NCBI RefSeq assembly: GCF_003473485.1
Contig: NC_053045.1
Span: 44,806,494 to 44,870,493 of the forward strand
Length of the DNA: 64,000 bases
Source: Medicago truncatula
Taxonomy: Eukaryota; Streptophyta; Magnoliopsida; Fabales; Fabaceae
Direction of reading: 5' to 3'
Shown here piece by piece: positions 1-64,000 of the stretch (positions are counted from its first letter, which is position 1; each line of letters opens with the position of its first letter). The notes under the pieces were generated by a model. The model did not search any database and had not been told where the DNA came from. It saw nothing but the letters and a program-made list of their open reading frames with translations. The translations under genes were made by a program, and so were the position numbers.

Positions 1-414
1 ATTATGAAATCTCACCCCTTCTGCTTGAAAATGTTGCCCTTCGTATGGGTAACTTGCAGGTGATCGTGCTTAGTGTGCAGTTGCTTCTGTGAGTGGCCTT
101 GCCTCACTGTGTCGTCTAGGTCGCTCTAATACGTAACGGGATGGGGTTAATGCTATAACATGCTTCATTCTTTTACGTGAACTGCCATGATAATTTATGC
201 TTTGATAAACTCTTTTGAGATACTTGTTGGGCCTGCGTGCCAAAACGTTTATGATTTATGTTTATGATTTTCCGCTGCAATGTTTAAGATATTGGTTAAA
301 TTATTATTTAACTGTTGGATTACGTTATATGTGATATCCCGTTGCTTGATGCTTACTCTGATAAATGTTATACTTTTAAAGAAATTTTAAATATTGGGAA
401 AACGGGGTGTTACA
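1..414 (+). mobile_element. 3' part of a Ty3/gypsy-type LTR
   Basis: The stretch ends in GGGGTGTTACA at 404-414, the terminal motif common to legume Ty3/gypsy LTRs (ending CA). The upstream sequence has the T-rich character of such an LTR. The 5' edge lies outside the window and no polymerase coding follows, so this is a solo or truncated LTR. The family assignment is from memory of related LTRs, not from a search. Confidence 0.5.
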
Positions 415-558
415 ATAAGCACCTTTTCAAAAAAGTTGTTTTCCTAAATATAAGCCCTTGTACAAATTACTGGCTACATTTATTTATTTTTTCCAAACAT
501 AACCTTAATTGACAGTAATATAAACAAAGAGCAGTTTAGAATATGAAAAGTAACATTA

Positions 559-885
559 AGGGTGTGTTTGGTTTGCAAAACAGCGAGTACTAGACAGAAC
601 AGTACAAGATAGAACAGTACAACACAGGACAAATTTTTTATGGCATTGAGTAATTTTTTGTTTTATACGATTTTTGAGGGACAAAATGCTATTTAGGTAT
701 TTTAGACAATTTGTACGTGGGATAAAAAGTTGTGCTGTGGTTTGGTGAGGGACAAAAATATGAGTTTTTGTCCTGTCCCTTGCCTCCAGTTTGTCTTGTA
801 CCTGAAACAGTTTTACAAATCAAACACTGGACAACTAGAGTTGTTTTGTCTTGTCCTTTATTTTTTAGCAAATCAAACGCACCCT
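559..885. mobile_element. Tourist-like MITE (PIF/Harbinger type)
   Basis: Terminal inverted repeats read GGGTGTGTTTGGTTTGC at 560-576 and the reverse complement of GCAAATCAAACGCACCC at 868-884. Both ends abut TTAA, consistent with a 3 bp TTA/TAA target duplication as in PIF/Harbinger MITEs. The interior repeats GACA/ACAG-rich motifs and has no credible coding capacity. Confidence 0.7.
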
Positions 886-1099
886 TAACTCACAAAATAA
901 AATATTAACGGTATTATCAACTTTTCTTAATATTTGTGTCTTTGATCAAGAAGACTTATAATATGGGACGAAGGAAAAATAAAACTTTTAATATGATTTT
1001 TTCATTTTAAAATTTACAATTTATCATTGTTGTTGGCGAGCATGTAAAACAATAAGGACATGTAACATTTTGAACCAAATTATTCTATATACAACTGTT

Positions 1100-1225
1100 G
1101 CCAATTATAAGTAAAATTGACGTTTTAGGTTTATTTAATTAATGATGTATTTAGTTCATATTATGAACACATACATCATTAATTAAATAAACATAAAAAG
1201 TTAAATTTGTTTATAATTGACAACG
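1100..1225. repeat. Near-palindromic MITE-like repeat
   Basis: An inverted repeat centres near 1160: TTTATTTAATTAATGATGTAT (arm about 1128-1148) pairs with ATACATCATTAATTAAATAA (about 1172-1191). Weaker pairing extends to the CAATTATAA / TTATAATTG motifs further out. It would fold into a long AT-rich hairpin. The family was not determined. Confidence 0.6.
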
Positions 1226-2407
1226 AAATGAGTATATGTCTGAATTTAGTCATACTCATAAAACAAATTAATCATATCTTCTTAACATCCCCTTTTTGTA
1301 CTTAAACTCTAATCTTAATCAATTTCTTGTGAAGTCTAAGAATGCATTCAAGAACTAAGTAAGTTTTGAGAGGATTGGAGTATTTATAAATTAAACATAA
1401 AAAAAAGAAGAAATAAGTGGAAAGAATCGAGAGGTATGAGAGTGGAGGGTTTTAGGGTTTAGTTTTCTTCACAATACAAAATCGTCTTAATCCGATGAAA
1501 TTAAAAAATTGTATTGGATGGTGTGTTTTGGGTAAGTTTTTCAAATATAATTTATGTCGTTATAATACTTTTAAAGTTAAAAATACATTAATCATAAGTA
1601 TTTATTTATCATTTTCTATAAAATCACTCTCTCAAAAAATTTGAAATATTTTTCTATTTTCTCCTCAATATCATCCCTCCAAAACCCTCCATTCCCTTCT
1701 CCTCCAAACTCCCAAACAGAGTGTGAGTTTTTTTGTTTTCGTCTCTACATCCTTTTTTTCTAAAACAAATCCTATAAGTTAATAATGTTTTCATTTTCGT
1801 CTCTCCCGTTAACATCTGTTACAAAAATGCTGATGTGTCTAACGCCGGTTGACATGACAAAACAAGCTTATGTGTCATTCCAGACAAAATTACAGGGACC
1901 AAAACCCAAAATAAAAAGTTACAGATGGACGAAATTAAAAATCTTGAATTAACAGAATTTCAAATTAAAAACCTCGTTTTCCTTTCTTCATGTTTTTCTT
2001 TCCTCTTCTTCATAATCTTCAACCTCACCTTTAACAACATTCATTGATCTTCATCAAATCCAAAAAATATAAATTAAACATTCAAACTCTTTAATCAAAA
2101 TCTCATTTCCTATTTCAATCAAAATCTTCTCCTTCACCAAATTCAATTTATTCTCAATTCCAAATCCAAATCATTCTCAAACCTAAAACCTTTAAATCTA
2201 CCCTCAAACTGCATCCATTTTCTTCACAAGGTTCCATTTTGGGAGTAGAATCATTTTATAACCAAAGTATTGTTGCTGAAGTAATTAGATTTAAGGAGTT
2301 TCATTATGGAAATGCAAAGGATAAGAAACATAAGATAAAAATGTTATACGAACCAAAAGATGAAAGCATACACGAAGACATTTTAAATCTAAGGGAACTA
2401 TGCATAA
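1226..2407. other. Intergenic, no gene recognised
   Basis: AT-rich sequence. A C-rich tract at 1660-1720 resembles the end of a degraded element. 2239-2410 could be read as a short open stretch, but it lacks an ATG start and is cut by the MULE at 2417, so it is at best a relic of an unknown coding sequence. Confidence 0.4.
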
Positions 2408-2416
2408 CTATAAGAA

Positions 2417-3793
2417 GGGTTAATACCTCTTTTGGTCCCTGTAATATTAGCGAATTTTGGTTTTAGTCCCTGTAAAAAAAAAAGTTTAGATTCCATCCCT
2501 ATCATTTGAGATTCTTCCACTTTTGGTCCCTCACTTAAACTTGTCAGCAGAATCTGCCGACGTGTCCAATTGACTGTGTAATTATTTTAGTTTTTTTTTT
2601 TAAAGGAATCATATGCCACATAGATTAAGTTGTTTTTTATTTAAAAATTAAATAAAAAAATTAAAATTACAATTAAAAAACCACAAAAAACAAATGCCCT
2701 TGCTTTGCAGCTTCTTCTTTCATCGTTTTTCTTCTTCTTCTTCTTCCTATTCATCACAAACCCAAGTAACAAGAACAAAAATGTGCAGCAAGCTTCATGT
2801 TTATAAAAAATAAAAAAAATAAAAAAATTCACAAAATTTCATGAACAACAACACAAGCTTCAATAAGAAATTCACAGATTCACAAACTTTTAACAAGAAA
2901 TTCACAAATTCGGAAAGCTCTTCATCCCCGTAATCATCATCCCACCTATTTCACCACCATTATCGTCAACACCACCACCAAATTCATCACCATTATTGTT
3001 GATGGTGAAGAAGGCACACTTGAAGCAGTGATTTTTGCCGCTTGTAACTGTTTACAAAACCAAACATAAAAATTGTGGATAATTCAACTGAGATTCTTCT
3101 TCTTCATCCTTTCCCTCTTTTAAAACAAAGCTTTCTCTTTCTCTCTCTAAACAACACTCTTATTCATGTTTATGTTTGTTTAAGTGTGTGATTCAAATTT
3201 TAAGAAACCCATAAATTCGAAATTGAAAGATGAGATTTTTATAAACCCATAAATTAAATTGTGTTTTGTTGATAAAAAGGACCAAGAATGAAAAATAAAA
3301 AATAGGTTTCAATTTGAGATGTATTGGGTCAGATTCGATTTGGAGAAAGAAGATGAAGGTTCAAGAAGAAAGTTAATGGGGGAAAGGAAGGTGATGATGG
3401 TGTTGTGATTTTTTGGGGTCAAGCTGGAGAAGAAAAATTGGGTAGGGAAGGGAAGGGAAAGATGAATATGAAGAACATGGGAAGGATGAACATGAATAAA
3501 TGAATTATAGTTTTTTTATTTTAATTTAAGTTATTTTATTTCAATTCTAAAATTTGTTTTTAACTAATTAAATAAATGTAAATCAAAATAAAAGCCATGT
3601 GGAAATAAATTTAATGATAAAAGTAAAAAATTACACAGTCAGCGTGACACATGTGCAGATTCTGCTGACAAGGTTAAACGAGGGACTAAAAGTGGAGGAA
3701 TCTGAAATTACAGGGACATAATCTAAATTTTTTTTTTACAGGACTAAAACCAAAATTCGCTAATATTATAGGGACCAAAAGTGGTATTAACCC
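2417..3793. mobile_element. Non-autonomous MULE-like element with long TIRs
   Basis: The element starts GGGTTAATACCTCTTTTGG and ends with the reverse complement of nearly the same sequence. The inverted repeats run about 180 bp (2417-2600 against 3625-3793). It is flanked by TATAAGAA at 2409-2416 and 3795-3802; including one more base gives a 9 bp duplication with one mismatch. That duplication size and the long TIRs fit Mutator-like elements. The interior (about 2700-3480) contains CTT/CACCA-rich, UTR-like sequence and no transposase, so capture of host sequence is possible but unproven. Confidence 0.75.
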
Positions 3794-3802
3794 TTATAAG
3801 AA

Positions 3803-5120
3803 AACTGCACTTGTAACATAGAAAGAACAAAAGAAGTTGAAACTATATAAGATGGAGGGTTTAAACCATCATCAGCACCATGGTTCAAAAAACTCAACAA
3901 ACTGAAGTTGAAGAAAAAGTTAAACTATGTGAAGGTATCAAAGATAAGTACAAATGTTCACTATAGGATCGTAAAGGAATGATCCTAGGAAATATATCAA
4001 AAATTTGACTAAGATGAAGGAGAATCGAGAGGCTAAAGCAGAAACAAAGAAAAAAAAATTGAAACAAGAAATTGCTCTAAAAAAGAGCTATAAAGAGAGG
4101 ATAGAGGGTAAATTTCACAATGAAGAAAAGTAGAATAAAATTTAACAATGTGTGGGCAAAGGACGGGAAAAGTAGAGACTAAACAAAAAAAACATGTTCA
4201 AAGAATACAAAACAACTTAAAATGTTAATGATGAGAAATTTACAAAAACAAAAGATGGCGTAAAAGTACTAGAACTAAGAGAGAGTAAATAATATGATTT
4301 GTTATAACTTTTTTAAGAAAAAATTATTTTTTAAAACAATAATCACTTTTACGAATATTGCTTTCGTTTGTTAATAGTAACTTATAAAAAATTAGATTTT
4401 TTTTTAGAGGAGAGAGAAAACAAAGGTTAAAAGATTGAACTAATTTTGTAACAAAAAATCATTTTTATACCGTTGTATCCAAACAAACTAAATTATTTTT
4501 TAAAAAATAGTGATTTTTATTACGGTAAACAAACACACAATAGATTATGATTTTTCATAAAATTTTTAAAAAATAATCTCTAAATAATTTAATATCAAAA
4601 TCGCTTTTATTTTAATTTGTAACAAACAAACCCTAAAACATTGAAAATCACAACATATCAAGCAACTGCACCATCAAAGTTATAAAGAAAAAGGATAAAA
4701 CAGCAATCCACAAGTGAAATAAACCGAAAATTAGAACATGAAGCTACAAATGAATCAACAAAGTTAGTAAGATATGGGATTTCCGAGACGCCGTAGAAGA
4801 AAAATATGGCAAAGAGAGGAAGAACACACAAAGAGGAAATTAAGCCACTTTTATATATAAATATATCAGATCATTTTAAAAAAAAAAGACAAAAAATTAG
4901 GAAATCTGTAACAATTTTTTGTGCCTCCAAAAAGTTGATTAGAATACATAAAAACTTATATATCTAAAATATCTTTTTTTTTCTTCATATGATTAAGCAT
5001 AAGTGAAAAGCAAATAGATGAACACGTTAGTGCCCGTCTTTCCGCTAGTAAAAATATAAAATTTAACTCTAATTAAGTTATTTTGACAAAGTTATAACCG
5101 ATTTTACTTATGTGTTAATT
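3803..5120. other. Intergenic, degraded repeats only
   Basis: A purine-rich stretch at 3830-4270 (many GAAG and AAAG codon-like repeats) might be a decayed lysine/glutamate-rich coding relic, but it has stops in every frame. 4290-4635 looks like an old MITE ending in a CAAACAAACCC-type terminus. No gene is supported. Confidence 0.35.
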
Positions 5121-5126
5121 AATTAA

Positions 5127-5456
5127 AGGCTGAATACCACTTTTGGTCCTTTTAGTATGACTGAATTCCCAAGTCAGTCCTTCAAGTTTTGAAAGTTTCA
5201 ATTAGATCATTTTGGTTTGACAGAATTCCGAAGTTAGTCTTTAAGTTTCAAAAGTTTCAAATAAGTCATTTTAATTTGACATAATTTCCAAGTTAGTCCT
5301 TTAAGTTTCAAACTAAAATGACATATTTGAAACTTTTGAAACGGTGACGGTGAAATAGTTTATCAACTAAAATGACCTATTATAAACTTTTAAAACTTAA
5401 ATGATTAACTTAAAAATTCTGTCAAACTAAAAGGATTAAAAGTGATATTTAACCTT
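5127..5456. mobile_element. Short TIR element (MULE-like MITE)
   Basis: The left end AAGGCTGAATACCACTTTTG is mirrored by the right end (5425-5456), which reads AAGGTTAAATATCACTTTTA in reverse complement. Internally the motif built around CAAGTTAGTCCTTTAAGTTT is repeated in both orientations several times. Flanks are TTAATTAA-like on both sides, so the exact target duplication is ambiguous. Confidence 0.6.
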
Positions 5457-5666
5457 AATTAAATTAAAGTAGTTTGATAATTTACATTGTTGTATGTTAT
5501 TTTCTGAGATATAGTTTGATAGTCGAAGTCAGCGGTTGACAGCAAAACTAAACAATTGGTTCCATATGAGGAGATTAGGATTAAAATACAAATAAACATA
5601 AAAATAGGAAGTAAGAAAACAACGTATAGTTGGGTTGACAGAGACAATGTATTGTTATATACATGT

Positions 5667-5806
5667 GTTAGGATTTAAATCTCAATTCATTGTTTTTTTT
5701 TTTAATTTGACGATTGAATTGTAAATTTATATGATATAGGGTTTGAATCTCGATTCATATTTTTTTTAATTTAATCATTAAATTGTAAGTTTATATGATA
5801 TAGATT
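5667..5806. repeat. Two-copy tandem repeat of about 70 bp
   Basis: The unit runs from GGATTTAAATCTCAATTCAT to TTTATATGATATAG and is followed directly by a second, diverged copy starting GGTTTGAATCTCGATTCAT and ending in the same TTTATATGATATAG. The poly-T tract differs in length between copies. Confidence 0.7.
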
Positions 5807-6360
5807 GTTCATGAATTTTTTTTACGAAAATCTAAAACCATTTATAAATATGTTCTTGCCATCAAATTTGAAATGATGAAATTATAAAATAGTAACATTA
5901 ATGATTGATTTATTAGTATCGTAAAACGACTTATAATTTCAAATATCTATATATTTTTTAAAATCAACTTATAATTTGGAAGAGAAGGAATATTACATAT
6001 ATATATATATAACAATAGTTCAAGATATGATAAGTATAGAAAAATGCCCTTGTCTTAAATGCTTTCCTTCTTGACACGAGATTTTAATCCCACGGAAATC
6101 TCACAAGGACAGAGGAACAAATGCTTAAGTCTTCCACGAGTTTAAGAATAAAGGATTTTTAGGTGATTAAATGACGAGTTTAGAAGTTGAGCAATGACAG
6201 TGATGAAATGTATGTTATATGAATGGACTTAGATAATATTTTGAACATGGACATAGAGATGGTGATGATGGCGTGCTATACTGTAGAATAGGTTTCAGGT
6301 GGATTTTAAAACAGTTGGACATGTTGTATTAGGAGTGAATCGCATGGCATACTCAAGTAA

Positions 6361-6473
6361 AATTAAGGTGAATTTTTTTTTTTGTTGGTTGGGGTTTGAA
6401 CCAAAACACGAACTTGCATATATCATGCATTGTCCATGCCAACTCAGCTAAGCTCACGACGACAATTAAGGTG
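6361..6473 (-). mobile_element. tRNA-derived SINE with 10 bp target duplication
   Basis: Read on the minus strand, the 6373-6463 core carries a good pol III A box (TAGCTGAGTTGG) and a B-box-like GGTTCAAACCC, then ends in CAACA followed by a poly-A tail (poly-T at 6373-6383 on plus). The direct repeat AATTAAGGTG flanks it exactly at 6361-6370 and 6464-6473. This is a short SINE of about 90 bp, apparently complete or nearly so. It is the only insertion in the window with recognisable pol III boxes. Confidence 0.85.
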
Positions 6474-6963
6474 GATTATAAAGACAGAAAATGCAATCGC
6501 CTAATAACGAAAATTATATTTGGGTCAAACAATCTCTTCAATCCATGCGCCGTAGTATTGAATTGGATTTAGGGCACACAATTTTGGTAAGAAAATATGA
6601 ATGGTTTCGTAAAGAAATCATGCATTTTTTGGTCACTTAACTACATAAAACAAATAAATCATGTAAGTACTCCAAATGTCATTAAATCTCTGAAAGTTAT
6701 ACCCCAACCCTTGTTATTATCTTGATCCACCCTTTCACTTGTTCATCCCACCTTTTTCTAGAAAAAACGGTCATCGAAAAAAGAAAACAGTAAGCTTTCT
6801 TTGCCGAAATTATCAATTATTGATTGTTCTCCTAATCGTTTTCAAAAAATTTAATATAATTTTTTAATAAGGGACTATTACTAAAATTAACAATTATTAA
6901 AGCCATCCGTGATCGTATTCTTTTCGATCGATGAGGCATTCAAAAGGCACTTGCAAATTCAAC
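6474..6963. other. Intergenic, nothing recognised
   Basis: AT-rich sequence with no open frame, repeat or RNA gene that could be supported. Confidence 0.4.
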
Positions 6964-7130
6964 CACTACAAGAATTCCTCAAATTTCTAACCAAATCAAA
7001 ATTACATTACTGAGGAATTTAGACCCTCAATAATCACTGAAGGAATAAAACTTCAATAACATTAAAAAACCCTCAGTAACATTAGTGACGAAATAAACCC
7101 TCAATAATTCCGAAAATTACTTTACTGACA
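6964..7130 (+). mobile_element. CACTA (En/Spm) terminus with subterminal repeats
   Basis: CACTACAAGAA at 6964-6974 is the canonical CACTA terminal inverted repeat. It is followed by clustered CCTCAATAA / CCCTCAGTAA motifs (about 7022-7110), typical of subterminal transposase-binding repeats. The opposite terminus (TTCTTGTAGTG on plus) was not found downstream, so only one end is certain. Confidence 0.6.
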
Positions 7131-8966
7131 TATTGATGTGTGCATTGAATACATATTCCATGCGAAAGATTTGTTTTGTAATTAAGCGCTTTGATTTGGT
7201 CATGCTGTGTGCTATGATATGTGATGGCTGATTCAAAGTGCATCGACAAAGATTTTCATGACTATTTCTACGCCTTTCATTGCATTGTTGTGGTTTGGGC
7301 AAGAGTTTTTGCTGCTGCAGTTTCTATGTCTGCTTTGTTTGCATATAGTGCATCTACCATTGTTTGTACTACAAATGGTGTTGGAACCCGAACGATTGTC
7401 TGTTGAGAAAATAGTGATAGTTTTGGTGGACTTTGTCGAAGTGGTTTCTGTCTTTTGCGGTGTGCCCTCGAGGGGCAGCAGGTTTGTTTTGGTGCCTCAA
7501 GGTTGGCTGCGTGAGGTTGCTGGTTTTTAGTTAGCAGGTTTATGGTTACTGTCATTAGGAACCGTAGTGTTGTTTGTGCTTTTGGGTGCTGCACTTTTGT
7601 TTTATGCCTAGCCTTTGTCCTTTGTTTTTCTTTTCGTGAATCATGAGGCAGGGGTATGCGTTTGTGTTGTGTTTTATAGGTCTAGATGATGTTTTTTTAG
7701 CTCACTGGTGTCCTATTAGGATTCATTCATACTCATATCGCTCTTTGCTTTTAAAGATATGAATCCCCTAAAAGTTTTGAAAGTGTGCATGTGTTTTATA
7801 TCTGTCCTAATTCACCAAAAAATTGAAGAAGTCTTTTGTTTTCTTTTGTTCAGTATCTGAATTCCTATGATTTTTCATTTAAAGATGCGTTTTAAGTGGT
7901 TAGACTGAATTGCTTACAAAACTATCACTGTACGGTTGAGGATTAATATATTCTACTACAAAAAGGCTATTAAATTATATTATTATCATATCAAGGAAAA
8001 TCATTTCTATGTTTTTTTATGCTTTAAAATAGTGGCATTCTCATAGTTGATAAGAATTACTATTCAAAACTCTCATTATTGATAATTGTGTTTAATCAAA
8101 CTTTTTGATTGAGATTTTAAATTTATATCTTATCAAATCTATTACTCCTAATGGTTTTAATTTGTACCTCTTTGAGACACTTTGGTGATTTTTTATTTAC
8201 CTGTTATGCAGATTTGTTTAGAGATATGCTTTGAGCCAAGTACCACCCCTTGTTGTCACAGATATTAAATTGTCACGGGTATGAAACACACTTGCTGAGT
8301 AGCATACACCTTAATCTCATGCTTTATTCTTGTGCTTGTTTTTGGTATAGAAAAATGTAGAAAAAAATTACAGTAATGTTTTAACATTCTATAGGAGGAT
8401 TTTAGGAACTAGATTAAACTTAGATTATATATAGCTTGCTGCATTCTAGTGAGTATATACACATATAGTCATAGATGCAACATAGAGTGATTTTGTTGCA
8501 GCGTGTGTGAGCTATAACGTGTTGTGAGGATTTCACGTAACTCATGAACCGAAAATGAAGTTAATCAAAAATCGATCGGTTTGGAACCGAATAAAGGAAT
8601 AGCTTACACGATTTTGGTAAGAAAAAAATAGTGATTGATTGATTGATAGGTTGTAATGGAATTAAAATTGAATTAAGGTGTAACAAATAACAATGTAACA
8701 GATCAAAATAATTATGAGGGGATTGTCTTGATAAATAGCTTTAAATGGAGTTGGATGACAAGGTTTCAATCAATATGAAGGAGAGGCCCATAAAAACTAG
8801 TCAACGATTTTGACTTGTCTAAAGGTATTAGAGAATCTTAATGGAATCCTAAGCGTTATTTGAAATCAAAGCCACTAGTATTAACTAAGAGAGCCTCACG
8901 AGCTGCATTTGGAAATAGAGAGGATTAAAGTGGTAGCACTCTTGAGAAGGAATGCAGGCAATATCA
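7131..8966. other. Unresolved intergenic stretch
   Basis: Several overlapping short frames at 7221-7594 occupy both strands and share no recognisable domain, which suggests low-constraint sequence. The less AT-rich section at 7260-7640 may be element interior belonging to the CACTA end. The rest is AT-rich with no identifiable gene. Confidence 0.35.
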
Positions 8967-8967
8967 T

Positions 8968-10030
8968 TTTTTTTTTTGGTATAAGAGAGGGCAAAGCCCA
9001 AAAAAAAAACAAAATTAAGAAGCTAATCGAACATTCCTAGGCATGCAAGCTCCGGATAAATCATCAAAAAGGATTCTTTTGACCTCACAAGGAGGAGACT
9101 CCAACACTAGAAAATTAAAATGATCTGTATAAATGCTTAAATTAGCGAGCCAATCAACACTCCTATTTCCTTCACGCCAAGTATGGTTGAGTTGAACATT
9201 CCAACTCATCTTCAGCAACTTCCGGATCCGGTAAACTAAAACAGGAATATTCACATTGAACTTGAAATTATTAGAAATCATGTCGATCAAAATCTTTGAA
9301 TCACTTTCCACTATAAGATGAGAGTAATGTTCCCTCCAAGCCATGTCCAAACCCAAATATAGCCCCCACATCTCAGCATGTAAGGCATCACAAGCTCCAA
9401 TCTTCTTAGTGTAGCCTTTGATCCATCTACCGTCTGAATCATGAAAAAAGCCGCCACATCCAGCAATAACCCCCATATCCTTGCAAGCACCATCATTATT
9501 AAAGCTTGATCCAACCTTCTCGAGGCCGCTTCCAACCTATATAGAGATTTCCTTCAACTTTGGACCAATATGAACATGCTCCAGGTTACAATCTTCAGTA
9601 TTTTGGACAAATCTCCAAATTAAAGAAATTGGGTTGTTCGGCCTAATAAAATCAGCTTCCAAAATACTTTTATTCCTCCACTTCCACAAATACCAACATG
9701 TCGTCATGAAAGTTGTCTTTCAAATTAAAGCGTTTGTCCCAATGTCTTTCTTGTTGAGGTTATTGAAGAACCAATCCCTGCAATCGAAAGAAAAGAAATT
9801 AGTTACAAAATCATATGGAACGATGTAAAGCCATACCTGAGTAGCGTAGATGCAATCGCGAAGCACATGAAAAACAATTTCATCTTCATTTCCACAACAC
9901 GGGCAAGTAGGAGAGATTCCACCACCCCATTTACTCCTTCGGAAATTTGTAAGAATGCGCTCGTGCGTAGCCAACCAAATAAAGGTTTGGATGCGATGTG
10001 AGCCATGCCACTTCCAAATACTTTTCTAGT
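8968..10030 (-). pseudogene. 3' end of an L1-type LINE (zf-RVT and RNase H domains)
   Basis: On the minus strand, a frame from about 10021 to 9720 reads IWKWHGSHRIQTFIWLATHE and continues through a CPCCG...HVLRDC zinc-ribbon motif, the zf-RVT domain found downstream of plant LINE reverse transcriptases. After a break, 9476-9015 (153 aa) is an RNase H-like domain: GGFFHDSDGRWIKG, ALHAEMWGLYLGLDMAW, VESDSKILIDMI and HTWREGNRSVDWLAN carry the expected D, E, D and late H/D positions. A poly-T tract at 8969-8980 is the A-tail. Stops and frame changes separate the domains and the reverse transcriptase itself is missing, so this is a 5'-truncated dead copy. Confidence 0.8.
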
Positions 10031-10378
10031 CACCCTCCAAAGTCAGGAAATCCTGATGTTGCAAAGAATAAACGCTTTGAACTGTGAAATGCTGGGTTCT
10101 TGCCACTATCCAACGTAAGATTAATAAAAACTAGACCATGCAAATATGAAAATAAATACTTACCTTGAATCGAAAAAATAGTATAATTCAATTCATAAAT
10201 AAATTGCCACAAACGTTTTTAATGTACCACATTAAACAATTTCCATGACATCGACTCTGTTACGGTAACATAACATATAAATTTAATGGCATAGTTTATT
10301 GAAGAAAAGAAAATCCAACGTCTGTCGACATAAAAATAGTACCGATATGCAATAACAACAATACTACAAAACAAAGTG
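10031..10378. other. Spacer between LINE and Helitron relics
   Basis: No gene. Contains the first copy (10095-10129) of a direct repeat of about 34 bp whose second copy is at 12111-12144, on the far side of the Helitron helicase. Confidence 0.5.
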
Positions 10379-12106
10379 CTAAACATTACGGAAAACTTCT
10401 CTGTAGACCACATTTGATGTCATATCAGTATCTTGGCCGTCCTCATCATTGATCAATATCTTTAAACCATCCCTTGAAGTTACCCTCGATATTGCGACGT
10501 ACAATTGGCCATGTGAAAAAACAGGAGACGGTAGATAGACACCAACATTTTTCAAAGATTGACCCTGAATCTTGTTAATAGTCATTGCAAATGAGACAGA
10601 CAACGGAAACTGCCTTCGTTTAAACTTGAACGGGATTCTAGTATCAGACGGTTGAGGCGATAACCTTGAATAAACACCTTTTCACCTATATTAGATCTAG
10701 ATATTACCTCTGCTTCGAGCACAAATTTACCCATCTTTGTAATAATCAATCTTGTATTGTTACATAAGCCCAAATTTTGATCTATGGTCCTCAATAACAT
10801 CACATGTACTCCTACTTTCAATCGAATCCTATGATTTGGCAATCCGGATGCAACAATGGTGTTGAGAAATTCAGGCGTGTGGATATCGTCCACTGCGTCA
10901 CCGTCTAGGTTTTTACGATAAGGTGTATCATAACTCAAATAAATTTTTTCCTCACCAGGAATCAAGTTTAACACATAATCATTAACCTGATCAGCAATTG
11001 TATTCTTTGGTGCCAATATTGCTCTATTTTGAAAATATTATGCTTTACCAATGTTTCATAACAAATTTGGGTAAGTGCTTTCAACAATAGATGCAATAGG
11101 ATTACCTGAACTTGGAATAAGCAAGTCGGACGGGATTTCAACAGATATGTTGACATCATTGATTTCCCCAGTTTTACCATCCCCAACTCTTAAAACCCAG
11201 TCAGAAAATAACTTCCTCTCTTCAATGTCCGCTTCAGATGCGCCGCTTAGAACCCTCATATTTTTTGTAAGCGTAAGGACTTCACAGTACCTCCATAAAT
11301 TAGATGAGTTAATTGAAGCATAGACAATCTCTGGCCTGGTAGCTTTGGGCATAACTAGTAATATCTGTCTGAAATCTCCACCTAAGACAACAACCTTACC
11401 ACCAAACGGTATGTCCTTGTTTCTTTCATCTACAGTCTTTAGAACATCTCTCAAGGATCGATCAAGGGCTTCGAAACAATGTTTATGCATCATCGGCGCT
11501 TCATCCCATATGATAAGTTTAGCCTTAATCACCAGCGATGCCAACGGTATATTTGGCGTAACTCCACACATTGAGGTCTCGTCGATTATAAAAGGGATAC
11601 CGAATCTTGAATGTGCAGTTCTTCCACCGGGCATAAGCAAGGCATCAATCCCACTCGATGCACATGCTAAAACAATCTCACCTTCAGACCTCAAAGCAGC
11701 TGACAAAGCCCTCCAAATAAATGTCTTCTCCGTACCACCATAATCGTACAGAAAAAACAACCCAGAGTTGTCTTCCCTGACTCTTGTAATGATTGTATCA
11801 TATACATTACATTGTTCCGAAGTCATAGTCGACATCAACCGGGTATATATGTTCAGCAGCTAGTATAGACTTATTATAATTCATCTCATCATAAATCAAT
11901 CTACATCCGACATCACAGACCAACGATGCATCGACCTTTGGTATTGGAGGAAAATCAGACAAACTCTTCCCAGCACGCAACAACATTTCTAGTTCGGCCA
12001 ACACATACGCCTTCAACTGCTCATCAATCAACCATAAATATGGGAGACAAATCAAGGTTGTTAAAAATAAGCAGGACTTGTTTATCGAAAATATCCATTC
12101 TTTCAA
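10379..12106 (-). pseudogene. Helitron helicase (PIF1-like) remnant
   Basis: Four minus-strand frames, read from high to low coordinates, reconstruct the C-terminal helicase half of a plant Helitron Rep/Hel protein. 12106-11807 has ELEMLLRAGKSLSDFPPIP and RLIYDEMNYN. 11838-11056 has a Walker A region reading GGTEKTF (consensus GGTGKTF, so the key Gly is Glu), Walker B IIWDEAPM and GGDFRQI. 11016-10582 has the middle domain with PNHRIRLKVGVHVMLL. 10603-10379 has [13 protein letters not shown] and [13 protein letters not shown]. Frameshifts separate them near 11820, 11040 and 10640. The Rep (HUH) domain is absent. The damage and the altered Walker A make an active helicase unlikely. Confidence 0.85.
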
Positions 12107-12180
12107 AATCGGTTCTTGCCACTATCCAACGTAAGATTAATAAAAGATAATTCCTTGCAATTTTAATTTGATTAAATATT

Positions 12181-12905
12181 GAGTAAATTACACTCCCCTC
12201 CCCTCAAAGATGCTTAAATTACACTCCTCCCCTTTTAAGTTAAAATATACACTCCCCTCCCCTCTTATTCAAAATATATTAGAAAATATTTCATCCCACT
12301 CCTCTAAGAGAAGCTTGAATTACATTACCCTCCCCTCTTATGTTAAAATCTACACTTTAATCCCTCAATAAAATAATTTATTTTTAATAATCTAGCAAAA
12401 AATTATAATCTAACACACTTTGGAAAAAAAATAGTATTACAGGCTATTTTAATATAATCAAAATTTGAATACATATTTTCGCTATTTTTTATTCACAATT
12501 TCATTAACATATAGTTTTAAACCCTAATATAAAATATGAAACAACCCAAAATAAAATAAAAATATGTGAAAAATAACTAAATACAATAAAGTATGGTTAT
12601 TTAAAAGCTATAGCAAAATATTTAAATTTAATTATCATTGATATTTAAATTATAAAGAAATGAATTTACTTTTCTTAAATGGTGGTTCAAAATTATTATA
12701 TATCATAAAAATATTTATTTAAGTTAAAATAGATTAAAGTGTAGTGCATATTTAATTATTATGGGAGACGGTTGTAATTCAAACATCTTATAGGGAATAA
12801 GAGTATAAATTTTTCTTTTCAAGGGAGGGGAGTGTATATTTTAACATAAAAGGAGAGGGGAGTGTAATTCAAGTATCTTTGAGGGGAGGGGAGTGTAATT
12901 TACTC
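12181..12905. mobile_element. Long-TIR non-autonomous element
   Basis: Starts GAGTAAATTACACTCCCCTC and ends with its reverse complement (12880-12905). The inverted repeats extend about 150-170 bp through repeated CACTCCCCTCCCCTC motifs. No transposase is present. No clean target duplication was found, so the class (MULE-like from TIR length and resemblance to the element at 42116) is inferred. Confidence 0.7.
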
Positions 12906-13019
12906 ATATATAGCCGATAAATCCACATACTAAAAAAAGTAATCATATTTTTAATTATTAGCAAGCTTTATGAATTGGTAAATAAAAGAATCGATCATAA
13001 AGTAGATAAATATTTTACC

Positions 13020-14220
13020 AATTGAAGGGAAATATCTATTGAAAATATTAACACATACATAATAAAATAAACTTTTAGGGATTTGTGTTATTTCTGTTGA
13101 GATATTTCTGTTACATAAAATATTAGGAATTCAATGAAAAAGTTAAGTAAAATATTTAATAGATATGATCAAAAGTTTGTTGAGATATTTATGTCAAATC
13201 AAATATTGGTTTTAAAAAGAGAAAATTATAAAAATATTGCGAATAAATGTGAAAGTGACACGTGGCATAAAAAAACCTTACTTTATATATATATATATAT
13301 GCTATTGATTGATTGATGATTTATAGTTGAAGGGTATCGTATGTAATTTGTTGAGATATTTCTGTTACATAAAATATTAGGAATTCAATACAAATGTTAA
13401 CTAAAATATTTAATAGATAAAATCAAAAGTTTGTTGAGATATTTATGTCAAATCAAATATTGGTTTTAAAAAATAAAAAATAATAAAAATATTGCGAATA
13501 AACGTGAAAATGACACGTGGCATAAAAAAACCTTACTTTATATATATACTATTGATATATATGATATGATTTAATTGACTGGATTGATTAACCTTTGATA
13601 ATCCCTTCAATTCATATTTATTTATTGGAAACTAGCAAATTATTCGTATATACATATACAAGTTTTTCCTAGTATATATCTTGTTAAACAAAAAAAAAAA
13701 AATTCCTAGTAATTTATTTTATGTATAGAGGAATATTGGATGAAATTTGTATCACCCTTGATTTAATTAATAAATCAGTATTTGACTCTAACTATTTTAT
13801 ACACTTATTTATTTTATTTTATCTACTCAATTTGACGTGGTAAGAGTCGATCAATATTTAACTCATATTTTATAAACCTTATTTTTGATCATATCTATTA
13901 AATATTTTACTTAACCTTTTCATTGAATTTCTAATATTTTATATAGTAAAATTATCTCAACAGAAATAATACAAATCCCTAAAAGTTAATTTTATTATAT
14001 ATGTGTTAATATTTTTACTAAATCCAATTAATTTTATCTGTATGTGATCTATAAATTTACGAGTAATTATAATATGGTATATTTTATTATATTTGTGTGT
14101 ATTTATTAAGATATTCATCCTATTCCAATCCGTAATAAATTTTATTTGCGGATATCATACATATAATTTTTTTATCTTCTTGAATATGTCTAATCCGGGC
14201 AACGCCGGGTAAATACACTA

Positions 14221-14221
<1 letters not shown>
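13020..14221 (+). mobile_element. Probable non-autonomous Helitron with internal tandem and inverted repeats
   Basis: The right end shows a classic Helitron 3' signature: the GC-rich hairpin CCGGGCAACGCCGGG at 14194-14209, a short spacer, then CTAG at 14218-14221 followed by T. Upstream lies a two-copy tandem repeat of about 210 bp (13097-13308 and 13351-13558, period 254). An inverted copy of the first arm (13030-13175) lies at 13872-14015. The 5' TC terminus was not pinned down, so the left boundary is provisional. Confidence 0.5.

Positions 14222-14282
<61 letters not shown>
14221..14282. repeat. (GT)n(AT)n microsatellite
   Basis: About 9 GT units run into about 22 AT units, immediately abutting the Helitron 3' end. 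Any open frame across it is a repeat artefact. Confidence 0.95.
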
Positions 14283-14287
<5 letters not shown>

Positions 14288-14662
14288 TTTTATAGACTTG
14301 TGCGAAACACAAAAACAAACTTTCCAAATATATATATTTTTTTGATCAGGTAAACTTTCCAAAATTTAAAACACCTATAAAGTATAAGTACTAGTGAAAG
14401 TAACAAACTATAAACATAAAACCTTAACCTTTTAAAAAAATAAAACAAAAAACCTTAAAAAGAAAAATTAAACAAACAAGAAGTAAAAAAACAACTAATT
14501 ATCCGGAAGACAAGTAACAAACTAGTCAAAGGTAACAAACTAAACATAAAACCCACAACAAAAATTCCAACCTATGTGGACCAAAAAAGACTATATATAA
14601 TAACCATTGTGGCAAACCATAGTGCATCACAAAGTAGGGAAAGGAGAGTTGAGAAAATATCA

Positions 14663-17600
14663 ATGGAGAACATCAACGTAGACACCGAAAAAGGAACCAT
14701 GAAGGAAGAAGAAGAAGAAGAAGAGTCACCAATCGAGGAAGTCCGGTTAACGGTGAAAAAAACCGACGACCCAACACTTCCAGTATGGACCTTCCGCATG
14801 TGGTTTCTAGGTCTTCTCTCATGCGCTCTCCTCTCCTTTCTCAACCAATTCTTCGCATACCGAACCGAACCACTCATCATAACTCAAATCACCGTTCAAG
14901 TCGCCACACTCCCCCTCGGCCACCTCATGGCCTCCGTGTTACCTTCAAAGACGTTCAGGATCCCAGGTTTTGGATCGAAACGGTTTTCGTTTAACCCAGG
15001 TCCGTTTAACATGAAGGAACATGTTCTTATTACCATATTTGCAAATGCTGGGGCTGCGTTTGGGTCTGGTTCATCTTATGCTGTTGGTATTGTGAATATC
15101 ATTAAGGCGTTTTATGGAAGGAATATATCGTTTCTTGCTGCATGGCTTCTGATTATTACGACTCAGGTGTTGGGATATGGATGGGCTGGTTTGCTTAGGA
15201 AGTATGTTGTTGAACCAGCTCATATGTGGTGGCCTGGTACCCTTGTTCAAGTTTCTCTTTTCCGGTAATCTATATATATATATATATATACATACATGCT
15301 TCCAATTTTTTTATATTATATATGCTTAAAATTTTCTATATTAGGTTAATTTGCATGTGCTTTTGGTAGGGTTAATTTTCTATATTAATATTGTTTTTCT
15401 AGGTTTTTTTATAGTGTACATATAATAATATTTGAACATAATTTTCCATTGCTTTGATTTAATTTGTTATGGTATATTGGTATGGTATCTCAAAGTGACA
15501 AAACTCATTAACCATCAAATAAACACAATTATAATTTTGAATGTCGTTAACTATAATATTCTGGTGTTCAAATAGACTACCTCCGTCCCTAATTATAGGG
15601 CCATTTTGAAAAAATAACGAGAATTAAGATAGTGGATATTTGTATTAAATATGTTTGTAATTAGTATTGTTTTTACAATTTTATCCTTAAGAGAGAGATG
15701 ATTTATGTTTTCAACATGTTATTTATTGTTGATTGAAGAAAAAGATGTATAATTAATAGGGGCATGTATGTAAAGAAATAATTAATGTAGTTGGAAATAG
15801 CAAGGGAGTCTTACAAAAAGGGACAAAAAAAAAATCTCAAAAGGATCTTATAATTAGGGACGGAGGTAGTACATATATCTATTAATCATCCAAATTGTGT
15901 TATACAAACATACATAATTTTCTGTAATATACATATTAATCATTCAAACCGTGTTTTTTTTTTTGTTAAGAACCTTAATATTATCAAAAGTTATCGGTCG
16001 TATGTTGGGATTCATATTTGGTGGTGGTTGAAAGCTAAGAATGCTAACTTTTGTTACGATTTAAATCATTGATGACTTAGTCCTATTTGATTTTTTGGCA
16101 CCTTGTATTGTTTGGGTGCTTTTTGTTTTTCCTCTGTGTGATCATACATTTGTTTCTCTTCTATTCTTGGCTTAAATTTTTAATTTTATCAAACTCATAC
16201 TTATCAATTATGTATGTGTGCCGATGTTGACTGAGTTTTGTGTATCTATTAAGGGTACATTTACATATCAATTCTTACCAAACATGTTTATGTTTATGTA
16301 CACAGAACTTTGCATGAGAAAGACGATAATCCCCATCAATTTTCAAGGGCAAAGTTTTTCTTCATAGCACTAGTATGCAGTTTTACATGGTATATAGTCC
16401 CAGGATACTTATTCACAACGCTTACAAGCATATCATGGGTATGTTGGGTATTCTCCAAATCAGTCACAGCTCAACAAATAGGTTCAGGAATGAATGGTTT
16501 AGGACTTGGAGCCTTAACACTTGATTGGTCTGCTGTTGCTTCATTCTTGTTCAGTCCTCTTATCTCACCTTTCTTTGCCATTGTCAATGTTTTTGTTGGC
16601 TATGCATTGCTTGTGTATGCTGTGATTCCTATAGCATATTGGGGATTCAATGTGTATGGTGCAAATAGGTTTTCTATTTTCTCCTCTGATCTGTACACAG
16701 CACAGGGACAACCATATAACATATCTAATATTGTTAATGACAAATTTGAGATTGATCTTGCAAAGTATCACGAACAAGGTCGAATTCATTTAAGCACGTT
16801 TTTTGCTCTTAGTTATGGATTTGGATTCGCCACCATAGCATCCACCGTTACACATGTTGCTTGCTTCTATGGAAGGTATAATGCTCTAGACTCATTAATC
16901 AAAGTTAAACTATTTAATCAGCGATTAATCAATGATGTTTAATTGTTTATGATATCATGTTGCCAGGGAGATTATGGAGCGGTATCGTGCTTCGAAAAAC
17001 GGAAAAGAAGATATTCACACAAAACTGATGAAAAATTACAAAGACATTCCTTCTTGGTGGTTTTATTTGTTGCTAGGAGTGACATTTGTTGTTTCTTTAA
17101 TGATCTGCATCTTTCTAAATGATCAGATTCAGATGCCATGGTGGGGACTTCTCATTGCTTCAGCATTGGCCTTTATATTCACCCTCCCAATTAGTATCAT
17201 AACTGCAACCACAAACCAGGTTAATATCTTTAAACTTTTGCTTAAAAAGAAACAAATTTGATTTAAACTAAATAATAATCTATTTCTCTGCATACAGACA
17301 CCGGGGTTGAATATCATCACTGAGTATATCTTCGGTATCATTTACCCTGGAAGACCAATAGCAAATGTATGCTTCAAAACCTATGGTTACATAAGCATGG
17401 CTCAGGCTGTCTCATTCCTCAGCGATTTCAAGCTTGGACACTACATGAAAATCCCTCCAAGATCAATGTTCTTAGTGCAGGTATATTTACTCAGCTCTTA
17501 TTATTGTGTCTGAAAGGTTTTACTAACATTAGATTTCTTCTATGGTCTCTGATGTACTTTTTTGTGTTATTTTTTTAGTTCATTGGGACAGTGCTTGCTG

Positions 17601-18193
17601 GAACTATCAACATTGGTGTAGCATGGTGGTTGCTAGACTCAGTCAAAAACATATGTAATAAAGATCTTCTTCCCAAAGGCAGTCCATGGACATGTCCCAG
17701 TGATCGTGTTTTCTTCGATGCATCGGTTGTTTGGGGTTTAGTAGGACCTAAGAGGATCTTTGGTTCTCTTGGAGAATACTCAACATTGAACTGGTTTTTC
17801 CTTGGAGGTGCAATAGGGCCCATACTAGTTTGGCTATTGCACAAGGCATTCCCAAAACAGTCATGGATTCCATTGATCAATCTTCCGGTACTCCTGGGAG
17901 CAACAGGAATGATGCCACCAGCAACAGCATTGAACTACAATTCATGGATTATAGTTGGAACCATTTTCAACTTCTTTATCTTCCGTTACAGAAAGAAATG
18001 GTGGCAGAGATACAACTATGTTTTATCAGCAGCACTTGATGCAGGGGTGGCTTTTATGGCTGTACTGCTTTACTTGGCATTAGGTCTGGAAAATGTGAGT
18101 CTCAATTGGTGGGGAACTGCTGGGGAGCATTGTCCTTTGGCAGCTTGCCCAACAGCTAAGGGTATAGTGGTTGATGGTTGCCCTGTCTTCTGA
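14663..18193 (+). CDS. OPT: Oligopeptide transporter, OPT family, 5 exons, 740 aa
   Basis: Exons 14663-15264, 16306-16875, 16967-17219, 17298-17480 and 17579-18193 total 2,223 nt and keep frame through all GT-AG junctions. The ATG at 14663 is chosen because the open frame upstream begins only with GTG. The product starts with an acidic cytosolic tail (Glu run at about residues 15-23), then many hydrophobic segments typical of OPT proton-coupled carriers. Family motifs are present: NPG at residues 111-113 and KIPPR at 526-530. Plant OPTs move small peptides, glutathione or metal chelates across the plasma membrane; the substrate cannot be told from sequence. Length matches the family (about 730-760 aa). 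No stops, frameshifts or missing motifs, so the gene looks functional. Intron 1 carries a Stowaway-like MITE. Confidence 0.93.
15580..15866. mobile_element. Stowaway-like MITE in OPT intron 1
   Basis: Inverted ends read CCTCCGTCCCTAATTATA at 15580 and its reverse complement ending at 15866, flanked by TA on both sides (15578-15579 and 15867-15868), the Tc1/mariner target duplication. It is 287 bp and non-coding. Confidence 0.75.
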
Positions 18194-18445
18194 TGACATG
18201 GTCTCTTTTTATATATTTTTTTTATTATTTAAAATTGCAAAACTTTATGAAGTAGTACTTGAATTGTACGTTACTATATTTTATCAGCAAACAATGGTAT
18301 TATGTTCTGTTTTTATTTGGTTTATAATTTTATATTGTTATTTTCGTATTTTCTCCTTCCGTTAGAGGTCGATTTAGATCTTATAACTCATTTTACCTTT
18401 AACTCAAACTACTTGAGCTATCCAATCACCCCATTTGGTTTATTA

Positions 18446-19095
18446 GAGCATCTCCAATGGGAGGTCCTTAATAAAGACTAGTTCCTGTTAAGGACTCCCA
18501 TTGGAGGAAGAGAAAATGAGTCTCCATTAAGTAACATGTAACTATATAAGGACCCTCTCCCTTCTAGGTAACAAACGGGTCCCACGTTTCAGAGAAGTAA
18601 TAAAATATGTACTATGTGCTCCCACTTACGACAGAAGTAATATTTTAATAATTAATAGTTGTTTTAAACATTATTGTATCTATTTTGTCATCATTTTAAA
18701 TAAAATGTAATTCATGCAAATTATTATTATTATTTTTTAACGAAGGTATGTAAAATTTGTAATGTTAATTTTTCCATTTTCAAATTATTAGCAAATGTGG
18801 CAGAAATTTAAGTTCATACGAACAAATAAATATTTTATAATTTAATTTTATGTTAAGGATTATAATTAAATATTATGAGGTAATTTATAATTTAATAAAT
18901 AAATTATTTTTGTTTAATGATGTAAAGTTAGTGGAGCCTATTTAAGTATTTTTCACTGGAGTCCTTATTAGTGTACTCCCATTGGAGCCATTGAATCCTT
19001 GATAAATACTTTTATTAAAATATTATAAATAAATAATGTGTAACATGGGGTCCATTTAATGAGTCTCTGTTAAAGAACTGTCATTGTGGATGCTC
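18446..19095. mobile_element. MITE with GAGCATC termini
   Basis: The left end GAGCATCTCCAATGGGAG at 18446 pairs with the right end CATTGTGGATGCTC ending at 19095. TA-rich trinucleotides flank it (ATTA on the left, TAG on the right). GAGCATCxxCAATG ends are widespread in plant MITEs. It is about 650 bp with no coding capacity, 250 bp downstream of the OPT stop. Confidence 0.65.
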
Positions 19096-19820
19096 TAGTT
19101 GCCGGAAACTCATAGTAATATTTGATGGACTTGTTTAGGGAATTTGTATCAACGAGAGCATCAAATCAACCACCCAAGGGTGAAATTCAATTTTGTAGAT
19201 GGTGAAAACATTCCACCCTTGAAACTAAAAATAATAAGTACATATGAATTAAGGATGCAAGTATAAGAAGTGAAGATAACAAGGATAGAAGTCACTGCCT
19301 TTCAACAAAAAAAAGGATAGAAATCACTGAAGCTAATAATTGAATACCAAAATGTCAAAAAATATGTAATAAAAAAGAACACTGGTGGAAGAAGATCCAA
19401 TAACTGATGGTAAAAAACACAATTGCAGCGGTGGTATTAGAGCCTCAACAGTTAAAACTAATCAGAAAATAGACGCTAGGAATGTTATTTCAATTTCATC
19501 TACTTCGACATCTTTGTCCTTGAAATCAACCTCCTAAACAATAGCCTGTTTACCCCCAAGATGAATGCTTTGTTCTTGCTCATGCTCTACCTTCTCAACT
19601 CTTATCGTGTGCAACATCAATGATCAAGACAGTCTATGGATAACGCTACTGTCATTCTCCATATCAGATGAGGAATATAAGTGTTCTACAGACACCGCAC
19701 CCTCTGTCTCTGCCTCAATAGATCCTTATTTTGCCTCAAAATTTGATATTACATCAAGTACCACAAACCATCATATTATCATTCCTAAAGGCAAGACGAG
19801 ATATTCAAACCCGGAAACCA
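19096..19820. other. Intergenic and 3' flank of the DHHA1-type gene
   Basis: No gene. About 19560-19820 is probably 3' UTR of the minus-strand gene; a plus-strand frame at 19565-19834 is antisense to it and has no domain. Contains one micro-insertion with a duplicated flank (19281-19329). Confidence 0.5.
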
Positions 19821-22806
19821 TCATAATGAATTAGCTGAAAGCCATTGGTTATACTCATCCATCCTTATTATGAAGGAGCTTGAACTTGCAGAACCTCCTC
19901 CGCCATATGCCTTCAAGTTGGCAATGCAGAAACAAATTAATGTGTATTCAAGTATTAAAAATATCAAATAGGTAAGACAAAAAAAAAAGTGGAACTAAAC
20001 CGCACGCACCTTAGCAACTTCAGAAGTATCAGTAGCATTATCAGAACTTCGCAGGCACATTTTGAGATTATTCCGTTGCATGAATATCACAGCTCCTATG
20101 GGCCTGTCATTGATGAAAATGGCCAGTTGATCACATTATAGAATTTGACAATTCTTTAACCAAATTAAAATCCACAATAAGAGTTGGCATGCAATCATGC
20201 CTATAAGTTGTTAGGAAAATATTTTGATTCTTCACAAAAGAGGATACTCAGAGGAAGAATCAACAAATATTTAGAATTAACAAACCATAATCGAGATCCA
20301 AATGCTTTTTATCGATATAATTGTTTCCACATATGTATGTCACTGAATTTCAAGCCCAAATGCTGACAAGCAATTAGTACTGAATGATTGCAAGTTTTTT
20401 GTTCTTCTGAAGACAAAATTAGTGTAATGAATGACTACTCCAATCACCATGAGCAACCTTTTCATGAGAAAAGGTTGCTCGAGTTATATAGTCAAATTTG
20501 AATTGAATTTTTATTACTGTCTCAGACAACGTCAACCTCTTGAAAACCCACTCTTCTTCTAACAAGATAATAATACAACTCAGACAACGTCAACCTCTTG
20601 AAAACCCACTCTTCTTCAAAACAAAAATTTCATCAAAACAAATTACCTCACCTCAGACCAATAGAAGCACTTTTTACGCTGAGAAGCATGCCAATTTCAT
20701 CACTTAAGTTAGAGTTCCCATCTGCCCGAACTCCCTGCGTAGTAACCATGGTAACAAAAAGTGAATAAAAATTTCAACAAAAAAATGGGGGACCACATTA
20801 CCAGTGCATGATTCTGTCATATTCAATTATTACAATCTAACTGGCAAAAATTAGTTATGCATTAAGCACTAAAAAAAGCAGCAAGCAGCAGAGAAAGTTC
20901 TTGGTACAAATTCGGATTTTATTTATTATTATTTGGTTAAAATGTCACTGATTTGTAGTGAAAGTTTGGCTACACAAACATGCACTAAATACAAAATTAG
21001 AGCATGTTAAGAACAATAGAAACTAAGGTGATTATATCCTGAATTATTACCAGACACTCTCCATAAAATCCTCTACCCAGCCGAACCCTGAAAACCTTAT
21101 CCAGCAATTTACTTGCAGCATTCCGGCGAGCTAAAAGAGATGAATTTCCTTTAGCAATTAACTCTTCAACACTCAATTCCAGCAACTGCAATACAGATTT
21201 TTCAAAGGATAGGCAATATTTAGCGAATATACATAATAACCAGAGATAAATAAAGAGTAATAAATACAGATGTTTTTGCTTTGTGGAATGTTACAGTAAG
21301 CACATAAAAGCAAGTTAGCAACAAAATAGATGGTTGCTATAGCCTGAAATGTCACAGTACTTCTTTATGACAGTGTAATAGAAAGGTTCTGAGTTTGTAT
21401 TAGTCATGGCACTTCAAATAACCAACCAACTTATGAAGTTGTTTATTCTCTTCCTAAGCAGGAAACAAACAGATGACAGATCAACAGTCAAAGGTCATAA
21501 GACATGTCTACAATCTCAGGAGGATGCATAGTTCTAAGTAGCTCGAACACATTAATCTATTTGACTTGGCTTAAGTAAATTACATCCTTTTGAGGAGAAG
21601 AAATCGTATATATACACAAATTTATTACTTAATCCATTGTATTTGTGTCAACTTAAATTAAATACCTGCTTAAACAACATCAAGGATAATCAGAAAAGCA
21701 ACACCCAAGGATAATCAGTCATACCTGCTTAAACATGTATGGGTTAGAAATGCAGCTAAACCTCGACCGCCATTCACTCAGTCCAATGTTAAAGGGTTTA
21801 ATGTCAGGCAAGCTCCAATGGCGAAGATCAGCATCCTCAATATACTTAAGAATAAGCTCCACTCGCCCTTTATCTTTTGAGTCCACCAAACTTGGAACCA
21901 CACCCTTCAAAAAAATCCAAGCATCTTTCTACCTCAGCCATTGTTGCATGAGATGCAAAAGAACTAAAGCGCATAAACAAATTAAAATTCTTACATTAGA
22001 AGTTTTAATGTCTTCGTGTTTGTCGGTAAAGTACTCATAAACAGCTCTTGAACTACTCTTTTCATGGTTAAGATTAATCATAATATTCTCAGGACACTCA
22101 TTTGTTGAAGGAATCTGTGAAAGCACCGATTTTCGATGATCAAACCCAATAATCCTAGATACATACAAAATACAAAATAATTACATCAATTATAATTAAT
22201 CAAAATCACATGAGAAATGGAATTAAAAATACATATATAACACAGAGTGCAATAAACCTACTTGCAATTGGATTGATGGGAAAGTTTGAAAATGAATTCG
22301 TTTGGAGGAAGAAAGTCAAGCAAATAGCATGTCTGAAGGCTTTCAATGCACAAATCTTCAACCCTATATTATAACAAATATGTAAATTTCTTTTATAATA
22401 TTAAAAACAGAAACTTTACAATGACCCTTTTCACCCATTTCAATTTTTCAACTACAGAATCAAGTTAAGCACATAAATTAGAAAAAAGAAGAAGAAAAAA
22501 AATTAGCGGGTTGAAGAATGAAGAAACGAACCTGAAAGCGAGGGAAGGGACAGAAGAGAAAGGTAAAGAAAGGGAAGGGAGATTGTGACGAGTGTGGAAG
22601 AGGTGAGCAAAGAGAGAAGAGAAAGCTCCAGAAAATGAAGGGTAATTGTAGAGAACTATGTTGGGAACTTTGTCTTCTGAAGCTTTAGCTATGGCTTCTA
22701 ATGCTGCATCTGAACGTAAGCTTCTATACCCAATTTCTACGCATGGAGGGAATGAGAATTGGATGTTCTTCTTCATCCCCCATTTTCCAAGCAAACACCA
22801 TTTCAT
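19821..22806 (-). CDS. DHH/DHHA1 phosphoesterase-like protein, 8 exons, 372 aa
   Basis: Minus-strand exons 22806-22532, 22363-22262, 22154-21995, 21904-21725, 21185-21051, 20734-20652, 20103-20010 and 19910-19821 total 1,119 nt with GT-AG junctions and continuous phase. An upstream in-frame ATG at 22830 would add 8 residues. The protein has an N-terminal IVLYNYPSFSGAF segment (residues 50-62), where DHH enzymes normally carry Asp-rich motif I, then CKIIGFDHRKSV (D131-H132-R133), where the name-giving DHH triad sits. It ends in a DHHA1-like Gly-rich region, AYGGGGSASSSSF, the usual substrate-binding tail. DHH proteins cleave phosphoester bonds in small nucleotides, short oligonucleotides or polyphosphate. 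The altered triad and motif I suggest weakened or lost catalysis. No transit peptide was recognised. Confidence 0.85.
20451..20480. repeat. Perfect 13 bp stem hairpin in an intron
   Basis: GAGCAACCTTTTC and its exact reverse complement are separated by 4 bases, inside the intron between exons 6 and 7 of the DHHA1-type gene. Too short to classify; it could be a MITE scar. Confidence 0.7.
20521..20635. repeat. 58 bp tandem duplication in an intron
   Basis: The block beginning CTCAGACAACGTCAACCTCT at 20521 repeats from 20579, nearly identical over its first 45 bases. It lies in the same intron as the hairpin at 20451 and looks like a recent slippage or repair duplication. Confidence 0.85.
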
Positions 22807-22830
22807 CTGAATGCGATTTTTTTTTCTCAC

Positions 22831-24151
22831 TGATTTTGTTGTTGTTCCAATAACCCTTTTAGTATGACCAAGACTTTAGAAGGTAGCCTCTCTAATATAA
22901 ATTAACATTTTTAATTAATTACACAAAATTACCTAAAACCCCTTTTCTAAATTAAAGTTTCACATTTGTCTTTTATTATTTTTATTTTTATATTCTCAAT
23001 TTTTTTTTTCTATTTTTCTTTCTTTGAGAAATTCCTTCAAAATATTAAAAGAGTTTAACTGTGGTGGGTCGACATTCCAAAACTATTTTGCACAAACAAC
23101 CAATTAAAACATTCTGAATTGCTATGTTTGGCCCACGTTAATTAAAAAACATTAATTGATGTGACAATTCAGAATGTTTTGATTGATTGTTTGTGCAAAA
23201 CAGTTTTGGACTGTCGATTCACCACAATTAAACTCATATTAAAATATTGAGTTAATATCTTAATTATGAAGCTTAAGAATAAAGGTACTTGTAAAAAAAA
23301 AAAAGAGTTACTTAAAAAATGACAAAAAAGATTTTTTTTCTTTATAAACAAATGTTAGTTTGTTAGTAAATTGTTATATGACATTTATTTTTTAATCGAA
23401 CTCCAAATTATTATAGTCACTTATCCTTAAAAATTGAAGGGTTAACATCAAAATAAAAATTGCTAAAGGGGGAGGCAGAGATGTTTGATTCCAAAGAATG
23501 AACCTCTTTCTTGAATCTCCTTCATCGTTATTTAGCTTACCAGCCAAACTATCTACACGAGACGATAACCTAAAATAGATAAATAGTATAACAGTGACAA
23601 TTTTGGTTGGGAATGTGATAATTTATTTTCCGTGTCCCATATTTTTTTAAATTAATATCTAAAATTTTACATCCTTAAAAAAATATTAAAACTTTACATT
23701 TAAGTTTTTGTAAATTTACAAGATTCATAAATAATTTTACAATTTATTCTTAAAATAAAATACTATATAAAAAAAGAAAATAATAATAACAAAAGCTGAC
23801 TCCGTTCCCCCTTAAAATTTTGTTTCCCTCCCTCGCACAAAATCAAAATAAGGAACCCTAGAAAGCATAATTGATTTATACACGTTTCAATCCATTTTGT
23901 GCGGTATTTTACATTTTCCGTCTCAATTTCATTTCTCTGTTTCACCCCTAAATCATACTTTCTAGGTTTTCTCCCCCAAATTGTTACGTTTGATTACTCC
24001 TACTCTCATATTAGTTTATTTTGTTACTTGAACAGTTTACTTTAATTTGTTTCATTACTGGAACATAATTTTGCTTTGCCTTGAAATCTCGCTTTATATA
24101 TTCTCATTTTCTTCTTGTTCCGTTGTATTACTATCACTGCATTACTGGACC
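22831..24151. other. Divergent intergenic region
   Basis: Lies between the DHHA1-type gene (minus) and the F-box gene (plus), so it should hold both promoters. Apart from the palindromic element at 23051-23235 it is AT-rich, and no specific regulatory site could be supported. Confidence 0.5.
23051..23235. mobile_element. Foldback MITE (long palindrome)
   Basis: The left arm GAGTTTAACTGTGGTG... through ACATTCTGAATTG (about 80 bp) is matched by its reverse complement on the right, ending TTAAACTC at 23235, with a loop of about 30 bp. It sits in the shared upstream region of two divergent genes. Flanks are AATATTAAAA-like on both sides. Confidence 0.8.
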
Positions 24152-26204
24152 ATGTCTGATTATCTTGAACAAAGCGCGATCCTAGAAAAGATGAAGTAAA
24201 GAACCCAATGTGAGAATGAAAATAATGAAGACAGACTGAGTGACTTACCTGATGCTGTTATCCTTCACATTTTATCATTCTTGAATACCAAACATGCCGT
24301 CGGAACTTGTGTTTTTTCCAAGAGATGGGGACATCTCTGGAAGCGAATTCCAACTCTTATGTTACATTCTTCAAGATTTTCCACTATTAAGCAATTTACA
24401 ACATTCGTGTCTAAGATTTTGACTCTCCACCATACTTCAACCGCACTGCACAAACTTGATCTTGACCGCCGTGGTGATATTGAGCCTCAACTCCTTAAAA
24501 AGATTTTAAACTATGTTACTTCCCATAATACCCACCTCCATGAATTAGGAATCTCTGTCCGTGGTGACAGTAGTCTCATTATGAGATGCGTTTCTTCATG
24601 TCATGCCCTTACATCTCTTAAGCTTTCGCTTTACCCTAGAGGTAGCACTCATATTCATAATTATACAAAAACATTATTTCCAAAATCTTTGAATTTCCCT
24701 TTCTTGACCACCTTGTATCTAGAAAACTTTGCCTTTTGCGGTAGTGAAAACGGTTGTGCTGAGCCCTTTTTCGCCTTTACCAAGTTGAATAGTTTGGTCA
24801 TTAGTAGCTGTGAGGTAAAGGATGCTCAAATCCTCAACATATCAAGTGAGACACTTGTCAATTTAGCCCTGCACGATAATTTACTTGACTTTGTCAAATT
24901 CAAGTTATCTGCTCCAAGTCTTTGTACCTTTACTTTTACCGGTGACCTTCTTCAGAAAATATATGGGAGCAGTCTCTCTTCTATTAAACAAGTAAATATC
25001 GATGCACAAGAAGTGTTATATTCGGAGGATTCTGCTATGGTTCTATTAAGCTTGCTGCAAGACCTTGCCAATGTAGAATCATTGGCAGTCACTTCAACTA
25101 CTCTTCAGGTACCTTGTCATGTTTTCAAGCTTTATTTTTACTTTCTTCTTAAGATGCATTTTTTATTTTTAAATTTTGTTAAAATTCAATTGACTTGCAT
25201 AAACTGATCCTAACTCATCCTCATTTCTTAGATTCTGTCCTTAGTTCCTGATTTATTGGAGGTTAAATTCCATTCTTTATGTAACTTGAAGTCATTGGAA
25301 GTAGAGTTGATACCACTTCAGGATGGATATTTATCCCAATCAATCAAAAATGTCATGTATAAAAAAGCTGCTGCCAAGTCACATGAAGAACTTCTTAAGT
25401 TATGCAAGGCATTTAAAAGACGTATGGAACTACCTGCCATACCTGATGGAATAGTTGACTTCTTGCGACAAAACTCGCCCTCAGCGGAAGTTAACATCAC
25501 AACAGATTACTTTATTTATTTTAATCTTAAGCAGGTAGCTAGTTATTTAAAAACCATATGGGAGCTGAGTGTGTTAATTTTTTGTTGAGAATCTGAGCTT
25601 AGATAATTTTAAATGACACAACCATAAGAAGAGTTTGTAATTGGTTGTTACTAAACAGGTTGTAGAATCTATAAAGGGCGCGAAGATTATCAACCATTGT
25701 TCATAATATTATCAACTACGGCTCACAATTTGCCGCGCCTGCCACTGCCGCACCTGCTCCGGCTGCCGAGTCTGCTTCTGCCACTGCGCCTGCTACTGTT
25801 GCACTTCCAAATCTTCTTCTCTGCCACGCTGAAAAGGTAACATTCCTCTCATGCCTTTTGATGGATTCCCTTTGAGTTTCTGTTATTAAATTTTTGGGTG
25901 CCATTTGTTGTTTTCATGTGGAGATTTCAGTTTTTGTGATAATTCAGAATGAGATAGTATGCTAGATAACTGTAGGAACCCTTGTCTGCAATTTACTCAA
26001 GTAGAAATTGTTCAAGAGTGACGACAGAGGCATCTATAATAAACTCAGTTTTGAATCTTTTATATTCAGTTATTGTTCTTTTGGTTTTTTATAACTTGTA
26101 ACCTTTTTTTATATGATTGATTTCACAGTGACAATTAAAAGTGTTACTTTTTCTGCCTTTAGGACGACAAATCATCAATTGAAGATAAGGTGGAGAAGCA
26201 CTGA
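24152..26204 (+). pseudogene. F-box/LRR/FBD-type gene with two disabling changes
   Basis: The first ATG (24152) opens MSDYLEQSAILEKMK, then an in-frame TAA at 24197-24199. The same frame continues with a clear F-box (DRLSDLPDAVILHILSFL, KRWGHLWKRIPTL), LRR-like repeats, and, after an intron (25109-25231), an FBD-like part with LPAIPDGIVDFLRQNSPSAEV. Exon 2 ends at 25534; exon 3 starts at 25659 and stops at 25704-25706. A shifted frame of exon 3 gives an Ala/Pro-rich stretch that splices at 25836 to 26163 and ends DDKSSIEDKVEKH at 26204, which suggests an indel broke the original end. F-box proteins recruit targets to SCF ubiquitin ligases. The next usable ATG (about 24359) would lose the F-box. 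Rescue by an unseen upstream exon is possible. Confidence 0.65.
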
Positions 26205-28582
26205 TCTAACTCCAACTGTCCACTTCTAGATAATGAACTGATAGTGAAGAGTTCTCATACCACCTTACAAGTTACAATGCCTTCTTTGTGAACTTTTCTT
26301 TTAAGATTAGTGGCTGAAAAAAATCGGTTAGGCTGACTTACTAAAACATGTTTGATTTGACAATCATTTGGTCTATCGCATGACCTCTTCATCTAGCTGA
26401 TGGTCTCCAATTTTAAAGCCAAATTGTTATACTTATTTAGCTACCATCTCAGAGTATGTATGGGATACTAAATTGTAATGTCCAAATCCTATACTCTTAC
26501 AATTGTATGTGTGCTCGTCTCTGTAGGAACAAATTTCTTTTGTTGTGCTTTAATGAATCATTCAGTTGTTACCGGACCTCGTTTATCAATGACTTTTGGT
26601 TTGTGCAATAAATTTGTTTTTTGATCATGATAATTCAAGGCTTTCTTCAACATATAACTTGAATTAGGCTGGCTAATGCGTACAAGTAAAATAGTTTTGC
26701 ATCGTGCACAACTTTATTTTTCACCATTGGATAATAAGTTCCATCTTATCTCATTTGATCAAATGGTGAAATTTATGTTCCAATGGTAGAAATTAACTTG
26801 TGCATGATGCATGATTTGTCTCATTTGTACACCATAGAATTAGCCCCCAAACTAAAGAGTATATTTCACTGTGTTGATACGACTTTGCTTATGATGAGTT
26901 AACGAGTCCAAATTGCATCTTTACAATGTACGTTTCTAAATTGATATAGGTGGTAGTATAATTCCTTAATATTGACGAGTCTACACATATCTTACACACC
27001 GATCTTAGGGATATAGGGATATTTTATGTTGGATCCAGAAGTGCTCTAAACCATCAAACGTTAGTAGTTTTATTAAAACAAATTGCCAACTCAAGAAGAG
27101 TTGAAGTCTAGGGGTGTTTTCCAAGATGAACAGCAGTTGAGCTCTGCTTTCTGTTTTGTGCCTCGGGAGCACGTTAACCACTTGTTATGTAGTTTCCCTT
27201 TTGCTTTGTTATGTATGGTTGTTTGTAGCCGTGTGGCTTGAGTCTGATGGAGTGTTTCCTAATGAAGCCGAGTGCCCACTGCATTCAATTTGGGAGGTTA
27301 TTTAGAGGGAAGTGGGCAAGGAGAGTTGGACATTTCTCAGGTTATTTGGAGCGTTGTTGTGTGAGTTCATTGACCATTGAGGAATCAAATTATTTAGGGA
27401 TGGTGTGACTGACTGTAATGAGGCCATTTCTCAGGTTAAAACAACTTCTTGGAGTTGGTTTGTGTTTCGAGTAAAGTGAGTGAGAAAATCAAAGATTGTT
27501 ATCGTAACAAACTCATGATTTGTTAAGATTATTATCTACTTTACACTCTAAAATGAGTAGTTCATTTTGAATCAAAGGAGGCTTCATTTCATGTCGTATT
27601 TAATAACTCATTTGCAATTGCATGTCATCGATCCTGAAAAACAATAATTATATCATGTATTTGCATCTCTTGAGAAAAAATATTCACAACATTTAGTTGG
27701 CTTGGCTTGAATTATTGGATTTAATTTTTCCAGTTCAATATATTTGAACCAAACACAAGTGGTTTACAAAAAAAAAAAAAAAAAAAGAAGCGAGAATTTG
27801 TCAACATGCTCCTGATGTTACCGGAAACACTCCTAGTAATGTATTCTGACAGATTTCATTTGAGGTATAGGGAGAAAATTGAGAAATTATCAGAAAATGG
27901 CTGAACAAATAATTCGAATAAAATCAAATCTTTGAAATTATTATTATTCCCTTCCTCCATTCACTCTTTGTTTTTTTTTTTTTTTGGACCAGGACACCCA
28001 CTATTGGATTTTGAAATTAATTTAGGACTTTTTTCTGTTTATTTTTGTGTGGCTAAAATTAGGATAACATCAATCAACAACTTTGCGGCCTTATTTATAC
28101 GAGTCTGAAATTTTCACTTTAATGTTTATCATGTTGTCCCTTATTTTCAATATATTTTTTCCTTCTCACCTCTAGGAATTAATTATAATACGTCTTAATT
28201 CTAGGAATAATTATGGAGAGCATGCTTAGCTTGTCATCCGTTCAATCAATCATAAGAATAAGAAATCACAAAACCACACCATGCACAACACAACGATGTC
28301 GATGACATTACAAATTTACAATACAGAGGTAGGCAATCCTTAAAGTTTATGGAGACAAGTTGGAAGCTTTGATTTTGGCAACTAATTTAATCTGTTGACA
28401 GCTTATGAGACAGACACGATAAACCAAATCGAGTATATCTGCAGCTGTGATCATCTACTCTAGTAATGCAGACATTATAGCTCATTAGTTTTTAGTAACA
28501 ATGAAATTAAAAATGAACATATTTATAGTTCTAATGTTTTAGTTTTTACATCCTCATTTTGAGGGAATACCCCATATTTGGT
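26205..28582. other. Intergenic with a decayed LINE fragment
   Basis: About 27120-27475 (plus) reads like a decayed zf-RVT domain of an L1 LINE: REHVNHLL, then ISQVKTTSWSWF after several stops. The remainder has poly-A and poly-T tracts (27760-27780, 27967-27985) but no gene. The flanking genes converge here, so their 3' UTRs share this interval. Confidence 0.45.
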
Positions 28583-31500
28583 TCACTGTCGCGGTTGTGG
28601 CTGCCTCAGCTGGAGACTGATTGATTCATCATGCATATCATGTCCATAGCTGATAGTACTGTGTGAGGCATTGGATGTTGCATATTCCCTACGCCTTACT
28701 CCAATAACCTAGTTTCCAAATCAATAGAGCAAACAAAGTATAAATCATTATGCGTGACACTTCTATATTGTGTTTGTGTGTAGTCTTTTTTATTCATTTG
28801 CAGGCACGCCAAAAAGTCTTACATTGTTTGAGAATTGAGTTTAATGGTAGTTCATAAACATCCACTCTCTATTGAGGTGCTTTCTCATGACGAAATCGCG
28901 AGTCTTCACATAAATTACTCAATGCAGAAAATACCTCAGAAAAGTGTTGCCTTGTACTCGAGGTTGGAACAATTTATAAATTTATGAACCATGCATACTT
29001 TTGAACATTTATGAACCATGAGTATGATCAATGACATATTGTTAAATTATAGAATGTGTTTTCCTTGATGTTGTTTACCTTCTCTAGTTCTGCATTTTTC
29101 TCACCAATGAGGTCTATCTTCTTATGAAGATCTTCATTTTCTTGACTACTAAGGCTTCCCTACAATGACATCAGCGGAAAATTGGTAAGAACTTTGCTGG
29201 GAAAACTTTAAATCATCAAAAGACATTAACCAAGTCTGATTTCTGCAACCTTTTTGAGTAATTCATTGATCTCATCACTAAAAATTAGACCCTGCAGGTG
29301 AATAAATGTTTGTGTTATATATATAAGACTAAATACCGGAACAACCAAAAAACCTCTTTTATATATCATTCAATTAGTTCATTCCTAATCGATGTGGGAT
29401 TAAGCTTTCACACTTGAATTCCAATAAATACCTTTCTCGTGCGGATGCTTTTCAAACTCATCTCCAATTGACTTTCTAGATGCTGCAGCTCATTTAAATC
29501 TAAACCAGATAGTTCTTGGCCCATCAATTGCCTGCATTTACCAAAAAGTGAGATGTGGAATCCTTTCTTGTGTTAAATTTGTTTATTGCTGACAAGTATA
29601 ATATCTCTTATATTCATTTAATGCAAGTCTGTTTAATATATTACCTTTGGCTATCATTCAAGTGCTGCAATTGTTGCCTCAAGCTTGCTGCTTCTCTTTG
29701 CCAAAACTAGCACGTATATAGTAATACAACTATTTAAGCAATGTACCTTTAGTTTTTTTTTTTGAAGGAAGCAATGTACTTTTAGATTTGTAGAACTTAT
29801 GAAATAAGCATCTAAGTTCTAAGGAAGTCTTTGGCAAACCATAAAAAATGATCATGACCTATCTTATAAATCAAAATATTAGAGCAAGCATAACTATTTC
29901 ATTAAGCTTTGTGTATAAGCTTGTGAAAATTAATCAGCTTATGCACATTACGTCAATTTACCAATATCTTCCAACTAGAGAAGTTAATAATAGTATCAAT
30001 TGTACTAACATCCTCTATCATATAGGTATGGGGGTAAGGTAGATGTGCAGCAGAATGAATGAGAAGTTCATGAATGGTAACTTTCTGTTAGCCTTGCTAT
30101 TCATAGCCGGTCCAAAGCCCAGATAAAAGGAGAGGGTTGTGTTAGGTAGTCGACAACCAATGTAAGTTGACTCTATAACATGGATCAAATACAATATAAT
30201 ATGAATGCTAGATCATCAATCGAAAGTAACACACTGTATAGCTTGAGTATAATGTCAAATTAATGAGCATGGGTCGTTGGATCGCCACCTGGATGCCGTG
30301 AAAAATACTCGAGAGTCCTCACATCTTTGTGAATAGGCGTGGATAAAAAAGTTAGTTCATGAGAGTAGAATTTGTTTTGGAACAAGAAATATAGGCACAC
30401 TTATAAAAAAATCTATGGAAACAATGAAAACTTTGATTAGGGGGAGGATCAATTTCATGTCCTATAAGAAACCAAGTGGTTGAGAGGAAATGTGAAAGAA
30501 TTAGATAGTTCAGATCTTAAGCTTTAGTACACTAGCAAAGTAAGGTTGATAAATTGGATATGTATCATTGTTGATAAGAAGTGAAAGAAGGACATTGTGG
30601 ATCTAAAAATCATATAAGATCATATCATAGCCCTAAAATTTATAGTGAGACGAAAGAACTTTAAAGATAGTAGTGCTTAGGTACCTCTGGTAGGGCTTGA
30701 AGAGCATATTACAATAAAGTTCGAGAGAATTTAAAAGGCTTAATTCAGGAAATATCTCTAAGAGAAGAGATTTTCAACAAAATTATTTATGATTTGTTGA
30801 TTATTAACATGAATCTTGAAGATAAGGATACAACTTAACTCTTGTTTAGTTCATCTCCTAGGTCCTCTGAGCAATTTAAGGATGCACTCCTTTATGGAAA
30901 GGAAGACACTATTACTCTGGATGAGGTCCAATGGACGATTAGGACCAAGGATCTAACCTAGCCTTAAGTGTGGTGCATCCTCTGAGCAATGTGATATTTA
31001 ATTTTGGTTTGGTGCATTTTAATGAATGAGTTTAGTTGGAATAGCTGAACAAGGATTGATAGGTGATGGAAGTGTACTGGAAATGCTGGAAACTGACAAT
31101 GATTGGGAGTTTTTCATAACAGTTGAATGAATTTTTCCGATTATAAGGCAGAAGATATAATGGATGTACATTTTTGAAGTTGAATAAGACAACCAATAAT
31201 GTCTCCTAGTTATCTTGTAATAGATAGGGAAAAGGGGTCACTGTTGCACTAGACTAACAAGACTATGGAGCCCTTGTGTGGTATGCTCTAATTGAGTTTG
31301 AAAAAGTGCAAGACGCAAAACCGAGGAAGTTCAGGGAAGTAATAGAGAGCATGAAAACTAAGACTTTGAAACTCGTGGACTACCTCAAAAGCCAAGGGTA
31401 TTTAAATGCAAGAAAATAATTAAAAGTACACAATATATTCTAGGTGTTGAAGAGGTAATGATACAACTTATGGGACTATCAAGCGTAGTTGGACGCAAGT

Positions 31501-34500
31501 GGATCCACAATCGTAAGAAGGGTTTGGAGATACATTAAATACTCAATGAGGGGCCTTAAGAGTCTGCAAATAATACTCAACCTCATATTGGAAAGGTTGT
31601 TCTGTGAGTACTTAACCTAAAGAGATTGTGTTAACAATACTCATCATTAGTTTGGAGAGGCAATGTTAAGAATACTTGATATCATTGGTGAAATAAGCAA
31701 GATGGTTGATGGTTAACTTGATATCATCACTGTTTCCGAGTAAAGTTGGAGAATTATAGTGAAATGTTGACTTAAAAACATGGATAGTTTAGTCTATTTA
31801 TAAATTTTCTATAATTAGAGTTTTTTTTACCTCATTGTTTGGAATCACCAAAAAGGGAACTTTCAAGGAAACATAAGGGTTCTGGGTTAAGAGATTTTGG
31901 GCGATAAACTAGGGTTGAGAAACACATTCTACACATTTTGGGTGGAGATATTTCATCAAAGTAAGTGTTTGACCTTTCTCTCTTGCACTTAATTCTCCTT
32001 GATTTGGTGAATACATATGATAGAGTGCCTACAAATACTTTGTGGAAAGCCCTGAAGAAGAAATAGGTTAGGATACCTATATTTGAGATATCAGAGATAT
32101 GTATGAGGGAGCCTCAACTAATGTGAGGACACATAGTGGTTATATAAAATATTTTCCCATAACAATGAGACTACACCAAGGGTCAACTCTAATATCTTAA
32201 CCCTAGAAATTTTATACACTTTTATGTTGTGTTGATCTGTAGATTCCATCCTTTTCATCTTCCCATGAGAATTGTGTCTCCCACTATTCTTGACGTTAAA
32301 ACAATCTTTGGAATGTCTATTACTAGGGTTGAAGCTCCTTTTTTAATGATACTCCTATTCCCTCTTAAAATTTCTCATTGGAATCTTCTGTGGATTGGAA
32401 AAACTTTATTAAAAATAATGATGGCATCTTCGATGATGTTATGGAAGTCGAGCATAATGCGTTTCTACATTGGTTCAGTTAGATACTTTGTTTGTACTGG
32501 CTCAAGTGATGGTTGTTCTAGAAATGCAATTGTATCTCACCCTTCTTCAAAATGGTCAAAGAGTATCTTGAGGTTCCCTATTTATTGACACTAGAATGAA
32601 TGACTTGGCTCCATTTTCTCAGACATTTGTTAATGAGAGTTGGTCGTATATTTTGACAACTAGGCACTTGTTTTGTGGGTTAAAACCTACTAGCCGATTT
32701 AATCCGACTTCAAATGAGTATTGTAATCCACAATGCATTGCCCGCCACTTTGGTCTTTATCAACATATCTCATTTAGTTGTCGTATGTTCCAGGTAGTGA
32801 TCGAGGATTTCTCGCTTCGACCGAGATCTATTAAATATATCACGACCCTCTCCTCGACATGGTCTGTTAACAAGATCTTTGGTGTGGAACTCCAATAGAG
32901 ACCATGTCTTCTCCCTCACTCCTAATAGCGGATAATGGTGCTAAGAAGAAGGAAAACATGGTTCTCTCGTCATTGTCCGGTCCCACTATGTCTTGACTCA
33001 GTTACGTACCTCTAAAAACCCATGTTCTCAAGTGGTCACCTCGAGAAAGGTCAGCCCCTTTCCTCGGCTACTCTAGCATCTCCTAACCTTCAATTGGTTG
33101 AGAGGCTTCAGCGCCCAATAACTCAATCTTCTATTTTTCGAGTTTGACTAATAATATAATTATTTTTAGATGTAAACAATAGGTTTGTGTGATTTTGCAC
33201 AATGTTATTTTCTCAATCTCTTTGATTTATAAGTCTTTATCACTTATTTTCATGCCGACTTCTAGTTGTTGAGGGATATGGTTAAGGTATTGAGTTTCCA
33301 ATGGAAGATTATCTCTCCTTCCAAGTTGATTTTCATTTTATTTCCTTTTTGAGTCAAATGATGAGGGATAAAGGTAATTTTAGTTGTTGAAGCTAGGCAT
33401 GGCAATCAGGCGGGGTGGGGATGAGTTTTACCTTCCCCGTCCCCATACCCTACTCTCATATACTTACCTGTTACCCTGTCCATATCCAGCGGGGATGAGA
33501 AATTGAATTCCATCCTTGTCCCCGCCGGGTTCGGGTATTCTCGCCCCATCTCCATCCCCGCAATGGATATTTTTTTTAATTAAAATGATTATTTTGAAGC
33601 CCCGAGCGCAATGTTGTAATGCATTATCCAGCAAAAAGATGATGGCAATCGATGACTGCGGAGAAGGAGAAGAGAGAGGCCGAGAGTGTGACGCATGTAA
33701 GGAGAAAAAAGAGAAATATGACAAGTGGATGTCATCTGAAAGTCTGAGACTCTACTGTGTGAGTGAAATGATTTAGAGTTTGAGTTTCTATTTATATAAA
33801 AGTGGTAATAAACTGATTTTCTACATCCGGAACGAGTTTGGGTATGGGTTAAGGATGGATACCTATATCCACGTTACTCGTCCTATACACATGTTTTAAA
33901 GTCGGGGAAAACTCAAACTCATACCCAAACCCAGTTAAAGCGAGAAAAACCCGTCAAATTGAGTTTGGTTCGGATGCGTACCCGCGAGTATGAGTTTTGT
34001 TGTCATGCCTAGTTGAAGCATCAAATTGTGTCTTTTGTATGTACACTTGTTTTCAAAGTGTGATTTTTCCATATCAATTCCGCATGTAGTTTATCGGTGG
34101 TTAGGGGTTCATTTTCGGTGAATTATCTTAGTTGCTGCGAATTCGATGAAAAATCACACCAATAACAAACTTGATGTGTGGAGCAAGGGATAATCAGGCA
34201 ACCAAAATAAAGTGTATGGAACAATTATAAACACAAGTCAAAAGTAGAAAACAGCGAGAGAGAAAGGAAGAGAGAACACAAAAGAATTTGTTGACCCAGT
34301 TCGGTCCAAATTGACCTAGTCTAGGGGAGAGAGCAGCCATCTATTCCACTATATGATGAATAACGTTACAAAAGAGATATCAATGGATTACAAGAATAAG
34401 TCTCCCGCCTAATTCTACCAAAAGTCCCAGCCTCTTCCCGTAACCAAGAGACTCAATCCTAATAGTGTTTCCCAAGGTGAATCAACCCTCAAACCCTAGT

Positions 34501-37500
34501 GTTTGTTGCCAAAGAGACAAACTTTATCCAAACCCTAGTTTTGTTGTTGCCTTTCTAAACCCTTGTTTCAGCCCCCTATATCTATCAAAGTTTACTCTGA
34601 TACAAGGTCTATATTTATAGTAAAAGTATCGCTTAAAATTTGGAACAAATCTGCACCCAAAAATACGTTTCTACTATTCGCTGCCAGCGCACCATCGTGC
34701 CACGATGCGACCCCATCGTGCCACGATTTTTCCAGTGACTTGCCTCAAAATTGAAACCTCCAATCGTGCCACGTTGCCCAGCCATCGTGCCACGATTTTG
34801 CAGAACCTGATTTTAAGTTAACTCTCACAATTCTCCACCTTGACTTCAAATCAGTGATGATGCCAATTATCAACCACCTTGCTGCTCTTTCCCTTGCTTC
34901 TCACTATACTAAGTAGCTCCACAAGTTTACACCCTAACCTCTTCAACCATCGGAATGCCTTCCGCCCTTTTGAAGATCCTTGTGTCCAAACTACTCAAGG
35001 AATTTAGGTAGTTCCACAAGTGCACACCTTATCCCCTTCAACCATCAGAATGTCTTCCGCCTTCTCGAAGGTCCTTGCAGTCCAACTACGCTAGGAATTT
35101 TAGGTAGTTCCACAAGCATTCACCATAATCTCTTCAACACAGGACATCTCCTGCTTCCTTGAAGGTCTCCTTGCATCCAATCACCCTTGGCCTTTTTTTA
35201 GGGTAATCCCGCAAGCTGTGCTATACATTCTTCAACCTCCGGAATGCCTTCCGTCTTCATGAAGAAATCCCTTGCTCACCATAGAGCATTGCACCCAAGG
35301 TCCTCCATAGTCGTACCATTACCGGTGTGTTCAAATGCACCTCACGCTGAACGTACTCTACCTCAACTAGCAAATGCGTACATCCCACTATGTCTTCAAC
35401 CTTGAAACTCCACCTCAACAGGTAGATCATGAATATTGTTGCCTCCGCCTCTCCAGACTGATGTTGAGTGTTTAACGTCTCTCCAGACGATCACCGCTCC
35501 ACTAGGCATCAATCTCAAGGTGAGACACATCACATTCTTCATCCTCCAAACATCACCACACCATCAGAGCACCCGCATCCCTAAGACGCACCTCAATGTT
35601 CTCCAAATCACCAATGATTTTGTTGAACTCCACAAGTAGCTCCATGATGGCCTTTGACTTTACCATCTTGAATGAGTAAAGTTGTTGCTTTAAGACTTGC
35701 CAATGAGCCAAAGACTTTGTCATATACAAATATTCAAACTTTGACCACATCGATGCCGCGATTGGATCCTTTGCTGCTTCTCTCAAAACTTTATCCCCGA
35801 GGTACAAGACAGTGGCACTCCTGGCCTTGTCCACCATCTCGGTGTTCTCCGCTCGTGACATGGTGACTGGTTACGAACCTTCACCCTTCAAAGCTTTCTC
35901 ACACTTTTGTTGTATTAACACCGCTTCCATCTTTACCTTCCATAACCCAAAATTGTTATCTCCGGTAAAATTCTCAATATCCCACTTTGAACCCATGATA
36001 CTTGATTATCCTCTGACCCTTGCCCCATGGTGGGCGCCAATTGTTGCGAATTCGATGAAAAATCACACCAATAACAAACTTGATGTGTGGAGCAAGGGAT
36101 AATCAGGCAACCAAAATAAAGTGTATGAAACAATTATAAACACAAGCCAAAAGTAGAAAACAGCAAGAGAGAAAAGAAGAGAGAACACAAAAGAATTTGT
36201 TGACCCAGTTCGGTCCAAATTTAACTAGTCTGGGGGAGAGAGCAGCCATCCGTTCCACTATATGATGAGTAACGTTACAAAAGAGATATCAATGGATTAC
36301 AAGAATAAGTCTCCCGCCTAATTCTACCCAAAGTCCCAGCCTCTTCCCGTAACCAAGAGACTCAATCCTAATAGTGTTTCCCAAGGTGAATCAACCCTCA
36401 AACCCTAGTGTTTGTTGCCAAAGAGACAAACTATATACAAACCCTAGTTTTGTTGTTGCCTTTCTAAGCCCTTGTTTCACCCCCTCTATCTCTCAAAGTT
36501 TACTCTGATACAAGGTCTATATTTATTGTAAAAGTATCGCTTAAAATTTGGAACAAATCTGCATCCAAAAATACGTTTCTGTTATTCGCTGCCAATGCAC
36601 CATCGTGCCACAATGCGACCCCATCGTGCCACGATTTTTCCAGTGACTTGCCTCAAAACTGAAACCTCCAATCGTGCCATGTTGCCCAGCCATCGTACCA
36701 CGATTTTGCAGAACCTGATTTTAAGTTAACTCTCACATTATTTATTTTGTTTGTATCTTTTGTGGACTATGGTAAAGGGGGGATGACTTTACTTTTGATA
36801 TGACATGTACTTATATTATATGCCTATTATAGAATTAGGGAACTTGTATTTTTTTTTTTTGAACCAGGGAGTTAGGATCCTCCATTTATGTCGACTTTAT
36901 TATGGATAGTACATGATCACTTGTTTGATTGTATTTTAAAGTATCCATTTATTCATTTGGAAGTAGGTTTTGAGCTTTCTTGAAAAGTAGGCTGGTTCTG
37001 AATTTTTCTTTGTAACGACTAAAGTGCTCATTGTGGTTTTTCATTATTTTTACATTTTAAATACACAGTTTAAAAGAATGTCAATATATGTAAAGCTGCA
37101 ACTATTCGAATAATAACATATGCAGGTGGCTGTAGGAAAGAGTGATATATGAGTTGTGTTTTTTATGTGTTAAAAATATCAAATGTATAATTGTAAATAA
37201 AAGAGTACAAAATATACTCTTTTTTTTTTTTTTGAGCAAATACAAAATATACTCTAAACATTACAAATTGTACAAATTAAATACCTAGCACAACATATAC
37301 CCAACATTATAGCCTAAAATCTATGGATGTATACAATATAACGAGTTCATATACTATTAATAATAAAGATAAAATTCACTTCCCATCATGGTTGTATTAC
37401 CTTGAGTTCCAAAGTAGGATCCATTGCTTGATGATGGTCCTCTACTAACTTGTTATAGCGCTCGATGACTGACTGCATGCTGCAAAAAATGTTGATATTT

Positions 37501-40494
37501 GTATTAATGGGATGAAAATATTCTTTTTATGAATAAATTAACACTAGCAGTGGTTTTATGAATACAACAAGTGAACTGCCCATGCATTAATTCACACAAT
37601 ATAAAATATTTTACCTATTTGTGCAAACGTCTTGTTCAATTTTTTTTTTGACAAAGTTTTGTTCATAAATAGTTTATATTATTATGGTATATAAGTACAA
37701 TTTTTTTTCCTTCAAAAAAAAAGTACAACTTTTTTTTTTTGCAAAAAAAGATATACAAATGAGTTTCTCTACACTAACCTTTTACAATTTTGGCATCACT
37801 CATGATGATATATATAGGGGCATAATCAAATGACATTATGGTGTCAAAAAACATTATATTTTCCTTCAAAAAAAAATTTATATTTTGTCCAAAAAACTAG
37901 TAAAGTAATTAGCTACGTATTTAAACTAGTAGATCTATCCAATGCGACTTAATTGGTCAAGCATAGTCGAATTTGTAAAGAGAATCACGGTTTGATTTCC
38001 GTTGAATAAATACACATTTGAGAGGAGTAGAATGAGGTGCAGCTATACAGATGTGTGAAATGTATAGACATGACAAAGAAAAAACTTATTCATGGGAATA
38101 CTTAAGGTATGTTTACACCTAAAAAATAATTATTATGTAAGGCAAAATTGGCAGATAAACAATTTAAAAATAGGCGAGTTTCCCTAAGCCGATACCAAGT
38201 TAGCGAGCACTCTACCCCCAAACAAGGGTCAAACGATTCTTTCTATAGTATACTGAGGAATACATAGATCTTGAAGTAATCAAACTTAATCAAGACTCAG
38301 TGTAATTGAACAATGAGATAACCAACTCGCACTCCACGTATGTAATGCCACTAACCCAAAGGAATGATGGGCACATACTTACGTTTCGAGGAAAGTTGTG
38401 CACTTTAGACTCTGCCAACGGATCATGCGACAAAATGAAGAGCTACCAGCCAGCCAAACATGAGGTTCCACGCACCCCTTCAATGAGGGAAAATTTATGC
38501 ATTACACATGCAAATAGCCGATCAAGGCTAAACGTTGTAGGTAACATGTTATATTGTTATGTGATACATAAGAATTTTTTTTGCCTAAATACTTCTCTTG
38601 TACAATTTCAGAAAGGACACAGTCAATCAAACTCAAGCTACTTACAAAACTTTATCTCTTTACATTGTTTTAATTTTTGGTTGTCATTAGACAACGATAA
38701 TTTTGTATTTATTTTTGAAGTTTTCACGTTATATTCTACCGTATTATGATTATGTATCAATATTTTTTCTCTTTGTCGGTTTTCCCCAACAATCCTAATA
38801 GCAATCATGGGACAACCGATAAGTTTTGAAATACATATATTTTTGAAGTTTTCACGTTATATTTCACCGTATTCTGATTATGTATCAATATTTTTTATCT
38901 TCGTTGGTTTTCCCAACAATCCTAAAAGCAAGCATGGGCGGGTGCGGTTATGGTGCATAAGGAAATCCTTATGCACCCTGCATAAATCCAAAAATAGTTT
39001 TGGAGTACAACTCACAGAAACCATTTCCACAGCAAAATGGTTTTGACATAATTTTATACAAAACATACTATGATTTATGCAGGGTGCTGGAAACCATTAA
39101 GTACATCTAATGGTTTAATTAGAGTACAATTCACAAAAACCATTTATGGATTTATGCAGGATACATAAAGATTTCCTTATGCACCATAACCGCAATCAAC
39201 ATGGCTAGCCAGTAAGTTTTGAAATACATATATTCATTTCCAACCTGAGCAAATAATAGTCAAATTATGAAGTTCTAACTTACATGTTTCTATAACAATA
39301 CATTTTTTAACAAGTTCTATAACAACATATATATTATATATACTTTTTTTTATTTTATAATTTTAAGGTTTTTGTGAGTATTTAAATTGGAGAATTATAA
39401 ATAGGATGCTATTTTTACTACGTAGATATTCCATGGAGAAATTGTGATTATATAACTTAAATAGGATGAAGTATAAATAGTAGTAAGTTTGAGTGAGTAA
39501 AATACACCAACCATTTTAACTCTAAGACATAACTCAACCGACAATATTAATATTGTTAGATTGAACACCTTCATTTATATTTAAACTCGAGAATTCGTAA
39601 TTGTTTATGTGAGTTTTAGTTAATGCTTACCACTTCGTCTAAAAAATAAAAGACACTCATCAATCTAGCTGAGGAATTTAGACTCCATTTGTTTTGCGTT
39701 TTTTTTTCTTTCTTTCTAAACTTTATGTTAGTTTTACTTGTACAATATTTTTTTTAAACAATGAAAATATAAAAATCGCTTTTGTAAGCGAATGAAAAAT
39801 GTCAGAATCTTGTTTCCTTATTTTCAAAAATGCATTAGCCAACATTTTATTTTCTCTCAATCACAATTGTTCACTTTATTAATTTAAAATCCTTGAAGAT
39901 TGTCTATAGAGTACTCGTTAGGAAACACAATAAATAGTTAGCTAGTCCCTAAAAAACAAATTTATAAATATGGTGTAATAAACTATTAACCGTAAGTATA
40001 GTAAACATTAGAGACAGACAGACAGACTTTGAACACGAGCAGTCTAGTAAAACTTTTTTTGTTGTTGTTGAGAGAATCAGTCTAGTAAAACTTGAAAGGT
40101 TTAATTAATATACATGCATATATGATCAATTGTAACACAATATATACGCAGGTCAGCTCCCTTATCAATAACAACTAATTTTCTTGAAAAATGATTTGAA
40201 CCAATACAATTAATGAAAAATATATATGCACAAATTTGATAGTAATTTTGATGATGACTCACAGTAAAATAAAACCAAAAGGAAGAGATAAGAAAATGAT
40301 TTGATCCTATACCTTGAACTTGCATAGTCATAAAGCTTGTGAGTAGAGGAGAACAAAATCAATCCAACTTGTGCATCACAAAGAATGGATAGTTCTTTAG
40401 CTTTCTTCATCAACCCTTTTCTTCTCTTTGAGAAAGTCACTTGACGGCTTGTCAAATTCTCAATCCTTCGAATCACAATCTTTCCTCTTCCCAT
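28583..40494 (-). CDS. MIKC-type MADS-box transcription factor, AGL17/ANR1 clade, 7 exons, 223 aa
   Basis: Minus-strand exons 40494-40313 (182 bp), 37479-37401 (79), 29706-29645 (62), 29531-29432 (100), 29291-29250 (42), 29159-29079 (81) and 28708-28583 (126) total 672 nt. The sizes are those usual for AGL17-clade genes and the frame is continuous. Exon 1 encodes the DNA-binding MADS domain ([20 protein letters not shown] at residues 1-20, ending KLYDYASS). Exon 2 is the I region ([10 protein letters not shown]). Exons 3-6 form the K-box, beginning [13 protein letters not shown] at residue 88, a coiled coil for dimer and tetramer contacts. The C-terminus ends [12 protein letters not shown]17-clade factors act in the nucleus; members regulate nitrate-responsive lateral root growth (ANR1), flowering or stomatal patterning. 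A probable 5' UTR intron lies at about 40565-40718. Introns 1 and 2 are swollen by transposons, yet every exon is intact. Confidence 0.92.
30090..32220 (+). pseudogene. RTE-type LINE and copia gag relics inside MADS intron 2
   Basis: 32009-32215 still reads [16 protein letters not shown], then [15 protein letters not shown] and DYTKGQL after stops, a decayed reverse transcriptase of the RTE-type LINEs common in plants. 30095-30330 resembles the 5' region of the same kind of element. Between them, 30740-30960 reads like a degraded copia gag ([20 protein letters not shown], then ITLDEVQ), and about 31480-31530 may be a copia polymerase scrap. All frames are broken. The element order suggests nesting of one relic in another. 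Confidence 0.55.
32225..32900 (+). pseudogene. Plant-mobile-domain-like relic
   Basis: Two open stretches, 32229-32588 and 32596-32898, in neighbouring frames contain [40 protein letters not shown] and [15 protein letters not shown]. The composition and [11 protein letters not shown] pattern recall plant mobile domain (aminotransferase-like) proteins, which are often carried by transposons. Recognition is by impression only. It is broken and lies within MADS intron 2. Confidence 0.35.
33394..34011. mobile_element. hAT-type MITE with 8 bp target duplication, in MADS intron 2
   Basis: Termini are TAGGCATGGCAA and TTGTCATGCCTA. The octamer GTTGAAGC directly flanks both ends (33386-33393 and 34012-34019), the diagnostic hAT duplication length. 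The interior is rich in GGGGATGGG/CCCCGTCCCC-like repeats in both orientations. Open frames within it are by-products of its symmetry. Confidence 0.88.
34688..34798. repeat. Four palindromic ATCGTGCCACGAT motifs in the LTR
   Basis: ATCGTGCCACGAT is an inverted repeat around a central base. It occurs four times in the left LTR (one copy with a T change) and again, slightly mutated, in the right LTR at about 36600-36707. The arrangement resembles a set of protein-binding sites in the LTR promoter region. Confidence 0.75.
34911..35300. repeat. Four tandem copies of about 96 bp inside the copia-type element
   Basis: The motif GTAGTTCCACAAG recurs at about 34913, 35008, 35104 and (as GTAATCCCGCAAG) 35203, each followed by a CTTCAACC...GGAATGCCTTCCG-like block and a CTTGAAGGTCC-like end. 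The copies are diverged. The array occupies the place where polymerase genes would be. Confidence 0.8.
38712..39234. repeat. 128 bp tandem duplication in MADS intron 1, second copy split by a MITE
   Basis: The unit starting TTTTTGAAGTTTTCACGTTA at 38712 recurs at 38840. The second unit is interrupted at 38942 and resumes at about 39195 with its remaining end (TAAGTTTTGAAATACATATA). The order of events is therefore duplication first, then insertion. Confidence 0.8.
38943..39194. mobile_element. MITE with long inverted repeats in MADS intron 1
   Basis: The left end TGCGGTTATGGTGCATAAGG through GCATAAATCC (about 47 bp) is mirrored at 39147-39194. The interior contains further copies of an AAACCATT motif. 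It is 252 bp and non-coding, inserted in the second unit of the 128 bp tandem duplication. Confidence 0.8.
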
Positions 40495-40499
40495 CTTTG

Positions 40500-42105
40500 A
40501 TTCTACTAGCTAGGGTTCTTGCAATATTTTAATCTCTTCTTTGTATGTCAATGAGCTGAATCTGAAATATATTGATTCGTATGAGTTGAAATTGATAAAA
40601 TAAAAAATTCATTGATCGGTTGAATATAATGAATTTAATTATTGAATAATCATAGAAATCAAAATAAAATACAATCATGCATAAATTAAGAATGAAGAAT
40701 AATGGAAGAAACTTACTGGAGGATTATTAGGAGAGGGGATGTTGAAACTAAAACGGGAAGAAAATGGTTTGTGGAATTAATTAAAAGTGGTTTTTGTTGG
40801 ACTCAAAGCGGTTTATTGTGCTGATCGAGAAGTTTAAGGTTTTGGTGTTTGGGCCAATGAGCAATGAGCAAGGACAGAAAAATATGTTTAAGAAAATTGT
40901 CAAATGAGAATCACAAACAGCTCAAGTCACAATACATAAATAACATAGAGTACCTACCTGTACGAAAATGACAGCGTGTTACAAATTTATGATGACGTGT
41001 CAGTGAATGTATGGTATCCTGGGACTGTTGAAGTTCTACTTCAGGAATCCAGTCAAATAAAGTAATAATATATATTCCTCAGAAATAGCAGTACAGTACT
41101 AGGATGCCTTTTTTAATCCAGAGTTGTTGTATAAACAAGATTAAGTGTTGAACATTATGAGAGTTAAAACAGACATAAACATTTCCCTTAAAACAAAAAA
41201 CAGACATAGAAATTTAGAAAGTTACTTGAATATTTTTTGTGAATGTTTAAAAGTTATTTTTAGTAGTGTTAGGGGTGATGAGGAAAAAAAATAACCATGT
41301 CCGCAAATAAAATCTGTCACGCGTACGAATCATGTAGCTTAACCAAATACGTACAAATAAAATAAATAAATATTTTCAATTATACATTAGTTAATAAATA
41401 TGAATGCAGATTTAGTAGCATTTTTATCAATAGATATCCCAATAATAAATTAATAAAATTATTTTAATATCCCTTATATATACTATATATAAAAAGAAAA
41501 TAGTCTATTTTGCCTCTTCAAAATTACCATCAACTTTCAATACAAATAACACATATAACAAATAAACAAAAAAAATTCAAATATTAAAATAAAAGTGTAA
41601 CAAACACGATATGAGTATATATATGTCCAATTTTTTTATTTATTTATCCTTTAAAAAGTTTACTTTTGCATTATCCAATTATTTTCTTAAACAACTCTTT
41701 ATATAGATTGTTGTTGGTGTCATTAAAAAAAAGAATTTAGATTATATATTTTTTTGCATATTGTTGTGTCATTAAAATATATAATCATGGTTAGTTGAAT
41801 TTGTTATAATTTGAAAGCAAAAAGCATTTATATTTTTTTTACTTTTAATCAAAATTTAAATTTTATAAAAAAATATCGTTTATAATTTTCAAACGTTAGT
41901 GCAATAAAAATAGTGGAAATAGACTTATTTTCTTTTGTTTTTTGAACAAGTACATCGAAAGAGACTTGATTTTAATAACAAACTTTGTAATAATTGATGG
42001 AAAACCATTTCTATTAATTTGATTGTCCTTGAAACTATTATTATTATGTGATGAATTTAAAACCATTATTATGTGGTAAAAGAAGAAAGAAAATGAACGT
42101 AATAT
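40500..42105. other. 5' region of the MADS-box gene and intergenic
   Basis: 40500-40750 is a probable 5' UTR with an intron whose acceptor is near 40565 and donor near 40718 (minus strand). Beyond that the sequence is AT-rich without a recognisable gene or element. Confidence 0.45.
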
Positions 42106-42115
42106 ATTTTATTTT

Positions 42116-43260
42116 GAGTAAATAGTCAATTTCTCCTTTGAAATTATAGGTTTCGTCAATTACCTTATTGAAATTAACAAAACTTCGATTACTCCTCTGA
42201 AATTGTATAATGTTAATCAATTTATTCCCTCCGTCAAATTATTATGTTAACTGTTTACAGTTATGATCAAATACCCCCCCTGAAATTTTGCACTTATGTG
42301 CAAAATGCCCCATAAATTTGAAAATTTATATTTTTTTTTTATCCTTGACTCAAAAGATATTAAAGGCAAACAATTAACAATTATTGATCATATAAATCTT
42401 TATGGAATGTATGTTTATGTAGCTATTGGTCATATAAATCTTTATGGAAGGTATGTTACTCTCATGTGTTTTAAATATATACATATTTAGAAGACTTTTT
42501 TTACACAAGTTGGTAATTATGTTAGAGTATGCAGTCATAAAGTACACAAGTCTTTGATAATTGTGTGTTCATAAAGAAAATTCATAGGTTAATATCTGCA
42601 TAAAGAAGAAGAAACAAGGCTTAGGTTTGTGAATTTGCAACTTAATTAATGATATAATTTTTATAACGCATGAAATGCCATATCTATTAGTTGCAGCATG
42701 TTAAATAGATTATGTCATAGACCTTCTGCATGAAGCCGGTATATCACATTGTACTACAAAGTTATGTGATAGATATTAATTTTCTGCTGCTATGACATTC
42801 TTGTCTTGGTTTATTTCAACAACTTGATATCTTTTTAATGTTTGATTTTTAGTTTTACCTTATTTGTAAAAAATTTATCATGCTCCTTATTGATAAATAT
42901 GAAATATGAATGAAAAAGCTGCACATGACAAAACCATGATTTCTTTGGCATATATTCATTCATTTTCTTGTGAATAGAATTTTTATGATAATAGGTACAA
43001 TATACTACTTGAAGAACTAAATGTATGATTTTTGGTAAGAAAAAAATCTAAATTTTTAAGTTTAGGGGGCATTTTGCACATAAGTGCAAAATTTCAGGGG
43101 GGTATTTGATCATAACCGTAAACAATTAACAGAAAATTTTGACGGAGGGGTAAATTGATTAACGTTATGCAATTTTAGGGGGAGTAATTGAAGTTTTGTT
43201 AATTTTAGGGAGGTAATTGACGAAACTTACAATTTCAGAAAAGAAATTGACTATTTACTC
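42116..43260. mobile_element. MULE-like long-TIR element with perfect 10 bp target duplication
   Basis: Starts GAGTAAATAGTCAATTTC and ends with the matching inverted sequence at 43260. The inverted repeats run about 190 bp and include a CTGAAATTTTGCACTTATGT / ACATAAGTGCAAAATTTCAG pair. ATTTTATTTT flanks it exactly at 42106-42115 and 43261-43270. The interior has no transposase. Confidence 0.85.
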
Positions 43261-43270
43261 ATTTTATTTT

Positions 43271-44607
43271 GGTTAAAAAATTTGTTGTTGAATGAAGAGT
43301 GAAACGTATGGATACAATTATTCTTGGTCATACAATTCATTCAATCTATCTGTTTAACAGTCTTATGGACCTTTTTTTCATTTTTATTTTTGACGAACTT
43401 TTTTTTTATTAAAGAAGGAAATTGTAAAAAGACTAAGGAATTAGTCTAGAGATACTACATCCCCTTACATCAAATTGAAGTTTAAGGGCTAAAGAGGAGT
43501 AAGGAGATTGAAGAATTGTCCAAAGAAAGAATCCAAACGACCTAAGTTGGTAAGAAAATATGCTTCAACGAGATTGAAGGATAATCCAATAGTTAGACTC
43601 TCTATAAATATGTTTCAATGAGACATTTCAATCAAAAAGATGGATAAGATGAAGAATGTTGAGTATGAGAGATTGAAGAGCTCCAATATAAGTTGAAGTG
43701 CATTGAACAATCTGAGAGACACCTTAAAAGTCACATTCCACAAGAAGACAGATAATACCTTGTTGTTAAAGTATTCTATTACGTTTCAATATTCCATTGA
43801 ACTTCATCAAAGAATTTGTAATATTGAAATCTCTACGGCTATTTCTGACAAACTGTTTTTTTATGAAATTCAATGGATCAATTTATTTTTTCAAAAGAAA
43901 TTGATCACTTTAATATAAAACAAAAAATTATTATAACTATGTTAAAAATTAAATATTTTTATTCAATTGAAAAAATGCCACTAGTGGTCGCCGCCCTCCA
44001 CCCCTGGTCACCACTACTTCCAATACCATTTATTGAAATTATTAATAAATAAATTATATAAATTATCTTCCATAAATTAGTGGTTTAGCCTTGCCAAGAC
44101 AGAGGCAAATTGTATTTGCCAAACGACTTTTTTCTTTTTCTTGACTAGTTGCCAATGCCAAATGACTTATAATATGTAAGGGATGAGTATCACCCTTCCC
44201 TTGCCATATTCCAATACAATCTAGCTTCTATTTTTATTTGATCAATTTTTTTTCACACTTGGTTTCCTAATTGAATCTCTTCAGAATCGCTCACTCACTT
44301 TGTTCAAGTGTTATCTTGGATACACAGTCGCCGGTCATTTGCTGTAAAAGGATCCTAAAGGCTACATGCCAACATTCATTTAAGTCAATTTTTTTTGTGT
44401 GACGTCTATACCACTATGGATCAAAATCATTGGGGTCATCGCTCATTCTTCTATCTTACATGGTGGCAGACAAGGTAACACAATTATTAATAAATAAAAT
44501 CTAGGCACCTCGCTGCAACAACCTTAAAGTCTTACTTACATAGATATGATATGTGATAATGTTCCACACAATTTTTTTGAACACCTTACTTTCTTTTACA
44601 GTCACAG
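43271..44607. other. Intergenic upstream of the lectin-kinase cluster
   Basis: No gene recognised. The frame at 43703-43918 has no domain. The last few hundred bases should include the promoter and 5' UTR of the first kinase gene; a pyrimidine tract with AG just before the ATG hints at a possible 5' UTR intron end. Confidence 0.4.
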
Positions 44608-46614
44608 ATGGCTCCTTTGTATGTTAGTCTTCACACTCAAACTCTTGTTTTATGTTATACAATAGGAATCATTTCCACCCTCCAAATAATCCATATTGCA
44701 AACTCACTATCATTTGAATACCCCTACTTTAAGAATGGTGATGTCAATTGGGAAGGAGATGCTTCTCCTTATAAAGGAGCTATTCAAATCACTTCTAATA
44801 CCCTTGACCAAAACAACAATTACAGTGTCGGGCGAGTCACAAGTTTCAAACAAATGCGTCTCTGGGATTTGAACTCTGGAAACCTCTCTGACTTCACCAC
44901 CAAGTTTTCCTTTGTCGTATATTCAAACAAAAGAGATTATGGAGATGGAATGGTATTCTTCTTGGCTGATCCAGCTCTCCCACTTTTGAAGAATATTTCA
45001 GAAGGAGGTGGTCTTGGCCTTGTGGATGGAAATCAAGTGCTAAAATCAACTCAGCACTCTTTTGTGGCAGTGGAGTTTGACACCTTCAATAATCCATGGG
45101 ACCCTCCAGGTGAAGGCACTCATGTTGGCTTGAATTTCAACTCTATGAGGTCTAACATAACTAAGCCATGGTTGACAAATATTCAAGAACGGAGAGTTTA
45201 CAATTGTAGCATTGAGTACAAATCAAGCACTCTAAATTTGAGTGTTTCATTCACCATGTATGATGATGATGATGATAAACCATTTGAAGAGTACATATCA
45301 CACAAGGTTGATTTGAGAGATGTCTTACCAGAGAGGGTTATTGTTGGCTTCTCTGCTGCAACAGGAATATTGTATGAGGTGCATACTCTCCGATCATGGT
45401 CATTTAGTTCAAGTCTACTAAGTGATGAGACCAAAAATCAGGTAGTGGCACCGATCCCCAGTCCTATAATTTCTGAAAAAGAAAACAAGATGGGATTGAA
45501 GGTGGGGCTTGGAATTGGTACAGGCTTGGCTGTGAGTTTATCAGGGTTGGTTTGTACTCTATTATGGAAGATGAGTAGAGGGAGAAAAGAAGAGTTTGGT
45601 TTTGATCTCAACATGGATGATGAATTCCAAAAGGGATCTGGACCTAAGAGATTTTCCTACAATGAACTAGTGAGTGCAACAAATAAATTTTCAGAGTCAG
45701 GTAAGGTAGGGCAAGGTGGTTTTGGTGGTGTATACAAAGGTTATTTGAAAGACTTAAATTCCTATGTTGCTGTCAAGAGGATATCAAGAGAGTCTAGACA
45801 GGGAATACTAGAATACGCCACTGAAGTGAAGGTCATAAGCCAATTGAGACACAGGAATTTAGTACAACTTCTTGGTTGGTGCCATAGGAAGAATGATTTT
45901 CTTCTTATATATGAGTTCATGTCAAATGGAAGCTTAGATTCTCATCTATACAGTAAAAAGAGCTTATTGACATGGACAATGAGGTATAATATAGCATTGG
46001 GCTTGGCTTCAGCATTGCTTTACCTACAGGAAGAATGGGAACAGTGTGTGCTTCACAGGGACATTAAATCCAGTAACATTATGTTGGATTCATGTTTCAA
46101 TGCTCGGCTTGGTGATTTTGGTTTAGCTAGGCTTGTAGATCATGAGACGGGGTCACAAACCACAATTATAGCTGGGACAAGGGGTTATATTGCACCTGAA
46201 TATTTCACATCAGGAAAGCCTACCAAGGAATCTGATATATTCAGCTTTGGAGTAGTGTTATTGGAAATAGCCAGTGGAAGGAAAGCTATTGAAAGAGAAG
46301 AAAAAGAGGGTCAAATAAGTGTAGTGGAGTGGGTTTGGGAGCTCTATGGATTGGGGAAGTTCCTTGAAGCAGTTGATCCCAAGTTATGTGGAGCATTTGA
46401 TGAGCAACAACTGGAACGTTTGGTGATTGTTGGCCTTTGGTGTGTTCATCCAGATTATTCATTCAGGCCTTCTATAAGACAAGTGATTCAGGTTCTCAAA
46501 TTTGAGTCTCCTTCACCAATACTTCCAGAAAAAATGCCTGTGCCAACCTATCTTCCTCCAACAATAAAAGCACTTTTTTCTTCAGTTTCGTCTATATATT
46601 GGACAAATAGTTAG
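44608..46614 (+). CDS. L-type lectin receptor kinase A (class IX-like), 668 aa
   Basis: Intronless, as usual for this family. A signal peptide of about 33 residues precedes a legume-lectin domain (SLSFEYPYF at about 33 to WSFSSSL at about 271) with the metal-binding pattern VEFDTFNNPWDP (E156, D158). A membrane helix at about 297-320 leads to a kinase with GQGGFGGVYKG, Lys390, HRD Asp485 and DFG Asp503, so all catalytic residues are present and the kinase is RD-type. The end (GLWCVHPDYSFRPSIRQVIQ, then VLKFESPSP and LPEKMPVPTYLPP) is characteristic of class IX LecRKs, plasma-membrane receptors linked to defence and cell-death signalling. The ligand is unknown. The cytoplasmic tail is short and lacks the Ser-rich extension of genes C and D. 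Confidence 0.95.
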   Translation: MAPLYVSLHTQTLVLCYTIGIISTLQIIHIANSLSFEYPYFKNGDVNWEGDASPYKGAIQITSNTLDQNNNYSVGRVTSFKQMRLWDLNSGNLSDFTTKFSFVVYSNKRDYGDGMVFFLADPALPLLKNISEGGGLGLVDGNQVLKSTQHSFVAVEFDTFNNPWDPPGEGTHVGLNFNSMRSNITKPWLTNIQERRVYNCSIEYKSSTLNLSVSFTMYDDDDDKPFEEYISHKVDLRDVLPERVIVGFSAATGILYEVHTLRSWSFSSSLLSDETKNQVVAPIPSPIISEKENKMGLKVGLGIGTGLAVSLSGLVCTLLWKMSRGRKEEFGFDLNMDDEFQKGSGPKRFSYNELVSATNKFSESGKVGQGGFGGVYKGYLKDLNSYVAVKRISRESRQGILEYATEVKVISQLRHRNLVQLLGWCHRKNDFLLIYEFMSNGSLDSHLYSKKSLLTWTMRYNIALGLASALLYLQEEWEQCVLHRDIKSSNIMLDSCFNARLGDFGLARLVDHETGSQTTIIAGTRGYIAPEYFTSGKPTKESDIFSFGVVLLEIASGRKAIEREEKEGQISVVEWVWELYGLGKFLEAVDPKLCGAFDEQQLERLVIVGLWCVHPDYSFRPSIRQVIQVLKFESPSPILPEKMPVPTYLPPTIKALFSSVSSIYWTNS

Positions 46615-47794
46615 AAATAGGTAGAGTGTAACAATCATTGGATAACTTCTGTGTATAGGAACAAAATATTTAACATTATTATTTGCAACATATATGTTCA
46701 CTCGTTTTTTTTCCTGAGCAAATATACATACAAATTACAAATTTACCTATTACTAAAAATCATGTTATACAGTTTTCTCTAAATATGTAGTACCAAAACT
46801 CAAGGTTGTCAAACTCTTGAGTTAACTCTTAAACTCGTACGGGGTTATGATACTAGGTTACGAAAATGAGTTACCTCACACAAACTCTGATAAAATTGGT
46901 AAAATTTCGATCAATATTATTTGCGTGAGTTCTAAGGCGAACCACTTGTACTCAAAAAAATTATTGAAAATTCTAGTGACGGTTGACAATCCTCTTCATA
47001 AATATTGACGGTCGACACCGGCACGTATCTGGTACATGTGATTATATTCAATATACTATTTTCTCAAATTATTATGAGTGTCTATCTGTTAGTGTCAGTG
47101 CCATGTGAAATGTATATGTTGGTGCTTTATAGCTAAATACTACGTGAGCTCAGCTCTGTCTAAGAAAATACTGTCAGAAGACATTCATTCAAAATTTGAA
47201 GAATGCACTGTGAACACGTAAGATGCCTCAGAAAAATTTACTAGGAGCACTTGAACTGCTATTAAATACATGAGATGCATGTGTGGCTTTTGAGAGAGAA
47301 TGGGTGACAAGTGTCCTAAATGATTATGAAGTTTGATAACTTGTGCCTTAGGCAACATTGCAAAATGATATTAAGTGTATGTTTACGGACTTCGTTTGAT
47401 ATCCTTAGCCTTAGCCAAAAGACAAAACTTGATTATCTATTTTTAAAATATTAAATCGTGCATGAACAAATTTAATTTATATTTTAGTTCTATATATCTT
47501 TTATCTCCTTAATGTTTCCGTTATCCACCCAACATAGTTTGTTCCTATTTAGAACAATCTTACAACTTTAAACTTTTCTGTCCGTTAACTCTTATGGAGT
47601 ATGATTGTGATGTTTCCATCAACAAGAGTTGTGGATGTACAAAATCTAGACTATGTAATAATTAAAATACATAATTTACATATGAGAGAGGAAGCTAGAT
47701 ACATGACAAATAAAGAACAGGAATAAATACGTCCATGAAAGTATTAGACTTCAAACATGAAGCTAAACAACTCTGACATAGCTAAGCTAGACAA
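46615..47794. other. Spacer between kinases A and B
   Basis: Mainly AT-rich. 46980-47110 contains GACACCGGCACG / TGTCAGTGCCATGTG-type sequence resembling a dispersed repeat also seen at 49990-50120. The promoter of kinase B lies at the right end; no individual site could be supported. Confidence 0.4.
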
Positions 47795-49762
47795 ATGGCT
47801 CCTCCTATATTCTGCTATGCAAGGGGAACAATTATGCTTTTCCTGATAATCCCTCTTGCACATGCCCACCTTGTGTCTTTTGATTACCCTATGTTTAATC
47901 ACAACTGTAAAGAGCTACCAGAGCTTGATGGTGATGCCACTATTGAAGATTCTGACAATATTATTCAACTCACTGGGTATACTGATGACCCAGATAAGGC
48001 TTCTAGTGTTGGTCGAGTCACAAGTCCCAAACTTATCAAACTTTATAACAGAAGCACAAATGAAGTGTATGACTTTAGGACGAAGTTTTCTTTTACTATA
48101 TTTTCAAATCACAGTTCTTATGGAGATGGTTTGGCATTCTTCCTAGCAAGCTCAAATCTCACAAAAGCAAATCGTATAGGAGGTGGAGGGGGTTTTGGTC
48201 TTGTGCCTGCAAACGAAGTTGCTTTAAACTCAACTGAGTATTCAATTGTGTTAGTGGAGTTTGACACGCACAAAAATATTTGGGACCCAGGGTTCCCCCA
48301 CGTGGGAGTGAATATCAATTCTGTGGTGTCCGACACAAATATCGAATGGTTCTCAAATGTTTCGGAAAGGATGGTTTATAATTGTAGCATCGAATACATA
48401 TCCAGAAATAATGTTCTGAATGTTTCTTTCACTGGATACAGATTGAACGCATGGCAAGAGCCACAGAACTTTTCACACATCATTAATCTAAGAGAGCATT
48501 TACCAGAGTATGTTAGGGTTGGCATATCAGCTTCAACAGGAAAAGTGGACGAGGAACATATGCTGCTCTCATGGTCTTTTAGTACAAGCCAACCAAGTTA
48601 TTTTGTAGTTGATCCTCGGAAGACTAAATTGTGGGAGGGATTGGCAGTTGGTGGTGTATGTTTGTCTTGGAGTTTAGTAGCAATTTTAATCATTTTCTTG
48701 TGGAAGAAGAACAAAGGAAAAGAAGATGAACCTACTTCAGAAACCACTTCTGATCAGGATATGGATGATGAATTCCAAATGGGTGCTGGACCAAAGAAGA
48801 TTAGTTATTATGAATTGTTGAATGCAACAAACAACTTTGAAGAGACACAGAAGCTAGGCCAAGGTGGTTTTGGCGGTGTTTATAAGGGCTATTTTAAAGA
48901 CTCGAACTCAGTTGCAGCTATCAAGAGGATTTCAGCAGATTCAAGGCAGGGTGTAAAACAATACTCCGCAGAAGTGAAGATCATTAGCCAGTTGAGGCAT
49001 AGAAATTTAGTGAAACTCACTGGTTGGTGCCACAAGAAGAATGAACTTATCCTGATATACGAATACATGCCTAATGGCAGCTTAGACTTTCATCTTTTTC
49101 GCGGAGGAAGCATCTTGCCTTGGAACTTAAGGTACAATATAGCTCTTGGGTTGGCCTCGGCATTGCTTTATTTGCAGGAAGAATGGGAAAAATGTGTGAT
49201 TCATAGGGACATAAAATCAAGCAACATAATGTTGGACTCCGACTTCAATACTAAGCTAGGGGATTTTGGTCTAGCTAGGTTGATGGATCATGAGAAAGGG
49301 TCAGAAACCACAGTTGTAGCTGGAACCCGAGGTTACCTAGCACCTGAATACATTGACACAAGCAAGGCTAGAAAAGAATCAGATATATTTAGTTTTGGGG
49401 TTGTTTTGTTGGAGATAGCCTGTGGAAAAAAAGCCATACACCACCAAGAATTAGAGGGTGAAGTATCATTAGTTGAATGGGTTTGGGAGCTGTATGGATT
49501 GAGAAATCTAATTGTAGCAGCAGATCCAAAGCTATGTGGGATATTTGATGTGAAGCAATTGGAATGTTTGCTAGTTGTTGGACTTTGGTGTGCTAATCCA
49601 GATATCACTTCAAGACCATCGATAAAGAAAGTGATTAAGGTGCTCAACTTTGAAGCTCCATTACCAATTCTTCCACTAAACATGCCATTCTTAGCCTCTC
49701 TATCTCCTACAACTAATGAGCAATTTTTCTCCGTTCCTTCTTTCTTTAGGTCTACAGGTTAG
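47795..49762 (+). CDS. L-type lectin receptor kinase B (class IX-like), 655 aa
   Basis: Intronless plus-strand paralogue of gene A, sharing the MDDEFQ juxtamembrane motif. Signal peptide at about 1-25, then the lectin domain starting VSFDYPMF with VEFDTHKNIWDP, a membrane helix (LAVGGVCLSWSLVAILIIFL) and a kinase with GQGGFGGVYKG, Lys377, HRD Asp472 and DFG Asp490. It carries AAIK instead of AVK at the lysine motif, a conservative change. The kinase activation segment reads GTRGYLAPEYIDTSKARKES. Closest relation in the window is gene A, consistent with a local tandem duplication. Predicted plasma-membrane receptor; ligand unknown. Confidence 0.95.
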   Translation: MAPPIFCYARGTIMLFLIIPLAHAHLVSFDYPMFNHNCKELPELDGDATIEDSDNIIQLTGYTDDPDKASSVGRVTSPKLIKLYNRSTNEVYDFRTKFSFTIFSNHSSYGDGLAFFLASSNLTKANRIGGGGGFGLVPANEVALNSTEYSIVLVEFDTHKNIWDPGFPHVGVNINSVVSDTNIEWFSNVSERMVYNCSIEYISRNNVLNVSFTGYRLNAWQEPQNFSHIINLREHLPEYVRVGISASTGKVDEEHMLLSWSFSTSQPSYFVVDPRKTKLWEGLAVGGVCLSWSLVAILIIFLWKKNKGKEDEPTSETTSDQDMDDEFQMGAGPKKISYYELLNATNNFEETQKLGQGGFGGVYKGYFKDSNSVAAIKRISADSRQGVKQYSAEVKIISQLRHRNLVKLTGWCHKKNELILIYEYMPNGSLDFHLFRGGSILPWNLRYNIALGLASALLYLQEEWEKCVIHRDIKSSNIMLDSDFNTKLGDFGLARLMDHEKGSETTVVAGTRGYLAPEYIDTSKARKESDIFSFGVVLLEIACGKKAIHHQELEGEVSLVEWVWELYGLRNLIVAADPKLCGIFDVKQLECLLVVGLWCANPDITSRPSIKKVIKVLNFEAPLPILPLNMPFLASLSPTTNEQFFSVPSFFRSTG

Positions 49763-50557
49763 CCAGAACTTGTATGTAAGCAGAAATGTAAGCAGAATGT
49801 AGTCATTTATCACTAGGATATTGGTTATTCATATCCAGTTTGGGATTTGTGAGTTAAATGTGCTTACAATTGTAGCACTTTTCATTTATACATATAACCA
49901 ACATTCTGTAAGTTTTACACATATAACCATTCTGTAAGCTTTTTTTGAACCAACTATTCTGTAAGTCATATAAGGGGAATTAAACTATCTAGCACCTGCA
50001 TCGACACATCCGGAAGGCATGTCCAGTGTCCAACACCGGCTCATATGACTATATTTAATCAATTTTTTACTGGTGTCGACATGTCTAAGTCAATGGTGCA
50101 TCCGCTATAGCGCTTCTTAGATTACAAGCATTTTTGGAAAGAAAAAAAAGTGAATTTTCCATCAATGCTGTACCTAGAGATGATTTGGTCGTCAAGGATT
50201 GATTATATGTTGACCGGCAACCATTGAATGGGTGAAACTAAACAAAAGATACAGACTGATTAAAGTTCTAGTCTAAATATCAATTTAACCTTATAAATAT
50301 TCAATTAACAAAAACTACTTCAAAGCTTTTGAATGTGTTAATCGAAGTTTTTGAAGAGTATGTATATTTTCGGCTGTAATTAACTAGAAAATTTGTTTCA
50401 AAGATAAAAATAAACTGGAAAATTGGAATATGATATTTACTGCACATAAAATTTTCTCAAAATTAAAAAACACATTACATGATTTTCCTTCATACACACA
50501 GTACACAAAACACATGCAAGCAAAGAACATCATTCTAACATGGAACTCGATTAGTAT
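49763..50557. other. Spacer downstream of kinase B
   Basis: 49860-49965 has short direct repeats of an ATAACCA..ATTCTGTAAG motif and a micro-insertion. 49990-50120 is a CGACACATCC/GGTGTCGACATG-type dispersed repeat. No gene. Confidence 0.45.
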
Positions 50558-50825
50558 CTAACCAGAGATATCAATGGTCTTCACTTCAGGCTTCTTAACC
50601 TCTTCTTGTGGCACGGTAACAGTGAGAACACCATTCTCCAATTGCAGCTTTCACTTGATCCATTTTAGCATTCTCATTTCTCTCTCCGCTTATCTGAAGA
50701 ACCATATCATCTTCAATCTCTACTTTCACTTCCTCCTTCTTCATTCCTGGAAGATCCGCCTTGAACACATCTACTTCTGGGGTCTCCTTCCAATCCACAC
50801 GTGTGCTCAGGAATGCAGAATTCTC
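50558..50825 (-). pseudogene. Class I small heat-shock protein pseudogene 1
   Basis: Minus strand. The in-frame part reads [20 protein letters not shown] and [17 protein letters not shown] through LQISGERN, a cytosolic class I sHSP (HSP17/18-type chaperone). About 30 codons of the alpha-crystallin domain (the NVEKEDKND...FRLP segment) are missing between ISGERN and ENAKMD. A one-base insertion (GCAATTGGAG for GCAATGGAG) then shifts the frame before the normal end TIDISG-stop at 50558. The N-terminus is also missing, with a stop just upstream. Not functional. It lies antisense, 800 bp downstream of kinase B. Confidence 0.88.
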
Positions 50826-52310
50826 TCAGTGACATCTTCTCTTCAATTTGGCTCTGATGTTTCCGCGCCAAATGTGGGAGAGGAACGTTCTAGGTTTTCT
50901 CCTTTGGGATCAAAAGAACATTCTAGTTGGGCTTGGGCTTTGAACCCGAATTAATTGATATTGGGCTAAAACAAAAGTTGTGTTGCTTACTAGAAGATTT
51001 CTTTTTGAGCCACCTCCATATCTCTTAAGAACCCCTAAAACTACGAAATTTCCCTTAATGTCGCTCAAAATTCATTTTAAAATAAATTAATATAAAAATA
51101 TGACATAATATTAAATGATTAGATAATGAGTACGTACCCAACCGAACTTTAGGGATATTAGAGTGTTAAAATATTTTTATCAACAAAAACAACAAACAAA
51201 CTTCATTCAAATAAGTGAGGTCGGCTACATGAATCAAACCACGTCACAATATTTCATCATACAACACATTTATATCCAACACATTAGTTTATGGATTTTT
51301 TTTTAATAGTTTCTTTTATAGTTTCCTAGATGTTTCTCTCCTAATCATTTGACTACCTCTATCTAATTCATTCTCCTTACTACATAATTCATAAGTCTTA
51401 TCTTCGCATATCCAAACTCATGAGCCCTAGTTTACACCATCTTTTCTATTATAAATGCTATCATCCGTTAAAGACTTCTTTATCAATATTTATTTTTTAA
51501 AATTAATGGTTCTAAGAAAGAGTTGGATCTTGCAATGCTAGAAAGAACAATAAGAAAAGAAAAAAAAATGAAAATAATTGCCTCAAATAGGTAAGTTAGT
51601 GGGGTTTAAACATTGAAAAATGAAGTGCATTGGTTAAGAGAATAAAATAAAAAAATATAACATTGAATAAAAAATAATAAATTTAACTTTTTAAAAATTA
51701 AAATGTTATCAAATTACATATGTTGGTTAGCATAACCCTTAAACAATCACTTTAGGTTACACAATTACCAGCAAGGAAGGATTTGGTGTTTAAATGATAC
51801 ATTTGTAAAAATAAAATAAAAATGGGTCATGTTAATTTGTGCCCTAATGACACATGTTAAGGAACTCAAACAGAGCAATTTTACATTGGAAAACATGATA
51901 CTCCCTCCGTCTCAAATTGTATGTCACTTTAAAAAAAATATTTGTCCCAAATTATATGTCTCTTTACAATACCAATAAAAAATTAATATTACTTTTTCTA
52001 TTATATCCTTAACTATTTATTACTCTCTCTTCTTTCAATTCCTTCATTTATCTTTCACATATCATTTATTGAAGATAATTTTGTAAAACAACTCATAATA
52101 TATTTTTCCCACACAATATTAATTACATTTCTTAATATGTGTGAAATGCCCAAAACGTCATACAATTTGGGACGGAGGGAGTAGTTTAACTTTTAAGAAG
52201 TTGAATGCACGTTTTTTTATACATATATTTCTATAATGAGTTTGTTAACATGTGTCATTTGAGGGCACAGATTAGCATTCATCAATAAAAATATAAACAA
52301 ATTATCCGAC
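50826..52310. other. Intergenic between sHSP pseudogene 1 and kinase C
   Basis: AT-rich. Apart from the Stowaway MITE at 51901-52181, nothing could be recognised. Confidence 0.45.
51901..52181. mobile_element. Stowaway MITE
   Basis: Ends CTCCCTCCGTCTCAAATTGT and the reverse complement of CTCCCTCCGTCCCAAATTGT, directly flanked by TA on both sides (51899-51900 and 52182-52183). It is 281 bp and non-coding. The same superfamily signature is seen in OPT intron 1. Confidence 0.88.
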
Positions 52311-52607
52311 ATGTATTTTGAACAAGTTATCATTCAGGTCGTGTTGTATAAAATGAAGCAAATGAATTTTGAAAACGTGGATCATTTTTACATTAACGTG
52401 GACGGATTCATTGAAACATCGTACTCAAACGGATTGACCCGTTACCATACTAATTCAAAGGTAAACTCATTGATTAATTCCACCACCCAACACAAGCAAG
52501 TAATCTTCCCTATTAGTATTAACTAATATCTACTACATACACATAACCACTCCATGCCATGCCATTTTGTATGGTTCCATTATTTCCACAACATAAAATT
52601 TTCAGTT
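52311..52607 (+). promoter_or_regulatory. Duplicated 5' flank of kinase C
   Basis: This 5' flank is recognisably similar to the 5' flank of kinase E (about 62595-62852): both contain GAAGCAAATGAATTTT, an ACTAATTCA.AGGTAAA block, and CCATTATTTCC just before the start codon. The duplication that produced genes C and E therefore carried at least 280 bp of upstream sequence. No TATA box or factor site is assigned. Confidence 0.6.
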
Positions 52608-54737
52608 ATGGCATCGTCTTGCAACTATATGAAACCTCATCTTCTTGCTTTCTTTCATGTAACACTATCACTCTCGCTTCTTGTAACATCTCATGCAGCT
52701 CCATTAACTTTCAACTATGACAACCTTAGTAGTGACAAAACACATGCTTTAAATTTTTCAGGTGATGTCTACCATGACAACCAAGTCCTCCAACTCACGA
52801 GGTACGAGAAAGACAGTCTAGGTAGAGTCACATATTCAAAACTATTTCATCTTTGGAACATAAACACGAGTGAAGTCACGGATTTTACTACTCGTTTCTC
52901 ATTTACTATCAACACCCTCAACAAAACCGATCATTCAGATGGAATCACCTTCTATTTGGCACACCCCAATTTTCCACTACCTGTTCCAAGAGATGGAAGT
53001 GGTATTGGTCTCATGAGCAGCGTTCAATTAGCTACTCCAAATTACACAAAAGAAAATCCCTTTGTGGCTGTGGAATTTGATACATTTGTCAATACATGGG
53101 ATCCTACATATGATCATGTGGGGATTGATGTTAATTCAATCAGTACTTCTTACACAACCCAATGGTTCACTAGCTTGGACGAAAGAGGATATGATGTTGA
53201 TATTAGTTACAATTCTAGTTCAAACAATTTAAGTGTCACCTTCACAGGTTATGGAGATAACAACACAATCCAACAGAATTTGTTTCAAATTGTCAATCTA
53301 AGAGAAGTCCTACCTGATTGGGTTGAATTTGGCTTCACTTCAGCAACAGGGTTGTTTTGGGGGGAGGAACATACTCTTAGGTCATGGTCCTTCAACTCTA
53401 GTTTAGATTTTGAAGCACACAAAGACGAAGGAAAAACAGGACTTGTTATGGGACTAGCAGTGGGATTAGGAATTGGTGGATTTGTTTTGATTGGTGTATT
53501 GGGTCTTTTTTCCATTGTGTTGTGGAAGAAGTGGAAGAAAGAAAGTGAAGAGGAAGATGGTGAATTTGAAGAGTACATGGGAGAGGATTTTGGAAGGGGG
53601 GCAGGACCTAGGAAGTATACATATGCAGAATTAGCACACGCAGCTAATGATTTCAAAGACGAGTATAAGCTAGGACAAGGAGGATTTGGAGGTGTTTATA
53701 GAGGTTTTCTTAAAGACACAAAATCTTATGTTGCTGTTAAGAGGGTGTCAGAAGATTCACATCAAGGAATAAAGGAGTTCGCATCAGAAGTAACAATTAT
53801 TAGCAAATTAAGGCATAGAAATCTAGTGCAATTGATTGGTTGGTGTCATGAAAGAAAAAAGCTTTTACTTGTATATGAGTACATGCCAAATGGTAGTTTA
53901 GACATTCATCTTTTCAAAAATCAAAGTTTCTTGAAATGGGGTGTTAGATATACAATAGCTAGAGGCTTGGCTTCTGCACTGTTATATTTGCATGAAGAAT
54001 GGGAACAATGTGTTGTACATAGAGACATAAAAGCAAGTAACATCATGTTGGATTCAGAGTTTAATGCAAAACTTGGAGATTTCGGTTTAGCAAGGTTTGT
54101 GGACCATGCAAAAGGTGCACAAACTACAGCTTTAGCAGGGACTTTGGGATACATGGCTCCTGAATGTGCTACCACAGGAAGAGCTAGTAAAGAAACAGAC
54201 GTGTATAGTTTTGGTATTGTTGCTTTAGAGATAGCTTGCGGAAGAAAACCTATAATAAACCTTAAGGCTCAAGAAAATGAAATACATATTGTGGAGTGGG
54301 TTTGGGGGCTATATGGAAGAGGGAAAATTCTTGAAGCAGTAGATCCAAAACTAGATGGAGATTTTGAACAAGAACAAATCAAGTGCATGATGATTGTTGG
54401 TCTTTGGTGTGCTCATCCTGATCCTAATAATAGGCCTTCAATAAGACAAGCTATTCAAGTGCTTAATTTTGAAGTTCCACTTCCTAATCTTTCATCAAGT
54501 ATGCCTGTACCAACATATCTTGAGGGGCCTTTAAACTCTTTTTCAGCTCCATTCAGCACAAATAATTCAGAGGAAAGTCAAAACCAGAATATAAAAAGCT
54601 TTAGTTCAACTTCAAACTCATCTTGCTATTCCGTATCCTCTAAGACTCTTGCTTTTGAAAATAACCAAACAAGGACCTCACAATCAACCTTTGATGTCAT
54701 TTCTCCATCGGCTGCACTTCTAAATACATACCAATAG
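52608..54737 (+). CDS. L-type lectin receptor kinase C (class IX-like), 709 aa
   Basis: The ATG at 52608 is chosen over the in-frame ATG at 52554 because it starts directly before a good signal peptide (LLAFFHVTLSLSLLVTSHAA) and aligns with the start of gene E. Lectin domain with VEFDTFVNTWDP, a membrane helix in VGLGIGGFVLIGVLGLFSIV, an acidic juxtamembrane segment (EEEDGEFEEYMGEDFGRG) and a complete kinase: GQGGFGGVYRG, Lys378, HRD Asp473, DFG Asp491. The Ser-rich tail (about 75 residues) has many possible phosphosites. The activation loop reads GTLGYMAPECATTGRASKE; the Cys in APEC is shared with gene D but not with A or B. The ectodomain matches gene E and the kinase matches gene D, making this a likely chimera. 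Confidence 0.95.
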   Translation: MASSCNYMKPHLLAFFHVTLSLSLLVTSHAAPLTFNYDNLSSDKTHALNFSGDVYHDNQVLQLTRYEKDSLGRVTYSKLFHLWNINTSEVTDFTTRFSFTINTLNKTDHSDGITFYLAHPNFPLPVPRDGSGIGLMSSVQLATPNYTKENPFVAVEFDTFVNTWDPTYDHVGIDVNSISTSYTTQWFTSLDERGYDVDISYNSSSNNLSVTFTGYGDNNTIQQNLFQIVNLREVLPDWVEFGFTSATGLFWGEEHTLRSWSFNSSLDFEAHKDEGKTGLVMGLAVGLGIGGFVLIGVLGLFSIVLWKKWKKESEEEDGEFEEYMGEDFGRGAGPRKYTYAELAHAANDFKDEYKLGQGGFGGVYRGFLKDTKSYVAVKRVSEDSHQGIKEFASEVTIISKLRHRNLVQLIGWCHERKKLLLVYEYMPNGSLDIHLFKNQSFLKWGVRYTIARGLASALLYLHEEWEQCVVHRDIKASNIMLDSEFNAKLGDFGLARFVDHAKGAQTTALAGTLGYMAPECATTGRASKETDVYSFGIVALEIACGRKPIINLKAQENEIHIVEWVWGLYGRGKILEAVDPKLDGDFEQEQIKCMMIVGLWCAHPDPNNRPSIRQAIQVLNFEVPLPNLSSSMPVPTYLEGPLNSFSAPFSTNNSEESQNQNIKSFSSTSNSSCYSVSSKTLAFENNQTRTSQSTFDVISPSAALLNTYQ

Positions 54738-55169
54738 TTAGATTTCTTTTTTAAGATTTTTTTTCTCATTTATGCATGTTTTTCTTGTTGATTTGCGTTT
54801 GTGCTTGTATATTTTGCATAATTTTTTTATCATCAATATGCATTAGTATAAAGGGTTAGGTTTGGTTGAGTCAATTGGGTGTCCCTCATCCGACATGCAC
54901 ATTTGACTAATCTAGTATTTTAGACAGAACTGGATAGAATCGATGGGTACAATTCGATAAACAATTAATTAGTTACACCAAACCTAAGCATAAGACAATG
55001 TACAATTTAAAACTCTTCCAAAAAAACATATTATTCACATAATATTTTCAAAATTACAAAACACATTACATGTTATCTTTCTTTCTTACACACACAGAAC
55101 ACAAAACTTATTACATTAAAGCAAAGAAACACAATTCTAAACTGCAAAACAAAGTAAGAGAACTCAATT
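54738..55169. other. Spacer between kinase C and sHSP pseudogene 2
   Basis: AT-rich 3' flank of kinase C; no gene or element identified. Confidence 0.45.
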
Positions 55170-55546
55170 TGTACTTTACCAGAGATATCAATGGTTTTAA
55201 CTTCATGATTCTTGATCTCTTTTTTAGGCACAGTGACAGTGAGAATGCCATTCTCCATTGCAGCTTTCATTTGATCCATTTTAGCATTCTCAGGCAATCT
55301 TAATCTCCTCATGAACTTCCCACTGCTACGCTCCACGGGATGCCATTGATCGTTCTTATCTTCTTTCTCAACGCTTCTTTTTCCACTTATCTGAAGAACC
55401 CTATCATCTTCAATCTCTACTTTCGCTTCCTCCTTCTTCATTCCTGGAAAATCAGCATTGAACACGTGTGCTCCAGGAGTCTCTTCCAATCCACATGTGT
55501 GCTCACAAATGCAGAACTCTCACGAGACAATTCAGAAATTGATATA
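55170..55546 (-). pseudogene. Class I small heat-shock protein pseudogene 2
   Basis: Minus strand. [20 protein letters not shown] is followed by a one-base deletion (AAGAGACT where AAGGAGACT is expected). The alpha-crystallin domain then continues in another frame: [40 protein letters not shown] and [20 protein letters not shown] second one-base loss at the normal end (TCTGGTAAAG for TCTGGTTAAAG) removes the stop, so the frame runs on to 55073. The first third of the N-terminal arm is absent. The centre of the domain missing in pseudogene 1 is present here, so the two decayed independently. Confidence 0.87.
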
Positions 55547-55853
55547 GTTAATTTAATTTCATACTAGTGAGAACTCGCACAATGTAATCCTTATTTCTTA
55601 GTACTACTATTTCATATCACAAATTAGTCTGTAGTACTCATTTTTTATTTTGTTTGTGTTCTAAAAACGAGTTGGAGCTTGTTATGCTAGGAAGAATAAT
55701 TTACAAGAGAGACGAGTCAATTTGAATGAACAAATGAAAAATATTTGACATAAAAAATGTGATTAATAAACATACATAAAGAGAAGTTTTAAATAGATTC
55801 AAAAGAAAGAAAGACCGATTAAGACAAAATTAATTTTATCTAGAATACATAAG

Positions 55854-57941
55854 TCACATAGAAGGAGAAACATCATTAGAAGTAGTTGTAGTAGTCAAAC
55901 CAGATGAGTTTGTATTTGAACTAAAGCTTTCTATATTCATGTTTGGACCTTCCTCTGAACCATTTGTGTTGAATGGAGCAGTGAATGAATTCAAAGGGCC
56001 ATCAAGATATGTTGGTACAGGCATACTTGATGGAAGATTAGGCAATGGAACTTCAAAATTAAGCACTTGAATAGCTTGTCTTATTGAAGGCCTATTATTA
56101 GGATCAGGATGAGCACACCAAAGACCAACAATCATCATGCACTTGATTTGTTCCTCTTCATAATCTCCATCTAGTCTTGGATCTACTGCTTCAACAATTC
56201 TCCCTCTTCCATATAGCCCCCAAACCCATTCCACAATGTTTATTTCATTTTCTTGAGCATTAATTATTGGTTTTCTTCCACAAGCTATCTCTAAAGCAAC
56301 AATTCCAAAACTATACACATCGGTTTCTTTACTGGCCCTTCCTGTGGTAGCACATTCAGGAGCCATGTATCCCATAGTCCCTGCTAAAGCTGTGGTTTGT
56401 CCACCTTTTGCATGATCCACAAACCTTGCTAAACCGAAATCTCCAAGTTTTGCGTTAAATTCTGAATCCAACATGATGTTACTTGCTTTTATGTCTCTAT
56501 GTACAACACATTGTTCCCATTCTTCATGCAAGTACAACAATGCAGATGCCAAGCCTTTAGCTATTGTATATCTAACACCCCATTTCAACAAACTTTGTTT
56601 CTTGAAAAGATGAATGTCTAAACTACCATTTGGCATGTACTCATACACAAGCAAGAGTTTTTTCCTTTGATGACACCAACCAATCAATTGCACTAGATTT
56701 CTATGCCTTAATTTGCTAATTATCGTTACTTCTGATGCAAATTCCTTTATCCCTTGATGAGAATCTTCTGACACACTCTTAATAGCAACATAAGATTTTG
56801 TGTCTTTTAGAAAGCCTCTATAAACACCTCCAAATCCTCCTTGTCCTAGCTTATGCTCATCTTTGAAATTATTAGCTGCATTTGCTAATTCTGCATATGT
56901 ATACTTCTTGGGTCCTGTCCCTCTTCCGAAATCTTCACCCATGTACTCTTGAAATTCACCATCTTCCTGTTCTCTTCTTTTCCTCCACAAGAAAACCCAA
57001 ATAAAACCAAATACACCAATGAGAACAAATCCACCGGTTCCCAATCCCACTGCTAGTCCTGTCTTGGCCTTTTTGTTTGAAGATGGAGACTTTGTAACTG
57101 GGTCTTGTGTGTTTGTTTTGTTGTTATCTTGTTGTCCTTCTAAAGTTGAGCTAAAATCCCATGAAGAGATACTGTGTACAGCAGTGCGATTTCCAGTGGC
57201 AGCTGAGAAGCCAATAGTAACAAATTCTGGCAGATAAAGTCTAAGATCAACTATGGAAGATAAATGTTGATTCACAATGCTAGAAGTTACGTTATTAAAA
57301 CCAGTGAATAAAACACTTAGATTTAATGAACTAGCATTGTAATTGATCCAAGCCTCATTGAGTCTACCTTGTTTGATATCAGCCAACCATGTAACATTAG
57401 CAACAGACAGCATAGAGTTGATGTCGATTCCGGCATGTTCAAGAGGTGGATCCCAATGATTCCGATAGATATCAAACTCCACAGCAACAAATGGATTATC
57501 AGTTGAGTTCAACCTTTGATTATCAAGTGTTAGACCCATAGAACCACCTTTTGTTGCATTAGGCTTTTTTGAACCATAAGGGGCTAGGAAGAATGCAATC
57601 CCATCTCCATACATTTGTCTATTCTGTGAATCTATTGTAAATGTGAAATGAGATGTGAAATCTGTGAGATTGTTTGTGATTTTGTTCCAAAGATGGATAG
57701 GTTGGTAATATGTGGCTCTACCAATGCTTCCATAGTTGATTGTAAGTTGGATAGCTGATGAAGCAGGATTTGCTGATCCTTCATAGATTATGCTTTTGTC
57801 ATTCGGGTCAAAGCTAGTGAAATTAAAGGTCAATGAAGATGCATTTGGAATAAACAAGTTCAAGTTCAAGATTAAGAAAATTGTTAAAAATAAATAATTG
57901 GGAAACTGAACATGCATTGCTTTTGGTGATGCAAACAACAT
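55854..57941 (-). CDS. L-type lectin receptor kinase D (class IX-like), 695 aa, opposite strand
   Basis: The only kinase of the cluster on the minus strand, convergent with gene C. The start at 57941 or the in-frame ATG 8 codons later (MHVQFPNYLFLTIFLILNLN) both give a signal peptide; the second looks more typical. Lectin domain with VEFDIYRNHWDP, membrane helix VGLGTGGFVLIGVFGFIWVF, and a kinase with GQGGFGGVYRG, Lys388, HRD Asp483 and DFG Asp501, all catalytic residues intact. Its kinase half is almost identical to gene C while the lectin half is clearly diverged. The Ser/Thr-rich tail ends TTTTTSNDVSPSM. Predicted plasma-membrane receptor; ligand unknown. Confidence 0.95.
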   Translation of the reverse strand: MLFASPKAMHVQFPNYLFLTIFLILNLNLFIPNASSLTFNFTSFDPNDKSIIYEGSANPASSAIQLTINYGSIGRATYYQPIHLWNKITNNLTDFTSHFTFTIDSQNRQMYGDGIAFFLAPYGSKKPNATKGGSMGLTLDNQRLNSTDNPFVAVEFDIYRNHWDPPLEHAGIDINSMLSVANVTWLADIKQGRLNEAWINYNASSLNLSVLFTGFNNVTSSIVNQHLSSIVDLRLYLPEFVTIGFSAATGNRTAVHSISSWDFSSTLEGQQDNNKTNTQDPVTKSPSSNKKAKTGLAVGLGTGGFVLIGVFGFIWVFLWRKRREQEDGEFQEYMGEDFGRGTGPKKYTYAELANAANNFKDEHKLGQGGFGGVYRGFLKDTKSYVAIKSVSEDSHQGIKEFASEVTIISKLRHRNLVQLIGWCHQRKKLLLVYEYMPNGSLDIHLFKKQSLLKWGVRYTIAKGLASALLYLHEEWEQCVVHRDIKASNIMLDSEFNAKLGDFGLARFVDHAKGGQTTALAGTMGYMAPECATTGRASKETDVYSFGIVALEIACGRKPIINAQENEINIVEWVWGLYGRGRIVEAVDPRLDGDYEEEQIKCMMIVGLWCAHPDPNNRPSIRQAIQVLNFEVPLPNLPSSMPVPTYLDGPLNSFTAPFNTNGSEEGPNMNIESFSSNTNSSGLTTTTTSNDVSPSM

Positions 57942-58382
57942 TATTAGTTTATATGAAAATGCAAGACTCTCAAACTATTTTATATGAACTTCCTAGGCAG
58001 CCATTGTTTACTAACTATTCTTCCTTCCTATTTCGTTTACAAATGTGAAGTTTATTGCCACGTGTTCTAGAGGAAAAAAATACTGAGAAATGAGACTCAT
58101 TGTATAATTTATAAGCTACTTACTTAGCTCAATGACGTGTTGCTAAACAACTTATATGACATAATGTGCAAAATTCAATCAATTAAGATTACCCGATTTT
58201 GTTTTATCCGTAAATGGAATAATCATTTGCCTGAATTTAACTAATTCGTATACACCAAAACAAAATGTTCAATTGTAGAGTCTGCAAGTAGGGATTATTA
58301 TAATTAAGGTCTTATTGGCCAGTGCCTGAAGAGCATTGGTCAATGAATGTATAAATAATTGTTTTGATTAAATAATAGTTAC
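57942..58382. other. Upstream region of kinase D
   Basis: 5' flank of the minus-strand kinase D. No regulatory site could be supported. Confidence 0.4.
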
Positions 58383-58992
58383 CTATGAAGCCTCAATACT
58401 TCAAAAGTACCGTATCCCCTGTGTATCCTGCACCGATACCTACCCGATACGTATCAGAAGAGTATCCGAAGATTAAAATTTATTTTTTTTAAAAATAATT
58501 ATCTGATACTTCCTGATACGTATCAGGAGAGTATCTGATCATTATCCTACACCGGTATCTGCCCTGATACTTCCCAATTAATGTTAACTAAAATAACTTA
58601 ACTCTTGAGTAGTGATGTGTTCTTTTTTGAATATAGTGTTTCTTTTTTAGATCGATATAGTATAATACTAACAATGTTCCTTTTGGATATAGTATAACAC
58701 TGATGATGCTCTTTTTGGGATATATTGTGTATGTAATTGGCTAATAATCAATCTCTTAATCGTCAATATTATTTATATTTATATTTATGTTGATGTGTTG
58801 CGAGCCTATGACTGATTTATGTTGTTTGTTAATATATTTTCATATTAAAAAAATGGTATAATTATATTGTACATTTGTATATATAATTTTTTTTATTAAC
58901 GTATCTCAGTCGTATCGTATCTTAATTTTTGAAATTTTTTCGTATCAGTGCAGTATCGTATCCGTATCGTATTTCATATCCGGACTTCATAG
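58383..58992. mobile_element. hAT-type MITE with internal GTATC/GATAC repeats
   Basis: Ends CTATGAAGCC and GGACTTCATAG. Flanking octamers ATAGTTAC (58375-58382) and ATAATTAC (58993-59000) match at 7 of 8 bases, the hAT duplication size. The subterminal regions are crowded with CGTATC/GATACG units in both orientations, as expected for transposase-binding repeats. Confidence 0.8.
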
Positions 58993-59316
58993 ATAATTAC
59001 ATACTTTTCTCATGAAAATTTATTTGTTTTTTATGTTTAACCAATATCTTGACCATTGGTTCGCATTCTCCATATAATTATTATAGTTAATAAATCTAGG
59101 TTCCTTTACTTGCTTCGGATATTCAAATACCATGTTCTACAACAAAACAAACAAGGACTAAGTTTGACGCGCAAAATGGGTGATGGGCTGATGGCTTCTC
59201 AATCACGTTCTTCTACCCCACAGTACCTTTGCAATAACAAGGCAATGACGGAGAAAGTCCAAAAAGAAATTTGTGGTTTGAATTTCCATCATAACATATA
59301 TAATTCAAGGTGGCAT
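58993..59316. other. Intergenic, nothing recognised
   Basis: The frame at 59056-59373 shows no domain and runs into the inverted repeat at 59317. Confidence 0.4.
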
Positions 59317-60003
59317 TTCACACGTGAAAGGTTAATCTTTTTCCACCATGGAAAAGTTGGATTCAATGATTAGATTAAGTGAAGAACATATTCTTAACAT
59401 GCTCTTTCAACACTAGATTTTTCTTCACACTATCTTCCAATAATTTAAAAATTCTGAAATATAATTTTCAAAAATTAAAAAAATCGAAAAAAATTCAGAT
59501 AATTTTTTTTTAAAATTCTGCAATTCATTTATTGAATGTTAGAATTTTTTTTTTTGAAAAAATGAAAAAAAAAATTCCAGAATTTTATTTAAAAACCTTA
59601 TTTTCCCGAATTTTATTTTCTTAGAAAAATAAAAAACTTCAATTTCAAAATATTTTTTTTAGGATTTTTATTTATTTTTCAGAATATCTTATTTTATTAT
59701 GAAATTAAAAAATATATTCTTTTTAGAAAAATAAAAACTATAATTTTATTTTTTCAAAAAAAAGAAATCTGACATTCAATAAATGAATTACAGAATTTAA
59801 AAAAAAAATCTGATTTTTTTTATATTTTTTCGATTTTTTTAATTTCTGAAAATTAATTTTCAGAATTTTTAAATTGTTGGAAGATAGTGTGAAGAAAAAT
59901 CTAGTGTTGAGAGAACATGTTAAGAATATGTTCTTCACTTAATCTAATCATTGAATCCAACTTTCCCATGGTGGAAAAGGATTAACCTTTCCCATGTGAA
60001 CAC
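59317..60003. repeat. Long inverted repeat, near-palindrome of about 690 bp
   Basis: The left arm starts TTCACACGTGAAAGGTTAATC and reads through CACCATGGAAAAGTTGGATTC and AAGTGAAGAACATATTCTTA; the right arm is its reverse complement, ending near 60003. The arms are about 320 bp each with minor mismatches and meet in an A/T-rich centre near 59660. Transcription across it would give a very long hairpin RNA. It resembles a foldback MITE. Confidence 0.85.
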
Positions 60004-60298
60004 ACACCGTAATTCAATGTTCATATCAATTGAGTTAAGTTCACGAGAATAAGAAGAAAAAAAAAGTTCACAAGAACAAATTGATTTTAATGTTATATAT
60101 TGGTTCCATTTCTTTTTAAGTGTTGTTGTAGAATAATAACATCAAAAATTTTGTCAAAAAAAAAAAAATAACATCAAATTAACTAAGTGAATTTTTGGAT
60201 ATTTTTTTATTGGCTTAATTGCACTTTTGGCCCCCTATCTTTTCAAAAGTTGCGATTTTTGCCCCCTAACTAATTAAAATACAAAACAGCCCCCTATG

Positions 60299-60389
60299 TA
60301 TTGGATCTTTTTGCAGTTTTGGCCCCCAAGGTCACTTTTGGCCCCCTACATTTCCACTTTGGGGGCCAAAACTGCCAAAGATCCAATAA
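60299..60389. repeat. Hairpin of a TTTTGGCCCCC-type repeat
   Basis: ATTGGATCTTTTTGCAGTTT followed by GGCCCCCAA pairs with TTGGGGGCC followed by AAAACTGCCAAAGATCCAAT across a 30 bp loop. The preceding 60210-60300 holds more GGCCCCCTA motifs from the same repeat family, so this is probably the truncated end of a long-TIR element. Confidence 0.65.
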
Positions 60390-60414
60390 TTTAATTACCC
60401 ACCATTCTTCAAAG

Positions 60415-61221
60415 GGAAATTTTACCATACACCCCTACATCTATACTTTCACCCCAACATTTTACACAAACTTCCTATTATACCCTCCTATATAAACATA
60501 AGAGCATCCATTAATTATATTTTTCTCAATTTTTTCAAGCTTTCCGGTTTGCTACGGATCTTCTTCCTTTTCTTCCCTAGAAACCCAATGGTATTTCAAC
60601 ATTCATCATTCATTTTTCTTTTCGATTTTTACTTTTCATATAACAATCTTTTTGAATCTCTCATTTTCTGTTTGTTCATAATCATATTTATTATCTATTA
60701 AATCTAATTATTTTCCAATTCCAATTCTCATAAACTCTTAATTTCTTCTCTTATTTTCATTTGATTTCTCTTTTAAAATTATCCATTCATATCAAAACAA
60801 AATCTGCCGGAATAATATTCAGATTTCAATATGAATATGGTAAAATTCATTCACGCTTTGTTTTTCAGTTTTTACAATCCACTCACTCACTCTTCAATTG
60901 AATTGATCTGAGGATTGAAAAAAAAAAAGGCTCCCCTTTTTTGCTTGCTATCAACAGAACATGTAATTCTAATTTGAAAAGTGGAAAACAACTTTTGGAT
61001 TTTTCTATGTCTTTTGTTAATTGAAAAAGGCAAATATTGTAACTGCTTATAAGTTTATGTTTGGAAACGCTCAAGCTTGGTGTCCAGTTTACCTTTCCGT
61101 TCGGAAAAAATGGTAGGTAGGGGTGAACCGAAGTTGGAAAATTGGAAAAAGGGCAAAATTGAAATTTTTGGTAAATTGTAGGGGTGAATGTATAGAGGTA
61201 AGGGTATAGGGTAAAATTTCC
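60415..61221. mobile_element. MULE-like element with perfect 9 bp target duplication
   Basis: Inverted ends start GGAAATTTTACCATACACCC on the left and GGAAATTTTACCCTATACCC on the right strand. TCTTCAAAG flanks exactly at 60406-60414 and 61222-61230. The interior is T-rich and UTR-like, with no transposase. It is 807 bp. Confidence 0.82.
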
Positions 61222-61243
61222 TCTTCAAAGCTAATCTAGAAAA

Positions 61244-61280
61244 TTCCAAATGTGCAACACGCGCGGGTTTATACTACTAG
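61244..61280 (+). mobile_element. Helitron 3' terminus
   Basis: GCAACACGCGCGGGTTTATAC is followed by TACTAG and then T, the GC-rich subterminal plus CTAG-T ending typical of plant Helitrons. It abuts a lectin-kinase 3' fragment. The hairpin is weaker than at 14194 and the 5' end is unknown, so confidence is moderate. Confidence 0.5.
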
Positions 61281-61286
61281 TAAGTT

Positions 61287-61463
61287 TTTGAAGCTCCACT
61301 GCCTAATCTTTCATCAAGTATGCCTGGACCAACATACCTTGAGGGCCCTTTGAATTCATTCGCTGCTATTCTATTGTCAAAAAAAAACACAAACTCTTCT
61401 GTGTTTACTACTACAACTTCTGAGGATGTTTCTCCCTCTATGTCACTTCTCTATTCTAGATAA
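61287..61463 (+). pseudogene. 3' fragment of a class IX lectin receptor kinase
   Basis: An open stretch of 58 codons plus TAA reads FEAPLPNLSSSMPGPTYLEG and ends SEDVSPSMSLLYSR, matching the tails of kinases C and D (FEVPLPNLSSSMPVPTYLEG and DVSPSM). Everything upstream of this point in the kinase is missing; six bases to the left is the Helitron CTAG end. It is a remnant of a sixth gene in the cluster. Confidence 0.85.
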
Positions 61464-62137
61464 AATTAATTTTATTTTAATTAATCCATATATCTTTCTT
61501 TCTTTCTTTTGAACGTATTTAGAACTTGTCTTCATGTACCCTTATTAATCATATTTGTTTATGTCTCAGACACTTTAGATTTGTTTATTGAAATTGACTT
61601 AGTTCTCTAGTTAATAATTGTTCTTCCTCACATAGCAAATTAAACTCCAACTCTTTCTTAGAACCATTGATAAAAAATGAGTAGTGATATTTTGACAACC
61701 ATTTTGATATAATTTTTGAGATAATTTTGTTGTTCTCTCTTTTTATTGATCAAAAACAATAGAGAGAGAAAAATGTAGAGAGAGAATAAAAACATAATGT
61801 GGGTATGAGAGAGAAAGTTATACAAAAATATTACCAAAATAGTTGTACAAATATCATTTCTCATAAAAAAATATATATATATTAGAACCTTTCTTTGTTT
61901 TTCATGAATAGGAAATTGTTAGTATATTTGTTGTTGAAATGCTGTCCACCAACTCTACTTATTGCGAATATCTCACGTAGTAATTGATGATCAATCATCA
62001 ATTACGAATCATAAACCTACAATACCAACAACATACGTTGTATTATTATTTTCTCGTTCACTCATGTTCGAAGGTAAGTTCTTTAACTACTTTAAATTTT
62101 TAACTCTTAATTCAAATTAGTTGAACTGTCAACCAAG
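61464..62137. other. Intergenic with a short TIR repeat
   Basis: 61679-61863 is an inverted-repeat MITE: GTAGTGATATTTTGACAACC on the left matches the reverse complement of the right end (GAAATGATATTTGTACAACT). A GAGAGAGAAA-rich loop lies between. No gene. Confidence 0.6.
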
Positions 62138-62145
62138 TATAGAAC

Positions 62146-62419
62146 CAGGGGCGGAGCCAACCCCAGCTAGCTTAGGCACTAGCTCAAGCTCAGCTCCTAC
62201 TTTCTTTGTAGCAAGTCCAGCAATCTCTCACTTTTTCTGCTGATTTACCTGCGGATTTTTGTATAAATTCTGCAGGAAACATATTTCCTGCGGATTTTGC
62301 CAAGAATTTAGGTTCCCAGGTGTGGTAATACCTTAGGATTTTAGGATCCGCAGGAAGGAAATATTGTTTTGCGATAATTTTTTTGTCCAAGCTTTATAAA
62401 ATTCCTAACTGCGCCACTG
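62146..62419. mobile_element. hAT-type MITE with perfect 8 bp target duplication
   Basis: Ends CAGGGGCGGAGCCAAC and, in reverse complement, CAGTGGCGCAGTTAGG. TATAGAAC flanks both sides exactly (62138-62145 and 62420-62427). It is 274 bp; the CAGxGGCGxAG end type is known from plant hAT MITEs. The internal CTGCGGATTT-like motif is repeated in both orientations. Confidence 0.88.
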
Positions 62420-62852
62420 TATAGAACCTTTCTTGTTTAAATGTTTAAAAAATATCACTATATATTTGCATATATAAACATCACAAGAAAAACATTACTA
62501 CTATAAAATTATTTCAATAGAAATTCAAAGCTTATACGATAATATAATAACAATTCATTGACCTATTTCTTATTATAAACTTCATTGACTTCTATGGTGT
62601 TATAGAAATTGAAGCAAATGAATTTTCGAAGCTTAGGTCATTTTTGCACGTATATAGATGGATTATTAGAAACAGAGGACTCATAAACGAATTGACCAAG
62701 ACTAATTCAGAGGTAAATCCAAAGACTCATTCAACTACCTAACACATTAAGTAACCTTTACCCATCAATGACTATTACAACTACATGCAACCACTCCATG
62801 CTCATTTTGTGTAATAATTCCATTATTTCCAAGCAATATCAAACTTGCAATT

Positions 62853-64000
62853 ATGGCACCATCTTGCTACCATCACAAACCTCACCTTCTTGCTTTCTTT
62901 CATGTAACATTAACATTCTTGCTTCTTGTAACATCTCGTGCAGCTCCATTATCATTCAACTATGAACAACTTGGTGGTGACAAAACAAATACCTTCAATA
63001 TTTCAGGTGATGTCTCTCAAGACAACCAAGTCCTCCAACTCACAAATTATGAGAAAGACAGTCTAGGCAGAGTCACATATTCAAAATTGTTTCATCTTTG
63101 GAACATTAACACAAGTGAAGTCACAGATTTCACTACTCGTTTCTCATTTTCTATCAACACCCCCAACAAAAGTTATCATGGAGATGGCATCACCTTCTAT
63201 TTGGCACGCCCCAATTTTCCTATGTCCCAAATAGATGGAAGTGGTATCGGTCTAGCGAGCCGTGTTCAATTGAGTAATCCAAATTACACAAAAGAAAATC
63301 CATTTGTAGCTGTGGAATTTGATACATTTGTTAATGACTGGGATCCTAAATATGATCATGTTGGGATTGATGTTAATTCTATCAGCACTAATCACACTAC
63401 ACAATGGTTCACTAGCATGGATGAAAGAGGATATGATGCTGAAGTGAGTTATGATTCAAGTTCAAACAATTTAACTGTCACATTCACAGGTTACCAAGAT
63501 AACAAAACAATCCAACAGCACCTGTTTTATGTTGTTAATCTACGAGATGTTCTACCGGATTGGGTTGAATTTGGATTCACTTCTGCAACAGGATTTTTCT
63601 GGGAGTATCATACTCTTAACTCATGGTCATTCAACTCAAGTCTAGATTTTGAAGCAAAAAAAGATGGAACAAAAACAGGACTTGTTATAGGACTCGGTGT
63701 TGGTGGAGCTGTTGCTTTGATTTGTGTTATTGGGCTGGTTTGTCTCTTGAAATGGAAGCTGAGGAATAAAGGCATGAAGGATGAATCACATTTTGATCTT
63801 GCAATGGATAGTGATTTTGAGAGAAGCTCTCTACCTAAGAAATTTACCTATGAAGAACTTGCTAGATCAACTAACAACTTTGCAAATGAACACAAAATTG
63901 GAGCTGGAGGTTTTGGAGCAGTGTACAAGGGATTTATAAGAGACTTGAAACATCATGTTGCAATTAAGAAGGTTTCTAAGGAATCAAATCAAGGAGTGAA
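62853..64000 (+). CDS. L-type lectin receptor kinase E (class IX-like), 3'-incomplete at window end
   Basis: Open from ATG 62853 to the window edge (382 codons and two bases). Signal peptide HLLAFFHVTLTFLLLVTSRA, lectin domain with VEFDTFVNDWDP and HVGIDVNSIS, membrane helix about 277-300 (VGGAVALICVIGLVCLL), juxtamembrane FDLAMDSDFERSSLPKKFTY, then the start of the kinase with GAGGFGAVYKG and Lys372 in HVAIKK. The P-loop starts GAGG rather than GQGG. The ectodomain is very close to gene C but the kinase clearly differs from C and D. The rest lies beyond the window, so its integrity cannot be judged. Confidence 0.92.
   Translation, partial: MAPSCYHHKPHLLAFFHVTLTFLLLVTSRAAPLSFNYEQLGGDKTNTFNISGDVSQDNQVLQLTNYEKDSLGRVTYSKLFHLWNINTSEVTDFTTRFSFSINTPNKSYHGDGITFYLARPNFPMSQIDGSGIGLASRVQLSNPNYTKENPFVAVEFDTFVNDWDPKYDHVGIDVNSISTNHTTQWFTSMDERGYDAEVSYDSSSNNLTVTFTGYQDNKTIQQHLFYVVNLRDVLPDWVEFGFTSATGFFWEYHTLNSWSFNSSLDFEAKKDGTKTGLVIGLGVGGAVALICVIGLVCLLKWKLRNKGMKDESHFDLAMDSDFERSSLPKKFTYEELARSTNNFANEHKIGAGGFGAVYKGFIRDLKHHVAIKKVSKESNQGV

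Follow-up and report, generated by a model that had tools for sequence, protein, structure and literature searches.

Gene C, one of five lectin receptor kinase genes in the right third of a 64,000-nucleotide stretch of Medicago truncatula DNA (hereafter the window; G000:C4:44806494-44870493), is very probably an E/F-type gene that has had some 1.17 kb, starting within the membrane helix and reaching into the proximal tail, replaced by D-type sequence, either by non-allelic gene conversion or by a double crossover with the same result. Two joints were observed in this gene, with E-type sequence on both sides, a D-type tract between them and a reading frame that stays open through both. The five genes are A, B, C, D on the minus strand, and the start of E; a sixth lectin receptor kinase gene, F, follows E at C4:44879475-44881520, outside the window.

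The receptor kinase cluster

The genome searched comprised 430 Mb in 42 contigs, and gene E was read whole past the end of the window. Gene C (52608..54737, plus strand) was recognized from its open reading frame, Pfam matches and kinase motifs as a mosaic L-type lectin receptor kinase of 709 amino acids in a single open frame. The frame opens at 52554, and the ATG equivalent to that of E and F is at 52608. Gene D (55854..57941, minus strand), also a receptor kinase gene, was identified by its reading frame, Pfam matches and DNA match, and lies tail to tail with C. Gene E (locus L002; 62853..64000, plus strand) is cut by the window end and encodes 683 amino acids when whole; by its genome locus and the trees it is, with F, the closest relative of the lectin half of C. 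Genes A (44608..46614, plus strand) and B (47795..49762, plus strand), defined by reading frames, Pfam matches and trees, served as comparison neighbours. A decayed 3' end of another D-type gene, consisting of kinase end, tail and 3' flank, was found by sequence match at 61286..61683 on the plus strand.

Each of the five genes has matches to both the legume lectin and the protein kinase model (Pfam Lectin_legB and Pkinase). The lectin ectodomain (PF00139) was found in C (8e-57), D (6e-68) and E (4.1e-59). Pkinase scored above the cut-off in C and D, and reached 21 bits, below the curated cut-off, in E, where the match is cut by the window end. The P-loop, VAVK, HRDIK, DFG and APE motifs of C are located in a predicted Ser/Thr kinase domain. 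The membrane helix between lectin and kinase was found by hydropathy alone.

Mosaic structure of gene C

In 40-codon windows, nucleotide identity between C and E was 81-90% across the lectin half and 56-70% past the helix. Between C and D it was 40-67% in the lectin half and 79-97% over the helix and kinase, and it dropped again at the C terminus, where the final two windows gave 71% and 54%. The DNA match between C and E starts at 52341, about 270 bases upstream of the C start codon. The left E-type part of C (52341..53455, plus strand), which runs from this point to the end of the E register in GGACT at 53455, comprises the upstream region, the N-terminal leader, the lectin domain and the first helix residues. 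The D-type tract (53451..54623, plus strand), delimited by local DNA matches, model fits and pairwise alignment, is 1,173 bp long, 90.5% identical to D 57059-55902, and comprises the rest of the helix, the juxtamembrane segment, the kinase and the proximal tail. At the protein level, 278 of 298 kinase residues agree between C and D, and 217 of 272 residues agree between C and E over the ectodomain including the signal peptide. The original prediction had described the lectin domains of C and E as near-identical; at 82% protein identity over the 228 lectin tree columns, they are only similar.

Joint models were fitted to 699 informative sites. A model with one joint gained 204 log units over a model with none, a gain reached in 0 of 1000 permutations; log likelihoods were -484.4 with no joint, -280.8 with one and -227.3 with two. 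Among third codon positions, C sided with D at 16 of 130 sites in the lectin part, 137 of 150 in the tract and 0 of 11 in the tail.

Synonymous sites, analyzed for 22 of the 30 loci, gave the same picture. Between C and D, dS was 1.93 in the lectin half versus 0.24 in the kinase half, with synonymous differences at 101/146 and 39/189 sites, respectively (Fisher 1.9e-19). The pattern was reversed between C and E, for which dS was about 0.4 (0.39-0.40) in the lectin versus 1.45 in the kinase (44/144 versus 122/191 differences, 1.8e-9). E and F differed at 20 of 142 synonymous sites in the lectin half and at 1 of 193 in the kinase half. Because the contrast holds at synonymous sites, protein constraint is not the explanation of the mosaic. 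Trees were built from 20 of the 30 loci for the kinase and 18 for the lectin, after the groups to be tested had been fixed from the finding. The lectin tree grouped C with E and F (100/99) and rejected C with D (AU 3.5e-52); the kinase tree grouped C with D (100/99) and rejected C with E and F (AU 3e-4). The two topologies thus conflict, each rejecting the grouping of the other, and the identity profiles of C, D and E are not uniform; neither of the two results named beforehand as refuting the proposal was obtained. The proposal that C is a chimera of an E-like ectodomain and a D-like kinase was therefore borne out by identity windows, synonymous sites and conflicting trees, and the sequence motifs quoted in its support were found as given.

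The tract dS between C and D (0.24 +/- 0.04) lies below the lectin dS between C and E (0.39 +/- 0.07), but the gap amounts to no more than about two standard errors; lectin dS between E and F was 0.16. If the rate adopted in PMC8215822, 1.5e-8 per site per year, is applied, these values correspond, to an order of magnitude only, to 8 million years for the C/D tract, 13 million for the C/E lectin and 5 million for the E/F lectin.

The two joints

Pairwise alignments showed that the left joint region (53442..53462, plus strand) carries E-type GLVM followed by D-type GLAV, 12 bp out of register at a common GGACT. C tracks E up to the GGACT ending at 53455 and tracks D from the GGACT starting at 53451. 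Because the parts were joined 12 bases out of register, C reads TGLVMGLAVGLGIGG in this part of the helix, where E reads TGLVIGLGVGG and D reads TGLAVGLGTGG. C alone has both parental forms of the 12-bp helix segment in tandem, and thereby four residues more than either parent; its uncharged helix stretch is 30 residues long, compared with 25 in E and F and 26 in D. The left joint was placed at 53451-53455 by pairwise alignment, at 53461-53473 by the one-joint fit and at 53489-53493 by the two-joint fit. A switch at the membrane helix, at about 53440-53480, had been predicted, and the base-level joint falls inside that interval. The kinases of C and E had been said to differ from the P-loop on; their divergence begins in the helix, 47 residues before the kinase start as set for the synonymous-site analysis.

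The original prediction contained a single switch, of which the left joint was correct, but a second joint, after which C is E-like again, had been missed. This right joint (54624..54638, plus strand) occupies the short gap where the D match has ended and the E match has not yet begun, as located by local DNA matches and site counts. In the 54550 bin, 21 sites group C with D and 3 group it with E; for the 54650 and 54700 bins taken together the counts are 23 for E and 7 for D. The match between C and E resumes at 54639-54680 and 54669-54795, beyond the C stop at 54737. The right E-type part of C (54639..54795, plus strand) consists of the last codons and the start of the 3' UTR; its matches are to E 64773-64814 and 64836-64969 and to the corresponding part of F. 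The tail of C, which is composite, is the longest at 87 residues, versus 65 in D and 68 in both E and F.

Alternative explanations and direction of transfer

Gene conversion was preferred over a plain fusion of an E-type front to a D-type back because the tail and 3' UTR of C are E-like again. A single crossover would leave one joint with everything downstream D-like, and one joint does explain most of the signal (the gain of 204 log units), but C 54639-54795 is E-like, two joints fit better by 54 log units, and what C contains is an internal tract with two boundaries and flanks of another lineage; such a fusion is very unlikely. Of the two routes originally suggested, gene conversion is accordingly a better choice than a domain swap, and exchange between neighbours is supported. 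That no exchange took place, and that strong constraint on the kinase combined with fast change in the lectin mimics a mosaic, deserves next to no credence. Outside Chr4, 42 pairs were compared, 34 of them between members of one cluster and 8 involving L026, and lectin dN did exceed kinase dN in every one, but the switch in C is equally strong at synonymous sites, the C/E profile is the reverse of C/D, and noncoding DNA is E-like on both sides of the C coding sequence. Moreover, dS differed between the halves in 6 of the 42 pairs (p < 0.05, uncorrected), with only L019/L025 surviving correction. An assembly artefact is scarcely more credible. A perfect identity of E and F over 1,023 bp, described below, could come from collapsed or over-polished copies, but 65 of 996 bases differ before that tract, which reads should resolve; with about 10% of its sites different from D, the C tract is not a misplaced D copy, and its frame is open throughout.

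The direction of transfer could also be reversed, with the kinase of C being original, D having received a copy of it, and a kinase replacement having taken place in the ancestor shared by E and F. This alternative is compatible with deep kinase trees, but we regard it as improbable. Two events would be required. Only C, and none of D, E and F, has the tandemly duplicated joint segment and a composite tail. In the genome search, no donor for the E/F kinase was found above 73% identity other than F and pieces of about 40-60 bases, although a donor may have been lost. Parsimony favours C as the recipient, as do the joint anatomy and the donor search, and C is regarded as the altered gene mainly because the helix duplication occurs in C alone. 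A donor-like copy is still in the genome: searched with the C tract, the genome yielded D (55902-57059) at 90% over 1,173 bp as the sole close long match, with the next long match at 72%. The donor would then be D or a close sister of D, and the probable route repair between inverted neighbours. The deep kinase tree itself does not decide the direction. With 12 DNA sequences and all codon positions, neither E/F with A/B (AU 0.21) nor C/D with A/B (AU 0.27) was rejected; with positions 1 and 2 only, C/D with A/B was the best tree (support 41/29) and E/F with A/B had an AU of 0.35.

The decayed D-type copy at 61286-61683 has a D-type tail joined to a D-type flank, differs from D at 34 of 214 aligned noncoding positions, and includes a 75-base piece that matched the C tract at 89% in the genome search. 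It was considered as proof of a D donor lineage and dropped: since its noncoding divergence from D is no greater than that of the C/D tract, it cannot polarize the event.

Probable related exchanges in E, F and other clusters

A second tract of identity was found between E and F. Alignment of the two genes gave 0 differences over 1,023 bp of the kinase (63849-64871 in E coordinates), of which the window holds 63849..64000 (plus strand); the tract ends past the window at the equivalent of 64871. Outside it, 65 of 996 coding bases differ before the tract and 3 of 30 after. A run of identity as long as this one occurred in 0 of 10000 permutations. The tract starts 9 residues after the kinase start.

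Gene triples on Chr4 and in other clusters were compared by permutation, covering the top 12 of 60 triples on Chr4, the top 12 of 252 in the Chr7 set (eight Chr7 genes and L026 on Chr1, also used for the synonymous-site comparison), and 3 of 3 in each three-gene set. In the best of the 252 triples, the informative sites up to residue 273 place L019, a Chr7 gene, with L025 in 73 of 98 cases; after that residue they place it with L021 in 84 of 112. This joint lies 47 residues before the kinase, as in C, and its signal was reached in 0 of 300 permutations. Other joints in the Chr7 set fall in the kinase (L021, +146 and +194) or in the lectin (L022, -159; L028, -127). The three-gene sets (Chr8; and L016, L017 and L020, the last on Chr5) gave little signal, the best case being L009 with 3 of 300 permutations and the other five ranging from 26 to 293 of 300. 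When nearest partners were tabulated for 28 of the 30 loci, 15 of them came out as switching between halves; as these were mostly near ties, the table was set aside and left out of the evidence.

Judging by the E/F kinase tract and L019, the process seems to recur in these clusters. A hotspot for joints at the helix is suggested by the positions, and a strict hotspot is disfavoured because other joints of the Chr7 set fall within the lectin or kinase. It is conceivable, though we regard it with considerable doubt, that gene conversion in such clusters repeatedly replaces the kinase as a unit, with one edge of the exchange in or close to the membrane helix. Sensors would then grow apart while the kinases are shared or traded between genes. 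Three cases fit this scheme, in that the C and L019 joints lie 47 residues before the kinase start and the E/F tract begins 9 residues after it. If true, kinase-unit conversion would be a standing generator of new sensor-output pairs.

Discussion

Swaps of ectodomain and kinase have been reported before, as has gene conversion among tandem receptor kinases (PMC6368629, PMC3136440 and PMC8215822, as described in the portions available). The mosaic in C adds a further, well-resolved example of this known process, with clean joints and apparent recurrence. In the CRK (DUF26) receptor kinases, as treated in the accessible text of PMC6368629, ectodomain and kinase trees conflict as they do for C; those are cysteine-rich receptors with exchanges described at the level of trees, whereas in C the tract and both joints are resolved to the base. 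In the tandem receptor kinases of the Arabidopsis OAK cluster, an identical stretch of 2.7 kb was put down to recent gene conversion in the corresponding part of PMC3136440. That tract covers the ectodomain and stops 60 bp into the kinase, while in the Medicago cluster it is the kinase that was converted. For peanut, also a legume, the available part of PMC8215822 lists 28 gene conversion events in 52 tandem receptor kinase clusters, with tracts of 16-1771 bp; these are survey counts given there with no description of sensor and kinase re-pairing, in contrast to the re-pairing seen at one gene in C. The same L-type family was studied in Brassicaceae (PMC5322546), where the portion available reports tandem expansion, and in soybean (PMC5897391); the word 'conversion' occurs 0 times in the main text of the former, and 'gene conversion' 0 times in that of the latter. 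Among titles and abstract openings on lectin receptor kinase gene conversion, mostly from outside subscription journals, no published report of this mosaic was found.

The sequence of C predicts the usual layout of a plasma-membrane receptor kinase, with a leader, lectin sensor, helix, and kinase with catalytic motifs. Its protein would keep the sensor of its own lineage, and the gene its distal tail and upstream region; C would be expected to perceive the same cue as its E/F relatives and to signal by way of the D-lineage kinase, with a tail of both types. The new sensor-output pairing of the original prediction holds in the anatomical sense, as an E-type sensor half joined to a D-type kinase, and a changed output of C may follow. 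Receptor kinases of this family are candidate microbe sensors. Since only the helix and kinase were replaced in C and both parental types are adjacent, the cluster is a ready experiment on whether output is set by the kinase half; in OAK, natural domains were swapped and tested in plants, according to the available part of PMC3136440. Full-length trees of such clusters mix two conflicting histories and average them, and the lectin and kinase should therefore be analyzed apart.

Flanking sequences and repeats of the lectin receptor kinase cluster

Upstream DNA was common to the lectin receptor kinase genes C (52608-54737, forward strand) and E (from 62853, forward strand, running beyond the window end), lying at 62597-62795 on the E side, and was lacking in F (L033), the next gene after E in the same cluster (Chr4:44879475-44881520). 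Similarity between E and F ended about 60 bases upstream of the start codon, so that the upstream region of F differs although the gene itself is near-identical.

A dispersed repeat was located at 55100-55540, between C and the lectin receptor kinase gene D (55854-57941, reverse strand). Pieces of this repeat were also found downstream of the related gene B (47795-49762), E and F, and at 11 more places, four of them on Chr4 (43.0 and 44.2 Mb). Pieces of the repeat lie at Chr8:37659278-37659505, near fragments (Chr8:37660794-37661031) whose sequence is 70-82% identical to the beginning of D's lectin region. These fragments are possibly the remnant of a D-type gene that moved. Upstream of C, a short stretch (51487-51684) resembled the 3' flank of D as well as that of the D-type relic, the decayed 3' end of a further D-type gene at 61286-61683; on this similarity, it is a further trace of D-type copies within the cluster.

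Self-comparison of 59302-60014, between D and E, revealed a 713 bp near-palindrome that is about 79% self-complementary. Matches to it occurred on both strands at no fewer than 42 other places, a lower bound counted among the candidates scored, which gives it the appearance of a repeat element of the foldback type. A second stretch of 1.15 kb (42115-43261) showed a 66% match to its own reverse complement.

Additional mosaic signals among the lectin receptor kinases came from a set that includes four Chr7 genes at 29.28-29.37 Mb, with joints lying at the membrane helix in L019, within the kinase in L021, and within the lectin domain in L022 and L028.
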